From the NCBI RefSeq assembly GCF_963676485.1, contig NZ_OY781114.1, positions 2,196,001 to 2,260,000 on the forward strand: a stretch of 64,000 nt of DNA. The letters run 5' to 3'. The position numbers and the translations under genes are program-made. This DNA comes from an uncultured Cohaesibacter sp. (GTDB lineage: Bacteria > Pseudomonadota > Alphaproteobacteria > Rhizobiales > Cohaesibacteraceae). Under the pieces are notes generated by a model. It was not told where the DNA came from. It did no database searches and saw nothing but the letters and a program-made list of their open reading frames with translations. The number at the start of each line of letters is the position of its first letter. Position 1 is the first letter of the stretch. Below are positions 1-64,000 of the stretch, one piece after another.

Positions 1-105
1 ACGAGTATTGTTTCTAGATTTGATTGTTGTCTGGTTGACAAGGCCTTGGGCCTCCAGCGATTGTTCAAGCCTGCATTCGTCCCAGCTAGGTCCAGTTGCG
101 CTTAC

Positions 106-127
106 AGTTACGATAACTGGAAATTAT
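106..127 (+). repeat. inverted recombination site A-left (cassette A)
   Basis: The core is GATAA (112-116), spacer CTGGAAA (117-123), TTATG (124-128). The 22 bases 106-127 match the reverse complement of 3797-3818 with one mismatch. Short inverted arms around a 7-base spacer are the layout of tyrosine-recombinase core sites. The ATG of the SHMT-like gene (126) lies inside the site, and the GGAA of the spacer sits where a ribosome-binding site would. Recombination function is inferred. Confidence 0.65.
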
Positions 128-1379
128 GAGCTCTGCTGGCAAAAAACGGAAATACTACGATCGCTTTGAGAGCCTCTCTCCTGGACGGTTGGACGAAATC
201 ATTGCTATGCAGCGCGGACTGATATCAAATCACCTTCACCTTATAGCCAGTGCCTGCTTTCCCTTTCCCTCGATACTTAAGGCGCAAGCGGAACCATCCA
301 CTTTGCTTCCAGTGGAGGGAATGCCGGGAGAACGCTATCTACCAGGCGCTTCGGTGATGGATATTGTCGAGACAGAAGGGGAACGAATGCTACTTGATAT
401 GTTCCCTGATTCAGAAGGATATCGCGCTTCTCTCCAACCGCACTCTGGGACACAGGCCAATCAGATTGTTTACAATGCAATTCTCTCTGAGAAGGACGAG
501 GTCATTTGTCTTAAACCCGCAGATGGCGGGCATATTTCTCATACTGTTTTGATCTCTAGACGAAACAAGACTTATAACTTTGGCCTAACCGCCGAAGGGC
601 ATATTGACTATGGTTTACTCGAGAAACGAGCACTCGAGCATCGTCCCAAACTAATTATCGTTGGAGGGAGCTCTTTGCCAAGGATGATCGACTTTGCCAA
701 GTGCAAAGAGATTGCCCAAAAAGTTGGTGCGCTTCTGCATGCGGATATTTCGCATACATCTCCATTTATAATGGCAGGTTTGCATACCAATGCTCTGCCT
801 TATTGTGATTTTGCAACCTTTAACATGGTGAAAAATCTTAGAGGGCCCAATTCAGGTACTGTGTTATATCGGGAGAACTTTCACGACGCCATTTGCAGGT
901 CTATCTTTCCTGGAACACAAGGGGGAGCCAACGAACCTTGTCTACTCGCTAAATATGCGACACTCTGCGAATGGCAAAACCACAGCATCTCCTCTTTTGC
1001 GGACCGGATTGTTGCGATTTCGCAGCTTTTGGCACGCATTATGACAAGGCGTGGCATCAAGCTCGTCACTGATGGAACTGACAGTCATATTCTACTGCTG
1101 GATTTGAGGGAATATAAAGCAACAGGGGCTGAATTTGAAAAGCGCTTTGAAAGCCATCATGTCCTCTTAAACAAAAACCAAGTTCCTGGTGATCAACGCG
1201 GGCCAAGCGTCTCATCCGGCTTGCGGATAGGTGCAACTAATCTGGCCATCCTGGGTGTGAACCAAGAGGATCTCGAGCTACTGGGAAACTGGATATGTGA
1301 TGTTATTGAAGACAAAGCGGACTTATCCGATATAGTGAGCCAAATCCTGCAAAAGTACCCTCAACCAGCCTACTTTTGA
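126..1379 (+). CDS. serine hydroxymethyltransferase-like PLP enzyme (cassette A)
   Basis: This is a fold-type I PLP enzyme of the SHMT family, 417 residues. The phosphate-binding PHSGTQAN lies at 105-112, a PLP-ring His at 136 (GGHISH), Asp207 in HADISH, and the Schiff-base lysine at 236 in VKNLRGP, equivalent to HKTLRGP of GlyA. The SHMT glutamate (Glu64 in PVEGMPG) and the C-terminal RIG motif are kept. It departs from housekeeping GlyA in several conserved blocks (SACFPF for SENY; RYLPG for RYYGG), so a specialised aldolase or transferase is more likely than folate one-carbon metabolism. The ATG lies in the inverted repeat and overlaps the TGA of an upstream open frame (ATGA). It converges on the STAND gene, 6 bases apart. 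Family sure, substrate unknown. Confidence 0.85.
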   Translation: MSSAGKKRKYYDRFESLSPGRLDEIIAMQRGLISNHLHLIASACFPFPSILKAQAEPSTLLPVEGMPGERYLPGASVMDIVETEGERMLLDMFPDSEGYRASLQPHSGTQANQIVYNAILSEKDEVICLKPADGGHISHTVLISRRNKTYNFGLTAEGHIDYGLLEKRALEHRPKLIIVGGSSLPRMIDFAKCKEIAQKVGALLHADISHTSPFIMAGLHTNALPYCDFATFNMVKNLRGPNSGTVLYRENFHDAICRSIFPGTQGGANEPCLLAKYATLCEWQNHSISSFADRIVAISQLLARIMTRRGIKLVTDGTDSHILLLDLREYKATGAEFEKRFESHHVLLNKNQVPGDQRGPSVSSGLRIGATNLAILGVNQEDLELLGNWICDVIEDKADLSDIVSQILQKYPQPAYF

Positions 1380-1385
1380 GCAAAT

Positions 1386-3797
1386 CTAGTATCGCCAATG
1401 TGGGGACAGGATATAGGGAACTCTCATTTCTGGACCCAATTTACTCGTCGAAAGAAACAATTCCAATCCAGCCAATTTGGGATTCAGAACCCGGGCCATG
1501 ATCTCGTCGGAAAATTGGACGTTCTTGCCGGAATCGAAGTGCACTGCCAATTCATTGGAGAACCAGCCGAGCGTTTCGATAAATCGAATATCCTTAGTTT
1601 TTTGAGCTTTATGATGGATCTTTAGACATGTCTGGCAAGCATTTTTGCCTGAAATTTTGCCAGTCAAAATAGCTAGGGCGAGGCCATTGTAATCAAACAT
1701 TAGGGCGTCCATTGCCAAAGTGCGCGGAGCATCATCTCTTGCCAATTTTAAGAACTCGGCAGCTTCAACGAAATCTTGTCTCATTAGAGCCAGAGCACTC
1801 AGATTGACAAGAGGTTGATAGATCTCACTGGACAATAGAGTCTGGAGACCGTCACACGCTTGCTTGAGATGCTTCTCTGCTTTAGAGGTTTGCCCCTGAA
1901 GCATCTCTACAATTGCGAGATTACTCAACGTCGTTGCAGTCCCGAAGTCACTTCCCAGCTTCTGAAAGCCAGAAACAGAAACTTGCAGCATTTCACTCGC
2001 CTCTGCTTGACAAAACAGATGGCCTGCGCTTCTCAAGATTGCGTATTCGAATTCAGAACAGGTTTCTCGTAGAGCCTTCGAATAGACTCTTTGCGCAATG
2101 TCTGTTGCTTCATCGTTTTTGTTTAGATTGATAAGGATGTTGAAGCTAACAAGATCTCGTTCAGGGCCACTTTTCGCTTCCTTTAAACTGTCTTGAGCGA
2201 TCTCGTACCGGAAAAGTTGAACCAGATACTTTGCTTCGTAAAGATTTGAGAGAGCACGATGTGCTTCGACTTTCTTACACTTTTCAGCAAGGATCAGGCC
2301 AAATCCAAAGAGCGCACATCGCTGAATGGCATTCAATAAAATAGCGATTGTTGACGAAGGGAGAATGTCTACGATGTCCCAACAAACGGTGTCACGGCCC
2401 AACGTTGAAAGATATGCAAACTGTTCCTGGTCCTGCTTGGTGTGAATAAAATTCACGATATGGGCCTGAATTTGGGGACTGGCTCTTACTTCACTTTCAT
2501 GAGTACTTCCTATCAGTCGATCGTAGAGCACATCCTCTTCGGCCAATTGCTTGCTTGCCAGGAGCCGAACAATTGATTGGACTATCTGTTCACGCAATTC
2601 CAGCTTTTCTTCTTCTGGCGTCAAATCAGTGACAACACTGGCGACTCTTTCATGCTCCACTCTAATCTTGTCATGGGTTTCTGAATTGAGAACAAGCAAT
2701 CCCATTGCCATCATATCATTGATGGCCCACGAAATCTGATTGGGATCAGCACCAAGATTTGCAGCTTTCAAAAGTTCTATAAGGTGAACTACTGATAAGC
2801 CGCCGAGTAGAATAACGATAGTCCGAAGAATGAACTGATCAAGCGGAGGAAGTGATCTCACTACATTTTCGTATGTTCCACTTTGAACGGCAAGCTCATC
2901 CCCCAGTTCAAACCTGTCACATATAAATTTGAGCTGAAACCAGATTGCCTTGAGGTTGCCTTCGCTGCGTCGGTAAAGGCTGTTGGCCAAACCTGTCGGA
3001 TCCTCATGATTTGGTAGCACTGTTTCTACAATGACTAGAGTGTCTGACTCTGAAACTTCCTTCAAAGCAATATCATGTGAAATGGCATTTGCAATCTGAG
3101 GCTGCCAATCTTGAGGGGTGTCATGATTGGTTCGCTCGAGGACGATTAGACGCAACTTTGCACCAGCCATTTCAAACGCCTGATCCAGTATTTCCAAGAC
3201 GCTTGATGGTAAAAATTGGATATTGTCGAGCGCTAAAACTACTGGGTGACTATGTGACAATTCAAGACAGTGCAAAAAAAGAGCCGCATCTCCCTGGATC
3301 GGTTTAGCCCTGGTCGGAAGTTTCACAGGCAGGATAGCTTTGACAAATGGGCCAGCTATCGGGATTTGTGCAACTAAGTCACGAAATACTCCGTAAAGAT
3401 AGCCAAGAAAGGACACGTTAAACAGCAGCTTTCTTTGCTTCAGTTTGGAAGCCATTTTTCTGGACAGACTAATAGGATGCTGTCGCGTCGCAGCGCTCTC
3501 TTTGCTGAGGAGCCTTCCCAGTTTCTCGATTATTCTTGATGCTTCGAGATCAGAAGGAGGCGTATCGAGGTATAGTGTTATAACGTCTCTGTTTGCTTGG
3601 GCAATCCGAACCAGCAGTTCCCGAGCAAAAAAACTCTTCCCAACTCCAGAAGTCCCGAGCAATTTAAGGACTCTTGATCGACTTGATCCACCAACATCGA
3701 GAAAAGAAATTGCTTCTTCCAGCTCCTGCTCTCTAAGGACAAAAGGCCAGCCATCTTCAGATCTAAAAAATCGTCCAGTTTCACCATCCACGATCAA
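1386..3797 (-). CDS. STAND-type AAA NTPase with helical-repeat C-terminus (cassette A)
   Basis: This 803-residue protein has a P-loop GTSGVGKS at 48-55 and a Walker B strand VVLALD ending at Asp191. A winged-helix-like middle follows, then a long alpha-helical, TPR-like C-terminal half (roughly 450-780). That is the architecture of STAND NTPases, which act as ligand-triggered switches in regulation, antiphage defence or toxin control; no effector domain is visible. The best start is TTG at 3797, directly after the inverted repeat, whose GGAA could serve as a weak ribosome-binding site. The frame is open through the site but closed by a TGA 27 bases upstream of the TTG. In the present orientation expression may be poor; after inversion the frame would join an open frame coming from the left flank. 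Confidence 0.75.
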   Translation of the reverse strand: MIVDGETGRFFRSEDGWPFVLREQELEEAISFLDVGGSSRSRVLKLLGTSGVGKSFFARELLVRIAQANRDVITLYLDTPPSDLEASRIIEKLGRLLSKESAATRQHPISLSRKMASKLKQRKLLFNVSFLGYLYGVFRDLVAQIPIAGPFVKAILPVKLPTRAKPIQGDAALFLHCLELSHSHPVVLALDNIQFLPSSVLEILDQAFEMAGAKLRLIVLERTNHDTPQDWQPQIANAISHDIALKEVSESDTLVIVETVLPNHEDPTGLANSLYRRSEGNLKAIWFQLKFICDRFELGDELAVQSGTYENVVRSLPPLDQFILRTIVILLGGLSVVHLIELLKAANLGADPNQISWAINDMMAMGLLVLNSETHDKIRVEHERVASVVTDLTPEEEKLELREQIVQSIVRLLASKQLAEEDVLYDRLIGSTHESEVRASPQIQAHIVNFIHTKQDQEQFAYLSTLGRDTVCWDIVDILPSSTIAILLNAIQRCALFGFGLILAEKCKKVEAHRALSNLYEAKYLVQLFRYEIAQDSLKEAKSGPERDLVSFNILINLNKNDEATDIAQRVYSKALRETCSEFEYAILRSAGHLFCQAEASEMLQVSVSGFQKLGSDFGTATTLSNLAIVEMLQGQTSKAEKHLKQACDGLQTLLSSEIYQPLVNLSALALMRQDFVEAAEFLKLARDDAPRTLAMDALMFDYNGLALAILTGKISGKNACQTCLKIHHKAQKTKDIRFIETLGWFSNELAVHFDSGKNVQFSDEIMARVLNPKLAGLELFLSTSKLGPEMRVPYILSPHWRY

Positions 3798-3818
3798 TAA
3801 TTTCCAGTTATCATAACT
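3797..3818 (-). repeat. inverted recombination site A-right (cassette A)
   Basis: Read on the minus strand the core is GATAA, CTGGAAA, TTATT (3812 down to 3796), the inverted partner of 106-127 with 21 of 22 bases identical and the same 7-base spacer. It sits at the 5' end of the STAND gene. The pair bounds a 3.7-kb segment with two convergent genes and no transposase, which argues for an invertible segment rather than an insertion sequence. Confidence 0.65.
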
Positions 3819-4019
3819 ATTTCAGACAATGGCATCACTCTAGTTTCGCCTCGTTGAAACTACAACCAAAAATTAAGAATTCCCTCTAAAATAGAAATGT
3901 TCGTCCATTGAAGGTGTTTTTTCTGGATGGATATAAATGATTGTGTTTATTGGAAAATTTTTCAAAATTCGAACCAACTTCCTCCTGATTTGAAAGGTTG
4001 GCTTAGGAAGTGTCGTCTA

Positions 4020-4071
4020 TTGGACATAGAAGAGTAAAAGCCAAGTTCGGAGGCTTGAGGGATATGTCCAA
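4020..4071 (+). promoter_or_regulatory. hairpin-forming leader of the recombinase gene
   Basis: TTGGACATA (4020-4028) is the exact inverse complement of TATGTCCAA (4063-4071), which ends just before the recombinase ATG at 4074. Inside lies a second stem, AAGCC with GGCTT. The purine-rich GAGGGA that would be the ribosome-binding site lies between the two downstream arms. The structure could hide the translation start, or the two arms could be operator half-sites. Pairing is seen; function is inference. Confidence 0.4.
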
Positions 4072-4073
4072 AA

Positions 4074-5015
4074 ATGAATTTTGAATTCGCGACCCATATT
4101 GAAGACTTCCTGGAGTTCTGCCGTACTCAACAGTACCTTAGTGACAATACGATTTTGAGCTACCGACAGGATCTGCGAGCGTTCGCCAAGTTTCTTGCTC
4201 GCACCGGGACGCAGCCGATACAGAGTGATTGCATTCTCGACTATATGAACGATCTGCGATCGCGACAGGCCTTGGCACCAGCCACGGTGCGTCGAAGAAT
4301 GGTTTGTTTGAAGAAATTCTTTAAGTGGGCGTCCAAGTCTGTACAGGATGGGCCAACACCTTTTGATGGGCTGGAGCTAGACCTCAAGGTGCCGAAAAGG
4401 CTTCCCAGACCTATTGACAGAGATACTCTCCGACAACTGTTCGTATCCGAACTAAGACATCTTCCGAGAGCTCAAAGTCGCACAGAAGCACTGGGCCATT
4501 CTTCAGAATTTGTAACCGTGCTAGCAATCAGGCTGTTGATTGTCACGGGTCTCCGGGTCGGGGAACTCACCCATATCAGAATCAGAGATTTGTCGACAGA
4601 TTGTTCGCGGATCCGCGTTATTGGGAAGGGAAACAGAGAACGCTCGGTTTATGTAACGAATAAACAGCTTTTGTCTGATCTAAAGCACCATTGCACACAG
4701 AGACAGCAAGCTGACCAGCAGGAAGCGTACTTGTTTCTGAATGTAAGGGGCGCACGTTTGTCAGAAGCGGCTTTTCGAAAGCGCCTCAAAAGCCTTTCCG
4801 CTGGATTATCGCTCGGTGAAGTACTGACGCCACATCGTTTCCGCCATTCCGCCGCGACTCTGCTGATTGAAGAGGGGATCGACATCAGAATAGTCCAGCG
4901 TCTGCTTGGGCACGCCTCGATTGCAACCACTGAAATCTATACGCGCGTATCAGATAATTCGCTTATTCAGGCAGTCTCTCGAGCTGACACTTTGGGGCAA
5001 ATCGATCCGAGGTAA
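4074..5015 (+). CDS. XerC/D-like tyrosine recombinase between two inverted-repeat cassettes
   Basis: The 313-residue protein has an N-terminal SAM-like core-binding domain (about 1-95) and a C-terminal catalytic domain. The full tyrosine-recombinase set is present: Arg161 (TGLRVGE), Lys185 (IGKGN), His254 and Arg257 (HRFRH), His280 (LLGH) and nucleophile Tyr289 (EIYTR). It resembles XerC/XerD and phase-variation invertases in size and motifs. It is not the chromosomal dimer-resolution enzyme by context: it lies on an island between two pairs of inverted sites with Xer-like geometry, the right-hand one starting at its stop codon. The likely job is inversion of the flanking segments. It is preceded by a hairpin leader and GAGGGA. 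Confidence 0.88.
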   Translation: MNFEFATHIEDFLEFCRTQQYLSDNTILSYRQDLRAFAKFLARTGTQPIQSDCILDYMNDLRSRQALAPATVRRRMVCLKKFFKWASKSVQDGPTPFDGLELDLKVPKRLPRPIDRDTLRQLFVSELRHLPRAQSRTEALGHSSEFVTVLAIRLLIVTGLRVGELTHIRIRDLSTDCSRIRVIGKGNRERSVYVTNKQLLSDLKHHCTQRQQADQQEAYLFLNVRGARLSEAAFRKRLKSLSAGLSLGEVLTPHRFRHSAATLLIEEGIDIRIVQRLLGHASIATTEIYTRVSDNSLIQAVSRADTLGQIDPR

Positions 5016-5034
5016 CGATAACTTGGAATTATCT
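5010..5034 (+). repeat. inverted recombination site B-left (cassette B)
   Basis: The core is GATAA (5017-5021), CTTGGAA (5022-5028), TTATC (5029-5033), with perfect inverted arms. The 25 bases 5010-5034 are identical to the reverse complement of 7697-7721. The site overlaps the recombinase stop codon (5013-5015). Its spacer differs from that of pair A, which would prevent recombination between the pairs under the usual spacer-identity rule for tyrosine recombinases. Confidence 0.7.
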
Positions 5035-6183
5035 TTCTTGCCTCCCAGCGGTCACATAAAGGAACTTCAACTCCTCGACCAGATCGAACAGATCCAAACG
5101 GACTATCAATCTGAGTTTGGCCACAGGCCTATCAACGTTTCGACATGGGATCCCTCTACGGATGTTATTCAAGCTAATTTGCTCGCAACGATGCCTGAAC
5201 CCAAGGGGGCGGGAAGAAACTACATATTCTCATATACTCTCGGCGACAGCGCGGATCTTCGAAGGGCGCTAGGGTATTCCCATAGCCGATGGAGAAGCCT
5301 CGTCTCACACTCAGGCTCGGCCAGCATTGCCATGACCTGCAATTGGTTGAGAGCATCCGGCGCTAAGAAGATCCTTATTTTGGGGCCGCGATATTTCACC
5401 GTTCCGCATTGCCTGGAAGCAATGGGGATTAAATTTGATACGCAACACTTTGTTCGTGACAATAACGGATATAGAGCGCCAGGAAAATCCGGCGTATCAG
5501 ACTATGACGGCGTCTGGATTACTAATCCAATCTACGGCACCGGTGTGTACATCGACCCTGAGGAGCTGATCCAACTACATGAGGCATGGACCCAAAAAGA
5601 TAAGTTTTTCGTCGTCGATGAGTGTCTCGCCTCACCGAGCCAGTACGTCGGGCCAAGTCTCGTCCCGAATGCGAAGACGACAATCCTAGCAGCCCCACAT
5701 AAGAGCGTCTGTGTAAACGCATACAAGTTTGCTGTTTCTATCGTCGAGCAGTCCCAACTCGAGCACTTCGAACACTGGAGTGATGTTTGGCTAGGATGTC
5801 TTCCCCAATCCAGCCATCAAGCAATTGACCACTTTTTGAACAATGGATTTGAATCGTACCGAGTTCAATTTGAATCAGCTATTCATGAGCAGACATCGGA
5901 GTTTATCGCACTCACGAATGCCATTCCTCTTGCAGTCTTGGATCAAAACGCACTCGGGTATTTTCGGAGTGTCTACTTTCCCAAACTCTCAACTGAACTC
6001 GGCTTGGAATCATCGTTCCTTAGAGAGGCAACCTTCTCAACCGGAACATCTTTCATCCCAGGCATCAGGAACGATTTGGACCCTAGCACTGGTCTATCTT
6101 TCAGGGTAAACCTCGCCGCATTCAACAAGGAGGCGCGCGGGGCATATGTTCGACTTTGTCGATGGCTGTCAGCTAAGTGCTGA
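5023..6183 (+). CDS. fold-type I PLP aminotransferase-like enzyme (cassette B)
   Basis: This looks like an aminotransferase class I/II-fold protein of about 386 residues. Landmarks are a GSASIAM turn where the PLP phosphate binds, ITNPIYGTG resembling the NP motif, VVDECLA supplying the ring-nitrogen Asp, PHKS with a candidate Schiff-base lysine at codon 5701-5703, and a C-terminal SFRVN arginine. No ATG lies near the 5' end. I chose TTG at 5023, inside the site and 10 bases after GAGG; TTG at 5038, 9 bases after the GGAA of the site, is equally possible, and the frame stays open upstream into the recombinase gene. Inverting the cassette would place it in frame behind an ATG in the right flank. 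It overlaps the opposing gene by 11 bases. Substrate unknown. Confidence 0.75.
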   Translation: MELSFLPPSGHIKELQLLDQIEQIQTDYQSEFGHRPINVSTWDPSTDVIQANLLATMPEPKGAGRNYIFSYTLGDSADLRRALGYSHSRWRSLVSHSGSASIAMTCNWLRASGAKKILILGPRYFTVPHCLEAMGIKFDTQHFVRDNNGYRAPGKSGVSDYDGVWITNPIYGTGVYIDPEELIQLHEAWTQKDKFFVVDECLASPSQYVGPSLVPNAKTTILAAPHKSVCVNAYKFAVSIVEQSQLEHFEHWSDVWLGCLPQSSHQAIDHFLNNGFESYRVQFESAIHEQTSEFIALTNAIPLAVLDQNALGYFRSVYFPKLSTELGLESSFLREATFSTGTSFIPGIRNDLDPSTGLSFRVNLAAFNKEARGAYVRLCRWLSAKC

Positions 6184-7696
6184 GCTCTTTCACATCAATC
6201 AGCATGCCCTCGACATCGTTGTGTTTTAATGCGGCCAGCGCATCTCTAATATGAGCGTCTCCAGAAATCTGTGATATCAGAAGCTTTGTCAGGATGTCTT
6301 GATAGGGTTTGGGCAGTTCGTGCGACGGATCCGAAGCTGCTCTCAGAAACTTATTCGGCAAACGTTTTGCCAAAAGCTTCTTGGTTCTAGCGCGAACCAT
6401 GGTCAGCTGTGCTAAACATCCATTTACTAAATACAAAGCAACGTAGAGGGCAAATAGGCTGCTAAGACTGATTTGAATTATTTCAATCCAAGAGCCCTGA
6501 CGGGCTTCCAATAGCCTTGGTTTATTATCCTGCACTGAGGATATAGCTTGGACAGTCTCGAGATAGCCCAAGGTCGAAATCTGCGGCCTTTCCCGGTAGG
6601 TCAATGTTGCTTCGATGAGGTGGCTGGGGTTTGATCTGACGATGGGCAACGTGGCCTCCAGGAGACGGTCGTGCATTTTGGATGCTAAATAAAGAGCCTG
6701 TTGCAGACCATATTCAATTGTTGGTAATTCGTCTGCGGACTCTTCAATATCCTCTCGTAGCTTGGAGAACTCATCGTGTGCATAAATCGCCGCCGCGAAA
6801 GGGAGTTCTTGTCGCGTCTGTAAATGACCCATTACCCGGAAATAAAACTCAACATCATCTCTCTTCAATCCAGCACTGCGCCTTGCCTGGCTCGATAACT
6901 CATCGACTAATGCGATGAACGCCGGCAATCTTATAGAAGGCCTAAAGTTGAGTGCCAGCATGTTGGCATGAAACAGCCAATTCCGATCTCTGTACTGCTT
7001 CAAAAATTGATCCAGCCCCGGCGTAACGCCAGCGCCGTAGGATTGCCCCAAAAAGCCGAACTGAAGCTCATTGAGATTGGTCTCAGTCAAGCCAAACGAT
7101 ATTCCGAGAGCATCGGCATTTATAGTAACGTCCCGAAAGCTGCATTCATCAAAGATCGTGTAGCTCGCCGTGCAATCTGAGAATGATAAACTTGCCAATC
7201 GAGACCCTCTGAAGGTCGATTGAAGCCATGTTGATTTTCGGTTTTTTAGCAACCGGAGATCACACTGATGGAACGTTGATCGTTGAATAGCGGCCTCTTC
7301 CAAATCGCAATCTTCGATAACGCACTCTCGAAAAACATTATCAGAGCAAACGGACGAACGAAGAGTGCAGGACACAAGCCTAGTTCTCGCAAACTTGGTG
7401 GACCGAACATCTGCGGTCTCGAACGACACATTGCATAATTCACAATTTTCGAAGCGCGCGCCTTCGAAGTCACTTCGAGAAAAATCGGCGTCTGAGATTT
7501 TGCAATTGCGAAAGAGTGCGCCGTGAAACAGGGATTGGCGCGCAACTACATTGTCGATCTGCACTCCATCAAAAAACTGATAACTCAAGTCCGCTCTCGA
7601 GAGAAGAACTTGCTTGGCAGCATCCGGCTTTGAAATCGGATCGCCCGCTTTTGGCAGGCTCTTTGCCTCTGAACCTTCGATCTTCGAGTTGGGCAT
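6173..7696 (-). CDS. pentapeptide-repeat protein with a membrane segment (cassette B)
   Basis: The N-terminal third is a pentapeptide-repeat beta-helix of A(D/N)LxX type, with repeated F-x-N-C and F-x-G-A/S units over roughly 150 residues. A helical middle follows, then one hydrophobic segment (SLSSLFALYVALYLVNGCL) about 80 residues from the C-terminus, followed by a basic stretch. This suggests a membrane-tethered cytosolic scaffold. I chose ATG at 7696, which follows GGAA of the recombination site by 6 bases. An in-frame ATG at 7750 would add 18 residues encoded across the site (containing GNDNLELS). Function unknown; pentapeptide-repeat proteins range from gyrase mimics to scaffolds. Confidence 0.7.
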   Translation of the reverse strand: MPNSKIEGSEAKSLPKAGDPISKPDAAKQVLLSRADLSYQFFDGVQIDNVVARQSLFHGALFRNCKISDADFSRSDFEGARFENCELCNVSFETADVRSTKFARTRLVSCTLRSSVCSDNVFRECVIEDCDLEEAAIQRSTFHQCDLRLLKNRKSTWLQSTFRGSRLASLSFSDCTASYTIFDECSFRDVTINADALGISFGLTETNLNELQFGFLGQSYGAGVTPGLDQFLKQYRDRNWLFHANMLALNFRPSIRLPAFIALVDELSSQARRSAGLKRDDVEFYFRVMGHLQTRQELPFAAAIYAHDEFSKLREDIEESADELPTIEYGLQQALYLASKMHDRLLEATLPIVRSNPSHLIEATLTYRERPQISTLGYLETVQAISSVQDNKPRLLEARQGSWIEIIQISLSSLFALYVALYLVNGCLAQLTMVRARTKKLLAKRLPNKFLRAASDPSHELPKPYQDILTKLLISQISGDAHIRDALAALKHNDVEGMLIDVKELST

Positions 7697-7721
7697 AGAT
7701 AATTCCAAGTTATCGTTACCT
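7697..7721 (-). repeat. inverted recombination site B-right (cassette B)
   Basis: Exact 25-base inverted copy of 5010-5034, core GATAA, CTTGGAA, TTATC on the minus strand (7714 down to 7698). It bounds cassette B on the right and lies at the 5' end of the pentapeptide-repeat gene. Beyond it, minus-strand ATG codons at 7750 and 7758 open two short frames toward the site; the 7750 frame runs through it into the cassette gene. Confidence 0.7.
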
Positions 7722-7977
7722 ATTGAATTTGCGGACAATCTACCACGCATTTGTTCATGAATTCAATCTAGGCGTGAAAAAAAAGCCGATTTTGGTGGAA
7801 TTCAAAACACTTGCCAGAGCTGAGTTGGGTTTTTCCTTCTCAATTCTGGCCTCGTAAAAATGCGACTACCCCGCCGGTCCGTAAGTTAGTGAGCCGTGAA
7901 GATTTGGTGTCCCCCCTCCCTCTAGATATCTCTGAGTTCCCGCTCTTTTATTCCTGATAGTATGGTAATTAAGGATG

Positions 7978-8036
7978 TCTCGAAAATGATGACGTTTGAG
8001 GCGCAATTCCGGCCCTGAACGTCATCAGTTTTGAGA
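7978..8036 (-). terminator. long imperfect inverted repeat, possible terminator
   Basis: Arms TGATGACGTT (7987-7996) and AACGTCATCA (8018-8027) pair perfectly, and the pairing extends imperfectly to about 19 bases each. On the minus strand the hairpin follows the end of the winged-helix gene and runs into a TTTTCGAG tract, so it may end that operon. The rest of 7722-8075 shows no gene; it should hold any promoter reading left into cassette B, but I see no clear -35/-10 pair. Confidence 0.35.
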
Positions 8037-8075
8037 TCGCCTGTCTTCAGTTAAAGGACGTGGAAATGATCAACG

Positions 8076-8570
8076 TCACCAATTTGAAGATGAGACGTCT
8101 TCAATTTTGCGATGGGATTTTGTTTTCCCGTTTCTGCCTTGCGGGTTGTTGGCTCTAGCTATCTTGATGGGAAAATCAGAGCCTTTTGACCACGTTTTGT
8201 AGAGTTTTCGCCCTGCTGGGCTATCCTGCTTGTTGCACGTGAGTTCTGTTAGCTCATACATCGCGCCGCGAGCTGCTCCATTGACACCAAGGCATGGTGT
8301 TTCTGTTTGAACGATAAAGCCCTTGGCTTGCAGATCATGAAAAGCTTTTGCTGCCGTGTTGTCGCTAACACCAAGTCTCTGAGCTGCCTGTCGAACGCTC
8401 AAGCAAATGCGCCCGTTGTTATTATTGTTCGGGCCGCGCCATTCGAGCTTTAGCCAAGGGTAAAGCGCTTGTGCCGTGGGAGAAAGGGCCCGCCAGGCGG
8501 GTTCCTCCATCATCGAGCGGATCAGCTTCGTCCAATGTTCGGATTTGGTTTCCTTTCGCGGTTTCGGCAT
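8076..8570 (-). CDS. winged-helix/replication-type accessory protein of the island
   Basis: The protein is about 164 residues. SEHWTKLIRSMMEEPAWRALSP near the start and the helix-turn-helix region (RQAAQRLGVSDNTAAKAFHDLQAKGF) resemble small phage and island proteins with a winged-helix DNA-binding fold. The tail is basic and low in complexity. I chose ATG 8570, which follows GGAAGGG by 8 bases and lies 4 bases after the alpA stop, so the two are likely cotranscribed. The exact role (replication or regulation of excision) is not evident. Confidence 0.6.
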   Translation of the reverse strand: MPKPRKETKSEHWTKLIRSMMEEPAWRALSPTAQALYPWLKLEWRGPNNNNNGRICLSVRQAAQRLGVSDNTAAKAFHDLQAKGFIVQTETPCLGVNGAARGAMYELTELTCNKQDSPAGRKLYKTWSKGSDFPIKIARANNPQGRNGKTKSHRKIEDVSSSNW

Positions 8571-8574
8571 TGGA

Positions 8575-8784
8575 TCATCCCTTCCTGCTATCGGCACTTT
8601 CATCGCGTTTGGCGATTTGAGCCTGTTGCCAAGAAAGGATCTCGCTTTCTGCCCAGGCCACTGCCCTGATGCCTAGCTTGACCGGTTTGGGGAACCGGTT
8701 TTCCTTCATTGCTTCATAAATCGCGCTTCTGCGTAGACCCACTCGTATTTCGACATCTGGTAGACGTAGGAACTTTTCGGCCAT
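8575..8784 (-). CDS. alpA: AlpA-family excisionase/transcription regulator
   Basis: The 69-residue protein shows the AlpA/MerR-like helix-turn-helix: FLRLPDVEIRVGLRRSAIYEAM, then FPKPVKLGIRAVAWAESEILSW. AlpA proteins activate P4-type integrase genes and promote excision. GGAG lies 8 bases before the ATG. It sits downstream of the integrase on the same strand, with about 250 bases of AT-rich sequence between them (8785-9034) in which I see no gene and where its promoter must lie. Confidence 0.8.
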   Translation of the reverse strand: MAEKFLRLPDVEIRVGLRRSAIYEAMKENRFPKPVKLGIRAVAWAESEILSWQQAQIAKRDESADSRKG

Positions 8785-9034
8785 AACCGTATCTCCATGG
8801 TTTATTGTGTAACCAGGAAAACGGTAGTGGATGATTTGAGTTGGTTGATAAGTCCCAGGAAATTTCTGATTTTGGGAAAGTCTATGTATATCATTGGTAA
8901 TGAAATGTAATTAATATACTGAATTTATGTGATTAAATAGTCTGTGTTAAGAAAGGTGAGAAACCCCAAAAATTTCGAAGTTGCAGCATTATCTGCTGTT
9001 TATCTGATATCTGCTCAGGATAGCTCTTATAAAA

Positions 9035-10303
9035 TCAATGTGAATTGGTAGGGCTTCTGAGAGGCACGACATCGCCGGAAATCTCTTTGCCCATTAGAAA
9101 CTGAGACCATGCATGCAGCACGGCGCGACGTCTTTGCAACATATCTGAGCGGCGATACGCGCGTTCAACCTCAGAGCCGACTTTGTGGGCAAGGCTGATC
9201 TCTGCCAAGTCGCGCTCATAGCCCCTTTCTGCTGCCCAGTCCCTGAAGCTGGAGCGTAGACCGTGGGGCACGGCTGGGCGTTTTGAACGTGGATCTAGCC
9301 AACCTGTCTTACCCTTCTCTGTTTCTGCCTGATGCATGCGACGCATGACGGCTGAAAGCGACATGTCGGACATTTGCCCACCCTTAGGCGCGAAAAAAAC
9401 ATAAGGAGAGTTTTCCATCGTCGGTAAGCTCTTCACAAGCTTTGCCGCTGCATCTGGTAGAGGTACACGATGCTCTTTAGCTGCCTTCATGCGGGTTGCA
9501 GGAATGATCCAGACAGGACCATCTTTGGCCTTCAGATCAATCTCATCCCAAGTAGCGCCTCGTACTTCACCAGACCGTGCAAGCGTCAGGGATAGAAACT
9601 GAAGAGCCGAGGCCGCCATGCCTTGCCGATGTTGAAGAGCATCCCACCATGAGGGAATGTCTGCCAGAGCAATAGCAGGTTGATTGCCGGTCTTTGCGAC
9701 CTTGGAAGGCTTTGGCAGGATCTCGGATAGGTTGCCCTTCCAACGAGCAGGATTCTCGCCTTCTCGATATCCGGCAACGGTCGCCCAGGACAAAACGCTT
9801 TCAATGCGCCCTCTAAGGCGAGAGGCTGTCTCAGTCTTTTCTTCCCAGATGGGTTCAAGCACGCGAAGGACATCAGGCAATCGAATGGATTTGACATCCA
9901 TTTTGCCTAGAACCGGAACCGCATAGCTCTCCAGGGTCGAGCGCCATTGCTTCTTGTGCTTGTCGTTACGGAATTCCTTCTCCTTGGCGGCGAGATATTT
10001 GCCAACGGCATCCGAAAAGGTGATCGTGCCTTTCTTGGCCTGTTTGTCAGCCAGTGGATCTCCACCATTATAAACGTTGCGTTTATTCTCGAAGGCCTTG
10101 TCCCTTGCTTCAGCCAAGGTCACCAAAGGAAAGCTGCCCAACCCCAACTCGCGTCTTTTTCCATGAATGGTAATGCGCTGGATCCAGAATTTAGCACCGC
10201 TTTTATCAACGCGGAGAAAGAGGCCAGTACCGGATTTGTCGTGGTATTTTCCGGGCTCTTTGACGGAGCGGACAAACACCGCTGAAAGTTTGGATCCTAA
10301 CAT
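9035..10303 (-). CDS. int: P4-type tyrosine integrase (DUF4102 N-terminus)
   Basis: The 422-residue protein begins with the arm-binding domain typical of P4 integrases (GLFLRVDKSGAKFWIQR, LGLGSFPLVTLAEAR). A core-binding domain follows, then the catalytic domain with LARSGEVRG (Arg), PHGLRSSFRDW (His and Arg) and LAHKVGSEVERAY (His, Tyr nucleophile). It catalyses integration and excision of the island, normally at a tRNA 3' end. Its start faces the tRNA-Ser-like sequence at 10443-10462, so the element lies to its left. It is a different subfamily from the recombinase at 4074. Confidence 0.92.
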   Translation of the reverse strand: MLGSKLSAVFVRSVKEPGKYHDKSGTGLFLRVDKSGAKFWIQRITIHGKRRELGLGSFPLVTLAEARDKAFENKRNVYNGGDPLADKQAKKGTITFSDAVGKYLAAKEKEFRNDKHKKQWRSTLESYAVPVLGKMDVKSIRLPDVLRVLEPIWEEKTETASRLRGRIESVLSWATVAGYREGENPARWKGNLSEILPKPSKVAKTGNQPAIALADIPSWWDALQHRQGMAASALQFLSLTLARSGEVRGATWDEIDLKAKDGPVWIIPATRMKAAKEHRVPLPDAAAKLVKSLPTMENSPYVFFAPKGGQMSDMSLSAVMRRMHQAETEKGKTGWLDPRSKRPAVPHGLRSSFRDWAAERGYERDLAEISLAHKVGSEVERAYRRSDMLQRRRAVLHAWSQFLMGKEISGDVVPLRSPTNSH

Positions 10304-10442
10304 TTTCTCCCCACAATCCTTCCCCCAATTCGACGCGTATGGAGCAGTATATTGGCGGAGCGCTGTGGAGCAAGGAGGAAAATTAAGTGAATGAAAACAA
10401 TGATAAAAATGGACGCCAACAAATCTTGACGGAAACGCCTAT

Positions 10443-10462
10443 GGCTGCCTCTCTCTCCGCCA
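10443..10462 (+). repeat. candidate attachment site: tRNA-Ser 3'-end fragment
   Basis: The 3' part TCTCTCCGCCA reads as acceptor strand, discriminator G and CCA of a tRNA-Ser beginning GGAGAGA. The conserved T-loop is absent, so only the 3' end is copied, as expected for the distal attachment site of a tRNA-integrated island. It lies 140 bases upstream of the integrase start. The intact tRNA would lie outside the window to the left; this is the untested part. Confidence 0.4.
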
Positions 10463-10542
10463 TTTTCCTATTTAGTGTTTGTTCTCCCTTTATAATCTTG
10501 ACCGTTGTTGGTGCTGTCGGTAAGCGCGGGCAATAATCACGC

Positions 10543-11400
10543 TTAGCTTTTGGGCTGTCCTGCGAAGGCTTGCCGTGAGGTGGCTTTGACAAGGATGATC
10601 TTGCGAGCAAATGCGACAAGAAACAGGGCCGTCAGAATGAGAATGATGGTTGGGGCCGGGGCGCTATCAAGGAAAAAGCACAAATAGGTGCCTGCGAGCA
10701 TTGACCCCATGCAAACGGCAACTGCGACCCAGAGCATTGTGCTGAATTTGCGCACCAAGAGGAGGGCGATGGCCCCCGGCGCTATGAGTAGGCCAATGGC
10801 CAGAATAAGCCCTGCCGCCGAAAGCGTGGCAACGATGGTGAGGGAAAGCAGGGTCAGCAAGCCATAATGCAAGAGATTGACCGAAAGTCCCGAGACACGG
10901 GCCTGTGCCGGATCGAAGCTGTGCAGCAACAGGTCTTTCCATTTGACGAGCAAGCAGACCGCAACGATCAGGGAAATGACACCGGCATTGAGCAAATCGC
11001 TTTGATTCACGCCGAGCATGTTGCCAAACAGGACGTGATCAAGATGCACGTTGGTATGGATCGAAACATAAAGCACGATGCCCACCGCAAACATGCCCGA
11101 AAAGACAACGCCCATGACCGTATCATGCTTGATGCGGCTGTTGGCCGATAGATAACCGGTGGAGAGTGCACAAACCATGCCAGCGCCAAAGGCGCCTATC
11201 AACAGCGGAAAGCCGAAGATATAGGCCAGAACGATGCCGGGTAGAATGGCATGGCTGACGGAATCACCCATCAAGGCCCAGCCCTTGAGCACCAGAAAGC
11301 AGGATAAAAGGGCTGTTGGCACAGAAACGATCATCGCAATGAGGAAGGCATTCTGCATGAAGCCGAACTGGAAGGGCAGAAGCAGGGCATCAAGGCTCAT
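10543..11400 (-). CDS. sitD: Mn2+/Fe2+ ABC transporter permease
   Basis: A polytopic permease of the ABC-3 family (ZnuB/TroCD/SitCD type), about 285 residues with roughly eight membrane segments and the conserved GDSVSHAILPGIVLAY region. It forms the membrane channel with SitC. I chose ATG 11400 ([11 protein letters not shown]), which overlaps the end of sitC by 11 bases; a longer frame begins 12 codons upstream. It is the last gene of the sitABCD operon and lies next to the island boundary. Confidence 0.88.
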   Translation of the reverse strand: MSLDALLLPFQFGFMQNAFLIAMIVSVPTALLSCFLVLKGWALMGDSVSHAILPGIVLAYIFGFPLLIGAFGAGMVCALSTGYLSANSRIKHDTVMGVVFSGMFAVGIVLYVSIHTNVHLDHVLFGNMLGVNQSDLLNAGVISLIVAVCLLVKWKDLLLHSFDPAQARVSGLSVNLLHYGLLTLLSLTIVATLSAAGLILAIGLLIAPGAIALLLVRKFSTMLWVAVAVCMGSMLAGTYLCFFLDSAPAPTIILILTALFLVAFARKIILVKATSRQAFAGQPKS

Positions 11401-12292
11401 ATCTGATTTCCTTCCGCTCAGGTGTGATGGGCGCATTCTTTATCACAAGAGCCTTTTTGGCTTTGCGCTTGGCCGCCAGCAACCCATGCTTGGGAGCAAC
11501 CAGAAAGGCGATCAGGAAGATCAGCGTTTGCAGGGTCACGATCACTCCACCGGTGGCACCATCCAGAAAATAGCTGATATAGGCCCCTAGAAAGCCAGTC
11601 AGTGCCCCGATGACGATTGCGGTGATGATGAGCCGCGGGAACCGGTCGCAGAAGAGATAGGCTGTCGCGCCGGGTGTGACGACCATGGCGATCACGAGGA
11701 AAGCCCCGACCGTTTGCATCGCTGCCACCACCGAAGCCGAGAGCAGCACAAAGAAGATCGCCTTGAGCAGCGGTGGATTGAGGCCGATAGTGCGGGCGTG
11801 GCTCTCGTCAAAGAAGGTGACCATCAGATCCTTCCATTTGGCTGTCAGAATGATCAAAGAAATGAAGCCAATGAGCGCGAGTTGCAGGGTATCTTGTGGC
11901 GTAATGGCAAGAATGTTGCCCATGGTGATGGTCTGAATGCTGATGGCCATCGGGTTGATGGAAATCATGAACAGGCCAAGGCCGAAGAAGGATGTAAAAA
12001 TCAGCCCGATGATCACGTCGATCTTGAGGCCGGAGCGTTCGGAGAGAAACAACATGCTGCCCGCCGCAAGGCCCCCCGCAATGAAGGCGCCGAGCGCAAA
12101 GGGCAGCCCGAGCATATAGGCTCCGGCCACGCCTGGTACGACCGAATGGGACAGGGCGTCCCCGATCAGTGACCAGCCCTTGAGCATGAGAAAGGCCGAC
12201 AGGAAGGCGCAGACACAGCCGACCAGCGCCGAGACCCACATGGCGTTGGTCATATAGTTATAGTCGAAGGGCTCTAGAAGGATCTCCATCAT
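11390..12292 (-). CDS. sitC: Mn2+/Fe2+ ABC transporter permease
   Basis: The second ABC-3 family permease, 300 residues, with [19 protein letters not shown] near the N-terminus and eight or so hydrophobic segments. A basic tail ([16 protein letters not shown]) follows the last one. Its start overlaps the sitB stop and its end overlaps sitD, so all four genes are translationally linked. It is paralogous to SitD and together they form the heterodimeric transmembrane part. Confidence 0.88.
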
Positions 12293-13197
12293 TTGTCCTC
12301 CTCGCTAACCATTGTCTTCTGGCCATATTGCACAAAGGGGCGCTCGTCATCGGAGAGAATGGTGACTTCCCGTTGATCGGAGTCCTCGTGTAGATGACCT
12401 CCTCCCAAAGTGAAGTGGCGCAGCACCCCGCCAAAGGCCTGTTCCAGATTGGCGCGGGTGAAGGTTGTCTCGGTGGGGCCATAGCCTAGCACGGTGCCTT
12501 TGACGAGCACCGTCCGGTCGCAGAATTCAGGAACCGAACCCAGATTGTGGGTGGAGACCAGCATCACGCGCCCTTCCGCGCGCAAGGAGCGCAACAGGGC
12601 TATGATCTGGTCTTCGGTTTTGACATCAACCCCGGTAAAGGGTTCGTCAAGCAGGATGACCTTGCCATTCTGCGCCAGCGCTCTTGCCAGAAACACGCGT
12701 TTGTGCTGTCCGCCGGAAAGCTCGCCAATCTGTCGCTTGCGAAAGTCCAGCATATTGACCCGCTCAAGTGCTTCATTCACGGCGTCATGATCGGCCTTTT
12801 TTGGGCGGCGCAAGAATCCCATATGGCCATAGCGCCCCATCATCACCACATCTTCCACCAGCACGGGGAAGGCCCAGTCAACTTCCTCGGCCTGCGGCAC
12901 ATAGGCGACAAGGTTGCGCTTCAAGGCCTGCTTGATGGGGAGGCCCCAAAGGGAAATTGCGCCCGCTGCCACCGGCACAAACCCCATGATAGCCTTGAAC
13001 AAGGTGGATTTGCCCGATCCATTCACCCCGACCAGCGCGGTGATCGTTCCTTTCGGGATATCAAAGGAAGCATCATGCAGTGCTGTGTGCCCGTTGCGGT
13101 AGGTCACCGTGACGCCGCGCGCCGAAATGCCTTCCCCTTCAAGAGAGCTTGATATGTTGCGGTCCGCCTTGCCGACGTCTTGATTGTTGGAGGTCAT
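12289..13197 (-). CDS. sitB: Mn2+/Fe2+ ABC transporter ATP-binding protein
   Basis: An ABC ATPase with Walker [10 protein letters not shown], signature LSGGQHKRV and Walker B VILLDEPF followed by the H-loop STHN. About 302 residues from ATG 13197, which lies one base after the sitA stop; the frame is open 18 codons further upstream within sitA. It powers SitCD. The C-terminal tail after about residue 240 is longer than in minimal ZnuC proteins. Confidence 0.9.
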
Positions 13198-13198
13198 G

Positions 13199-14113
13199 TC
13201 AGTCCAAGAGTCCTTTGGCAACGGTGCTTGATGTAACTCTGAGCAAGTCAAGATAGGTCGGTACAGGGCCGTCTGCTTCGCTCAGGGAATCGACATAAAG
13301 CTCACCGCCATAGCGACTGCCGGTTTCGCGCGCCACCTGTTTGGCCGGTGAGGTGTTGACCGTGCTCTCGCAGAAGACCACCGGAATATTGTGATCCTTG
13401 ACGCCGTCAATGACCCTCTTGACCTGCTTGGGCGTGCCGACCTGATCGGCATTCATCGGCCAGAGATAAAGCTCTTGCATGCGGAAGTCGCGGGCGAGAT
13501 AGCTAAATGCACCCTCGCAGGTGACAAGCCAGCGTTTGTCTTCTGGAATCTTCGAGATCATCTCACGTAGAGGTTCAAGGGTGCTGCGCAACTGGTCCTT
13601 GTAAGCTGCTGCGTTGCGGACATAAGCGGCCGCATTCTCCGGATCATGCTCAGCGAAGGCCTTGGCGATATTGTCGATATAGACGAGGGCATTATCGAGC
13701 CCCATCCATGCATGGGGGTTCGGCTTGCCTTCATAGTCTCCCTCAGCGATGGAAATAGGGGCAATCCCGTCTGTCAGGGTAGCGGAGGGAACGTCTCCGA
13801 GCTGGCTGACAAACTGCTCGAACCAACGCTCCAGATTAAGCCCGTTCCAGAGAATGAGATCTGCATTATGGGCGCGCACGATGTCTTGCGGTGTTGGTTC
13901 ATAGCCATGAATCTCGGCGCCCGGCTTGGTAATCGACACGACGTCCGCTGTATCTCCGGCGACATTTGCAGCCATGTCCGCAAGAATTGTGAAGGTCGTG
14001 ACCACTTTCATTTTTCCGGCGGCATAGGCCGCGGATGGAGCGCCTGCATGCAATAAAATGGAAACAAGGGACGTGAGAGCCGCTGTCTTGAAATGGGTTT
14101 TTGAAAGAGGCAT
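13199..14113 (-). CDS. sitA: periplasmic Mn2+/Fe2+-binding protein of ABC transporter
   Basis: A cluster A-I (ZinT/PsaA/SitA) metal-binding protein, 304 residues, with a signal peptide ending near AYAAG. Ligand positions are visible as His in EIHGYEP, His in NPHAWMG, Glu in [10 protein letters not shown] and Asp in [10 protein letters not shown]. The His-His-Glu-Asp set fits Mn/Fe proteins rather than zinc ones, which use three His. First gene of sitABCD; upstream lies an inverted-repeat operator candidate. Confidence 0.9.
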
Positions 14114-14139
14114 CGAAGGCTCCTGCCGTGCGAGAGATT

Positions 14140-14163
14140 AATTGCGAATGACTTGCAATTGCA
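14140..14163 (-). promoter_or_regulatory. candidate Fur/Mur-type operator of the sit operon
   Basis: AATTGC (14140-14145) and GCAATT (14155-14160) form an inverted repeat with a 9-base spacer, and TGCAATTGCA (14154-14163) is itself a perfect palindrome. It lies about 30-50 bases upstream of sitA. In related alphaproteobacteria sit genes are repressed by Mur, a manganese-responsive Fur homologue that binds TGCAA-rich palindromes. The assignment is by position and symmetry. Confidence 0.5.
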
Positions 14164-14290
14164 TTAGGGCGCGACATTGGTGGCTTTTGCAAGCCATAAA
14201 GAGCCTGTCTATCATAAAAGTGGGGAAAATGTGCGGAATTAAGCCTTGGCTGTAAAACTGGAACGCGTCTATATTGGCAATCCTGCCGAT

Positions 14291-14320
14291 AGAAAAAGGC
14301 CGGTTCGTAAAACCGGCCTT
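14291..14320 (-). terminator. rho-independent terminator of the SLC13 gene
   Basis: AAGGCCGGTT (14296-14305) and AACCGGCCTT (14311-14320) form a perfect 10-base stem with a 5-base loop. On the minus strand it is followed by TTTTTCT. It lies 20 bases past the stop of the SLC13 gene and upstream of sitA, so it separates the two transcripts. Confidence 0.85.
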
Positions 14321-14339
14321 CCCGTTTTTGTTGCACCTA

Positions 14340-16175
14340 TCAGAATGGCAGAAAGACAGGAATAATCAGCGCAGCCACGATAATGGACAGGATCTGCAAA
14401 GGCACACCAATGCGCACATAATCCATGAAGCGATAGTTGCCGGGCCCCATGACGAGTGTGTTGATGGGCGAGGCGACCGGCGTGCAAAAGGCGGTTGATG
14501 CCGCAATGGCCACGCTCATGAGCATGGGTTCGGGACGAACGTCCATGATACCGGCAACCTGAAAGGCGACGGGTGCAACCAGCACAGCTGTGGCTGTGTT
14601 TGAGGTGAACTGGCTGAAGATGGATGTAAGCAGGAACAGGGCAATCAACATGGCATAGGGAGCATTATTCCCGACCACGGCTACGATATTGTCCACGAGC
14701 AAAGCCAATCCTCCGGTTTTGTCCAGCGCTGCTGCCATCGGGATCATGCCCGCAATCAGCACCAGACTGGGCCAGTTGATCGATTCATAAGCACGCTTTG
14801 GCGAAACACATCCGGCACAAACCATGGCAGTTGCGGCCAGAACCACGGCCGTTACGCTTGGAACCAGGCGGAAGATGATGAGGACCAGCATGATGGCAAG
14901 AATGCCAAGAGCGACTGGCGCAAATTTGCGTCTCGGGAGATAGTTTTCCATCTCTTCAGGGAAGGACAAAAGCAGGAAATTCTCACGATAGGCACGCAAT
15001 TTCCGAATGCGCTCCCAGTCTCCGACGACAAGCAGCTGGTCGCCAAATTCCAGCTTGGTGTTGCCGAAACTGTCATGGATCGGCTTGCCATGACGCATGG
15101 CTCCAACCACGCTCAGGCCATGTTTTGTGCGGAAGCCGGCGCCAGAGATGGTGCGGCCGACCAGATTGGATTCCTGCGGGATCACCAGATCGGCCATGCC
15201 GAGTTCGCGGGCTGAAAGATGGTAGTCCTGTTCGCTGATTTGTGTCAGCTGAACGCCGAGCATGGCAGCGTCTTCATCGGACAAGGGAGCATCAACCACG
15301 CCGAACAATATATCCCCGGCTTCGAAGATTGTTTCGGTGTCGACAGGAATGGCGTTTACCTTGCGACGCTCGTTATCTTTTCGCTCCAAAGCAAAGAGAG
15401 TCAATCCAGCCTCGCGACGCAATCTTGCACTTACGACCGTTTCTCCGATGAGTTTGGAATCGGCGTTGATGACAAGGCGAATGATCTTGTCTTCAATAGC
15501 ATAGCTTTGCAGCAGGCTTTGCAGGGTTCGGCGGCCCTCGTTGGTAATCCCGCTGCCGCTATCCTTAGAAGGCAGCAGAAATCGACCATAGATAAGCATA
15601 TGCACAATGGCCATCGCCAACATGATCAAGCCAATTGGTGTGAAGACAAAGAAGTTGAATGGCTCCATGCCAGCTTTTTGCAATTCTGCATTGGCTACAA
15701 GGTTGGGGGGCGTGCCGATGAGGGTCAACATGCCGCCAATAAGCGCGCCATAAGCCAAGGGCAACAGCAAACGCGACGGCGAGATCGAAGCACGGTTGGC
15801 CAGACGAATGGCAATCGGGATGAAGATGGCACCTGACCCTGTAACGCTCATGACGGAAGCAAGCGAAGCAACCGCCAGCATCAGCAAGACAATCAGCTTC
15901 CATTCCTTATCACCAGCGATTTGAACGATCTTATCGCCCACGGCATAGGAAATGCCGGTTTGTGCCAAAGCTTCTCCGACAATGAACAGACCTGCGATCA
16001 ATATCACGACGGTTGAGCCGAAGCCGGACAGCATTTCAGCAGGAGTGAGAATGCCGCTCAGGCCAAGAGCCAGCATGACGATGATCGCAACGAGATCAAG
16101 GCGCAATTTATCGGCTAAAAACAGGATCACCGCAGCGCCAAGCACGATGAAAGTGAAGATCATTTCCCAGGACAT
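14340..16175 (-). CDS. SLC13/DASS-family transporter with TrkA-C (RCK_C) domains
   Basis: The 611-residue protein has the divided membrane architecture of YfbS-like carriers: about five N-terminal helices with the STGSGAIFIP-type hairpin, two cytosolic RCK_C/TrkA-C domains (roughly 215-385), then six or so C-terminal helices including the second re-entrant SNTATAVLVAP motif. Family members move dicarboxylates, sulfate or other anions with sodium; the substrate cannot be told from sequence. ATG 16175 lies behind a leader of about 400 bases that begins with a cobalamin riboswitch, an unexpected control element for this family. A terminator follows it. Confidence 0.82.
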   Translation of the reverse strand: MSWEMIFTFIVLGAAVILFLADKLRLDLVAIIVMLALGLSGILTPAEMLSGFGSTVVILIAGLFIVGEALAQTGISYAVGDKIVQIAGDKEWKLIVLLMLAVASLASVMSVTGSGAIFIPIAIRLANRASISPSRLLLPLAYGALIGGMLTLIGTPPNLVANAELQKAGMEPFNFFVFTPIGLIMLAMAIVHMLIYGRFLLPSKDSGSGITNEGRRTLQSLLQSYAIEDKIIRLVINADSKLIGETVVSARLRREAGLTLFALERKDNERRKVNAIPVDTETIFEAGDILFGVVDAPLSDEDAAMLGVQLTQISEQDYHLSARELGMADLVIPQESNLVGRTISGAGFRTKHGLSVVGAMRHGKPIHDSFGNTKLEFGDQLLVVGDWERIRKLRAYRENFLLLSFPEEMENYLPRRKFAPVALGILAIMLVLIIFRLVPSVTAVVLAATAMVCAGCVSPKRAYESINWPSLVLIAGMIPMAAALDKTGGLALLVDNIVAVVGNNAPYAMLIALFLLTSIFSQFTSNTATAVLVAPVAFQVAGIMDVRPEPMLMSVAIAASTAFCTPVASPINTLVMGPGNYRFMDYVRIGVPLQILSIIVAALIIPVFLPF

Positions 16176-16314
16176 AGAGTCTTTCCATTGGAAGGGTGGA
16201 GCAGGACAGACGGTCTGTGCTGGTTTTCAGCAAGACGCAAAAAGTCGACCCCATCAGATGATGGAGGCTGTCCAATAATCGGTCTGCAGCGCAAACAGGA
16301 GAGCGGCATCTGTT

Positions 16315-16539
16315 TTACAGATGGGGCTCTATTAGTTGCACCGGCGTTGGACCCACGAATAGGTGCTGTTTACCAGCGGCTCGCAAAAGGAAGGTCGATT
16401 TTCCTGAATGATGGTTCGGTGGGGAGAGAGGATGAAGTCGAGCATAGTCCCGTGCTCCTGTTACGGCGTGGCATATGGAGACGGGCATGGACCCGATCAT
16501 CGTGGCTTGCTTTGCCAGCAAACACAAGTGATGTGCCAT
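16315..16539 (-). CDS. small His-rich ORF directly after the cobalamin riboswitch (doubtful)
   Basis: An ATG at 16539 follows GAAGGTG by 3 bases and opens a 74-codon frame, the first ORF after the riboswitch. The protein starts MAHHLCLLAKQ and has many histidines but no recognised domain or clear membrane helix. It could be a genuine small B12-regulated protein, the degraded start of a lost gene, or mere leader sequence of the SLC13 gene. A second overlapping frame of 37 codons (M-L-D-F-I-L start, with AGGAG upstream) lies inside it. Confidence 0.25.
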   Translation of the reverse strand: MAHHLCLLAKQATMIGSMPVSICHAVTGARDYARLHPLSPPNHHSGKSTFLLRAAGKQHLFVGPTPVQLIEPHL

Positions 16540-16574
16540 GTCACCTTCTTCCAGGACGCCCCGCCCGGGTTTAT

Positions 16575-16770
16575 CGAACAAACTATCGGCAGGTCTCCTG
16601 GCTCGCGGGTCGTCATATCCTCCCTCCTTCCCGAACCATTTCTGATCCAGTGGCATAACGGGGAATACTCGTCGCTTACAGTTGCGGGGACAGCTCCGGA
16701 TTTGCGGCAGGCCATAGGCTTGTCTCGCACCGGATTCCCTTTTCATTCCATAAGGAAACCGATAGGCGTC
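16575..16770 (-). promoter_or_regulatory. cobalamin (AdoCbl) riboswitch
   Basis: On the minus strand the landmarks occur in order: GGGAATCCGGTGCGAG, CCGGAGCTGTCCCCGCAAC with TGTAAGCG, TATGCCACTGG, GGGAAGG, and the hallmark GAGCCAGGAGACCTGCC (rc of 16590-16606). This is the conserved B12-binding core. A TTGACA at about 16799-16794 may be the -35 box. The first long gene downstream on this strand is the SLC13 transporter, about 400 bases away, with one small ORF between. Confidence 0.93.
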
Positions 16771-16901
16771 ATTCTCTCTATCTAAAGTATAATGTCAACA
16801 GGATGTTGTTTGGATTCGTCTGGCGGGCACAAGTTTGCAGTCCGATAGACCCTTGCCACCTGTGATAGCACTCTGATGGGCAGATCAAGGGGAAGATCGA
16901 C

Positions 16902-17798
16902 CTACTGCTCTAGTAATTGATTGATTGCCCTGATGAAACTGGTTTCAAACAGCGCAACAGGGCCTGTAGATTTGCCTTTTTCCAGCCGGACCAATTGGTA
17001 GCTGACGGGCATTTCTTGTTCGAGCTGAAGAATTTTCACGTCAGCTAATGACGTTTTGGCAACCAGAGGGTCGGTTATTGCGACGCCCAGCCGGCGGGAT
17101 GCCAACCGACAGCCATTGGCCAGAGATGCTTCAATGGAATTGTTCGTGTTGATGTCGGTAGATTTTATAATTTTTTCCAGTGAAAGACGCAGAGGGGAGG
17201 TTCTGCCCGGGAGTATAAGACGTTCATTTGCCAATTCCGAAAAGGAAATCCGCTCCCTGTCAGCAAGGGGGTGGTCAACGGCCACAACGGCGACGGCATT
17301 GCCTTTTCCAAGCAGAACACTATGCAGTCCCGTTGGCGCATATTCACTGCAGATGAGGCCGATATCATAGTGCCGCAGGCTTACTAGATCGAGAACGCGT
17401 TCAGTGCTTTCTGTGTCGAAAATCACGCTGAGCTTGGGATGTTCGGCGAGGACTTCAGGCAAAACAGTCGAGGCGCATAGCTTGTTGAGTGAACTCACTG
17501 AGCCCAAACGAATAAATCCCTCGGTGGCAGCATTGATATCCTGGGCCACACGAGAAATATGATCCAGCCCAACGAAGACGCGTTCGACCTCATGAAATAG
17601 CTGGGATGCCTGCGAGCGGGCCACAAGGCGCCCTCTTATGCGATCGAACAGAGAAAAGCCGATCTCCGCTTCCAGGTCGCGTATCAGGCGACTGACTGCT
17701 GGCTGGGTGATGTTGAGACTGGCCGCTGCGGCGCTGATTGATCCGGCAATCATGACCGCCCGAAAGGCCTCGATTTGGCGCTGTTGAATATGATGCAT
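16902..17798 (-). CDS. LysR-family transcriptional regulator
   Basis: About 298 residues from ATG 17798 (MHHIQQRQIEAFRAVM). The N-terminal winged helix has AAASLNITQPAVSRLIRDLEAEIGFSLFDR; the rest is the periplasmic-binding-protein-like effector domain. The longer frame to 17912 is not supported because the family begins right at QIEAF. It is divergent from the nucleoside transporter operon, with 133 bases between starts, so it most likely controls that operon. Resembles regulators next to opine and nucleoside uptake genes. Confidence 0.85.
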   Translation of the reverse strand: MHHIQQRQIEAFRAVMIAGSISAAAASLNITQPAVSRLIRDLEAEIGFSLFDRIRGRLVARSQASQLFHEVERVFVGLDHISRVAQDINAATEGFIRLGSVSSLNKLCASTVLPEVLAEHPKLSVIFDTESTERVLDLVSLRHYDIGLICSEYAPTGLHSVLLGKGNAVAVVAVDHPLADRERISFSELANERLILPGRTSPLRLSLEKIIKSTDINTNNSIEASLANGCRLASRRLGVAITDPLVAKTSLADVKILQLEQEMPVSYQLVRLEKGKSTGPVALFETSFIRAINQLLEQ

Positions 17799-17931
17799 AA
17801 AAAGTAGAATATAACATTTCGGCATGGACCGGCAAGAAAATTTGAATTGTGTTCTGTTGTTATGCAGCGTTAGGCTCACATAGTCTGGAGACCATGGAGC
17901 GCTCTGTAACATAAATTCGGGAGGAAAATAT

Positions 17932-19497
17932 ATGGTATCGAAACCATGCGTCGCGATGGCCCTCGCTGCAGGATTGATGGCAGCCTGTTTCTCTGCCCCT
18001 GCAGCTTTGGCCGCTGATTTGAAAATCGGGATCGCTGGCTCACCAACATCAATGGATCCCCAGTTCTATGTCATCGGCACCAACAGCGCCATGGCACGCA
18101 ATATCTTCGATGGACTGGTCAATCAGGACGACCGCCAGCAGCTCAAACCAGCGCTTGCGACCGAATGGACCGCCGTTGATGACACGACTTGGCAGTTTAA
18201 ATTACGCGAAGACGTAAAATTTCACGATGGATCAGACTTTGATGCCAAAGACGTTGTGGCGTCGATTGCACGGGTGAAACTGGCCTCTGAAAACAGCCCA
18301 AGCTCTTTCATGCCTTATGTAAAAGGCATCAAATCGGTGACAGCCATTGATCCGCTCACGGTCGAATTCAAGACCGACACGGCGATGCCGCTGCTACCCA
18401 ACAACCTCTCACGCATTGCCATTCTGCCATCAGAAGAAGGGGAAACCCCAAGTTCCGAGCTGAATACCGGCAAGGGCGTGATTGGAACCGGCCCGTTCAA
18501 GTTCGTTAGCTGGATACCAGACAGCACCATCGAATTGGCGCGCAATGATAACTATTGGGGCTCTGCACCGGAGTGGGACAACGTGACCTACAAGGTCTTT
18601 TCAAACCCGTCCGCCCGTGTTGCTTCGCTGCTCTCTGGCGATGTTGACATGATCGAGCAGGTGCCACCTGCCGATATCGGAACGCTGGAAGCCAAAGACG
18701 GCGTTGGTATTGTCAGCAGCAGCTCCAACCGCGTCATGTATCTGCATATGGATCAGGATCGGGACGACTCGCCCTTTGCCAAGGGACCAGACGGGACGAA
18801 CCCGCTCAAGGATGTACGCGTTCGCCATGGTCTGTCGCTGGCCATCAATCGTCAGGCGATCATCGACCGCATCATGGACAAGCAAGGCGTGCCAGCAGGC
18901 CAGTTGGTGCCCGAAGGCTATGTCGGTTATGTCGACAGCCTGAAACCGGATCCCTATGATCCCAAGAAAGCCAAGGAATTGTTCGCAGAAGCGGGCTATC
19001 CCAATGGCTTCGATTTGACTTTCCATGCCTCCAATGATCGCTATCCCAACGATAGCCTTGTTGCACAGGCCATTGGACAGATGTTCACCCGCGTTGGCAT
19101 CAACACAGACATCGTCACCCTGCCAAAAAGCGTCTATTTTTCCCGTGCCTCGGCGCTGGAATTTAGCTTCATTATGGGTGGCGCAGCCGTTGAAACCGGC
19201 GAAGCATCCGGCGTTCTGGGGCCTCTGCTTGAGACCTATGGCGACAATGCCGGACGCGGAAACCGCGGCCGCTACAGCTCCAAGGCCTTTGATGAAGCGC
19301 TCCAGCGTGGCCGCAGCCTTCTTGATGCCGATGCGCGGAACAAGGCACTTCAGGAAGCCATGAAAATCGCCATGGATGATATGGGGGTAATCCCTGTCTT
19401 CTATCTGGCGCATACATGGGGACTGGAAAACGGCTTGACCTATAATGGCAGAACGGACGGCTACACACTGGCAGCCAACGTCCATTCAGCAAACTAA
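17932..19497 (+). CDS. family 5 ABC substrate-binding protein (nucleoside uptake operon)
   Basis: A periplasmic binding protein of the peptide/opine/nickel family (SBP_bac_5), 521 residues, with a signal peptide cleaved near AALAAD. Family signatures are SMDPQFYVIG, LVNQDDRQQLKPALATEW and FKLREDVKFHDGSDFDAKDVV. GGGAGGAAAA lies 7 bases before the ATG. Although the family is best known for peptides, the next genes are two nucleoside hydrolases and a ribokinase, so the ligand is probably a nucleoside; this is inference from context. A strong stem-loop follows the stop. Confidence 0.85.
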   Translation: MVSKPCVAMALAAGLMAACFSAPAALAADLKIGIAGSPTSMDPQFYVIGTNSAMARNIFDGLVNQDDRQQLKPALATEWTAVDDTTWQFKLREDVKFHDGSDFDAKDVVASIARVKLASENSPSSFMPYVKGIKSVTAIDPLTVEFKTDTAMPLLPNNLSRIAILPSEEGETPSSELNTGKGVIGTGPFKFVSWIPDSTIELARNDNYWGSAPEWDNVTYKVFSNPSARVASLLSGDVDMIEQVPPADIGTLEAKDGVGIVSSSSNRVMYLHMDQDRDDSPFAKGPDGTNPLKDVRVRHGLSLAINRQAIIDRIMDKQGVPAGQLVPEGYVGYVDSLKPDPYDPKKAKELFAEAGYPNGFDLTFHASNDRYPNDSLVAQAIGQMFTRVGINTDIVTLPKSVYFSRASALEFSFIMGGAAVETGEASGVLGPLLETYGDNAGRGNRGRYSSKAFDEALQRGRSLLDADARNKALQEAMKIAMDDMGVIPVFYLAHTWGLENGLTYNGRTDGYTLAANVHSAN

Positions 19498-19527
19498 TAA
19501 TTCCCCGCAGTAAGACCCTAAGAGCCA

Positions 19528-19564
19528 AAGGCGAAGCGATGACGTTCAGTCACCGCTTCGCCTT
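19528..19564 (+). promoter_or_regulatory. intercistronic stem-loop after the binding-protein gene
   Basis: AAGGCGAAGCG (19528-19538) pairs perfectly with CGCTTCGCCTT (19554-19564) around a 15-base loop. No T-run follows, so it is not a classic terminator. Such hairpins after binding-protein genes usually protect the upstream mRNA from 3' decay and give the binding protein a higher level than the membrane genes. Confidence 0.6.
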
Positions 19565-19581
19565 AATAGAAAGACTATGCC

Positions 19582-20559
19582 ATGTCTGCGAAGGCATCCC
19601 CGACTATCAAGAAACCAGTTATCATCGATTGCGACCCCGGTGTTGATGATACATTGGCGATCCTTTTCGCGCTTGGGTCTCCCGAGTTGGATATAAAAGC
19701 GATCACCACAGTTTGCGGTAACGTGCCGCTTGAAACCTGCACAAAAAATGCACTGAAAATACTGGCGCTTGCAGGCAGAACGGATATTCCCGTTCACGCC
19801 GGTTGCGAAGGTCCGATGCTCGGTGAGCCGATCTTTGGCAAGTTCCACGGTACGGGTGGACTGGGCAAGCTGGTCTTGCCAGATCCCGTTGTTAAACCAG
19901 CGCCCCAGCATGCAGTGGAAAAAATGGCAGAGCTGTTACGTGCAGCCAAAGCCAATAGCGAAAAGCTGACCATCTGCACGCTGGGGCCAATGACCAATCT
20001 GGCCCTTCTTGTCAAGCTGTATCCTCAGCTGCTGTCGGCCATTGAATGCGTCGTCTCAATGGGCGGTGCCTACAGGATTGCGGGCAATCGCACCCTGACC
20101 TCGGAATTTAACATGCTGGCAGATCCGCATGCTGCTAGCATCGTTTATTCTGCGGGCCTCGACTATGTGGCGCTGCCGCTTGATGCTACCCATCAGGCGA
20201 TGACTTCTTCAGAGCGGATCTCCTGGTTTGAAGGGGGAGAGGATGGGTCTCCGCTGGCGGCAACCTATCAGCTTTTGAGCGGCTGGGCGCGCAATGATCC
20301 GCACCGGTATGGCTCGGATGGCGGCCCCATGCATGATCCTTTGGTCACCGTCTATCTGGTTGCGCCACATTTGTTCCAGACCGAGCGCGCAAAGGTCTTC
20401 GTCGAATGCGATAGCCAACTCTGCTATGGTCAGACGGTGGCTGACTGGTATGGCCAAACCGGAGAAAAGCCGGATGCGCAAATCGTGCAGAAAGTGGATG
20501 CAGACGGCGTCTTTTCCATTCTGAGCGAGCGGATCAGATCGCTTTCCCAATCAGGGTGA
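19582..20559 (+). CDS. inosine/uridine-preferring nucleoside hydrolase 1
   Basis: The 325-residue IUNH-family enzyme has the calcium- and ribose-binding cluster IDCDPGVDDTLAILFAL at the N-terminus, the TVCGN motif, SMGGAYRIAGNRTLTSEFNMLADP, and the C-terminal MHDPL with the catalytic His and calcium Asp. It hydrolyses the N-glycosidic bond of imported nucleosides to base and ribose in the cytosol. One base separates it from the second hydrolase. No signal peptide is visible. Confidence 0.9.
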   Translation: MSAKASPTIKKPVIIDCDPGVDDTLAILFALGSPELDIKAITTVCGNVPLETCTKNALKILALAGRTDIPVHAGCEGPMLGEPIFGKFHGTGGLGKLVLPDPVVKPAPQHAVEKMAELLRAAKANSEKLTICTLGPMTNLALLVKLYPQLLSAIECVVSMGGAYRIAGNRTLTSEFNMLADPHAASIVYSAGLDYVALPLDATHQAMTSSERISWFEGGEDGSPLAATYQLLSGWARNDPHRYGSDGGPMHDPLVTVYLVAPHLFQTERAKVFVECDSQLCYGQTVADWYGQTGEKPDAQIVQKVDADGVFSILSERIRSLSQSG

Positions 20560-20560
20560 C

Positions 20561-21610
20561 ATGATGAGCAAAAGGATATTCCTCTCTTCAGATCCCGGCA
20601 TCGATGATATGGCCGCTATTCTGTTTGCTCTGGCAGACACAGAAATAGAGCTTGTTGGCATCGGTGCGGTGGCTGGCAATGTTGCCATGCAAACCGCTCT
20701 GGAGAATGCTCGTTTCACCTGTGCGCTGGCCGCCCCGTCCCGAAAGGTGGCCTGTTATGCAGGCTCCCGCGGTCCATTGCTGCGTGACCAGATTTTTGGT
20801 GTACACAAGGCCCTCGGCTCTTTCCGCGAGAATCTCAAGGATCTCGAAGACTGGTTGCCAGCCTTTGAGCCTGCCGCCGTTACGCCCGAGCGTAGCGCCG
20901 CCGAGGCCATGGCCGATGCCATACGCCATGCTGCCCATAAGCAAGACCCGTTGATCATTGCCGTAACCGGACCGATGACGGATGTGGCTCTAGCCATGAT
21001 GCTTGCTGGCAAGGCTCACTGTCAGGCAGGGATCGAAAGCATCGTCGCCATGGGGGGCGCGTTCAAAGCCCTGGGCAATCGGGCACCCTTTGCCGAGATG
21101 AACATGCTGAGTGACCCGCATGCCGCGCGTATCGTGTGCGAAAGCGGTATCCCTCTTGTCCTCTTTCCTCTGGATGTGACATGGCAATGCCGATTGACAC
21201 AGGAAGATCTTGAGCAGATGGAAAGAGAAGTAGGGGTGATCGGGCAGGTCTTTTCAAGGCTCTTTCGGGCCAGTGATCGCGAAAATCCGGCGCTCTATGG
21301 TGGCCCTGGCGGGCCGGTTCATGATCTTCTACCCATTGTCTGGCTGGTGGCGGACGCGTTGTTCACATGGCGAAACGCATGTGTTTCTGTGGCCACAGGG
21401 TCAGAACGGGCTGGTCATACCAGCCGATTGTTGCAAAAATCAGGTGATGCAGAGGCTATTTCCTTGCCCCACCGCATCGTTGAAAGCGTCAAGCGCGACG
21501 CGGTGCTGGCGCTGTTTCTGGATCGCCTGAAAGCGCTCGCACATGGGGCAAACGGGGTCGCCGCGTGTGACCATCACAATCAAACAAACAGGGAGGAAGA
21601 CCTGCAATGA
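20561..21610 (+). CDS. nucleoside hydrolase 2
   Basis: A second IUNH-family enzyme of 349 residues, diverged from the first. The metal motif is SSDPGIDD (Ser in place of the usual first Asp, the calcium-binding Asp residues kept), followed by GAVAGN, AMGGAFKALGNRAPFAEMNMLSDPHAA and VHDLL near the C-terminus. The two hydrolases probably split purine and pyrimidine substrates; this is inference. Its stop overlaps the start of the permease gene. Confidence 0.88.
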   Translation: MMSKRIFLSSDPGIDDMAAILFALADTEIELVGIGAVAGNVAMQTALENARFTCALAAPSRKVACYAGSRGPLLRDQIFGVHKALGSFRENLKDLEDWLPAFEPAAVTPERSAAEAMADAIRHAAHKQDPLIIAVTGPMTDVALAMMLAGKAHCQAGIESIVAMGGAFKALGNRAPFAEMNMLSDPHAARIVCESGIPLVLFPLDVTWQCRLTQEDLEQMEREVGVIGQVFSRLFRASDRENPALYGGPGGPVHDLLPIVWLVADALFTWRNACVSVATGSERAGHTSRLLQKSGDAEAISLPHRIVESVKRDAVLALFLDRLKALAHGANGVAACDHHNQTNREEDLQ

Positions 21611-22584
21611 CAGCCTATCTTCTTCGCCGTGGCGGACAGACCCTTCTCACCTTGCTGGTGATGTCGATCCTCGTCTTTGTTGGCGTGTATCTGGTCGGCA
21701 ACCCGGTGGATGTCATGATCTCCGCATCGGCAACGCCTCAGGAGCGCGCCGAGCTGATCGTGCGTATGGGGCTGGATCAGCCGGTCTGGGTGCAATATTG
21801 GCACTTCCTCAAAGGTGCATTGTCGGGCGATCTGGGAAACTCCTTTCTCTATAACCGCCCTGCATTGGGGCTCATTTTCGAGCGCATGCCCGCCACTCTT
21901 GAACTGGCCTTCAGCGCCTTGTTTCTTGGCCTGGTATTCGGCATCCCGCTCGGTGTGGTCGCCGGCCTGCGCCCGTCAAAGCCTGAATCTCGCGGCATCA
22001 TGGCCTTTTCCATCCTCGGCTTTTCCCTGCCCACATTCTGGGTCGGGTTGATGATGATCCTGTTGTTTGCCGTCAAGCTTGATATCCTGCCAGCTTCCGG
22101 GCGTGGCGAAACGGTTGATGTTCTGGGCGTGCCTCTGAGCATATTCACTACCGATGGCCTGTCTCATCTCTTTCTGCCCGCTCTCAATCTGGCCCTGTTC
22201 AAGATTTCTCTTGTCATTCGCCTTACCCGTGCAGGGGTATCCGAAGCGCTTCAGTCTGAATATGTGCGTTTTGCGCGTGCCAAGGGCGTCAGCGAATGGC
22301 GGATTGTCTTCCTGCATGTGCTCAAGAACACGCTCATTCCGCTCATCACCGTCATCGGTCTGGAACTGGGGGCGCTCATTGCCTTTGCCGTGGTGACAGA
22401 GACTATCTTCTCATGGCCGGGTATGGGCAAGTTGATCATCGACGCCATCACGACGCTCGATCGGCCGGTTATTCTGGCCTATCTGATGATCACGGTGCTC
22501 ATGTTTACAGTGATCAACCTGATCGTGGACCTGACCTATACGCTCGTTGATCCGCGCGTCAAAATCGATGGGGGATCAGAATGA
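21607..22584 (+). CDS. DppB-family ABC permease
   Basis: An integral membrane permease of 325 residues with the DppB layout: an N-terminal helix (LLTLLVMSILVFVGVYLVG), PVWVQYWHFLKGALSGDLGNS, then the binding-protein-dependent transport domain with the EAA loop at EYVRFARAKGVSEWRIVFLHVLKN. The start overlaps hydrolase 2 and the end overlaps the next permease (ATGA overlaps), so the membrane complex is made from one transcript with the hydrolases. Confidence 0.9.
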   Translation: MTAYLLRRGGQTLLTLLVMSILVFVGVYLVGNPVDVMISASATPQERAELIVRMGLDQPVWVQYWHFLKGALSGDLGNSFLYNRPALGLIFERMPATLELAFSALFLGLVFGIPLGVVAGLRPSKPESRGIMAFSILGFSLPTFWVGLMMILLFAVKLDILPASGRGETVDVLGVPLSIFTTDGLSHLFLPALNLALFKISLVIRLTRAGVSEALQSEYVRFARAKGVSEWRIVFLHVLKNTLIPLITVIGLELGALIAFAVVTETIFSWPGMGKLIIDAITTLDRPVILAYLMITVLMFTVINLIVDLTYTLVDPRVKIDGGSE

Positions 22585-23546
22585 CCGATCTGACCAGCAA
22601 TATGAACGCATCGGGCCGGTCCGACGAGCTTGCCGCGCAGATTGCTGCGGCCAACAGCTTCCCGCCCGAACCACCGGCACGTCCCATTCGCAGTGCCATC
22701 AAGCGCGTCTTGACGGACCCTTTGGGGCTCGTGGGCACGGTGATTGTGGTGGTGATGCTTCTGGCGGCTCTGTTCGCCCACTGGATTGCGCCGCAAAACC
22801 CCTATGATCTGGCTGTGCTGGATATTCTGGATAACCGCTTGCCGCCGGGATCTGAGAGCTTCTCGGGCCTGACCTATTGGTTGGGAACGGACGATCAGGG
22901 GCGCGATCTTTTCAGTGCCATTCTCTATGGCCTTCGGACCAGTATCTTCGTTGGCATAGCCTCCGCAGGCATCGCTCTGGTGATCGGCTCGGTCTTGGGG
23001 CTCGTCAGTGCCTATTTCGGTGGCCGTATCGACACGCTTGTCATGCGCCTGGTCGACATTCAGCTCAGTTTTCCGCCCATTCTGGTCGCGCTCATCCTGC
23101 TGGCCATTCTGGGGCAGGGCGTTGACAAGATCATTATTGCGCTGGTGGTCACCCAATGGGCCTATTATGCAAGAACCGTGCGTGGCTCGGCCCTTGTGGA
23201 ACGGGGGCGGACCTATGTGGATGCCGCCCGCTGTCTGGCATTGCCCTCGCGCATGGTGACGATCAACCATATCCTGCCAAACTGCCTGCCGCCGCTGATC
23301 GTTGTTGCCACCATGCGGGTGGCCTATGCGGTCAGTCTGGAAGCGACATTGTCCTTTCTGGGCATCGGGTTGCCGGTGACGGAACCATCCCTTGGTCTGC
23401 TCATCTCGAACGGCAACAAATATATGCTCTCTGGTGACTGGTGGATTTCGGTCTTCCCCGGTGTGGCCTTGCTGTTGCTGATCGTCGGTATCAACCTAGT
23501 TGGCGACCGCCTGCGCGATGTGCTCAATCCGAAATTCAAGGACTAG
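22581..23546 (+). CDS. DppC-family ABC permease
   Basis: The partner permease, 321 residues. The DppC N-terminal domain is recognisable from LTDPLGLVGTVIVVVMLLAALFAHWIAP and YWLGTDDQGRDLFSAILYGLRTS; the EAA loop reads YVDAARCLALPSRMVTINHILPN. Its N-terminal 35 residues before the first helix are polar and cytosolic. It overlaps the previous gene by 4 bases and is followed after 3 bases by the first ATPase. Confidence 0.9.
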   Translation: MTDLTSNMNASGRSDELAAQIAAANSFPPEPPARPIRSAIKRVLTDPLGLVGTVIVVVMLLAALFAHWIAPQNPYDLAVLDILDNRLPPGSESFSGLTYWLGTDDQGRDLFSAILYGLRTSIFVGIASAGIALVIGSVLGLVSAYFGGRIDTLVMRLVDIQLSFPPILVALILLAILGQGVDKIIIALVVTQWAYYARTVRGSALVERGRTYVDAARCLALPSRMVTINHILPNCLPPLIVVATMRVAYAVSLEATLSFLGIGLPVTEPSLGLLISNGNKYMLSGDWWISVFPGVALLLLIVGINLVGDRLRDVLNPKFKD

Positions 23547-23549
23547 ATC

Positions 23550-24557
23550 ATGACCAGTAGTATGACCAGCCGATCTGACTATACGCTTGAATTGCGCGGC
23601 CTTGAGACCGTATTTGACGGCGACAAGGGAGCCGTTGCTGCCGTGCGCAACGTCAATCTGGCCATCAGGCCGGGTGAAATTGTAGGTTTGGTGGGCGAAT
23701 CCGGGTCCGGCAAGTCGGTGACAGGCCTGTCTATCATGGGCCTCATCGATCGGCCGGGCCGGGTATCAAAAGGCGAAATCCTGCTCAATGGCGAGGATCT
23801 GCGCAAGGTGTCTGCCAAGCGGTTGCGGGCTTTGCGGGGCGACCGCATGGCGATGATCTTTCAGGATCCGATGATGACCCTTAATCCGGTGCTCAGGATC
23901 GATACCCAGATGATCGAGGCCATTACCGCCCACGATCCGCGCATTGACAAGACGGTTGCCCGCAATCGCTGTCGCGACGCACTGGGTATGGTGGGGATTC
24001 CCGATCCCGAAGAGCGGCTCTATGCCTATCCGCATCAATTCTCCGGTGGTATGCGCCAGCGCGTTGCCATCGCCATTGCCATGCTCAATAATCCTGATTT
24101 GATCATCGCCGATGAGCCGACCACGGCGCTTGATGTGACCATTCAGGCCCAGATCATCGCCGAGATGCAAAAGCTTTGCAAGGAACGCGGCACGGCGCTT
24201 GTCTGGATCACTCACGATCTCACCGTGGTTGCCGAACTGACCCAGCGTGTCTATGTGATGTATGCCGGGTCCGTGGTCGAGGAAGGGCCGCTGGATGATG
24301 TTCTTGATGATCCGCTTCATCCCTATACGCAAGGGCTGATCCGCTCGATTCCATCGGACAATGACCCCGGCGCACGTCTGTTCCAGATTCCGGGCATGAC
24401 GCCGCCCATCGACAGGATGCCCAAGGGGTGCCGGTTTCATCCGCGGTGCCCCTATGTTCAGGGTGATTGCCTGAATGACATCGAGCTGACCCAGACCGGT
24501 GCAGCGCGCTCTGTACGGTGCGTGCATCCGATCAATCAGGGAGAACAGGTCTCATGA
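23550..24557 (+). CDS. DppD-family ABC ATPase
   Basis: The 335-residue ATPase has Walker [11 protein letters not shown]-loop [11 protein letters not shown], signature FSGGMRQRV, Walker [13 protein letters not shown] and H-loop WITHD. The C-terminal oligopeptide-transporter extension ends with a Cys cluster ([15 protein letters not shown]) typical of DppD/OppD, which binds an iron-sulfur cluster in some members. It works as a heterodimer with the next gene product. Confidence 0.9.
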
Positions 24558-25603
24558 TCTCCGACCACCAGAAGAATGAAGCGCAGCAAAAGGCGTCCGC
24601 TGACCAACAGGCGCCGTTGCTGGAAATCGACCATGTCACGCGGCGCTTTGAGCGCAAGCCAGACTTCGCTGCCAAATTGGCCGCCCGGTTGGGCGCGCCT
24701 GTTAATCGCCGGACGGTGCATGCCGTGGATGATGCCTCTTTTGCCATCCATCAGCGCGAGGTGGTTGGACTGGTTGGTGAATCTGGCTGCGGCAAGTCCA
24801 CTCTTGGGCGTATCGTGGCTGGCATTGACGACCCGACGGAGGGGCGCATTCTCTATCGGGGGCAGGATGTTGCCCACGCTTCGGGGGAGGCAACCAGAAA
24901 ATTCCGTCTCAAGATCCAGATGATTTTTCAGGATCCCCTTGATTCTCTCAATCCGCGCTATCGCATCGGCAAATCCGTTTCCGAGGCTGCCCGCTATCAC
25001 AAGGTCGTGCCCGAAGAGCAGATGACCGAGCATATCGAAAAGGTGCTGATGCAGTGCGGTGTCGATCCGGCCACCCAGAACCGCTTCCCGCATCAATTTT
25101 CCGGCGGACAGCGCCAGAGGATCGGGATTGCTCGCGCACTGGCCGTGCGGCCGGATATGGTTGTGTGTGATGAGGCCGTGGCATCTCTTGATGTGTCCAT
25201 TCAGGCCCAGATCATCAATCTGTTCATGGATTTGCGCGATGAATATGATCTGGCCTACCTGTTCGTCAGTCATGATATCGGCGTTGTGCGCCATATCTCC
25301 GACAGGGTCGTGGTGATGTATCTGGGGCGGATTGTCGAGCAGGGCACGACGGCAGAATTGTTTGCCAAGCCGAACCACCCCTACACGCAGGCCTTGCTCA
25401 GTGAAGTTCCCAGTCTGAAAAGGCGGCATTCCTCGTTCCATACGATCAAGGGGGAGATCCCGTCACCTCTCAAACCGCCTTCGGGCTGTCATTTCCATCC
25501 CCGTTGTCCGCATGCCATGGAGCGTTGTAAGCTGGAACGGCCAATGCTCAAAGAGGTGGCTTCAGGGCATATGTCCGCCTGCCATCTTAATGACCAAACA
25601 TAG
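24554..25603 (+). CDS. DppF-family ABC ATPase
   Basis: About 349 residues from ATG 24554, which overlaps the previous TGA as ATGA; a longer frame begins 12 codons earlier. Walker A is GESGCGKST, Q-loop IFQDPLDSLNP, signature FSGGQRQRI. The Walker B end reads CDEAVASLD where DppF proteins usually have DEPVSALD, a small departure that keeps the catalytic Glu. The C-terminal Cys motif (CHFHPRCPHAMERC) is present. Completes the importer. Confidence 0.9.
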   Translation: MISDHQKNEAQQKASADQQAPLLEIDHVTRRFERKPDFAAKLAARLGAPVNRRTVHAVDDASFAIHQREVVGLVGESGCGKSTLGRIVAGIDDPTEGRILYRGQDVAHASGEATRKFRLKIQMIFQDPLDSLNPRYRIGKSVSEAARYHKVVPEEQMTEHIEKVLMQCGVDPATQNRFPHQFSGGQRQRIGIARALAVRPDMVVCDEAVASLDVSIQAQIINLFMDLRDEYDLAYLFVSHDIGVVRHISDRVVVMYLGRIVEQGTTAELFAKPNHPYTQALLSEVPSLKRRHSSFHTIKGEIPSPLKPPSGCHFHPRCPHAMERCKLERPMLKEVASGHMSACHLNDQT

Positions 25604-25672
25604 GGCCAAGGCTGGCTTTCAAGTGGGTATATGTGCCGTTGGCAGCAATGGTGCGAGGAAAGGACAAGAGGA

Positions 25673-26557
25673 ATGATTACGGTTTTCGGGTCCATTAATC
25701 TCGATATGGTGATCCGGGTTGCGGAATTTCCGCGCCCCGGTGAGACAATCCCTACCCATGGCTTTGACATGTCGGCCGGAGGCAAAGGCGCCAATCAGGC
25801 GCTTGCTGTGCGGCGGGCCGGAGGCACGGTGCGCATGGTGGGGCTGACCGGAGCTGACAGCCATGCCCAGCTCGCTCTTGCCCTGCTTGAGGATGCAGGG
25901 GTTGATCTCACGCGCACCAAGGCCTGCAAGGAAAGCACCGGGCTGGCCTTCATTCAGGTGGAAGACAGCGGAGAGAATACCATCGCCATCGTCAAGGGCG
26001 CCAATGGAGAGGTAACCCCGCAGACCGCTGACAATAGCCTTGGCGATCTCGCAAAAGGGGATCTCTTGCTGCTGCAACAGGAAATCCCGTTTGCGGCCAT
26101 CGATCATGCGCTTGATCTTGCCAAACAGGCCGGTGCCAGAAGTGTGCTCAACACGGCTCCATTTCAGGCAGCCTATCTGCCTCTTGCCGACAAGGCCGAT
26201 GTGGTAATCTCCAATGAAACCGAATTTGATGCCCTCATGCCGGGCTCTGAGCCCATGGAACAGCGGGCGAAGGCTTTTGTGTCTGAGAAGAACCGGCTGT
26301 TGGTCGTGACCCTTGGTGCCGATGGCGCGCTGGTGGTGGAACCGGGCAAGGAGCCTGTCGCGGTGCCGTCTCCCAAGTTGGAAAAGGTGGTTGATACCAC
26401 AGGCGCAGGCGACACCTTTTGCGGCTATTTCTGCCAGATGACGGCCGAAGGGGCCGATCCGGTTTCAGCCACCCGCAAGGCGGTCGTTGCAGCCAGTCTT
26501 GCCTGTTGCAAGGAAGGGGCTCAACCCTCCATTCCTTTTGCTGTGGATGTCGTCTGA
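25673..26557 (+). CDS. rbsK: ribokinase (PfkB family)
   Basis: About 294 residues from ATG 25673, preceded by AGAGG. PfkB signatures are GSINLDMVIRVAEFPRPGET and the C-terminal DTTGAGDTFCGYF with the catalytic Asp and the GAGD anion hole. N-terminal GGKGANQALAVRRAGG is the sugar-binding motif of ribokinases. It would phosphorylate ribose released by the two nucleoside hydrolases, feeding the pentose phosphate pathway. Other PfkB sugars cannot be excluded by sequence alone. Confidence 0.85.
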   Translation: MITVFGSINLDMVIRVAEFPRPGETIPTHGFDMSAGGKGANQALAVRRAGGTVRMVGLTGADSHAQLALALLEDAGVDLTRTKACKESTGLAFIQVEDSGENTIAIVKGANGEVTPQTADNSLGDLAKGDLLLLQQEIPFAAIDHALDLAKQAGARSVLNTAPFQAAYLPLADKADVVISNETEFDALMPGSEPMEQRAKAFVSEKNRLLVVTLGADGALVVEPGKEPVAVPSPKLEKVVDTTGAGDTFCGYFCQMTAEGADPVSATRKAVVAASLACCKEGAQPSIPFAVDVV

Positions 26558-26619
26558 ACGCGTTTTTTGAGCCGGAATGAAATTCCCCGTCTGGTTCTTC
26601 TCATTTAAGGAATTCGATC

Positions 26620-27501
26620 ATGTCTTTTCGTGGTGTCTTTCCCTATCTTGTTTCTCCGGTCACCGCTGAAGGTGCCATCATGAAGGATGTCCTGTCCGGG
26701 CTTGTCGAGCATCTGATTGATGCAGGCGTTCATGGACTGACCCCGCTTGGCAGCACGGGCGAGTTTGCCTATCTCTCGCAACAGCAGCGCAACGACGTTG
26801 TTGATACGGTGATCAAGGCGAGCGGTGGACGGGTTCCGGTCATTGCTGGTGTGGCCTCCACTTCGACTGCAGATGCTGTCGCCCAGACCCGACACATGAT
26901 CAACGCTGGCGCGGACGGCATCCTGGCCATTCTTGAAGCTTATTTCCCGGTGAGTGAGGCCGGTGTCGAGAGTTACTTTGCCGAGATTGCCAAGGCGGCA
27001 GATGGAAAACCTGTTGTGCTCTATACCAATCCGCAGTTCCAGCGCTCCGACCTTTCCCTGCCGGTCATTGAGCGGCTGAGTCAAATCGACAATATCCGCT
27101 ATATCAAAGATGCCTCTACCAACACGGGGCGCTTGCTATCCATTATCGAACGCACCCGAGGGCGCATGGAAGTCTTTTCCGCTTCGGCCCACATTCCCGC
27201 TTGCGTCATGATGATCGGCGGCGTTGGCTGGATGGCCGGTCCGGCCTGCGTTGTGCCCAAACAGAGCATTGAACTCTATGAGGCTGCCCGAAGGGGAGAC
27301 TGGGACAAGGCAATGGAGTTGCAGCGCCCACTTTGGCGGATCAATGAAATCTTTGCCAAATATTCCATTGCCGGATGCATCAAGACGGCCCTTGAGCTGC
27401 AGGGCTTCAAGGTTGGCGACCCTATTGCGCCACAAGCGCCATTGGGTGCCGAAGCAAGAGATGAAATAAAGGCCGTCTTGCATGAAATTGGTGCGCTTTG
27501 A
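26620..27501 (+). CDS. dihydrodipicolinate synthase/N-acetylneuraminate lyase family aldolase
   Basis: A 293-residue class I aldolase with the pyruvate-binding GSTGEF motif near residue 45, the proton-relay Tyr in LYTNP and the Schiff-base lysine in YIKDAS. This is unlikely to be the biosynthetic DapA, because it ends the nucleoside operon, 62 bases after ribokinase. The reaction (condensation or cleavage of a 2-oxo acid) is clear; the substrate is not. It converges with the triosephosphate isomerase gene. Confidence 0.82.
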
Positions 27502-27628
27502 CACGAAATTCCGTGTTTGGTCCACTCAAAACGCGCTTTACGGGGGCGTCGCGAACAAGGCAGCCAGGCTGCAGAAAGCCTCTGAATATACCGCCGAAGC
27601 TACGGCGCTTGTCGCGGTGCATCAGTTG

Positions 27629-28402
27629 CTAGTCGATGGCCTTGGAGCATTTTGCCAGAATGTCCAGATAACCTTCCACTTGCCAAGCGGAGCGGCCGAT
27701 GAACAGGCCATCAATGTTGGGGCGCTTGATCAACTCCTCGCAGTTGTCAGGAGTGACCGAGCCACCGTATAGGCACAGCGGGCGGCACCCTAATATCTCC
27801 TCGGCCACGGCCAAAATTTCGGCTTGGCGGGCGTCGGCATAGTCGGCGCTGGCCGGAATGCCCTTTTCGCCAATCGCCCATACGGGCTCATAGGCAAACA
27901 GGATGGTTGCTTTCTTCTGGTCGTCGGTCAATTTGCCTAGCGCTCCGCGCACTTCTTCTTCCAGGACCTGCTGTGCCCGTCCTTCTTCCTTCTGCTTACG
28001 GGTTTCTCCGATGCAGATTATCGGCGTGAGGCCGTGGCGTATGGCGGCCTCGGTCTTCATGCCGACTGTTTCGTTGGTCTCACCAAAGCATTGACGTCGT
28101 TCGGAATGTCCCAGCTCTACCAAATCAAGATTGCAGTCGGTGAGCATCAGTGGAGAAACTTCCCCTGTCCAGGCGCCAGCTTCCGACCAGTGCATGTTCT
28201 GTGCCCCGACCTTTACGGAACTGGTGGCTAGCAGGGTCTTGACTTCGCGCATGGTGGTGAATGGCGGCACGACAAAACGCTGGATGCGTGGGTCGCGATC
28301 GGCATCGGCAGCCTTCAGAGCGCTGGCGAAGGCTGTGGCTTCGGCCAGCGTCTTGTTCATCTTCCAGTTTGTGCCGATCCAGAAACGCGGGATGGGTGTC
28401 AT
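27629..28402 (-). CDS. triosephosphate isomerase family protein
   Basis: The 257-residue TIM barrel retains all catalytic residues: Asn12 and Lys14 (TNWKMNK), His99 (LGHSERR) and Glu172 (AYEPVWAIGEKG), plus the C-terminal YGGSVTPDN phosphate loop. The sequence differs from housekeeping TpiA in the N-terminal part and resembles the second TIM paralogues of rhizobia and Brucella that isomerise tetrulose phosphates. Whether it acts on triose or tetrose phosphates is open. Monocistronic, 148 bases from the FAH-family gene on the same strand. Confidence 0.82.
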   Translation of the reverse strand: MTPIPRFWIGTNWKMNKTLAEATAFASALKAADADRDPRIQRFVVPPFTTMREVKTLLATSSVKVGAQNMHWSEAGAWTGEVSPLMLTDCNLDLVELGHSERRQCFGETNETVGMKTEAAIRHGLTPIICIGETRKQKEEGRAQQVLEEEVRGALGKLTDDQKKATILFAYEPVWAIGEKGIPASADYADARQAEILAVAEEILGCRPLCLYGGSVTPDNCEELIKRPNIDGLFIGRSAWQVEGYLDILAKCSKAID

Positions 28403-28550
28403 GGCTCAGGTCCTGTTTCATGATTCTTTGCCGATACTTGCTCTTCTGTCGCAAGACTTATGCCCGCTGTGGCTGGATAGGCTGAATTTGTGCCATTGCC
28501 AGCCTTCTTCTGCGGCTTCTCATGGGGGCAGTGCGGGCAAAGTGCTTGGA

Positions 28551-29270
28551 TCAGCTTTTGAGCGGTTCGGTGACCTTGAAGGACAAGTCCGCTATGCCCT
28601 CAATCTCGCACTGGATCTGATCGCCGATCGTCACAGGGCCGACACCGGCAGGCGTGCCGGTAAAGATGATGTCGCCAGCGGCCAGTTCAAATTGCCGGGA
28701 CAGGTTGGCGATCACCTCAGGCACTTTCCAGATCAGATGATCAAGGTCGCTTTCCTGTCTGGTCTCGCCATTCTGTTTGAGCGAGATTTTCTTCTTCTCC
28801 AGCGTGGGTACGCTTTCGGCTGCCACAATGTGGGAAACGGGGGCGGAGTGTTCAAAGGCCTTGGCGGCAATCCAGGGGCGCCCTTTCTTTTTGGCTTCGG
28901 TCTGCAGATCCCGGCGGGTGAAATCCACGCCAACGCCATAGCCGAATATCAACGCATTGGCATCATTGACGGCAATATTGGTCCCGCCTGCTTTGAGCGC
29001 CACGAACAATTCCACCTCGAAATGGACATCTTGGCTCAGTGGAGGGTAGGGAAAGTCTTTTCCGAATAACAGGTTGTCCGGGTTTTTCTGGAAGAAAAAC
29101 GGAAATTCCCGGTTCGGGTCATGGCCCATTTCTATGGCGTGGTCTGCATAATTCCGGCCGACACAATAAACGCGCCGGATGGGAAAACACTTTTCCGATG
29201 CCTTGATGGGAAGCGCCGGGATGGCTGGCCGCGGGATCGCATAGTGAGGCTGAAGATCGCTATTGCTCAT
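28551..29270 (-). CDS. fumarylacetoacetate hydrolase family protein
   Basis: About 239 residues from ATG 29270. The FAH fold is shown by VYCVGRNYADHAIEMG, the metal-binding glutamates in HFEVELFVALK and a downstream DFTRRD, and the C-terminal IFTGTPAGVGPV. This pattern fits fumarylpyruvate hydrolase-type enzymes, which cleave acylpyruvates in aromatic degradation, or oxaloacetate tautomerase/decarboxylase relatives. The longer frame upstream is not supported by family length. Confidence 0.82.
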   Translation of the reverse strand: MSNSDLQPHYAIPRPAIPALPIKASEKCFPIRRVYCVGRNYADHAIEMGHDPNREFPFFFQKNPDNLLFGKDFPYPPLSQDVHFEVELFVALKAGGTNIAVNDANALIFGYGVGVDFTRRDLQTEAKKKGRPWIAAKAFEHSAPVSHIVAAESVPTLEKKKISLKQNGETRQESDLDHLIWKVPEVIANLSRQFELAAGDIIFTGTPAGVGPVTIGDQIQCEIEGIADLSFKVTEPLKS

Positions 29271-29329
29271 GATATTGCCTGATAGAATGACTGGATAATA
29301 GGAAGTGAAAGCTGCGCTGATTAAACACC

Positions 29330-29482
29330 ATGAAGACGGGCACATCAACGCACGGATTGGTGCTTTGGCGCGGCATTGGCACATTCGGATATGCCCCGCA
29401 GGTGTTTGGCTATTTTCTTGACCCGCGGCGGCTGCGCGCTATTCTGGACATTATAGCTGAAACAACCTGCGCAGGGCTTTGA
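29330..29482 (+). CDS. possible 50-residue ORF upstream of gamma-glutamyltransferase
   Basis: An ATG at 29330 opens 50 codons ending in TGA at 29480-29482. The peptide (MKTGTSTHGLVLWRGIG start, with FGYFLDPRRLRAILDII) has no recognised domain. The case for it is that its stop shares one base with the start of the next small ORF, which in turn overlaps the transferase gene. No good ribosome-binding site precedes it. It may be chance; the interval is also the divergent promoter region for the FAH gene. Confidence 0.25.
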   Translation: MKTGTSTHGLVLWRGIGTFGYAPQVFGYFLDPRRLRAILDIIAETTCAGL

Positions 29483-29631
29483 TGAGCAACGATGATCCGA
29501 CCCTGTTTTCCATCCGGCCAATCAGTCTTTTGCTTAAGATCGCTACAGTCACCTTGATTGTCTGGCTCATCAGAGACTGTAGGAAGAAACGCAAGACAGA
29601 AGAAAGGGTCTTCAATGCTGTTGCGTCATGA
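29482..29631 (+). CDS. possible small membrane protein overlapping gamma-glutamyltransferase start
   Basis: A 49-residue frame with AGGG 5-9 bases before the ATG. It has one clear hydrophobic helix (PISLLLKIATVTLIVWLI) followed by a basic cluster (RDCRKKRKTEER), giving a N-out/C-in single-pass protein. It ends 17 bases inside the transferase gene, so translation could be coupled. No family recognised. Confidence 0.4.
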   Translation: MSNDDPTLFSIRPISLLLKIATVTLIVWLIRDCRKKRKTEERVFNAVAS

Positions 29632-31204
29632 TTCCATTTATCAATCCCGCCGGTCTCCGGTTCTTGCCGACAATGTCGTCACGACATCGCAGCCTCTTGC
29701 AACGCAGGCAGGTTTGACGATCCTGCAACAGGGGGGCAACGCCGTTGATGCTGCGATTGCGACGGCAGCGACGCTGACAGTTGTCGAACCTACAGGCAAC
29801 GGCCTTGGGTCTGATGCCTTCTGTATCCTCTGGGATGGCAAGCAATTGCACGGCTTGAACGCATCGGGCCGGGCTCCGGCAGCCTGGACGCCGGAGCGCT
29901 TTGCAAAGGGTATGCCTCATCGTGGCTGGGATAGCGTTACGGTTCCCGGAGCCGTCAGTGCTTGGGTGGAGCTGTCAGCCCGGTTCGGCAAACTTGATCT
30001 GGCCGAGCTTCTGGCACCAGCTATCCGCTATGCCGAAGAGGGCTTCATTATCTCTCCGGTCATTGGCGAACAGTGGGCGCGCGCTGTGCCGATGCTGAAA
30101 AGCCAGCCCGGCTTTGCGGACCACTTCATGCCCGGAGGGCGCGTGCCCAAAGCGGGCGAGCGGTTCGTCAACAAGGCTGCTGCCAAGACGCTTAAAGCCA
30201 TCGCCGAAACCCATGGCAAGGCCTTTTATGAAGGTGACATTGCCGAAAGGATGATTGCCTTCTCCAAGGCCCATGGTGGCGTTATGGCAATGGAGGATTT
30301 GGCCGAGCACAGCGTGGACTGGTGCGGCACCATCAGCCAGAGCTTTGATGATGTGGATTTGCATGAGATTCCGCCCAACGGGCAGGGCATTGCGGCCTTG
30401 ATGGCGTTGGGTATCCTTGAGAATACCTCCATTCGTGATCATGGACCCGACGATCTGGCCGCTGTTCATCTGCAGCTTGAGGCCATCAAGCTGGCTTATA
30501 GCGATTTGCATCGCTTTGTGGCTGATCGTCGCTTCATGACCGAGGTGCCGGAAACGGCATTGCTTGATCCGGATTATCTGAAGGCGCGCGCCGCCTTGAT
30601 CCGTATGAAGCAGGCCCAGAATTTCGGCTATGGCGCGCCCAAGCGCGGGGGCACTGTGTTGCTTAATACAGCCGATGCATCCGGCATGATGGTCAGTTTC
30701 ATCCAGTCCAACTATGCGGGCTTCGGCTCGGGTGTTGTGGTGCCCGAAACCGGTATTGCTCTGCAAAATCGCGGTTTTGGCTTTGTTACGGAAGATGGCC
30801 ACCCCAACTGTGTTGGGCCGAAAAAGAGGCCGTTTCATACGATCATCCCCGGCTTTGTCATGAAAAATGGCGCGCCGCTGATGGCTTTTGGCATGATGGG
30901 CGGGCCGATCCAGGCACAGGGCCATATGCAGCTCTTGCTTAGAACCCAGCTTTGGGATCAGGATGTGCAGACCGCAGCGGATGCTCCGCGTTGGCGCATG
31001 ATCGAGAATCTCGATGTTGCCTGTGAGCCGACGATGCCCAAAGCCCTTCTGGAAGGGCTCGCCGATCTTGGCCATCGCATTCAGATTGAAACGCCCGTTA
31101 ATGCTTTCGGTTTTGGCGGCGCGCAACTGGTCCAGAGGCTGCCGGAGGGGGGCTATGCTGCCGGGTCCGATCCGCGCAAGGATGGACAGGCTGCGGGCTT
31201 CTAG
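29615..31204 (+). CDS. ggt: gamma-glutamyltransferase
   Basis: About 529 residues from ATG 29615. An Ntn-hydrolase precursor: N-terminal TSQPLATQAGLTILQQGGNAVDAAIATA and VEPTGNGLGSDAF are the large-subunit signatures, and self-cleavage would occur before Thr in the KRGGTVLLN segment to free the small subunit. No obvious signal peptide is seen, unlike E. coli Ggt, so a cytosolic location or a related acylase role is possible. Family members cleave gamma-glutamyl bonds of glutathione and related peptides. A frame extends 19 codons upstream. Confidence 0.85.
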   Translation: MLLRHDSIYQSRRSPVLADNVVTTSQPLATQAGLTILQQGGNAVDAAIATAATLTVVEPTGNGLGSDAFCILWDGKQLHGLNASGRAPAAWTPERFAKGMPHRGWDSVTVPGAVSAWVELSARFGKLDLAELLAPAIRYAEEGFIISPVIGEQWARAVPMLKSQPGFADHFMPGGRVPKAGERFVNKAAAKTLKAIAETHGKAFYEGDIAERMIAFSKAHGGVMAMEDLAEHSVDWCGTISQSFDDVDLHEIPPNGQGIAALMALGILENTSIRDHGPDDLAAVHLQLEAIKLAYSDLHRFVADRRFMTEVPETALLDPDYLKARAALIRMKQAQNFGYGAPKRGGTVLLNTADASGMMVSFIQSNYAGFGSGVVVPETGIALQNRGFGFVTEDGHPNCVGPKKRPFHTIIPGFVMKNGAPLMAFGMMGGPIQAQGHMQLLLRTQLWDQDVQTAADAPRWRMIENLDVACEPTMPKALLEGLADLGHRIQIETPVNAFGFGGAQLVQRLPEGGYAAGSDPRKDGQAAGF

Positions 31205-31323
31205 GGGGGCTTGTTAAATGCGCTGAGTGATCCCTTGTCTGCTCAAATCCAAAAGGGGATGTTCAAGACAGGGCATAGAGGAAAGAAGACTGGCATGACC
31301 AGCGTTTCATCATCGGGGGAACC

Positions 31324-32331
31324 ATGAATTTTCTCAAACGCATTGGTATCGACACCTATATGTTGCTGCTGATCGCGACAGTATGTCTTGGTCTGCTGAT
31401 CCCCGCGCATGGGATCGCGATGACCGGGCTTGGTCATGTGACCTTTTGGGCTGTAGCGATGCTCTTTTTCCTTTATGGCGCCAAGCTGGATGCAGGTTCT
31501 GTCAAGGCAGGGCTGATGAACTGGCGGCTTCAAGGGCTGTCCTTTCTGGCGACCTATCTGGTAATCCCGATCATCGGGTTGGTCTTGGTGGCTATCTTCG
31601 GTCCGCTGCTTGGCGGGACGGTGACGCTGGGGCTGTTGTTTCTGGCGGTGTTGCCTTCTACCGTGCAGTCATCCATTGCCTTTACATCGATTGCGGGAGG
31701 CAATGTGCCTGCGGCCATCTGTGCGGCTTCCGTTTCAAATATGGTGGGCGTGGTTCTGACGCCTGCGTTGGTGGCCCTGCTTATGCATGAGGGCAATGGC
31801 GGGGTGAGTTTTGATGCCGTGGTCAAGATCAGTACGCAGATCTTGCTGCCCTTCATTCTGGGGCAATTGGCGCGTCCGCTTATCGGTGCCTTTATCGCCA
31901 AGCATAAAATCCTGACCATGATCGTGGATCGCGGCTCTATCCTGCTGATTGTCTATAAAGCCTTCAGTTCTGGCACCACCTCAGGTCTTTGGAGCGCAAT
32001 CCCGTTGACCAGTCTGGCTATGCTGTTTGTCGTTATCTTGATTTTTCTGGCTTTGACCATGGCGGTCATGGTGTTCGGCGGGCGTCTGTTCCAGCTTGAT
32101 TATCCGGATCGTGCGGTGCTGTTCTATTGTGGCTCGACCAAGAGCCTTGCGAGCGGCTTGCCCATAGCCAGCGCCTTGTTTGCGCCCGACAGGGTTGGCG
32201 CAATCGTTCTACCGATCATGATTTACCATATGAGCCAGTTGCTTGTTTGTGCCTATGTTTCGCAGAAGGCAGGCCGCGCGCAGTTGAGGGCAGATAGAGC
32301 TGGCTCATTGGCCAATCAAGCGACCAAGTGA
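31324..32331 (+). CDS. bile acid:sodium symporter family transporter
   Basis: A 335-residue polytopic protein with nine to ten helices and the SBF-like motifs FFLYGAKLDAGSVKAGLMNWR, LPSTVQSSIAFTSIAGGNVPAAICAASVSN and FYCGSTKSLASGLPIASALF. These are the crossed-helix sodium sites of the BASS fold (YfeH-like subgroup). Members carry organic anions with sodium; the substrate here is unknown. It follows ggt by 119 bases and ends at a bidirectional terminator. Confidence 0.82.
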   Translation: MNFLKRIGIDTYMLLLIATVCLGLLIPAHGIAMTGLGHVTFWAVAMLFFLYGAKLDAGSVKAGLMNWRLQGLSFLATYLVIPIIGLVLVAIFGPLLGGTVTLGLLFLAVLPSTVQSSIAFTSIAGGNVPAAICAASVSNMVGVVLTPALVALLMHEGNGGVSFDAVVKISTQILLPFILGQLARPLIGAFIAKHKILTMIVDRGSILLIVYKAFSSGTTSGLWSAIPLTSLAMLFVVILIFLALTMAVMVFGGRLFQLDYPDRAVLFYCGSTKSLASGLPIASALFAPDRVGAIVLPIMIYHMSQLLVCAYVSQKAGRAQLRADRAGSLANQATK

Positions 32332-32362
32332 GGTTTCGCATCAAACTATAGTGAATGCATGA

Positions 32363-32405
32363 AAAAGGGAGCTCATAGGGTTTGGCTTTATGGCCGCTCC
32401 CTTTT
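32363..32405. terminator. bidirectional terminator
   Basis: AAAAGGGAGC (32363-32372) pairs with GCTCCCTTTT (32396-32405), giving A- and T-rich flanks on both sides. It lies between two converging genes, the symporter and the membrane-fusion protein, and would end both transcripts. Confidence 0.7.
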
Positions 32406-32450
32406 CTGCACATTGATCGCTCATTGTTTCTGGCCAAGAGTGTCGAAGCT

Positions 32451-33575
32451 CTAGCGGCGAGCGATGGCCTTTGGGGTCAGTTTCGTATCATGTAACGACA
32501 GGCCGCCCACGCCTTTGGCACTGTCTTCATCAATTTGTACGGACGTGTCGACGATGGTGATGACAGACATGCCGGGCACCAGTTGGTTGGCATCTTCCTG
32601 ATTGTTGTCGATGGAAATCCGAACAGGAACGCGCTGGGCCACCTTGGTGAAGTTGCCGGTGGCATTGTCTGACTTGAGTACGCTGAATTCAGAGCCGGTT
32701 GCCGGCGAGAAGCGCTCGACATGGCCGGTGAAGCGTTTGTCATTCTGTGCATCCACAGTGAAGGTGACCGGTTGGCCGATGCGCATTTTGGCCAGTTGCG
32801 TTTCCTTGTAGTTGGCAATCACCCAGACTTCACTGGGTACCAGATGGGTAGCGGCAGTGCCAGCTGTGACATACTGCCCGACCTGGACGCCGACGATGCC
32901 CAGAACGCCATCGCGCGGGGCAGTGATGTGGGTATGCTCAAGGTTGATCTCAGCCAGTTGCACTTGTGCCTGAGCGCTGGCAACAGCGGCTGTCAGGGCA
33001 TCGCGGTTGACACGGGTGGTGCTTACGCGCTGTTCGGCCACGATCAGGGCGGCTTTCTGGGCGTCAAGGGACGCCTGCGCCTGATCGAATATGGCGCGAT
33101 ACTGGTCAGCCTGACTGGTGGCCGCAAAGCCTTTTTCATGCAGTTTGCTGGTGCGTTTGAGATTAAGGCGGGCAATTTCCAATGCAGCCTTGGCGCTGGC
33201 TACCTGTGCTTTGGCCTGATCCACCTGTGCTCTGGCTGTTTCTTCGTTGCTATCGGCATTCTTCAGGGTCACTTGCGCTTCCTGCAATGCCGCCTTGGCT
33301 TGTGCAAGCTGCTGAACATAGATGCGGTCATCGATGCGCACCAACGTCTGGCCCTTCGTGACATGCTGATAATCCTGCACGGGCACATCGACGATGTAAC
33401 CGGCCAGTTGCGGGCTGATCGTGGTGACGTGCCCTTTGATATAGGCGTCTTCGGTGCGTTGCAGGTTCGTTGCGTTGAAGGGAGGCAGCCCCCAGACATA
33501 GAGCACCAGAAAGATGCCACACAGACCAAAGGCGATGGCCACATAAGTTGCTATAGTTCGGAGAAATTTGGGCAT
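32451..33575 (-). CDS. HlyD/EmrA-family membrane fusion protein
   Basis: About 374 residues from ATG 33575. One N-terminal membrane helix (ATYVAIAFGLCGIFLVLYVWG), a split lipoyl domain (HVTTISPQLAGYIVDVPVQ and HTHITAPRDGVLGIVGVQVGQYV), and a long alanine-rich coiled coil between. This is the periplasmic adaptor for the DHA2 exporter just upstream, linking it to an outer-membrane channel that is not encoded here. The extra 33 codons to 33674 overlap the exporter gene and are unlikely. Confidence 0.88.
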   Translation of the reverse strand: MPKFLRTIATYVAIAFGLCGIFLVLYVWGLPPFNATNLQRTEDAYIKGHVTTISPQLAGYIVDVPVQDYQHVTKGQTLVRIDDRIYVQQLAQAKAALQEAQVTLKNADSNEETARAQVDQAKAQVASAKAALEIARLNLKRTSKLHEKGFAATSQADQYRAIFDQAQASLDAQKAALIVAEQRVSTTRVNRDALTAAVASAQAQVQLAEINLEHTHITAPRDGVLGIVGVQVGQYVTAGTAATHLVPSEVWVIANYKETQLAKMRIGQPVTFTVDAQNDKRFTGHVERFSPATGSEFSVLKSDNATGNFTKVAQRVPVRISIDNNQEDANQLVPGMSVITIVDTSVQIDEDSAKGVGGLSLHDTKLTPKAIARR

Positions 33576-33598
33576 GGGAAAAAGCAATCTCGCAATAA

Positions 33599-35299
33599 TC
33601 AGGCTGCTGCGGCAGCGATGGTTTGTTTTCGGGCCTGATGGAGCTGGATGAGGCGTTCCAAGCCAAGCAGGCAAAATGTAAGAGCAGAGAGAATGGCCAT
33701 GAGCAAAAAGGCATCATTGTAAGCCAGCACATAGGCCTGACGAGATGCGGCCTTGCCAAGCATGGCGACCCCTTGGGCACTGCGCTGGGCGGGATCCGTG
33801 ACCGCGGATGCCACGCTATGACCATAGAGCTGGATGCGGTGCGCGACATCGGGGTCGGTCATTACGAGCGATTGGGTGATCGCGTGGGAATGGATCTTTT
33901 CGCGGATGATGACGAAGCTTCTGAAAAAGGCCGAGCCCATCATCGCGCCGATCTTCTGGGTTGTGATGAACAGGCAGATGAAGGACATGATATAATCGAA
34001 ACCCTTGCGGAAGGCTGCAATCATGCCAAAGGACATGGCCGCCGGCATGAATAGTCCGCTCGCAAAGGCGATCAGAGCCTGAGAGATATACATCTGTTCC
34101 GGTCTGGTCTGGATTGTCAGATGGCTGTTCATCCATGAGCCGATGCACAGGAGCAAGAGGGCAAACATCTTCAGATAGATCTGCTTGCCGATTTTGAGAA
34201 CAAAACAGCAGGCGATGCCAGCGGCAATGGAGACAGCGAAGATCATCTCATAGAAAGGCACCAGCTGGTCACCAACGACGCCCATTTGCCTGAAGAACCC
34301 CACCGCGCCGGTTGTCTGTTCCGAACAGATGATCCGGAAGAGAAACAGGGCTATGATGAATTGAAGGATTTCGCGCGATGTCAACCAACGCAGGTCGATG
34401 AAAGGTGTTTTGCGGTTGACCTCAACGGTTGCGAACAGGGTCGCAGCGATAAGGCTGATTACGACAATCCAGCCAAGCCAGCGGGCTTCAGCCCACCAGT
34501 AGGTTGTACCGACGGTCCAGAGAATGCAAAAGCCCCCCATTGCAATGGCGAGCGCGGGAAAGCTGATGAAATCGGTCTTCTCGATTACCTTGCGGCGCGC
34601 CGGGGATTGCAGCGGGCAGACATAAATTGCGGCAATCGCCATCAAGGTGAGCCCGAATTCCAGCATGAATAACCCCTTCACGCCCCAAGAATCCAGCAGA
34701 TAGGGCGAGATTACGCCTGCCAGTGGGCGCCCCAGGGTCACCATGGTGGCGCCCAGACTGATGCCGATGGTCATTTTTCTGGCCGGCGGCAGGGTCTCCA
34801 TCATGTAGATCATCGTCAGAGAGGTGAGTGAAGCTCCTGCAATGCCTGAGAAAAATTCCACAATGAGCGCCATTTGCAGGGTGTGGACCGTCAGCCCCAG
34901 AAGCGAGACCAGCAAATGCACGATGATGGCGATTTCGGCGAATTTGCGGATGCCATATTGCAGGCGGATCTTGAAGAGGAACAATGTGAGGCTGACATTT
35001 GGCGCCAGATAGGCTGCGGTGAGCCAGGAAGCCTCCGCTGGCGTGGCACCGATGGGCCCGGAAATCTGATAGAGATTGACCGTTAGCGAGCTGAAGCCGA
35101 AGCCATAGGCCAGCCCGACTATGATGGCAACCAGCATATAGGCAGCCTTGACCGGCAAGGGGCGTGGCCCCATCGGCATGCGTCGTGGCAGGTTGGCGAT
35201 TTGTGGCCTTGGTGCTGGAGCGGGCGTTGAAGGGTTGGCAGTGCCCTTGCCAGAAACAGAGGTCTGTTCCTTTGCCGATATAGCCGATTGGTTTGACAT
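33599..35299 (-). CDS. DHA2-family multidrug efflux MFS transporter
   Basis: The 566-residue protein has about 14 hydrophobic segments and the N-terminal layout of EmrB/QacA exporters, with the antiporter-type motif region AGASLTSLTMIYMMETLPPARKMTIG. The N-terminal 55 residues are polar. It lies between a MarR regulator (6 bases upstream) and its adaptor (24 bases downstream), the classic marR-emrB-emrA style arrangement, and so exports toxic amphiphiles by proton antiport. Substrates unknown. Confidence 0.85.
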   Translation of the reverse strand: MSNQSAISAKEQTSVSGKGTANPSTPAPAPRPQIANLPRRMPMGPRPLPVKAAYMLVAIIVGLAYGFGFSSLTVNLYQISGPIGATPAEASWLTAAYLAPNVSLTLFLFKIRLQYGIRKFAEIAIIVHLLVSLLGLTVHTLQMALIVEFFSGIAGASLTSLTMIYMMETLPPARKMTIGISLGATMVTLGRPLAGVISPYLLDSWGVKGLFMLEFGLTLMAIAAIYVCPLQSPARRKVIEKTDFISFPALAIAMGGFCILWTVGTTYWWAEARWLGWIVVISLIAATLFATVEVNRKTPFIDLRWLTSREILQFIIALFLFRIICSEQTTGAVGFFRQMGVVGDQLVPFYEMIFAVSIAAGIACCFVLKIGKQIYLKMFALLLLCIGSWMNSHLTIQTRPEQMYISQALIAFASGLFMPAAMSFGMIAAFRKGFDYIMSFICLFITTQKIGAMMGSAFFRSFVIIREKIHSHAITQSLVMTDPDVAHRIQLYGHSVASAVTDPAQRSAQGVAMLGKAASRQAYVLAYNDAFLLMAILSALTFCLLGLERLIQLHQARKQTIAAAAA

Positions 35300-35305
35300 G
35301 TAAAT

Positions 35306-35752
35306 TCAGTCGCTTTTTTCGCCAATGCAGGCCGAGGCGGATTGCAATACGGAAATCGCGACCTCCAGATCCTTTATTGGTATATCGCCGAATACCTCCT
35401 GGCGAATGGCCTCCCCAATCGATTTGACCAACTGACCGCTTGCTTCTCCCTGCTCGGTCAGATGGATTTTCTTGGCCCGTCTGTCCCGGTCATCCGGAAG
35501 TCGGCGGATCAGATCATGATCTTCCATCCTGTCAAGCAGCCGGACGACTGTGGCTTGTTCGAGCCCCAGCATGCAGGCCAACTCGCGCTGGGTCAGGTCT
35601 GGCGAACGGACCAGAAACATGAGCGCTCGGCCGCGGGTGTAGGTCAGCCCATGGGCTGTCACGCGGGCATCGAACAGCGTTTTCAGCTTCCGGCTCAGCT
35701 TGGTCAGGGATTCCAGAAATTCTTTGGTCAGATGGTCTTCCAGATCATTCAT
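35306..35752 (-). CDS. MarR-family transcriptional regulator
   Basis: The 148-residue winged-helix protein shows TQRELACMLGLEQATVVRLLDRMEDHDLIRR and the wing DDRDRRAKKIHLTEQG. It probably represses its own operon and is released by exported drugs or phenolic ligands. A matching palindrome lies 12 bases upstream of the start codon. Confidence 0.9.
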   Translation of the reverse strand: MNDLEDHLTKEFLESLTKLSRKLKTLFDARVTAHGLTYTRGRALMFLVRSPDLTQRELACMLGLEQATVVRLLDRMEDHDLIRRLPDDRDRRAKKIHLTEQGEASGQLVKSIGEAIRQEVFGDIPIKDLEVAISVLQSASACIGEKSD

Positions 35753-35763
35753 GCAAAAATAGA

Positions 35764-35779
35764 TAGTATGCTAACTATT
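35764..35779. promoter_or_regulatory. candidate MarR operator
   Basis: ATAGT (35764-35768) and ACTAT (35775-35779) are inverted arms of a 16-base near-palindrome (ATAGTATGCTAACTAT) just upstream of marR. Size and position fit a MarR dimer site that blocks the operon promoter. The remaining sequence to 36058 holds no gene that I can support. Confidence 0.5.
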
Positions 35780-36058
35780 AGCGTGTCAATTAAATTCTTG
35801 GGCAAGCAAAGGGCCAACGCTCTTTGACGGAATGGGCAGTTTTTTCAATTCAGTGTTTTTCAGGGACTTTCATCACCGCCTATGGCGTAAACCGAGGTGT
35901 GATTTGTGTTTGAGTTTTTAAAAGCAAAAGTGCACTAACATGAGGCAGCATACCGATGCTGTATAGGAAGATGCGCGTTGACTTGTGCCAATTGTAAAAG
36001 GCGTGATAGTCAGCATAGTTATACTTTTGGGTGTATATGGACTGACACCTTATTCATT

Positions 36059-36091
36059 TTGTCTGATTTTACTGTTGCAAATGTCAGACAA
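36059..36091. promoter_or_regulatory. candidate operator of the galactonate-operon GntR regulator
   Basis: TTGTCTGA (36059-36066) and TCAGACAA (36084-36091) are perfect inverted arms separated by 17 bases, and a third copy of TCAGACA lies at about 36105. They sit 40-70 bases before the regulator start. Repeated GTCTGA half-sites suggest autoregulation, and the same protein may bind ahead of the TRAP genes. Confidence 0.5.
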
Positions 36092-36129
36092 TTAAAATAG
36101 CTTGATCAGACAGAGAGTGGAAAGACACG

Positions 36130-36891
36130 ATGACCAACACGGTAGAAATATCAAAAACAGGTGGTTCGAAAGCGGTTGGCGGTCTGCTTGCCGATGAACT
36201 GGCAAAGCTTGTTTTTGATGGATCTCTGGTTCCGGGGGATACATTGCCCCCAGAAACCGAACTGGCAGCAACGCATCAAATCAGCCGGGCATCTGTACGC
36301 TCGGCTCTGCAGGTGCTGGAAACGCTTGGTATTGTTGCGCGTCGTGCCGGACGGGGGACCACGGTTCAGGAATTCCGGGAGTGGAATTTTCTTGATAGCC
36401 AGGTCAGTCAGTGGATCGCTGATTATGCCGCACCGAACCTCGGGGTTCTGCATGACGTTTTCGAGTTCCGTGTCACGACTGAGCCTCTCATCGCCACTTT
36501 GGCGGCCAAGCGGGCCACTGCGCGTGATCTGCTGGCCATGGAGGACGCCTTCAATGTGATGGAGGCGAATTGGGAAAGGCGGGCATCGCTGGGAGAGCGG
36601 GCGAGTTTTTCCCAAGCCGATATCGCTTTTCATGAAGCGATTTATCGCGCGACACATAATTTGGTTTGGGCTCAGATCGTTCATATTCTGCGCCCCGCGA
36701 TCTTGCTGGTGATCAAAACCAGTAACGAGACAGCGGAAGAGCTTCGCGAAAGTCTGGAGCGCCATCGTCGTCTGATGGAGGCAATCCGGATGCGGGATTC
36801 TGATGCAGCGCATGTAGCCGCTACGCGCATTCTGTCTCAGACCGGCTACGATTTGGGATTTGAGGAAACCCCGGGGGAAAAAGAAATCTAG
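36130..36891 (+). CDS. GntR-family (FCD) transcriptional regulator
   Basis: The 253-residue protein has an N-terminal winged helix (ELAATHQISRASVRSALQVLETLGIVARRAGRGT) and a C-terminal all-helical FCD domain with metal-site residues in ADIAFHEAIYRATHN and LERHRRLMEAIR. It belongs to the FadR/DgoR group that senses sugar acids. Located 95 bases before the TRAP and dgo genes on the same strand, it is the natural repressor of galactonate use and could carry the name dgoR; I leave the symbol empty because the ligand is inferred. Confidence 0.85.
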   Translation: MTNTVEISKTGGSKAVGGLLADELAKLVFDGSLVPGDTLPPETELAATHQISRASVRSALQVLETLGIVARRAGRGTTVQEFREWNFLDSQVSQWIADYAAPNLGVLHDVFEFRVTTEPLIATLAAKRATARDLLAMEDAFNVMEANWERRASLGERASFSQADIAFHEAIYRATHNLVWAQIVHILRPAILLVIKTSNETAEELRESLERHRRLMEAIRMRDSDAAHVAATRILSQTGYDLGFEETPGEKEI

Positions 36892-36986
36892 GCCGCAACT
36901 GCGGCAGGATCCTGGAAGGGACTCAAGTTCCGACGAGTTTTATAAATGCCGGCATGGGAGCCGGCAAATGAGCAAGGAGGACTCAT

Positions 36987-38021
36987 ATGACTCTGTCGAA
37001 ACTGCTTCGTGCAAGCGGAGGATTGTTCGTTGGTGCAGCTCTTGGTCTTATCATGGCCAATCAGGCAGTTGCTGCTGACTACGAATGGACCTTCCAGACG
37101 TCTGAAAATACCGGCGAGCCACAGTTCGAAATCAAGAAACAATGGGCCGACAATATCGAGAAAATGACGCAAGGGCGCGTCAATATCGAGATTTTGCCAA
37201 CCGGCGCGGTTGTTCCTCATAACCAGACCCTTGATGCCGTGCGCTCTGGCATTCTGCAGGGTCATCTTACCGATCCTAGCTATTTCTCCGGTATCGATCC
37301 AGCTTTCTCAATGCTCGGCAACCTTGTTGGTGCATGGGGCGATCCGCTCGAATTCCTTGAATATATGAAGTATGGTGGGGGAGAAAAGCTCTATAACGAA
37401 CTGGTTGAGCCTTATAATGTGCATCTCATTGGTGCTGCAGCAACCGGTCTGGAAGCCTTCGTAACCAAGAAGCCGATCCGCACCGTTGCCGATCTCAAGG
37501 GTCTCAAGGTTCGTGCGCCTGAAGGCATGGTTTACGAGATCTTCTCCAAAGCCGGAGCTTCGCCAGTGAACCTGCCGGGGTCCGAAGTGTATACCGGTCT
37601 TGAAAAAGGCGTGATCGACGCCGCTGACTACACCGTTTTCTCAACCAACCAGGCTCAGGGGCTGCATCAGTTCGCCCGTTATCCAAACTATCCGGGCTTC
37701 CACTCCCTGCCGATGGTCGCTGTTTCCATGAACAAGGAAATTTGGGACGGCCTGCCTGAAGACATCAAGACCGTCATGGAAGTTGCCACCGACGATCTGG
37801 CCTATGATCTTGTCTTCAAGCTGAAGGCTCGCGATCTGGATGCCGTTGCGGAAGCGCGCGCGGATCCGGATATCGAAGTCATCGATATGGCTCCGGAAGA
37901 ACGCAAGAAATTCCGTAACATCGCCAAGGAAGAATGGGCCGTTTGGGCCAAGAAGAACGAGCTGACCCAAAAAGTATATGACTCGGTCGTCGCCTTCTTG
38001 ACGAAACGAGACCTCATGTAA
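36987..38021 (+). CDS. TRAP transporter substrate-binding protein (DctP family)
   Basis: A 344-residue periplasmic binding protein with a signal peptide ending at VAADYE. The DctP signature region reads LKGLKVRAPEGMVYEIFSKAGASPVNLPGSEVYTGLEKGVIDAADYT, in which the Arg contacts the carboxylate of the ligand. AAGGAGG precedes the ATG. A stem-loop (TGCCGGC/GCCGGCA, 36947-36966) lies in the leader. With the dgo genes downstream the likely ligand is D-galactonate or a similar aldonate. Confidence 0.87.
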   Translation: MTLSKLLRASGGLFVGAALGLIMANQAVAADYEWTFQTSENTGEPQFEIKKQWADNIEKMTQGRVNIEILPTGAVVPHNQTLDAVRSGILQGHLTDPSYFSGIDPAFSMLGNLVGAWGDPLEFLEYMKYGGGEKLYNELVEPYNVHLIGAAATGLEAFVTKKPIRTVADLKGLKVRAPEGMVYEIFSKAGASPVNLPGSEVYTGLEKGVIDAADYTVFSTNQAQGLHQFARYPNYPGFHSLPMVAVSMNKEIWDGLPEDIKTVMEVATDDLAYDLVFKLKARDLDAVAEARADPDIEVIDMAPEERKKFRNIAKEEWAVWAKKNELTQKVYDSVVAFLTKRDLM

Positions 38022-38136
38022 AAGACCCCAATGTCCGGCGGGCTTGTTCCGCCGGGCGCTTGCTCGATTTCTGGTGTCACGTCTGGCGCGTCTTGCCTTG
38101 ATGCGTCGCATGGCCGATCCTGCGAAAGTTTCTCAA

Positions 38137-38715
38137 ATGTCAATTGATTCCAACACTCCCGCCTCGCCTGAACCGGCTGGCGTGGATGGGGAGATCCGCA
38201 CGCCGCTTGACGCTGTCATCGACTGGTGCGGGCGCGGTCTGGCCTGGCTGGTTTTTCTGGCCATGGTCATCAGCGTCACAGAAGTTATCAGCCGGTATGT
38301 CTTCGATAGCCCCACATCCTGGGTGCACGAGACCACGGTCTTCATGATCGCGATCATCTTTGCTCTGGGCGGCCCGATCGCCCTTGCCCGCGACAAGCAT
38401 ATCCGGGTTCGTATCATCTACGATACGGTGTCCATCAGGACCCGCAGAATTCTGGACGTGTTCAACACGATCGTTACCTTCCTGTTTTCCATCGCCATGT
38501 CTTATGCAGCCTTCGTTCTGTTCTGGCGCTCTTCGCACAATCCAAGTGGTGCATGGCAATTGGAACGGTCCGGCACCAGCTGGAACCCGCCCTTTCCGGC
38601 CCTCACCAAGGGTATCATCCTCACCGCCATGGCAATCATGACCCTGCAGTCCATTCTGCATGTCATCAAGGCCATCCGTGCGGTCAATGAAAACAACAAA
38701 AGCGAGGAGAAGTGA
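38137..38715 (+). CDS. TRAP transporter small permease (DctQ family)
   Basis: Four membrane helices in about 192 residues, with the family features ISRYVFDSPTSWVHETTVFMI and GGPIALARDKHIRVRIIYD. The start is uncertain: ATG 38137 (MSIDSN) gives normal family length, but the frame is open from 38044 and no start has a strong ribosome-binding site. The gene ends at the start of the large permease. DctQ stabilises DctM and contacts the binding protein. Confidence 0.82.
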   Translation: MSIDSNTPASPEPAGVDGEIRTPLDAVIDWCGRGLAWLVFLAMVISVTEVISRYVFDSPTSWVHETTVFMIAIIFALGGPIALARDKHIRVRIIYDTVSIRTRRILDVFNTIVTFLFSIAMSYAAFVLFWRSSHNPSGAWQLERSGTSWNPPFPALTKGIILTAMAIMTLQSILHVIKAIRAVNENNKSEEK

Positions 38716-38717
38716 CC

Positions 38718-40046
38718 ATGGGTGGACTTGGCCTGCAAGCCCTGGGCATTGAATGGGGCACTTATGTTCTTGTTGGCAGTATCTTTTTGCTGCTGCTCAC
38801 CGGGCTTCCTCTTGCTTTCGTTACCGGTCTGGTCGCCATGGTCTTTACCGTTGGCTGGTTCGGTCCCAATGCTATTCCTCTTGTCATCAGTCGTGTTTAT
38901 GGCTTTATCACCGAATATTCCCTCGTCGCGGTGCCCATGTTTGTCTTTATGGCATCTTTGCTTGACCGATCGGGGATAGCCAAGGATTTATTCTCCGGCA
39001 TGAGGGTGCTCGCCGGACGATTACCCGGTGGTGTTGCCATCCAGACCCTGATCGTGTCTGTCTTCCTGGCAGCCATGTCCGGCATTATCGGTGGTGAGAT
39101 CGTTCTTCTGGGTATTCTCGCCCTGCCTCAGATGCTGCGTCTTGGCTATGATCGCAAGATCGCCATCGGCGTGGTCTGCGGTGGTGGTTCTCTGGGGACC
39201 ATGATCCCGCCATCCATCGTGCTGATCATCTATGGTCTGATTGCTTCGGTGTCCATTGCCGACCTGTTTGTCGCAGCCGTCGTTCCGGGTGTCATGCTCG
39301 CTGGCCTCTATATGACCTATGTTCTGAGCCGTTGTTTGATCAATCCGGAGCTGGCACCGCCCATGCCTCCCATGCCGCCTGAAGAGCGCAAAATTGCACG
39401 GCGACAAGCGATCAAGTCGATCCTGTTGCCAGCGGCCATTGCCTTCATGGTGCTTGGGACCATCTATGCCGGTATTGCTTCGGTGACCGAAGCGGCTGCG
39501 ATGGGTGTGTTCGGCGTGCTGGCTGCAACGGCTATCCGGCGCGAGTTCTCCTTCAAGCTCATTCATCAGAGCGTGATGCAGACCCTCACCACCTGCGGCA
39601 TGATCGTCTGGATCGGTGTTGGTGCGGCCACGCTGGTTGGTGTTTATAACCTGATGGGTGGCAACCGCTTTGTTTCCAGCACGATCCTTGGTCTTGATGC
39701 TGCGCCTGTGGTGATCATCATGGTCATGATGCTGATCCTTCTGGTACTGGGACTGTTCCTGGACTGGATCGGGATTGCCATGCTGACCCTGCCGATCTTC
39801 GTTCCGATCATCACCCAGCTGGGCTATGACCCGATCTGGTTCGGTGTGTTGTTCGCGATCAACATGCAGGTTTCCTTCCTCAGCCCGCCGTTCGGTCCGG
39901 CCGCCTTCTATCTGAAGGGGGTTGCACCCCCCGAGATCAGCTTGGGGGATATCTTCTCCTCCCTGTGGCCATTCATCCTCATGCAGTTGGTGGTGCTGGC
40001 TATCATGCTTGCTTTCCCGGACATCGTATTGTGGATGGTGAACTAG
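38718..40046 (+). CDS. TRAP transporter large permease (DctM family)
   Basis: About 442 residues from ATG 38718, with GAGGAGA before it and 2 bases after the dctQ stop. Twelve or so helices and family motifs GGGSLGTMIPPSIVLIIYG and LSPPFGPAAFYLKGVAPPE form the sodium-coupled elevator domain. Together with DctP and DctQ it imports the sugar acid that the following genes degrade. Confidence 0.88.
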   Translation: MGGLGLQALGIEWGTYVLVGSIFLLLLTGLPLAFVTGLVAMVFTVGWFGPNAIPLVISRVYGFITEYSLVAVPMFVFMASLLDRSGIAKDLFSGMRVLAGRLPGGVAIQTLIVSVFLAAMSGIIGGEIVLLGILALPQMLRLGYDRKIAIGVVCGGGSLGTMIPPSIVLIIYGLIASVSIADLFVAAVVPGVMLAGLYMTYVLSRCLINPELAPPMPPMPPEERKIARRQAIKSILLPAAIAFMVLGTIYAGIASVTEAAAMGVFGVLAATAIRREFSFKLIHQSVMQTLTTCGMIVWIGVGAATLVGVYNLMGGNRFVSSTILGLDAAPVVIIMVMMLILLVLGLFLDWIGIAMLTLPIFVPIITQLGYDPIWFGVLFAINMQVSFLSPPFGPAAFYLKGVAPPEISLGDIFSSLWPFILMQLVVLAIMLAFPDIVLWMVN

Positions 40047-40136
40047 TAGACTGAAGCATCACCGGTCCGACGATAAACCCCTGTGGTGAGCCAATCGCCG
40101 GACCGGCTCCGAACTCTCCCAAAGGCGGATGATGAA

Positions 40137-41285
40137 ATGAAAATAACGAATGTAAAAACTTGGCTGGTGCCTCCCCGCTGGATGTTTGTAAAAATCGAAA
40201 CGGATGAAGGTGTCAGCGGCTGGGGCGAGCCCGTCATCGAAGGCCGCGCCCGCACGGTTCAGGCTGCCGTCGAGGAAATGGCCGAAGAGCTGATTGGCCG
40301 CGACCCGCGCCACATCCAGGATATCTGGCAGATGCTCTACCGGACCGGCTTCTACCGCGGCGGCCCGATCCTGATGTCAGCCATTGCCGGTATCGATCAG
40401 GCTCTTTGGGATATCAAGGGTAAAGCGCTGGGAGTGCCGGTGCATGAATTGCTTGGTGGCAAGCTGCGCGACAAAATGCGCATGTATTGCTGGATTGGTG
40501 GTGATCGACCCAACGATGTGGGGCGTCAGGCCAAGGAAGTGGTTGCCAGTGGTTTTACGGCCTTCAAGATGAATGGCACACCGGAAATGGCCTTTGTTGA
40601 CAGCCATGCCAAGATTGATGATGCCGTGGCCCGCGTGGCTGAAGCGCGCGAAGCGGTCGGGCCGGATGTCGGCATCGCCATCGATTTCCATGGCCGGGTG
40701 CATCGCCCCATGGCAAAGGCGCTGTTGCGTGAGCTGGAGCAATATCACCCGATGTTTGTGGAAGAGCCGGTGTTGACCGAGCATCTCTCCTGCCTCAAGG
40801 AAATCGGTGGCGGCCTTGGTTATCCGATTGCCTCGGGTGAGCGTATCTTCTCGCGCTATGGCTTCCGCGATGTGCTGGAACAGCGCATGGTCGATATCAT
40901 CCAGCCGGATCTCAGCCACTGCGGGGGCATTACTGAAGTGTTTAAGGTTGCGGCCATGGCCGAAGCCTATGATGTGGCCATTGCTCCGCATTGCCCACTT
41001 GGGCCTTGCACGCTGGCAGCCTCGCTGCATCTGGACTTTGTTTCCTACAATGCCTTCATTCAGGAACAGTCCATGGGCATTCACTATAATGTGGGCAATG
41101 ATGTGCTCGACTATATGGTCGATCCGAGCCCGCTGACCATCGAAGATGGCTATGTGCATGCGCTGACCGGTCCGGGGCTTGGCGTGGAAATCAATGAGGA
41201 CTTTGTCATTGAGCGCGCCAAGGAAGGGCATAACTGGCACAATCCGATCTGGCGTCACGAAGACGGGAGTGTGGCAGAATGGTAA
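40137..41285 (+). CDS. dgoD: D-galactonate dehydratase
   Basis: An enolase-superfamily enzyme, 382 residues from ATG 40137, which follows AAAGGCGG. Metal ligands Asp183, Glu209 and Glu235 and catalytic His185 and His285 fall at the same numbers as in the E. coli enzyme (DFHG, VEEP, ASGER, APHCP). It dehydrates D-galactonate to 2-dehydro-3-deoxy-galactonate, the first step of the De Ley-Doudoroff pathway. It overlaps dgoA by 7 bases. The frame runs 18 codons further upstream. Confidence 0.93.
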
Positions 41286-41920
41286 GCCTAGTCAGAGACC
41301 AGTTCGAAACCGCCTTTGCCAAGATGCCCCTTGTGGCCATCTTGCGCGGCATTCCGGCTGAACGGGCCAAAACCCTCCTCTCTATCCTTGTTGAAGAAGG
41401 CTTCACCTTGATCGAAGTGCCGTTGACCTCGGCGGATGCGACCGATGCAATCCGGGAGATGGTCGAGGCTGCTCCCGAAGGCATCATGATCGGGGCTGGG
41501 ACTGTGTTAAGCTCTGAAGATGTTCAGGCTGTTTATGATGCGGGCGCACGTTTCATCGTTACGCCCAACACCGACTCGGACGTCATCAAGAAAGCCAATG
41601 CGCTGGATATGCCATCCTGCATCGGTTGTCTGACCCCAACCGAAGCCTTACTGGCAACGCGCTCGGGCGCAACCGTGTTGAAAATCTTCCCTGCAGCCCG
41701 CTTGGGTGGGCAGTATATCAAGGATGTCAAGGTCGTGTTGCCGCCGGATATGCGGGTGCTGGCCGTGGGTGGGGTCGGCCCTGCCGACTTCGAGGAGTAT
41801 GTGGTCGCAGGCGCTGCCGGCTTCGGCATCGGGTCTGACCTCTGGAAGGTGGGCCGGTCTGATGACGATGTCAGAAGCGCTGCCCGCGCGTTGGTGAGCC
41901 AATGGAAGGGAATGCAATGA
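41279..41920 (+). CDS. dgoA: 2-dehydro-3-deoxy-6-phosphogalactonate aldolase
   Basis: The 213-residue class I aldolase carries Glu46 (LIEVPL) and the Schiff-base Lys135 (TVLKIFPA), with GAGTVL between. It splits KDPGal into pyruvate and glyceraldehyde 3-phosphate. Here it stands alone, while E. coli K-12 was once annotated with it fused to dgoD. It overlaps dgoD upstream and dgoK downstream, so the three are translationally coupled. Confidence 0.92.
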
Positions 41921-42840
41921 CCAAGAAGCTGATCATTGTCGATTGGGGCACTACCTCTTTCAGGGCGTGGCTGCTGGAAGCGGAAACCGGCTCCATCCTC
42001 GCCGAAATCACCGAAGGCAAGGGGATGCGGGCGCTGCTGCGCAGTGAATTCGCGGCCTACGCCAAGAGCCAGCTGGATGGCTGGCGCGCCGACAGCGAAG
42101 AGACCATCCCGGTTTATCTCGCCGGTATGGTCGGGGCGCCTCAGGGCTGGCAACAGGCACCTCAGCCGCCGTTGCCCATGCGCGGGGAGCAGCTTGTTCG
42201 CGATATCGTACCCGTGGCCGACATGGCTGATACCTATATCATTCCCGGTGTGCGTCAGTCCGGAGAGCCGCAGGATGCCGATGTCATTCGCGGGGAGGAA
42301 GTGCAGATCTTTGGTGCCATGGCGAGCCTTGGTCGCCAAAGTGGGCTGGTATGCTTGCCGGGCACACATAGCAAATGGTGCGAAATGCAGGATGGGGTCT
42401 TCACCCGCTTCCATACGTCCATGACGGGCGAAGTTTACGAGGTGATGAGCAAACACTCGATCCTTGGTCTGATGGCTGATCCGTCTGCGGAGTTCGATGC
42501 GGATGGCTTTGAAAAGGGCCTTGGTCAGGTGGCCGGCGAGGGCGGTTTGCTCAACCATCTCTTCAAGGCCCGTGCACGTGTGCTCTATGGCGATCTGGAG
42601 CAATCCCAGACAGCAAGTTTCCTCTCCGGCATGTTGATTGGCTCGGAAATCAGGGCAATGCGCGCAATTTATGAATGCGAGGGCAGAGAAATCCTGCTTG
42701 TTTGCGCTGACCGGCTTGCAAAACCCTACAGTCATGCGCTGTCTCACCTGGGTTTGTCCTGCCGCCATATTTCTTCCAAGGATGCAACACTCGCCGGGGT
42801 TCGCGCATTGGCGGCCCTGCATGACCTAAACAGCAAATAA
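41917..42840 (+). CDS. dgoK: 2-dehydro-3-deoxygalactonokinase
   Basis: About 307 residues from ATG 41917 (ATGA overlap with dgoA). The phosphate-1 loop is VDWGTTSFRAWLL; PGTHSKWCEM, FLSGMLIGSE and the final phosphate loop are typical of DgoK. It phosphorylates KDGal before aldol cleavage. A weaker start 5 codons upstream is possible. Confidence 0.92.
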   Translation: MTKKLIIVDWGTTSFRAWLLEAETGSILAEITEGKGMRALLRSEFAAYAKSQLDGWRADSEETIPVYLAGMVGAPQGWQQAPQPPLPMRGEQLVRDIVPVADMADTYIIPGVRQSGEPQDADVIRGEEVQIFGAMASLGRQSGLVCLPGTHSKWCEMQDGVFTRFHTSMTGEVYEVMSKHSILGLMADPSAEFDADGFEKGLGQVAGEGGLLNHLFKARARVLYGDLEQSQTASFLSGMLIGSEIRAMRAIYECEGREILLVCADRLAKPYSHALSHLGLSCRHISSKDATLAGVRALAALHDLNSK

Positions 42841-42849
42841 AGGGGACAT

Positions 42850-44250
42850 ATGATGCAAACCCGCACACTCGCAGATATTGCCATCATCGGGCTTGGGGTC
42901 ATGGGGCGCAATCTGGCGCTCAACTTTGTCGACCACGGATTCAGCGTTGCCGCTTACGATACCTTCCCTGAGGTGCTAGACGGTGCGCGTGAGGAACTGG
43001 GTGCAAGCGTCGGGCTGTATGATAGCCTTGAAGCCCTTGTCGCCTCTTTGAAAAAGCCGGCCCGTATCCTGATGATGATCAAGGCCGGAGAGCCGGTGGA
43101 CGAGATGATCGCCCGCCTCGCCCCCCTGCTTGCGGCAGGGGATATCGTGATGGACGGCGGCAATTCCTTCTATCGGGATACGGAGCGTCGCGCTGCGTTG
43201 CTTGAAGCCAAGGATCTTGTCTTTGTCGGCCTCGGGGTGTCCGGTGGGGAGACCGGGGCCCGGTTCGGACCGGCCCTGATGGCCGGAGGCGACAGCGCAG
43301 CTCTCGCTCATGTTGATGATCTTTTCTCAGCCATTGCGGCCAAGGCACCTGATGGCGGGGCCTGCTATGCGGCTCATGGCGCAGGTGGAGCAGGGCACTT
43401 CGTCAAGACCGTTCACAATGGGATCGAATATGCCCAGATGCAGCTTCTCGCAGAAGCCTATCTGCTGCTGTCTGGGCCTGCCGGACGCGACCACGGACAA
43501 ATCTCCTCCCTCTTTTCCAGTTGGAACCGCGGTCCGGCAGCCTCCTATCTGTTGGAGATCTCTGCTGTCATTGCCGGCACCATGGACCCGGAGACGGACC
43601 GTCCCATTCTGGACTTCATCAAGGATGCGGCAGGACACAAGGGCACCGGTCGCTGGACAACCGAGGCGGGCCTTGAATATGGCGTAGCGATCCCGACGAT
43701 TGCTGCGGCCTTCTTGGCGCGGGCGCTTTCCGGTCGGGACCGATTGTCACTGGAAAAACGGCTGTCTCCCAATGAGGGCATCAATGGGGAGGCGTTGGCC
43801 GAAGAGATCGGCGCAGCACTGCCTGCGGCCATGCTGGCCTGTTATATTCAGGGGCTTGAACTGATAGCAGCGGCTTCTGATGCCAATGGCTGGCATACCG
43901 ATCTGGCCGCTGTGGCCCGAGGCTGGCGTGCAGGCTGCATCATCCGCTCGGCGATGCTGGATCCGATTGCCGCCATACCGCAAGGAACGGACATGCTTGC
44001 AAGCGAGTATGCCAGCGGCCTTCTGGATGGTTCTGAAACAGCCATGCGGTCTGTTGCCTCAATGGCTGCTATATCGGGCACCGCAGTGCCTTGCTTCTAT
44101 TCCGCTCTTTCATGGCTGGATGGGCGGCGCAGCGCATGCGTCGGGGCGAACCTTATTCAGGGGCAACGCGACTATTTCGGCGCACATACATTCGAGCGCA
44201 CCGATAAATCCGGCCATTTTCACTTCGATTGGAATGCAAAAGCGCAGTGA
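42850..44250 (+). CDS. gnd: 6-phosphogluconate dehydrogenase, decarboxylating
   Basis: The 466-residue enzyme has an NADP-binding IIGLGVMGRNLALN, the loop GGNSFYRDT, substrate-binding GLGVSGGETGARFGPALMAGG and catalytic GAGGAGHFVKTVHNGIEYAQM (Lys and Asn). It oxidises 6-phosphogluconate to ribulose 5-phosphate. Ten bases after dgoK, so cotranscribed with the galactonate genes; paired with gntK downstream it gives a gluconate route in the same operon. Confidence 0.92.
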   Translation: MMQTRTLADIAIIGLGVMGRNLALNFVDHGFSVAAYDTFPEVLDGAREELGASVGLYDSLEALVASLKKPARILMMIKAGEPVDEMIARLAPLLAAGDIVMDGGNSFYRDTERRAALLEAKDLVFVGLGVSGGETGARFGPALMAGGDSAALAHVDDLFSAIAAKAPDGGACYAAHGAGGAGHFVKTVHNGIEYAQMQLLAEAYLLLSGPAGRDHGQISSLFSSWNRGPAASYLLEISAVIAGTMDPETDRPILDFIKDAAGHKGTGRWTTEAGLEYGVAIPTIAAAFLARALSGRDRLSLEKRLSPNEGINGEALAEEIGAALPAAMLACYIQGLELIAAASDANGWHTDLAAVARGWRAGCIIRSAMLDPIAAIPQGTDMLASEYASGLLDGSETAMRSVASMAAISGTAVPCFYSALSWLDGRRSACVGANLIQGQRDYFGAHTFERTDKSGHFHFDWNAKAQ

Positions 44251-44346
44251 AAGACCAGCGTTTGCGGCTGGACCCAAGAACAAGAAGAAACGAACAAGAC
44301 GCCTGTCGTCTGAAACGCAATGAAATGAAACTGTGAGGCCAGAGAA

Positions 44347-44847
44347 ATGATCATTGTCGTCATGGGAATCTCAGGAAGCGGAAAATCAACACTTGGGCAG
44401 TTGTTGGCAGATCGTTTGAATGTTCCGTTTGAAGAAGGCGATGCCTATCATTCCAACGAGAGTGTCAAGAAGATGGCCGCAGGTATTGCTTTGACGGATG
44501 AGGACCGCAAGCCGTGGCTTGCCACGCTGGCCGAGGCGATGCGTGTCTGGGATGACAAAGGAGAAACACGGGTGGTGAGCTGCTCATCCTTGCGCAAATC
44601 CTACCGCGATATATTTAGAGGCGCTACGGATAACTTGCGCTTCATCTTTCTGGATGGGGCCAAGGAGTTGGTGCGCGCTCGCATGGCCGAACGGCAAAGC
44701 CATTTCATGCCGGTGCAACTGATCGAAAGTCAGATCGCCGCGCTGGAAGTGCCCGACGGAGAAGAGGATGTCATCCGCATCGATATTTCCAGAGATCCTG
44801 AAGCCATGGCTGACGAGCTGTTCGGCATGGTGAAACCGCTTCTGTGA
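44347..44847 (+). CDS. gntK: gluconokinase
   Basis: A 166-residue kinase of the thermoresistant GntK type with P-loop GISGSGKST, EGDAYHSNESVKKMAAGIALTDEDRKPWL and the lid region SSLRKSYRDIFRG. It phosphorylates D-gluconate to 6-phosphogluconate, the substrate of the gnd product just upstream. It closes the TRAP-dgo operon at a strong terminator. Confidence 0.92.
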   Translation: MIIVVMGISGSGKSTLGQLLADRLNVPFEEGDAYHSNESVKKMAAGIALTDEDRKPWLATLAEAMRVWDDKGETRVVSCSSLRKSYRDIFRGATDNLRFIFLDGAKELVRARMAERQSHFMPVQLIESQIAALEVPDGEEDVIRIDISRDPEAMADELFGMVKPLL

Positions 44848-44864
44848 GCTTTGAGAGCAAAAAG

Positions 44865-44900
44865 ACAGGGCAGCGGATTTTGTGCCGCTGCCCTGTTTTT
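44865..44900. terminator. strong bidirectional terminator
   Basis: ACAGGGCAGCGG (44865-44876) and CCGCTGCCCTGT (44885-44896) form a perfect 12-base stem. T-runs follow on both strands (TTTTTG on plus; CTTTTTGCTC on minus). It ends gntK and the converging aldo/keto reductase gene. Confidence 0.9.
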
Positions 44901-44943
44901 GTGTTTTTATCAGGCATTGTCGCCTGTTGTTCTCTCAGATGGT

Positions 44944-46005
44944 CTAGTCTTCTTCAAGATGCGGACCGATCAGGGACAAGTCAGCAGGTGACAGGCGATC
45001 CGGCGCCGTGGCCTTCTGATGCCAGTAGGGATAGGGGAGGGGCTTGCGGCTGACTTTATCCAACTTTTCAAGCGCTTCGGCGGAAAGCGTGAGGTCGGCT
45101 GCTTTCAGATTGTCCGCGAGTTGCGCATCATTGCGGGCGCCGACAATGGCACTGGCCACGCTGGGGCGGCTCATCAGCCAGGCCAGAGCAACTTGCGCCG
45201 GGGTGACGCCTTCATAGCCATCGGCGATCTCGATGAGCACTTCCACAATATCATAGAGCGCCTCGACATCGTAGATGGGTGGTTCTGTCCAGCCTTGCAC
45301 GCGGCGTGTGCCATCTGGATCCGGTTTGCCGCGCCGGTATTTTCCTGTCAGAAGGCCGCAAGCCAGAGGCGACCAGATCACGGCGCCAAGGCCCTGATCA
45401 ATGCCCACTGGCAGGAGCTCCTGCTCGGCTTCTCGGGCTTGCAGCGTATAATGGATCTGCTGTGCGACGGGGCGGATCGTCTGATTTTTCTCTGCTGCAT
45501 TGAGATATTTCATGATGTGCCAGCCTGAGAAATTGGATACGCCGAGATATCTTATTTTTCCGGCCTGCATCAGATCATCCATGGCGCGCAGGGTCTCTTC
45601 CACCGGCGTCATGCCATCCCATTCATGGCACCAGTAAAGATCGATGTGATCCGTTTTGAGGCGTTTCAAGCTCGCTTCACAAGCCTCGATGATATGGTGG
45701 CGAGAAAGGCCGCTATCATTGGGGCCAGAGCCCATGGGAAAGCGCACCTTTGTGGCAATCAGAAGATCATTGCGATGGCCTTCAATGGCTTGGCCGATCA
45801 CCTCCTCGGATGATCCGTTCGAATAGATATTGGAGGTATCCAGCATGTTGACACCGGCTTCAACGATCATGTCGAGCTGTCTCTTGGCCCCTTTGACATC
45901 GATATTGCCGGCTTTGGCGAAAAAGCCCGTGCCACCAAATGTCATGGTGCCCAGCTGCAGAGCGGAAACCTTGAGCCCTGAATGTCCCAAATAATTGTAT
46001 TTCAT
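44944..46005 (-). CDS. aldo/keto reductase
   Basis: About 353 residues from ATG 46005, which follows GAGGAA; the 79-codon extension to 46242 is not family-like. The NADPH-dependent TIM barrel shows MLDTSNIYSNGSSEEVIG (catalytic Asp and Tyr), the lysine in LLIATKVRF and YWCHEWDG with the active-site His. YajO/Gpr-like group of general carbonyl or aldose reductases. Monocistronic; substrate not evident. Confidence 0.88.
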   Translation of the reverse strand: MKYNYLGHSGLKVSALQLGTMTFGGTGFFAKAGNIDVKGAKRQLDMIVEAGVNMLDTSNIYSNGSSEEVIGQAIEGHRNDLLIATKVRFPMGSGPNDSGLSRHHIIEACEASLKRLKTDHIDLYWCHEWDGMTPVEETLRAMDDLMQAGKIRYLGVSNFSGWHIMKYLNAAEKNQTIRPVAQQIHYTLQAREAEQELLPVGIDQGLGAVIWSPLACGLLTGKYRRGKPDPDGTRRVQGWTEPPIYDVEALYDIVEVLIEIADGYEGVTPAQVALAWLMSRPSVASAIVGARNDAQLADNLKAADLTLSAEALEKLDKVSRKPLPYPYWHQKATAPDRLSPADLSLIGPHLEED

Positions 46006-46365
46006 GGTGCTTTCCTCATATGATCGTAACTTGCTTCTCCCCGGGGAAAGTGATGTTGGCGCAGGAAACCCACTATGCAAAGCGCTTCTGGCAGACATTT
46101 GCGCCAGTTGACGCGCTAGGGTGAAAGGGTGGGCTTGTGCCAAATCCCTGATCTTCATGCGAGGTGCGATCGGATCTGTGCAGGGATACTGTTCTATCCC
46201 GGATGTCGAGCATATTGGATATTCACAATCTCGCAAGGGCAATCGGGCCTACGGGGGAGAGCTTGTTGAGATTGGGCGCTATGGTGCCATTCTTTCGCCA
46301 TCGTGCTTGCTCTGAGGGCGTGGGGAAGACTAATGTCAGGGCATTGACGATAAGGGAGGATAGGT
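46006..46365. other. intergenic region without supported gene
   Basis: This 360-base gap lies between two divergent genes. I see no conserved frame, RNA or strong palindrome. A 64-codon plus-strand frame (46121-46315) has no recognisable features and I do not call it. AAGGGAGGAT before 46366 is the ribosome-binding site of the next gene. Confidence 0.5.
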
Positions 46366-47049
46366 ATGCGGCAACAGCTCAATGAGGCGCTGGAGCAGTG
46401 CGGGTTTTTCCTGCGCGGTGGCTTTCATCCAGATCCGGCTGACGATGTTCCTCCTTTGCCAGATGGGCAACGAGCGGCCACCATCCTTCTGGTCGGTAGC
46501 GTCGGGGCGCGCATGTGGCAGGTGTTTCAGGCAGAGCGACCCGCGTGCCCTGATCCTCTTGATGCATGGACCGAACGCAAATTGGGGGCGATGGCCAAAC
46601 AGTTTGGAGCGCATGCGGTTTTTCCTTTTGACCGTCCCTACTATCCGTTTCAACGCTGGGTGAAGAAAACCGGAACTTGTTTCAAGTCTCCTCTGCGGAT
46701 CGAAATCCATCCCGTCTATGGGCTCTGGCATGCGACCCGAGGGGCGTTGCTTTTCTCTGAGCGACTGGACTTGCCAAAGACCGAAGAGTCGCAGCATCCC
46801 TGCAAGTCATGCGTTGGTATGCCTTGCCTTAAGTCCTGTCCCGTGGGGGCCTTCTCGGCAAAGGGGCTGGATATAGATTTATGCGCGGGGCATCTGGCCG
46901 GGGAGGATGGGGAAGACTGCATGACAAATGGCTGCCGTGCTCGCCGCGCCTGTCCGGTTGGGAAGAGCTATCAGCTACTGCCTGAGCAAGCTGCTTTCCA
47001 TATGCAGGCACTGCGTCAATATCATGCTGAGATTACAAGAGTTTCCTGA
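46366..47049 (+). CDS. 4Fe-4S ferredoxin-type protein
   Basis: A 227-residue cytosolic protein with a Cys-rich segment near residues 145-205: CKSCVGMPCLKSCPVGAF, then DLC, DCMTNGC and RRACPVG. This could bind one or two Fe-S clusters in the manner of epoxyqueuosine-reductase-like proteins, but the corrinoid-binding and catalytic parts of QueG are missing. Strong AGGGAGGA before ATG. Its partner is unknown. The annotation as a small ferredoxin-family protein is secure; a specific role is not. Confidence 0.75.
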   Translation: MRQQLNEALEQCGFFLRGGFHPDPADDVPPLPDGQRAATILLVGSVGARMWQVFQAERPACPDPLDAWTERKLGAMAKQFGAHAVFPFDRPYYPFQRWVKKTGTCFKSPLRIEIHPVYGLWHATRGALLFSERLDLPKTEESQHPCKSCVGMPCLKSCPVGAFSAKGLDIDLCAGHLAGEDGEDCMTNGCRARRACPVGKSYQLLPEQAAFHMQALRQYHAEITRVS

Positions 47050-47197
47050 TTTTAAGGGAAGCTGACCGATGGTTCCTGACTATTGAATAGGGCGAAATCC
47101 ATGCGGGACCTACAATTCTCGACCGAGCTGATTACCCGACAGTCCGTTGCGCCTTTCGATGACGCAAGACCGGGGACGTAACAAGGAGACTGAACCC

Positions 47198-48256
47198 ATG
47201 AAGACACTTAAAGGCCCCGGGCTTTTTCTGGCCCAGTTCGTCGGAGACAAACCTCCGTTCAATGATCTGTTTGCCATTGCCAAATGGGCGGCTGATCTGG
47301 GCTACAAGGGTTTGCAGATTCCAACCGGTGACAATCTGTTCGATCTGGATCTGGCTGCGACCTCCAAGGACTATTGTGATGAGCTCAAAGGCAAGCTGGC
47401 CGAGCTTGGCGTGGAAATCACAGAACTCTCGACACATATTCAGGGGCAGCTGGTTGCCGTGCATCCGGCCTATGATGCGTTGTTTGACAATTTCGCGCCG
47501 GAAGCCGTGCGCGGCAATCCGCAAGCCCGCCAGGAATGGGCGGTCGGGCATGTCAAGAAGGTTGGCCTTGTATCAAAGAATCTTGGCCTTGATACCCATG
47601 TGAGCTTTTCGGGCGCGCTGGCATGGCCCTATGTCTATCCATGGCCACAGCGCCCGGGCGGTCTGGTGGAAGAGGCTTTTGCCGAGCTTGCCAAACGCTG
47701 GAAACCGATTCTGGACTATCATGAAGAGCTGGGCGTCGATGTGGCCTATGAGTTGCATCCGGGAGAAGACCTGCATGACGGGGTGACATTCGAGCGCTTT
47801 CTGGAAGAGCTGGATGGTCATCGCCGCGCCAATATCCTTTATGATCCGTCCCACTTCATGCTGCAGGCGCTGGATTATCTCGCCTTCATCGATATCTATC
47901 ACGATCGGATCAAGGCGTTCCATGTGAAGGATGCCGAGCTACAATATAATGGCCGGTCCGGTGTTTATGGTGGCTATCAGTCATGGGTGGATCGTCCTGG
48001 GCGTTTCCGTTCGCTGGGCGATGGTTGTGTCGATTTCAAGAGCATTTTCTCGAAAATGGCTCAATATGACTTTGAAGGCTGGGCTGTTCTCGAATGGGAA
48101 TGTGCGCTCAAGCATCCTGAAGATGGGGCCCGTGAAGGGGCCACCTTCATTGCCGGCCACATTATCCGCGTAACCGAACATGCCTTTGATGATTTTGCCA
48201 GCTCCGGTGTGGATGCGGCAACCAATCGTCGACTTCTCGGACTTGATGAGGACTGA
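47198..48256 (+). CDS. sugar phosphate isomerase/epimerase (xylose isomerase-like TIM barrel)
   Basis: About 352 residues from ATG 47198 with AAGGAG upstream. AP-endonuclease-2/xylose-isomerase-like barrel; probable metal ligands are Glu in YELHPGEDL, the Asp and His of YDPSHFMLQ, His in KAFHVKDAE and Glu in VLEWECAL. It is paired, 3 bases apart, with a Gfo/Idh/MocA dehydrogenase, a combination common in inositol and rare-sugar pathways. Substrate unknown. Confidence 0.85.
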   Translation: MKTLKGPGLFLAQFVGDKPPFNDLFAIAKWAADLGYKGLQIPTGDNLFDLDLAATSKDYCDELKGKLAELGVEITELSTHIQGQLVAVHPAYDALFDNFAPEAVRGNPQARQEWAVGHVKKVGLVSKNLGLDTHVSFSGALAWPYVYPWPQRPGGLVEEAFAELAKRWKPILDYHEELGVDVAYELHPGEDLHDGVTFERFLEELDGHRRANILYDPSHFMLQALDYLAFIDIYHDRIKAFHVKDAELQYNGRSGVYGGYQSWVDRPGRFRSLGDGCVDFKSIFSKMAQYDFEGWAVLEWECALKHPEDGAREGATFIAGHIIRVTEHAFDDFASSGVDAATNRRLLGLDED

Positions 48257-48259
48257 ACC

Positions 48260-49429
48260 ATGGCCTTGAATGATACCAATATGCAAATCAAAAGCCATCG
48301 CAAGCTGAAGCTGGGCATGGTTGGTGGCGGGGTGACTGCCTTTATCGGTGGCGTGCACCGTATCGCGTCGCGCATTGATGATCGCTATGAGCTGGTTGCC
48401 GGGGCGCTTGATCACGATCCCGAACGCGGCAGGGCTTTCGCTGTTGCCATCGGCATTGCGCCGGATCGCACCTATGACAATTATGAGGACATGATCAAGG
48501 CGGAAGCAGGCCGTCCTGACAAGCCTGATGTTATCGCCATTGTCACACCGAATTTCCTGCATTATCCGGTGGCCAAAGCTGCGCTGGAAGCGGGCTTTCA
48601 TGTGATTTGCGAAAAGCCGATGACCACATCGCTGGACGATGCCAAGGAGCTGGCGGAAACCGTCAGGAAAACCGGCAAGACCTTGTTTCTGACCCATACC
48701 TATACCGGCTATCCGATGGTGCGTCAGGCACGCGAAATGGTTGCCAACGGCGCCATTGGCGCGTTGCGTCGGGTGCAGGTGGAATATGCTCAGGATTGGC
48801 TCGCAGCGCCGGATGAAGACCCGCAAGCGGCCAGCGCAAACTGGCGCAATGATCCCAAGAAGGCCGGACAGGGCGGAGCCATCGGCGATATTGGCACCCA
48901 CGCCTACAATCTGGCCGCTTTTGTGGCAGGCGTCGAGCCAACCGAGATTCTGGCTGATCTGACCGCGCAGGTGCCCGGGCGTCAAGTGGATGACGATGCC
49001 AGTATTCTGATGCGCTATGCCAACGGGGCCAGAGGCTCCATCTGGGCCAGTCAGGTGGTTGCTGGCAACGGTAACAATCTCTCGCTGCGTATCTATGGAG
49101 CAACCTGCGGTCTGGAATGGTGGCAGGAAAAGCCTGAAGAGCTTTGGTATACGCCGCTTGGCGAGCCGCGCCGCCTGCTGCGCCGCAACGGGGTTGAGAA
49201 TACACCTGCCGCTCTGGCTGGTAGCCGCATTCCGGCCGCTCATCCGGAAGGCTATCTGGAAGCCTTTGCCAATATTTACCGCGATGCCGCCGATGCAATC
49301 GAGGCGAATGAAGCAGCAGAACTTGTACCCAATGCCGATGACGGTGTCAGCGGGTTGGCCTTTGTCGAAGCCAGCCTTGAGTCTTCGGCCAAAGGCGGTG
49401 TCTGGGTGGCTTTGAAAGAAAAGATCTAG
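48260..49429 (+). CDS. Gfo/Idh/MocA-family oxidoreductase
   Basis: A 389-residue NAD(P)-dependent sugar dehydrogenase. N-terminal Rossmann motif KLGMVGGGVTAFIGGVHR, the family EKP motif (VICEKPMTTSLDDAKEL) with catalytic Lys, and GGAIGDIGTHAYNLAAFV holding the active-site Asp and His. Directly follows the isomerase gene and should act on the same sugar. Longer than Idh (about 340) because of an extended C-terminal sheet. Confidence 0.88.
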   Translation: MALNDTNMQIKSHRKLKLGMVGGGVTAFIGGVHRIASRIDDRYELVAGALDHDPERGRAFAVAIGIAPDRTYDNYEDMIKAEAGRPDKPDVIAIVTPNFLHYPVAKAALEAGFHVICEKPMTTSLDDAKELAETVRKTGKTLFLTHTYTGYPMVRQAREMVANGAIGALRRVQVEYAQDWLAAPDEDPQAASANWRNDPKKAGQGGAIGDIGTHAYNLAAFVAGVEPTEILADLTAQVPGRQVDDDASILMRYANGARGSIWASQVVAGNGNNLSLRIYGATCGLEWWQEKPEELWYTPLGEPRRLLRRNGVENTPAALAGSRIPAAHPEGYLEAFANIYRDAADAIEANEAAELVPNADDGVSGLAFVEASLESSAKGGVWVALKEKI

Positions 49430-49646
49430 GCGGTCTGGCGGCGCGGACACCGCGTGATTTGGTCTTATGGCAAAGATCTGTCTTGCCGTCCTGTTGAGAC
49501 AATCTGCTCCTCCGGAATTGTGAAGTCTGACTAGGCGGGAGACATGTTGGTGCATTTCTCCCGTTTTTGATTGCTTTGCGCTTTAAGAATTGAGCGGGAC
49601 TAAAAAACATTGCAAAAGGGGTTGTAGGAGTACGTATCCTTTTATA

Positions 49647-49662
49647 CTATACCCCAGTATAG
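49647..49662. promoter_or_regulatory. FrmR operator
   Basis: CTATAC and GTATAG are perfect inverted arms around CCCA, 15 bases upstream of the frmR ATG. AT arms around a C/G run are the form bound by FrmR/RcnR-type repressors. It would give formaldehyde-induced expression of frmR-frmA-frmB. Confidence 0.8.
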
Positions 49663-49677
49663 AATAGGTGATGCAGC

Positions 49678-51284
<1,607 letters not shown>

Positions 51285-51360
51285 TCAGAGAAGCAATGCA
51301 TCCATATCCGGCGCGGCGGTCTCCTGCCGCACCTCTTTTTGACAAAGCATCGGGGAAATC

Positions 51361-52191
51361 GTGGACCGTATCGAACATCATGCCTCATTTGGAGGAACCC
51401 AGAGCGTTTACAAGCATGCCTCTGAGGTGCTCGGCTGCGATATGAAAGTGGCCGTCTTTGTGCCTGCCCATGAAGAGGGCGCACGCCTGCCGGTTATCTA
51501 CTGGCTTTCAGGTCTTACTTGCACGGAACAGAATTTCATCACCAAGGCAGGCGCACAGCGCTACGCCGCGGAGCAGGGCGTCATCCTTGTGGCTCCAGAC
51601 ACCAGCCCGCGCGGCGAAGATGTGGCCGATGACGAAGCCTATGATCTGGGGCAGGGCGCCGGCTTCTATCTCAATGCGACCATGGAGCCGTGGGCGAGGC
51701 ATTTCCAGATGGAAGACTATATCACCAAGGAATTGCCCGCCCTGATCGAAGCAACGGTCCCGGCCAGCGACAAGCGTTCCATCATGGGCCACTCCATGGG
51801 GGGGCATGGCGCGCTGACATTGGCTCTGCGCCATCCGGGGCTGTATCTGGCGGTTTCTGCCTTCTCGCCCATCGTTGCGCCGACCCAGGTGCCTTGGGGC
51901 GAAAAGGCTTTCTCGGCCTATCTTGGCGATGACCGGGAGGCGTGGAAAGAGCATGACGCGACCGCGCTTCTCGCCTCGGCTGAGGAGCGCCTGCCGATCC
52001 TCATTGATCAAGGGGATGGAGATGATTTTCTTACAGGGCAGCTGAAGCCGGAAATCTTCGAAGCTGAAGCCAAGCGCGTTGGTCATCCGCTGACCCTGCG
52101 TATGCAGGAAGGGCATGACCATAGCTACTATTTCATTGCCAGCTTTATCGGCGATCATATCGCCCATCATGCCAAGGCGCTGAAAGCCTGA
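51361..52191 (+). CDS. frmB: S-formylglutathione hydrolase
   Basis: The 276-residue esterase-D type hydrolase has Ser145 (GHSMGGHG), an Asp in DQGDGDDFL and His in EGHDHSYYF, plus the family SGLTCTEQNF. It splits S-formylglutathione to formate and glutathione, completing formaldehyde detoxification. The start is GTG at 51361 after GGGGAAA. Confidence 0.93.
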   Translation: MDRIEHHASFGGTQSVYKHASEVLGCDMKVAVFVPAHEEGARLPVIYWLSGLTCTEQNFITKAGAQRYAAEQGVILVAPDTSPRGEDVADDEAYDLGQGAGFYLNATMEPWARHFQMEDYITKELPALIEATVPASDKRSIMGHSMGGHGALTLALRHPGLYLAVSAFSPIVAPTQVPWGEKAFSAYLGDDREAWKEHDATALLASAEERLPILIDQGDGDDFLTGQLKPEIFEAEAKRVGHPLTLRMQEGHDHSYYFIASFIGDHIAHHAKALKA

Positions 52192-52243
52192 TCAATCTTT
52201 CTTGCTCTTCTGCTTGCTGCCAAGGGGTAAGAAACCAAAATAA

Positions 52244-52272
52244 AAGCCACGTGCATGGTCTGCACGTGGCTT
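52244..52272 (-). terminator. terminator of the phosphate transporter gene
   Basis: AAGCCACGTGCA (52244-52255) pairs perfectly with TGCACGTGGCTT (52261-52272). On the minus strand it is followed by a T-rich tract (TTTTATTTTGG), so it ends the phosphate transporter transcript. Confidence 0.7.
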
Positions 52273-52324
52273 GAAAGCTGGATGACATATCCGGCGCGAT
52301 GGCATGGATATGAAGTTTCATAAA

Positions 52325-52347
52325 GCGCTCATAGCGCCTCTTTTTTT
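52325..52347 (+). terminator. small hairpin with T7 run, terminator for frmB side
   Basis: GCGCT (52325-52329) and AGCGC (52333-52337) form a short stem, followed by seven T after CTC. It lies on the plus strand past frmB and touches the end of the converging phosphate transporter gene. Confidence 0.5.
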
Positions 52348-53921
52348 CAGGGAAGCATCATGCCTCTGAGAGCGAAATAGAACAAGGCGGCCAACACGCC
52401 TGAAACAGGAACAGTGATGATCCATGCAGAGGCGATTTTCAGCAAGGTCGAGCGTTTGACCAGCTGCCGCTTGAGTGCCTTGCGCAGTTTCTTGCGTTGA
52501 GCTGCGGAGATCACCGCCTCAGGCCCCATAGCCTTGAGGGAATCAAGCATGATCTTCTTTTCTTCAGCAGGTGCATTTCTGAATTCGGCCAGAACCTGCT
52601 CTACCTTGCTCAGATCCGGGCTGCCCACATGCTTGGCGAGTACATTCTCCACGACTTTGCCCATGCGCTGTTCGAGAAATTCTCGCAAGAATCCGACGCC
52701 GAAGACAGCGCCCAGCGCCACATGTGTGGAGCTGATCGGCATGCCGAGCTGACTGGCGATGATCACCGTGATGGCGGCGGCCAGTGCGATACAGAATGCG
52801 CGGGAGCGGTCCAGCTCGGTGATCTCGGAGCCGACGGTATGAATGAGCTTGGGGCCAAACAATGCCAGGCCGAAGGAAATGCCAATAGCACCAATCACCA
52901 TGACCCAGAGCGGAATGGCCACCTGGGAGTGATCACCGCCAGAAACCGTCAGTACTTCCACGATACCAGCAAGCGGGCCAACCGCGTTGGCCACATCATT
53001 GGCGCCATGGGCAAAGCTGAGAAGGGCAGCGGCAAAAATCAGCGGGATGGTGAAAAGTTTGTTGACGCCATCTGGGCTGTCGCCGATCCTGTCGGTTGCA
53101 CGGGCGATCATGGGGCGAACGATGAAATAGCACAGGACGGCCACGGCCACACCAATGGCCAGAGCGGTGGGAAACTCGATCTTGATGAGTTTCTTGATCC
53201 CCTTGAGGCAGAGATAGGTGGTAAAGGCCCACGCCATGATGGACACGACGAAAGGCATCACCTTGCGTGCCGCCGTGACCGGATCATCCTTAAAGAAGAT
53301 CAGCTTTTTTAGCGTGAAAAGCGTCAGGGCAGCGATGATGCCTCCAGTGAGAGGCGAAATCACCCAGCTGGCGGCGATCTTGATCATGGAGTCCCAGTTG
53401 ACGATATCCCAGCCGGCGCTTGCGATACCTGCGCCCATGACCCCGCCCACAATCGAGTGAGTGGTTGAAACGGGGGCACCAAGCCATGTGGCAGCATTCA
53501 ACCAGATGGCAGCGCCCAACAGGGCGCCCATCATCACCCAGATGAAGACATCGGTGTTGGCGATATCAGCCGGATCGATGATGCCTTTCTTGACCGTATG
53601 CACGACTTCGCCGCCTGCGATGATAGCGCCTCCGGCCTCGAACACCGCCGCTATGACAATGGCCATTGTCATAGTCATGGCAAAGGAGCCGACTGCGGGG
53701 CCGACATTGTTAGCCACATCATTGGCGCCAATGTTCAATGACATATAGGCGCCGATTACGGCGGCTGCGATCAGGAGAAAGGATTGGTCTACATGGGCAA
53801 ACTGGGTGCCTGCGTAGATCATGACGCCGACCATGAAAAGAATGGCAGTGCCCAGCCGCCCAACTTCAGATCTGCTTATATCAGTTGCGTTTTCTATCTT
53901 GAGATAGTCTCCAACCTTCAT
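52347..53921 (-). CDS. pit: PiT-family inorganic phosphate transporter
   Basis: The 524-residue protein carries the duplicated PHO4 signatures GANDVANNVGPAVGS (N-half) and HGANDVANAVGPLAG (C-half), with about 10-12 helices. It moves phosphate (as metal-phosphate or with protons/sodium). It has an N-terminal extension of about 20 residues and a cytosolic insertion near the C-terminus (KVEQVLAEFRNAPAEEKK) before the last helices, as in the longer PitA-like proteins of alphaproteobacteria. Confidence 0.9.
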   Translation of the reverse strand: MKVGDYLKIENATDISRSEVGRLGTAILFMVGVMIYAGTQFAHVDQSFLLIAAAVIGAYMSLNIGANDVANNVGPAVGSFAMTMTMAIVIAAVFEAGGAIIAGGEVVHTVKKGIIDPADIANTDVFIWVMMGALLGAAIWLNAATWLGAPVSTTHSIVGGVMGAGIASAGWDIVNWDSMIKIAASWVISPLTGGIIAALTLFTLKKLIFFKDDPVTAARKVMPFVVSIMAWAFTTYLCLKGIKKLIKIEFPTALAIGVAVAVLCYFIVRPMIARATDRIGDSPDGVNKLFTIPLIFAAALLSFAHGANDVANAVGPLAGIVEVLTVSGGDHSQVAIPLWVMVIGAIGISFGLALFGPKLIHTVGSEITELDRSRAFCIALAAAITVIIASQLGMPISSTHVALGAVFGVGFLREFLEQRMGKVVENVLAKHVGSPDLSKVEQVLAEFRNAPAEEKKIMLDSLKAMGPEAVISAAQRKKLRKALKRQLVKRSTLLKIASAWIITVPVSGVLAALFYFALRGMMLP

Positions 53922-54069
53922 ACTGCTTGCCTTTAGCTCTGCGCATCCTTGACGGTTCCTTTTCTTTGTTCAAATCAATTTGAAAGAAGAATACCGTTCT
54001 TTTTGCATAGATGAATTTCTGCTAGTGAGTTGGCTGCTGGTGGCGCCAGCCACAAAGGGAGTGGCGGAA

Positions 54070-54101
54070 ATTTGTCGATATTTCCAGAAAAATCGACAAA
54101 T
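54070..54101. promoter_or_regulatory. inverted repeat upstream of the periplasmic coiled-coil gene
   Basis: ATTTGTCGAT (54070-54079) and ATCGACAAAT (54092-54101) are perfect arms with a 12-base spacer. They lie in the divergent region between pit and the next gene, and could be an operator. A second palindrome lies 60 bases on. Confidence 0.4.
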
Positions 54102-54153
54102 AAAATTTCCAAAGCGCACCCCGTGCATTAAAAGGAAGAAGACGTCCTTAACG

Positions 54154-54172
54154 GAGTGCACGTGGTGCACTC
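54154..54172. promoter_or_regulatory. perfect 19-base palindrome
   Basis: GAGTGCAC, GTG, GTGCACTC: 8-base perfect arms around 3 bases, about 40 bases before the start of the periplasmic protein gene. The short spacer suits a dimeric repressor site more than a terminator. Protein unknown. Confidence 0.45.
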
Positions 54173-54210
54173 ATCCTGTTGAAAACCCAACGCCGGATTC
54201 CAGTCATATT

Positions 54211-54858
54211 ATGCCCTTTATTATGCGAAGCCTTGTTGCAAGCCTGTTCCTTCTCCTGTCCCTAACTGCCTCAGCTTTCGCCTGTCTGGATGAGGGAAAT
54301 CCGGCGCCGGATCGGGTTGATGATGCGCTTTACGGTCGGTTTGTTGCGGATCTGGAAAAGATGGGCATGGAGAACTTTGTGACGCGATTCTGTACGCTCA
54401 ATGCCAATGATCGTGCTCTGGCTATCGCCATCTTTGGGAGTGCGGAAAAGCAGGATAATCCGGAGGATCAGTTCACGCTTCTACGCATGGCGATCATGGT
54501 GCCGGATATTTCGGAAAATGTTGCCTGGGTGGCAAAGAATGCGCGCATTCGCGAAGAAGGGGACGATTGGGAAAGCATCAGCATCAAGCGCTTTGTCTCT
54601 CATGTGCGCACGCGCTTTCCGCAAACACAGACCATTCTGGACGACGAGTATCTGGCCAAAATGAATGCGCTCTATCAGGCTGCCGTCGAGGCCGTGAAAA
54701 AGAAGGAACAGGCGGCTGATCAGGAAATCGAAAAGGCCAAGGCCGAGATCGAGGCCTATGAGAAAAAGATCTCTGATATGAAATGGGAGATTGAGGGATT
54801 GAAAGACGAACGTCGCGAATATCGAGTCATGCGTCAGACGCTGGAAGCAGAAGAATAG
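54211..54858 (+). CDS. small periplasmic protein with coiled-coil tail
   Basis: About 215 residues from ATG 54211. A signal peptide (MRSLVASLFLLLSLTASAFA) is followed by a Cys, then a globular region (CLDEGNPAPDRVDDALYGRF) and a charged, heptad-like C-terminal 70 residues rich in Glu/Lys (KKKEQAADQEIEKAKAEI). No family recognised. The frame is open to 53980 but only the ATG at 54211 puts the signal peptide at the N-terminus. Confidence 0.6.
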   Translation: MPFIMRSLVASLFLLLSLTASAFACLDEGNPAPDRVDDALYGRFVADLEKMGMENFVTRFCTLNANDRALAIAIFGSAEKQDNPEDQFTLLRMAIMVPDISENVAWVAKNARIREEGDDWESISIKRFVSHVRTRFPQTQTILDDEYLAKMNALYQAAVEAVKKKEQAADQEIEKAKAEIEAYEKKISDMKWEIEGLKDERREYRVMRQTLEAEE

Positions 54859-54867
54859 GGGGTAGCC

Positions 54868-55650
54868 CTATTCGCGTCTTAGCAACCGGTCGACAATCAG
54901 GTTGCTCCAACGGTCCGACTTGAATGACGATTCCAGGGCCTTTTCGTCATAGACGGTTTCGACCCATTCCAGAAATGATATGTCGTGGGTTTCGCTGTAG
55001 CGCAGATATTCTTCGAAGAAATGATCAAGGATACCTGTTTTGGCCTGTTTGAAATGACCATAGCGCATGGATAATTGGGCACGGGCCTCTTCCACCGGCA
55101 CATCTTCTCTTAGGATCAGATAGAGCGCGGACATAAGGCTTGCTCTGTCGGCGCCAGCCTTGCAATGAAGCAGGATCGGGTAGGAAAGAGACTCGAAATA
55201 GCTCTTGAGGCCAAGAATTGTTTCCCGCGAGGGGGCGCCTCGCGAGCGAACCTTCAGATCATCACGCAAGTCAATGCCATAGGCCTCACAAGCCTTGCGC
55301 TCGAGGCGATCGCTGCCGCAATCTCTTGGGCCTCGCAGATTGAGAATGGTGCGGATGCCCAGATTCTTTGCATAATAATGGATCTGATGCGGCCATGGCT
55401 GGGAAGAGCGCCATGCATTCGGGGACACTTTGTGCCGATTGGCATAAGGCGTTCTGAACATGCCGTGATCGATGAAAATCATTTCGAAATAATCATAGAT
55501 CGGAGCGAAGAAACGGCGCAGCCATGCTGGGGAAATGTCGATGATCGCATTCCTGAGACGCAAAAGCTGGCGGAACAGGACTTTACGTGCTCTTTTTGTA
55601 AATCGGGCTTTCGACATGGCATTTGGTATGTTTTCAGGTGAGTAGCTCAC
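54868..55650 (-). CDS. tyrosine/dual-specificity protein phosphatase
   Basis: The 260-residue protein has the P-loop HCKAGADRAS (Cys nucleophile and Arg, CX5R) and the N-terminal RTILNLRG motif of the bacterial dual-specificity (Siw14/DSP-like) group. The N-terminal 60 residues are basic and may lie at the membrane. It probably dephosphorylates phosphotyrosine, phosphoinositide or inositol phosphates. It converges tail to tail with the periplasmic gene, 9 bases apart. Confidence 0.82.
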   Translation of the reverse strand: MSYSPENIPNAMSKARFTKRARKVLFRQLLRLRNAIIDISPAWLRRFFAPIYDYFEMIFIDHGMFRTPYANRHKVSPNAWRSSQPWPHQIHYYAKNLGIRTILNLRGPRDCGSDRLERKACEAYGIDLRDDLKVRSRGAPSRETILGLKSYFESLSYPILLHCKAGADRASLMSALYLILREDVPVEEARAQLSMRYGHFKQAKTGILDHFFEEYLRYSETHDISFLEWVETVYDEKALESSFKSDRWSNLIVDRLLRRE

Positions 55651-55943
55651 TCAGCATTTCCCTCAGTCCATATTCGGAAGCCTTGGTTGCAGCATCCGAA
55701 ACGATTTCAGCCCCGTTGGCTCACGACTTTTAACAAGCTCGAATCGCTATCGAGACGAATTGGTTCGGTTCTCACCCTAAGCTGCCCGTAAAATGCTTTT
55801 TCTTCAATAAAAGAGTTTCTTTCTTCGACTATCGAAGCTTTGCAACAATGCAGGCAGGCTTTGCCCGAAAAGCAGTCCTTTTCAGGCGCGAGTGACTTAG
55901 CAACCTTTCTTCCCTGCGTCAATGTCAGGGCTATCTGTGCCGC

Positions 55944-56387
55944 CTATTCATCTTTGCATAGTCCCGTAAAGCAGAGATGAAGCTGGCGATTATGGGCGTG
56001 AGCCCTGTGTTCGAGCAGATAGAGCCCTTGCCATTGGCCCAGCTGCAGGGAGGCGTTTTGAACCGGTATGGTCAGGCTGACCGAGGTTACCATGGTCTTG
56101 ATATGGGCGGGCATGTCGTCGGGCCCTTCCAGTGAATGTTCGTAATATCGATCCTCGGGGGCAATATCTTCCAGAAAGGCAAGCAGATCTTCCTGCTCGG
56201 TGGGATCGAAATTTTCCTGTATCGTGAGAGAGGCAGATGTGTGTTTGCAAAAGAGGGTCAGGGTTCCCGATTGGGCGCCCGAATTTGCCAACCAGTGCGT
56301 AACCTCGCGCGTGATGGTGTGCATGCGCTTTCCTGATGTTCTTAAAGAGAGAGTATCGTGCAGGACATCGAACATGGGCTCATCCAT
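55944..56387 (-). CDS. YjbQ/UPF0047-family protein
   Basis: A 147-residue beta-rich protein of the secondary thiamine-phosphate synthase (YjbQ) family, with the highly conserved GTLTLFCKHTSASLTIQENFDP and a C-terminal LGQWQGLYLLEHRAHAHNRQLHL. Family members are trimers and show weak thiamine phosphate synthase activity; the physiological role is unsettled. Either ATG near the 5' end (56387 or 4 codons on) is possible. Confidence 0.85.
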   Translation of the reverse strand: MDEPMFDVLHDTLSLRTSGKRMHTITREVTHWLANSGAQSGTLTLFCKHTSASLTIQENFDPTEQEDLLAFLEDIAPEDRYYEHSLEGPDDMPAHIKTMVTSVSLTIPVQNASLQLGQWQGLYLLEHRAHAHNRQLHLCFTGLCKDE

Positions 56388-56907
56388 TCGCTGGAGACTT
56401 TCAATCGGATTATCATGGCTAAGGTTTATATGAGTTTGGGCGTGATTGCCAAGGCCCGCAGCTCAGGCGGCTTTTCATTGTCTTTGTTGGCGGTGTTTGC
56501 GATCAAGTGAACAATGGAGCCGCGATTGCTTTCGGAAACAGATAGTAAAGACGTGAAATTGCCTGCGGCTACATTCATCATCTATGAGACCATCCTCCAT
56601 TTGCAATGAGCTGTGATGTTCAAAGAGTGGGTGCCGGAAGGCGGGTGCAGGAAAAATGATCCTGCCTCCTTACTTTTTACAAGGGTTGGAGCCTTCGGAT
56701 AAAGTGCCCTATTTTTCAAATATTTCCATGGTTAGAAACTTCTTTCGATGGAATAGAGGGCTTTGCTTCCACATCTCTTGATTGCTGAGACTTTTGTAGG
56801 CACGCTGTGGTGTGATTGCCCATGAAAGTAGCTGAATCATCCATTTACGAACTTTAATAAGTATTACTTAATGAGTTTTGGGAGAAAATTTCGATAGGGA
56901 GGAAACT
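56388..56907. other. 520-base intergenic region with candidate operator of the ytf operon
   Basis: No gene that I can support. TAAGTA (56858-56863) and TACTTA (56865-56870) are inverted arms around one T, with the GT-N3-AC core expected of FadR-subfamily GntR operators. It lies 38 bases before ytfQ and is a candidate site for the FCD regulator encoded at the end of the operon. AGGGAGGAA before 56908 is a strong ribosome-binding site. Confidence 0.5.
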
Positions 56908-57861
56908 ATGAAACTTAGCTCCATTCTGCTCGCTAGTGCGCTTGTTCTGGCTCCAATGACCGCAATGGCTGCGGGCAAAACAGTCGGTTTTTCGCAGATC
57001 GGTTCTGAATCCGGTTGGCGTGCAGCTGAAACGACAGTTACCAAACAACAGGCTGAAGAACGTGGTGTTACCCTGAAATTTGCTGACGCTCAGCAGAAAC
57101 AGGAAAACCAGATTAAGGCTCTGCGCGGTTTCATCGCTCAAGGCGTTGATGCCATCTTCCTGGCTCCGGTTGTTGCAACGGGGTGGGACTCCGTTCTTGA
57201 AGAAGCTCAGGATGCTGAAATTCCCGTCATTCTTCTCGACCGCAAGGTTGATGCCGATCCTAGCCTGTACATGACCGCTGTTACATCTGACACCGTTTAT
57301 GAAGGCGAAGTGGCTGGTAAATGGCTGAAAGACAAGATGGATGGCAAAGACTGCCGTATCGTCGAGCTTCAGGGTACGACCGGGTCTTCTCCTGCGATCG
57401 ATCGCAAGAAAGGCTTCGAGAAGGCAATCGCGGACGCTCCTAATCTGGAAATCGTACGCAGCCAGACCGGCGACTTCACCCGTGCTCAGGGTAAGGTTGT
57501 TATGGAAAGCTTCCTGAAAGCTGAAGGCGCTGACAATATCTGCGCTCTTTATGCTCACAATGATGACATGGCTGTTGGTGCCATTCAGGCCATCAAGGAA
57601 GCTGGCGCAAAGCCGGGTGAAGATATCCTCGTTGTCGCAATTGATGCTGTGCCTGATATGCATCTGGCCATCGCCAATGGCGAAGCAAACGCAACGGTCG
57701 AGCTGACCCCGAATATGGCTGGTCCTGCTTTCGACATTCTGGACGCCTACTGGAAAGATGGCACCATGCCTGAAAAATGGGTCCAGACTGAATCCAAGCT
57801 CTACACTCAAAAAGATGACAACAAAGCCATCTATGAAATGAAGAAGAGCCTTGGTTACTGA
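56908..57861 (+). CDS. ytfQ: galactofuranose-type ABC sugar-binding protein
   Basis: About 317 residues with a signal peptide ending at AMAAG. It is close to E. coli YtfQ along the whole length (VGFSQIGSESGWRAAET, QQKQENQIKALRGFIAQGVDAIFLAPVVATGW, YAHNDDMAVGAIQAIKEAG, ELTPNMAGPAFD). YtfQ binds galactofuranose, so that is the best guess for this importer. ATG 56908 after AGGGAGGAA. Confidence 0.92.
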   Translation: MKLSSILLASALVLAPMTAMAAGKTVGFSQIGSESGWRAAETTVTKQQAEERGVTLKFADAQQKQENQIKALRGFIAQGVDAIFLAPVVATGWDSVLEEAQDAEIPVILLDRKVDADPSLYMTAVTSDTVYEGEVAGKWLKDKMDGKDCRIVELQGTTGSSPAIDRKKGFEKAIADAPNLEIVRSQTGDFTRAQGKVVMESFLKAEGADNICALYAHNDDMAVGAIQAIKEAGAKPGEDILVVAIDAVPDMHLAIANGEANATVELTPNMAGPAFDILDAYWKDGTMPEKWVQTESKLYTQKDDNKAIYEMKKSLGY

Positions 57862-57877
57862 TCTCTGACAATCGTTG

Positions 57878-57907
57878 GTGGTGGGCAGAAACTCTGTCTG
57901 CCACCAC
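57878..57907 (+). promoter_or_regulatory. intercistronic stem-loop between ytfQ and ytfR
   Basis: A stem of eleven base pairs with one bulged G: GTGGTGGGCAGA (57878-57889) against TCTGCCACCAC (57897-57907). No T-run follows. Like the hairpin at 19528 it follows a binding-protein gene and should stabilise the upstream mRNA or lower read-through. Confidence 0.6.
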
Positions 57908-57954
57908 GTTCATTCGGCTTTTTATCCAATTCTGGTAGCCTTCAGGATCACACC

Positions 57955-59466
57955 ATGTCTACGACCCCCGAGCCGGTCCTACAGGCGACTGGCGTTTCCA
58001 AATTCTTTCCCGGCGCCATCGCGCTGGATGATGTTTCCCTTTCCTTGTATCCCGGTGAAGTGCATGCCCTTCTGGGAGAAAACGGGGCGGGAAAATCCAC
58101 TCTTATCAAATGTTTGACAGGTGCCTACAAACGCGATGCGGGTACGATTCTGCTCAACGGAGAAGAGATTGACCCGCGCGATCCGCAAGGCAGTCTCGCG
58201 CTGGGCATCGGCACCGTTTATCAGGAAGTGAATCTTCTCTCGAACATGACGGTGGCCGAGAATTTGTTTCTTGGCTGGCAACCCATGCGTCATGGCATGA
58301 TCAACAATCGAGAAATGGTCAAGCGCTCCCACGAGGTCTTGTCCGGCTTCGGTCTGGATATCGATCCCTCTCAGCTGCTTTCCAGCTACTCGATTGCCAT
58401 TCAGCAGGTTGTTGCCATCGCGCGCGCGGTTGAACTGGCCGGCAAGGTGCTCATTCTGGATGAGCCGACCGCCAGTCTTGACCGCGAAGAGATTGACCTG
58501 CTCTTCTCTGTTGTGCGCAAGCTGACGGAACGGGGCCTTGCTGTTGTCTTCATCACGCATTTCCTTGATCAGGTTTTCGAGATTTCCGATCGGGCAACGA
58601 TCCTGCGCAACGGGCGCATCGTCGGCACCCGCGAGTTGGCCAATGCCACGCAAACCGAAATTGTGACCATGATGCTCGGGCGTCAGCTTGAAGAGGCCAA
58701 GAAGGAGCGTGGAAAGGCTGTTATCGGCGAGACTATTCTCGAGCTGAAAAATTATGGCCGCCGCGGCACGATCGAACCTTTCGACATGATCTTGCACAAG
58801 GGGGAAGTCATTGGTCTGGCCGGGCTGCTGGGGTCTGGTCGCAGCGAGACGGCCGGTGTGATTTTTGGGTCCATGCCTGCCGATCAGGGCACGGCTACCC
58901 TCAATGGCGAAGCCATCAAGATCGATAGCCCAAGATCGTCCATTCATCTCGGGTTTGGTCTTTGTCCTGAAGACCGTAAGACCGATGGTATCGTTGGCGA
59001 CCTTTCCGTAAGAGAGAATATCATTCTTTCACTGCAGGCGCGTCGCGGCTGGACACGGCCGATTTCGCGGGCCAAGGCTGACAAGATCGCTGAAGAATAT
59101 GTCAAGAAACTGGATATTCGCCTTGCCAGTCTGGATATGCCGATCCGGCTTCTTTCCGGTGGCAACCAGCAGAAGGCCTTGCTTGCCCGCTGGCTGGCGA
59201 CCGAGCCTGATATTCTGATCCTTGATGAACCGACCCGCGGTATCGATGTAGGCGCACATGCCGAGATCATCGAACTCATCCAGACCCTTCGCGAGCAGGG
59301 GATGGCCCTGATCGTGGCGTCGTCAGAACTGGAAGAGCTGATTACCTATTCCAGCCGGATCGTGGTTCTGCGTGATCGCCGTCAAGTGAAAGAACTTCAG
59401 GGCGAAGACATTTCCATTGGTGCGATCGTAAGATCCATCGCTGAAGAAGGAGGGGCGCAGCTATGA
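57955..59466 (+). CDS. ytfR: sugar ABC transporter, double ATPase
   Basis: The 503-residue protein contains two ATPase halves (RbsA/MglA type). The first has GENGAGKST and VLILDEPTASLD; the second has an altered P-loop (GLLGSGRSET), signature LSGGNQQKALLARWL and LILDEPTRGID. The usual first-half signature LSG reads LLSSYSIAIQQVVAIARA, the normal degenerate form. Ends overlapping ytfT (ATGA). Confidence 0.92.
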   Translation: MSTTPEPVLQATGVSKFFPGAIALDDVSLSLYPGEVHALLGENGAGKSTLIKCLTGAYKRDAGTILLNGEEIDPRDPQGSLALGIGTVYQEVNLLSNMTVAENLFLGWQPMRHGMINNREMVKRSHEVLSGFGLDIDPSQLLSSYSIAIQQVVAIARAVELAGKVLILDEPTASLDREEIDLLFSVVRKLTERGLAVVFITHFLDQVFEISDRATILRNGRIVGTRELANATQTEIVTMMLGRQLEEAKKERGKAVIGETILELKNYGRRGTIEPFDMILHKGEVIGLAGLLGSGRSETAGVIFGSMPADQGTATLNGEAIKIDSPRSSIHLGFGLCPEDRKTDGIVGDLSVRENIILSLQARRGWTRPISRAKADKIAEEYVKKLDIRLASLDMPIRLLSGGNQQKALLARWLATEPDILILDEPTRGIDVGAHAEIIELIQTLREQGMALIVASSELEELITYSSRIVVLRDRRQVKELQGEDISIGAIVRSIAEEGGAQL

Positions 59467-60509
59467 TGGGCGGAACTCTCCGGCGCATTGCGCCGCAGCT
59501 TGTAATTCTCGGAGTGGTGATCCTGCTCAATTTTATCGTCTTTCCGGGGTTTTTCTCAATCGAATTCCAGAATGGTCGCCTGTTCGGCAACATCATTGAT
59601 GTGCTGAATAGAGGCGCGCCGGTGGCTCTGCTTGCAACGGGCATGACGTTGGTGATTGCCACCAAGGGTATTGACCTCTCCGTGGGTGCCGTGATGGCGA
59701 TTGCAGGGGCCGTTGCCGCCTCGGTCGTTACGGCTGGGGGCGGATGGTTTCTGGCCCTTTTGGCCGCTCTGGCTGCCGGGCTGGCATGTGGCTCATGGAA
59801 TGGCATTCTGGTGTCCGTTTTCCGTGTGCAACCGATCGTTGCCACACTTGTTCTGATGGTTGCCGGGCGCGGGATCGCGCAGTTGATCACTGAAGGCAAG
59901 ATCATGACCTTCAATGATCCCGGTCTCATCCATTTGGGGGCAGGGACCATTCTGGGTGTCCCGACGCCGGTCTATATCTGGCTGATCATGGGCGGGTTGA
60001 TAACCTATGTCGTCCGCCGCACGGCTCTGGGCATGCTGATCGAATCCATTGGCATCAACGAAACATCCTCACGGCTGGCGGGTATCAACTCGCGCGTTCT
60101 GCTTGTTGCGGTTTATTTGATGACCGGTTTTTGTGCCGCTCTTGCCGGTGTGGTTGTCGCAGCTGACATTAAGGGTGCGGATGCCAACAATGCTGGCTTA
60201 TGGATGGAGCTGGACGCCATTCTTGCGGTGGTTATCGGCGGCAACTCGCTGCTCGGTGGCCGGTTCTCGATTGTTGCCTCGCTGCTCGGGGCGCTCATTA
60301 TCCAATCGGTCAACTCGGTCATTCTTTTGTCGGGCATGCCACCAGAATTCAATCTGGTGATCAAGGCACTGCTGATCATTGCAATCCTGTTCATCCAGTC
60401 TCCGGCGGTTCAGCACGCGATCTATCTCTTCCGTGCATCGACACCGCCCCATGCGCCCCATGAGAATGGCGCCAAGAATAATCAGACCGCCAAGGAGAGT
60501 CTGTCATGA
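59463..60509 (+). CDS. ytfT: sugar ABC transporter permease
   Basis: A 348-residue BPD_transp_2 permease with about ten helices. The family signatures are TLVIATKGIDLSVGAVMAIAG and VVIGGNSLLGGRFS; DLSVG is the sugar-permease hallmark. It overlaps the ATPase and the second permease genes by 4 bases each. Pairs with YjfF to form the channel. Confidence 0.9.
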   Translation: MMGGTLRRIAPQLVILGVVILLNFIVFPGFFSIEFQNGRLFGNIIDVLNRGAPVALLATGMTLVIATKGIDLSVGAVMAIAGAVAASVVTAGGGWFLALLAALAAGLACGSWNGILVSVFRVQPIVATLVLMVAGRGIAQLITEGKIMTFNDPGLIHLGAGTILGVPTPVYIWLIMGGLITYVVRRTALGMLIESIGINETSSRLAGINSRVLLVAVYLMTGFCAALAGVVVAADIKGADANNAGLWMELDAILAVVIGGNSLLGGRFSIVASLLGALIIQSVNSVILLSGMPPEFNLVIKALLIIAILFIQSPAVQHAIYLFRASTPPHAPHENGAKNNQTAKESLS

Positions 60510-61498
60510 TGAAATCGCCAAGGCTTCCGCTTTATATGACCATGGCGACCTTTATACTCGCCTATATGCTGTGCATCTGGGAATTTCCCAGCATGTTCTC
60601 CACCCGGGTGGTTGCGAACCTGCTGACCGATAATGCCTTTCTTGGGATTACGGCTGTGGGCATGACCTTCGTTATCCTGACCGGCGGTATCGATCTCTCG
60701 GTTGGCTCCGTAATTGCCTTTACGGGCGTCTTTCTCGCTGTCATTCTGCGGGATACATCCATCCATCCGCTTGTTGCCTTTGGCATGGTGCTTGCCATTA
60801 CGATCGCTTTCGGGGCGGCGGAAGGAGCCATTGTCCATTATCTGGAGATGCCTGCCTTCATTGTGACATTGGCGGGTATGTTCCTCATGCGTGGGCTTGC
60901 CTATGTGCTTTCGACAGATTCCGTGCCCATCACTCATGAATTCTACGATGTGCTGCAATCGATCTACTGGAAGGCCCCCGGAGGCGGGCGGTTCAGGCTG
61001 ATCGGCGGGGTGATGTTGCTTGTCTTCATCGGGGCGATGATTGTCTTGCACCGGACAAAATTCGGCAAGAATGTCTATGCCCTCGGCGGGGGCGTGCAAA
61101 CCGCCCAGCTGATGGGCGTTCCGATCGCACGCACAACCATTCTCATCTATGCAACATCGGGTGGTCTGGCAGGGCTTGCAGGAATCGTCTATTCCCTCTA
61201 CACATCAGCCGGCTATTCATTATCGACAGTGGGCGTGGAACTGGACGCCATCGCTGCGGTGGTGATCGGTGGCACATTGTTGAGTGGTGGCACAGGATTT
61301 GTGGCTGGAACCTTCTTTGGTATTCTCATTATGGGATTGATCCAGACCTATATCGTTTTTGATGGCACCCTTTCGAGTTGGTGGACCAAAATCGTTATCG
61401 GCGTTCTGCTGTTCACCTTTATCATGCTGCAGAAGGTATTGGCTTGGGCGACGACGGCGAGAAGAAAACCAGCAACAGAATTCGCGATGCGATCATGA
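60506..61498 (+). CDS. yjfF: sugar ABC transporter permease
   Basis: A 330-residue permease of the same family: FVILTGGIDLSVGSVIAFTG and VVIGGTLLSGGTGFVAGTFFGI. CAAGGAGAG precedes the ATG. Its stop overlaps the regulator start (ATGA at 61495), so the regulator is translated from the transporter mRNA. Confidence 0.9.
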   Translation: MMKSPRLPLYMTMATFILAYMLCIWEFPSMFSTRVVANLLTDNAFLGITAVGMTFVILTGGIDLSVGSVIAFTGVFLAVILRDTSIHPLVAFGMVLAITIAFGAAEGAIVHYLEMPAFIVTLAGMFLMRGLAYVLSTDSVPITHEFYDVLQSIYWKAPGGGRFRLIGGVMLLVFIGAMIVLHRTKFGKNVYALGGGVQTAQLMGVPIARTTILIYATSGGLAGLAGIVYSLYTSAGYSLSTVGVELDAIAAVVIGGTLLSGGTGFVAGTFFGILIMGLIQTYIVFDGTLSSWWTKIVIGVLLFTFIMLQKVLAWATTARRKPATEFAMRS

Positions 61499-62220
61499 GC
61501 CTGACGACCGCTGGAGGCACCTCTCAGCAGGCCTTCAACAATACTTTCAAAGTTGTTGATCAATTGGGCATGGCCATTGTTTCTGGCGATTATGCCGAAC
61601 AGACGATGATCCCGCTTGATCCGGACCTGGAAGAAATGTTCGGGGTGTCTCGAACGGTCATTCGTGAAGCGAAAAAGACCCTTGTAGGCAAGGGGCTGTT
61701 GCAATCAAAGGCCAAGGTGGGGACGCGTGTGCGCCCCTCCTCGGATTGGAGCATGTTTGACCCCGATGTTCTCCGCTGGCATGCGTCTTTAAGGAAGCCG
61801 GGGCCATTTTTGAATGAATTGCATGAAATTCGCCTGATTTTCGAGCCAGCGGCAGCGGCCCTGGTCGCTCAGCGTGGCAGGCCCGAGGAATGTGAAGCGC
61901 TCCGGGCCGAGTGCGAGCATATGGCTAAAGCAGAGGATTATGTCTCCTATGCTGTTGCCAATATCGAATTTCACACATCCATTCTGCATATGTCTGGCAA
62001 TCGATTTCTGTCATCTCTGGGAGATATGGTGCAGGCTGCGCTCTTTTCTGTCTATCGGCTGGGCTATGACAATGCGCGCATCAATCCGGCCGGAAATGTG
62101 CAGCGGGCTTCGATTGATACCTATTGGCTGATTGTGGACGCCATCAGGGCCAATGACGCGCAGCGCGCCGAGGCAACCATGGCAGATGCCATCACGCATT
62201 TTAAAACCAATATCTCCTAG
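61495..62220 (+). CDS. GntR-family (FCD) regulator of the ytf operon
   Basis: About 241 residues from ATG 61495. The winged helix reads EEMFGVSRTVIREAKKTLVGKGLLQSKAKVGTRVRP; the FCD domain has LHEIRLIFEPAAAALVAQ and the metal-binding His residues NIEFHTSILHMSGN. It is the last gene of the sugar importer operon, an arrangement that gives feedback control; the GT-N3-AC palindrome ahead of ytfQ is its probable site. Confidence 0.88.
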   Translation: MSLTTAGGTSQQAFNNTFKVVDQLGMAIVSGDYAEQTMIPLDPDLEEMFGVSRTVIREAKKTLVGKGLLQSKAKVGTRVRPSSDWSMFDPDVLRWHASLRKPGPFLNELHEIRLIFEPAAAALVAQRGRPEECEALRAECEHMAKAEDYVSYAVANIEFHTSILHMSGNRFLSSLGDMVQAALFSVYRLGYDNARINPAGNVQRASIDTYWLIVDAIRANDAQRAEATMADAITHFKTNIS

Positions 62221-62288
62221 CCGCCTCCTCTTTCTTCGCTTCTTTTCTCTTTTCTGTCTTATCGCTTTTTGCTGGTTAATCCCGCCGT

Positions 62289-63188
62289 TTACGGCTTTGT
62301 CTTGCGCGTGATGTCTTTCAGGATATCCGCAATCTTGAGGAATTCGGCGCTCAAGGGGTTGCTGCGTCTCCAGACCATACCGATGGTGCGCGTTGGGGCG
62401 GGGGTAGGAAGATGTGCAATGGAGACTGGCGCTGAACGCGTTTCCACACCAACCGCCATTTCGGGGATCAGTGTAACGCCGATGCCAGCGCCAACCATTT
62501 GCACAAGCGTTGTCAGCGAACTGCCCTCCATGAGGTTCCGGGGCGGGGAGGCACTGCTATTGCAATAGGAAATTGCCTGATCCCTGAAGCAATGCCCTTC
62601 TTCCAACAATAGCAGGCGCATGGTTTTTAGGGTTTCCGGATTTGGTACCGGTTTGTTTGCGTCATGTTCAGGACGTAACAGAACGAACTCTTCGTCCAGC
62701 AAGGCCAACTCCTCCAAAGATGGTTCGGATATTGGCAAAGCGACAATGGCCGCATCAAGGCGGGCCTCCAGCAAATCGGTGATCAGCTTTTTGGTCTTGG
62801 CTTCGCGTGGCCTCAAGTCCAGACCGGGGAAGCGCTCGCTCATAGCTTTTATGAAGTCTGACAAGAGATAAGGGGCAACCGTAGGGATGATACCAAACCG
62901 GAACTGGCCCCCCAAGGTGCCTTGTGTGCTGCGTGTTAGGTCTTCCAATTCTTTGACCGATTGAAGAATATGGTGGGCGCGTTCTGCAAAGGCGCTTCCC
63001 AAGGCCGTTAGGTGAATCTGCCGCGCGCCTCGCTCGACAAGGGGCACCCCGATCAAGGCCTCCAGCTCTTTGATCTGAACCGAGAGGGCTGGTTGGGTGA
63101 CGTTGCATTCTTCGGCCGCACGTCCGAAATGGTGGTGTCGGGCCAAAGCATCGAAATAGCGCAGGTGTTTCATAGATAAGTTGGTCAT
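62289..63188 (-). CDS. oxyR: hydrogen peroxide-sensing LysR regulator
   Basis: The 299-residue LysR protein has the helix-turn-helix AAEECNVTQPALSVQIKELEALIGVPL and, in the effector domain, Cys200 and Cys209 in EEGHCFRDQAISYC, the peroxide-forming disulfide pair of OxyR. It is divergent from katG, its classic target. The 185-base gap is AT-rich and must hold both promoters. Confidence 0.92.
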   Translation of the reverse strand: MTNLSMKHLRYFDALARHHHFGRAAEECNVTQPALSVQIKELEALIGVPLVERGARQIHLTALGSAFAERAHHILQSVKELEDLTRSTQGTLGGQFRFGIIPTVAPYLLSDFIKAMSERFPGLDLRPREAKTKKLITDLLEARLDAAIVALPISEPSLEELALLDEEFVLLRPEHDANKPVPNPETLKTMRLLLLEEGHCFRDQAISYCNSSASPPRNLMEGSSLTTLVQMVGAGIGVTLIPEMAVGVETRSAPVSIAHLPTPAPTRTIGMVWRRSNPLSAEFLKIADILKDITRKTKP

Positions 63189-63319
63189 TAGAAAATCTTA
63201 TCACGAACCTTAGAAAATGCAATTTCCTTTTATGATTTGTATCTGGTAAAAATAGCAATAAACCAAGAAAGGCCTGTGATAGGGCCTGCCTCACGATAAG
63301 GCTGCATAGCCATATTTAA

Positions 63320-64000
<681 letters not shown>

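Follow-up and report, generated by a model that had tools for sequence, protein, structure and literature searches.

A tyrosine recombinase gene in the genome of an uncultured Cohaesibacter sp. lies between two inverted pairs of short sites, each enclosing two convergent genes, and we consider it probable (roughly 0.78) that the recombinase flips both gene-pair segments, each cassette being an independent either/or inversion switch. An earlier note on this DNA had proposed one enzyme running two independent switches, and that reading is the one best supported here by the recurrence of the layout, the private spacers of the site pairs, the borders of homology at the sites and the contig ends of draft genomes. 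The stretch of DNA analysed (64,000 nucleotides, hereafter the window) carries the following features, with the recombinase and the intergenic region before it forming a hub between cassettes A and B:

106-127, plus strand: outer site of cassette A, a 22-nt repeat with a Shine-Dalgarno (SD)-like GGAA and the AT of an ATG start
126-1379, plus strand: SHMT-like PLP enzyme, outer A gene (PF00464, 3e-78)
1386-3797, minus strand: AAA_16 + TPR STAND-like protein, inner A gene, with a TTG start at the site
3797-3818, minus strand: inner site of cassette A, repeat arm
3819-4073, no strand: hub intergenic region, with the recombinase 5′UTR and a possible promoter toward cassette A
4074-5015, plus strand: XerC/D-like tyrosine recombinase (PF00589, 6.6e-37), intact
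5010-5034, plus strand: inner site of cassette B, overlapping the recombinase stop codon
~5032-6183, plus strand: aminotransferase-like PLP protein, inner B gene, with weak matches and only TTG starts near the site
6173-7696, or to 7750, minus strand: pentapeptide-repeat protein, outer B gene, its frame open through the site
7697-7721, minus strand: outer site of cassette B, repeat arm
7722-7800, minus strand: promoter-like outer flank of cassette B (TTGAAT-18-TAGATT), recognised from sequence only

Sites, genes and recombinase of the window

Pair A forms a 22-nt inverted repeat with one mismatch, and pair B a perfect one of 25 nt. The pattern GATAA-N7-TTAT gave 6 strand matches at 4 places in the window, against 0.28 expected per 64 kb and a maximum of 3 in shuffled sequences (n=100), so the four sites in two inverted pairs that the earlier note had described are present, at the positions listed above, well above chance. 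Their spacers, CTGGAAA in A and CTTGGAA in B, are equal within each pair and unlike between pairs, as had been claimed. Across the whole 5.08-Mb genome, the CGATAACNNNNRATTAT pattern has 3 occurrences, all at this locus, and the fourth window site is one arm base off it. The description of each pair as bounding two convergent genes whose 5′ ends abut the sites also holds, with the small correction that the recombinase stop codon (5013-5015) falls within the left B site. The starts of the two cassette A genes lie 2 and 1 nt within the end of the core and that of the pentapeptide gene 2 nt past the core end of its B site, while the PLP gene of cassette B has no ATG at the site and TTG starts only. 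The protein encoded by this last gene gave a match to PF00155 (0.009) and a CobD-like match (3.5e-7), both below cut-off, and a PDB search with it returned no match; predicted structures had a mean pLDDT of 38 for this protein and 31 for a 415-aa partner protein found in related cassettes. PADLOC returned two weak matches only for the window genes (E 0.008-0.009).

The recombinase between the pairs is complete and XerC/D-like, as previously noted. Besides the integrase domain, it has R161, K185, H254, R257, H280 and Y289 invariant across 13 aligned relatives, residues which we take to be the catalytic R-K-H-R-H-Y set of tyrosine recombinases. It scored under the NCBIfam cut-off of every model that it matched (13), including the XerC and XerD (dif resolution) equivalogs (197/335 and 187/330 bits), the integron integrase TIGR02249 (99.5/265 bits) and the Fim-type DNA invertases NF007370 (50/221 bits) and NF007371 (38/222 bits). 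A hairpin over the SD in the recombinase 5′UTR was considered as a means of hiding it and was dropped, as z was only -1.4 in the window and -1.8 in the related genome G014, and G018 (z -1.7) had a different fold.

Recurrence of the layout and anatomy of the cassettes

Relatives of the recombinase were collected from several sources. Matches were obtained in 4 of 20 host-family genomes at 1e-40, in 12 of 385 genomes of the class at 1e-50 and in 5 of 398 genomes of the phylum at 1e-70. A pattern scan of the species-genome collection gave 22 loci, all 18 plasmid records with recombinase relatives were taken in, and viral contigs gave 30 loci, of which the best, L135, was taken for examination. 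A search of the phage collection yielded 32 records, and the 10 of them that were listed, at 28-32% identity, are taken as general Xer relatives. No further recombinase was found at 1e-70 in the families of G306 (7 genomes) and G110 (5 genomes).

A site pair was defined as an inverted repeat with the core ATAA-N6/7-TTAT and one arm at most 700 nt from the recombinase. Such pairs adjoin the recombinase in 18 of 60 loci examined, of which 16 are distinct because two are near-identical Phaeobacter plasmids, and two pair-bearing genomes (G432 and G506) fall outside the class. The layout is present, for example, in Phaeobacter inhibens P66 (pP66_d) and Methylobacterium radiotolerans JCM 2831 (pMRAD01). 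The remaining 42 loci, 19 of them from one clade, have no pair beside the gene. With locus L080 added to the 60, the scored set came to 20 distinct pairs, 19 adjoining a recombinase and one on a contig without a recombinase (G110:C55), and their inverted repeats are 16-44 nt long. Among the 12 class genomes, 7 have pairs (that of G047 decayed), 2 have a single site where the contig stops, 2 break off ahead of any site, and G271 has no site beside its two recombinases.

Cassettes occupy two slots: A is upstream of the recombinase and B downstream. The earlier note had suggested a search for four-site loci around homologues of the recombinase, and this was borne out in the host family: sites flank the recombinase on both sides in all four genomes that carry it, with complete pairs on both sides in three (the window, G017 and G018). 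The fourth, G014, has a complete A pair and the inner B site only, and an IS481-like transposase gene lies ~0.4 kb beyond a gene fragment. In all four, the recombinase stop lies in, or 1-2 bases from, the inner B site, and the A and B spacers are unlike, which carries little statistical weight given how much spacers differ in general. Decay and insertion were seen at several cassettes: G017 A and G047 are decayed, and transposase genes adjoin G014 B and sit inside the A cassette of Ruegeria.

A tree was built from 44 of the 60 recombinases, leaving out duplicates, partial matches and one with a stop. The 19 pairless recombinases form one clade (100/100) on a long branch nested among the members, and its named members are Rhodobacterales. 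The layout does not form one clean clade, since the member label (17 rows, two of which are one-site loci) must change 7 times or more along the tree. Long branches make several of the deep joins unsure.

The anatomy of the cassettes was compared with that of 16 chance inverted repeats from 33 control stretches, a number in which overlapping window pieces may count one twice. A frame of each direction begins at the arms in 18 of 20 pairs and in 0 of 16 chance repeats, and exactly two genes meet in 12 of 20 pairs and again in 0 of 16. The two cassettes that depart from starts at the arms are the decayed one of G047 and G017 A, in which one of the genes partly repeats the other as a palindrome. 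In G017 B, the left-hand frame at the site spans only 100 aa. The core was equal in both arms in all 20 pairs, so that each is an inverted repeat with an identical crossover spacer, as expected of invertons, a result which is partly by construction because the pairs were found as near-identical repeats. Start codons stand -2 to +8 nt from the core end at 32 of 40 ends, and exactly at -2 at 18 of 40, where the final AT of the arm completes an ATG; single start calls may be wrong because start choice follows a scripted rule. An SD-like GGA, GGG or GAG lies within the spacer in 17 of 20 pairs. In cassettes with one gene per side, the stops overlap by at most 65 nt or stand at most ~30 nt apart. 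With SD-like motifs in the spacers and starts in or beside the arms, the cassettes look promoterless and almost purely coding.

Cargo, hub homology and flanking sequences

In 11 of the 20 cassettes, one side encodes a P-loop STAND/NLR-like protein (AAA_16, AAA_22, NB-ARC or NACHT, in some cases with Mrr, SIR2 or serine-esterase-like parts), recognised either from its family match or because it resembles another such protein; the match of G018 A is weak. The other partners are pentapeptide-repeat proteins (2), a 415-aa family without a Pfam match (2), proteins judged membrane-like by eye (2), a weak TIR/HEAT-like protein (1), one unknown and one decayed. On the opposite side, 19 of 20 cassettes encode a small-molecule or tailoring enzyme: SHMT-like enzymes, aminotransferases, methyltransferases, PEP-mutase-methyltransferases, ATP-grasp ligases (weak in G026), carbamoyltransferases, CDP-alcohol phosphotransferases, glycosyltransferases (assigned by annotation in Phaeobacter) and an aminotransferase with a sulfotransferase. 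The aminotransferase of G014 has no Pfam match and is so called on only 24% identity to that of the window. PADLOC matched partners in relatives to SIR2, TIR and LmuA-like proteins, each as single cases.

Five pair types recur across lineages, both of their sides giving BLAST matches (20-49% identity): ATP-grasp/STAND (G110:C55 and Methylobacterium), carbamoyltransferase/STAND (G018 B and Ruegeria), PEP-mutase/NB-ARC (G110 and G246), methyltransferase/415-aa protein (G017 and G101) and CDP-alcohol phosphotransferase/membrane-like protein (G017 and Devosia). Among 372 class genomes, a single one yielded the 415-aa partner, inside its cassette. Three resemblances are confined to one side (the ligase of G018 A, the pentapeptide protein of the window and G014, and the glycosyltransferase of Phaeobacter and G506). 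Against strict matching, enzymes of the broad ATP-grasp and glycosyltransferase classes occur with other partners too (G026, G346). That small-molecule or tailoring enzymes are repeatedly paired with immune-receptor-like or other effector-like proteins points to a functional connection between two products which, on our prediction, would not be present at the same time.

Homology between genomes breaks off near the sites. The congeners G014 and G017 have the hub in common at 97.0% over 1259 bp, from the B core to 12 nt beyond the A core, with unrelated cassettes, and beyond the hub only two site-sized matches were found between them in 16 kb (blastn, word 11, 1e-5). The window matches G014 at 71% over 1066 bp, one end falling on the final base of the B core, the other within the intergenic region. 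Borders at the sites are what exchange through the sites would leave.

Flanks of the sites were scored with a promoter weight matrix. A first scoring generated the rule that promoter-like sequence lies at the A-inner and B-outer flanks, and in a rerun, largely on the same data, these flanks scored higher in 18 of 19 pairs (75-nt flanks, Wilcoxon p 9e-5). Composition (AT-richness) accounts for part of this, as the median shuffle fraction was 0.395 for A and 0.155 for B; the A-outer and B-inner flanks had a median random-window fraction of ~0.6. Of held-out cassettes, 2 of 2 in the B slot obeyed the rule, the A-inner flank of Litoreibacter was matched by 4.7% of random windows, and the flank of G110:C55, matched by 41%, was like random sequence. 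In cassette B of the window, the candidate -10 of the outer flank ends 15 nt ahead of the site. Applied to the present orientation of both cassettes, the rule predicts expression of the pentapeptide protein from B and, with far lower certainty, of the STAND-like protein from A.

Orientation, rival explanations and known systems

The segments are probably flipped by the adjacent recombinase, which would invert each cassette at its own inverted site pair. The GGA, GGG or GAG of the spacer would bind the ribosome, and the site would often give the AT of the start codon; since ribosome binding and start would be brought by the site, either gene would be translatable after a flip. Transcription would come from a fixed promoter beside one site, on the hub side for A and on the outer side for B, so that inversion would choose which of two genes is expressed. 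Spacers that are equal within a pair and unlike between pairs would keep the switches separate, and matching sites would permit cassette exchange between genomes. Catalysis by this recombinase, promoter use and mutually exclusive expression are what we infer from the comparison of sequences.

Contig ends in three drafts are as expected if both orientations were present in the reads. In G306, the recombinase contig runs past the site into a gene resembling, by eye, the 415-aa partner and ends 141 nt after the start of a stretch shared with a second contig, which enters that site out of other flanking sequence and stops 28 nt into the shared stretch. In G054, a terminal 99-mer starting at the site is common to the recombinase contig and another contig, and the bases before it differ. 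G110:C55, a contig of 3726 nt, consists of one cassette; its first 99 nt are made up of 79 nt of flank and the 20-nt repeat, and its far end lies at the second repeat. The lengths of 99 and 141 nt are k values of a common assembler. Contig ends ~7-95 nt from the recombinase start in G022, G212, G026 and G437, where no site is visible, were left out of this evidence.

The main alternative for these forks is that they could reflect duplicated cassettes or long repeats, the switches now being static. The shared end of G054 also fits an inverted repeat of at least 99 nt, and neither the cassette contigs of G054 and G306 nor other G110 contigs carrying the C55 flank were found. We regard this as unlikely, since a long repeat leaves the stop of the second G306 contig after 28 shared nt unexplained, the lengths of 99, 99 and 141 nt are in keeping with a single type of assembler k, and the inverted repeats of accepted pairs measure 16-44 nt. 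Opposite orientations in relatives, which the earlier note had named as a check, were seen for the same pair types across species. Relative to the recombinase, the CDP-alcohol phosphotransferase/membrane-like pair points one way in G017 B and the other way in Devosia, and orientation also differs for the carbamoyltransferase/STAND pair between G018 B and Ruegeria A, in different slots, and for the methyltransferase/415-aa pair between G101 and G306, the latter taken from the contig end. Near-identical replicons were uniform, the three Phaeobacter plasmids all reading one way, and no second copy of the other two plasmid cassettes was found for comparison.

It is improbable, in our estimation, that the pairs are mainly slots through which the recombinase swaps cassettes with incoming DNA, inversion being a by-product without regulatory meaning. 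The 97% hub with unrelated cassettes on either side and the appearance of pair types in different slots and lineages are what such slots would give, but exchange does not require convergent pairs with starts at both sites, promoter-like sequence lies mostly on a single flank, and the contig ends fit mixed orientation. The roles of exchange and inversion can coexist. Transcription of both cassette genes together from two-sided promoters, with orientation of little import, would agree with the sole exception among the 19 pairs, cassette A of the window, whose outer flank beats the inner one (7.7 vs 6.0), and with the fairly high score of the inner flank of G054 (reached by 8% of random windows); gene types recurring together might also act together. 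We think this quite improbable, as the A-outer and B-inner flanks score like most random windows and the gene ends overlap or nearly touch, leaving terminators without room. Inverted terminal repeats in differing surroundings could likewise recall a transposon-like element with two passenger genes, and here the chance seems very slight, because the enzyme is a tyrosine recombinase encoded outside the repeats; the arms also hold start codons, and the hub lies between the site pairs and not within them.

The reading of the locus as two inversion switches leads to an inferred function in bet-hedging: a cell would have either a small-molecule or tailoring enzyme or the protein matched to it, which is STAND/NLR-like or of another sensor- or effector-like kind. 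A more specific, and rather unlikely, form of it would be a heritable either/or system in which inversion keeps an enzyme and its cognate STAND/NLR-like receptor in separate cells; the enzyme would mark the cell or make a ligand, the receptor would answer the mark, and the population would split into marked and responding cells, with two orthogonal switches per locus and modules traded between species through matching site pairs.

In the G segment of phage Mu, inverted by Gin, as in the P, C and e14 segments, an enhancer-dependent serine recombinase alternates tail fibres of one function. The locus shares with Mu G two alternative convergent gene sets read from a fixed promoter beside a recombinase gene, and differs in its tyrosine recombinase, its unrelated gene pairs and its up to two segments per recombinase; our best reading is that it would work as a doubled Mu-G-type either/or switch with a tyrosine recombinase. 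Integron cassettes are promoterless single genes that carry folded attC sites and are excised in circular form, and they depend on an external promoter and an Xer-like recombinase. Promoterless cassettes, external promoter, Xer-like recombinase and modular exchange are likenesses to them, whereas single genes, attC sites, circles and the integron integrase score (99.5 vs a cut-off of 265) set them apart. Recombinase-mediated cassette exchange with heterospecific lox or FRT sites is an engineering method, and the inverted pairs with private spacers served by one recombinase resemble it in natural genomes; the sites and recombinase could act as a compact natural toolkit for cassette exchange. 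Shuffling of hsdS (PsrA) and shufflons (Rci) are similar in having a tyrosine recombinase, repeats within or at gene starts and alternative versions, but recombine variants of one protein, whereas here unrelated proteins alternate and each cassette is closed by its own spacer. Fim/RecV-type invertons share the tyrosine recombinase, the short inverted repeats and an expected population mixture, and invert promoters or regulatory DNA, whereas here whole genes flip past a fixed promoter. If the reading is true, phase variation gains a class in which complete, unrelated genes alternate, the recombination site itself holds the ribosome binding site and start codon, and one enzyme serves two switches by way of natural orthogonal spacers.

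The earlier note knew of no described system with this gene content, and in the portions of the full-text literature searched, including the review PMC11868660, we also found no description of such cassettes. In the sections consulted, PMC8195603 describes STAND and GT4 conflict systems in text where the words recombinase and inversion are absent, and PMC5903667 gives inversion signatures in 0 of 4 Alphaproteobacteria samples. Large inverton catalogues may contain some of these loci unremarked.

Frame through the outer B site and the recombinase 5′UTR

An ATG at window position 7750, in the outer flank of cassette B, is in frame with the pentapeptide-repeat gene by way of the site, which reads GNDNLELS in this frame, and the same frame also runs on into the PLP (aminotransferase-like) gene. 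As both genes share the site frame, either could possibly be read from outside; the ATG would sit upstream of the predicted -10. In the recombinase 5′UTR, an inverted repeat surrounding the ribosome-binding site is conserved between the window (4020-4074; GGACATA...TATGTCC) and a relative's locus, L032 (8096-8155), with weak folding support.

Solitary sites and pairless recombinases

Pairless-type loci, which lack a site pair beside the recombinase gene, carried single copies of the same site as the paired loci.

Solitary sites at pairless-type loci
L012, 4556-4577: single site
L014, 1257-1278: single site
L022, 6890-6916: single site, symmetric arms almost complete
G271:C11 (contig of a genome from the same class), 7547-7561: single site

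These sites lie kilobases from the recombinase or on a separate contig. Defence-type genes (Qat, TIR and SMC/exonuclease pairs) are found near several pairless recombinases of Roseobacter-group plasmids (L176-L185), which suggests that this subclade has another role.

Related loci and genomic surroundings

In Litoreibacter roseus (L008, 1881-5933), a recombinase that is sister to the Ruegeria recombinase is adjoined by a site, and the stretch ends before any second arm is visible; a second recombinase lies at 11216-12154. The A cassette of G017, a genome of the host family (L033, ~8860-9850), holds a palindromic duplication with a truncated methyltransferase, and its right gene is matched at 99% by the final 164 aa of the left ORF.

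Near the element (window 9035-10303; L005), a second integrase of the arm-domain type is present, and large genes, protein-kinase-like and others as read by eye, occupy the opposite side; together these neighbours suggest that the region is a genomic island.
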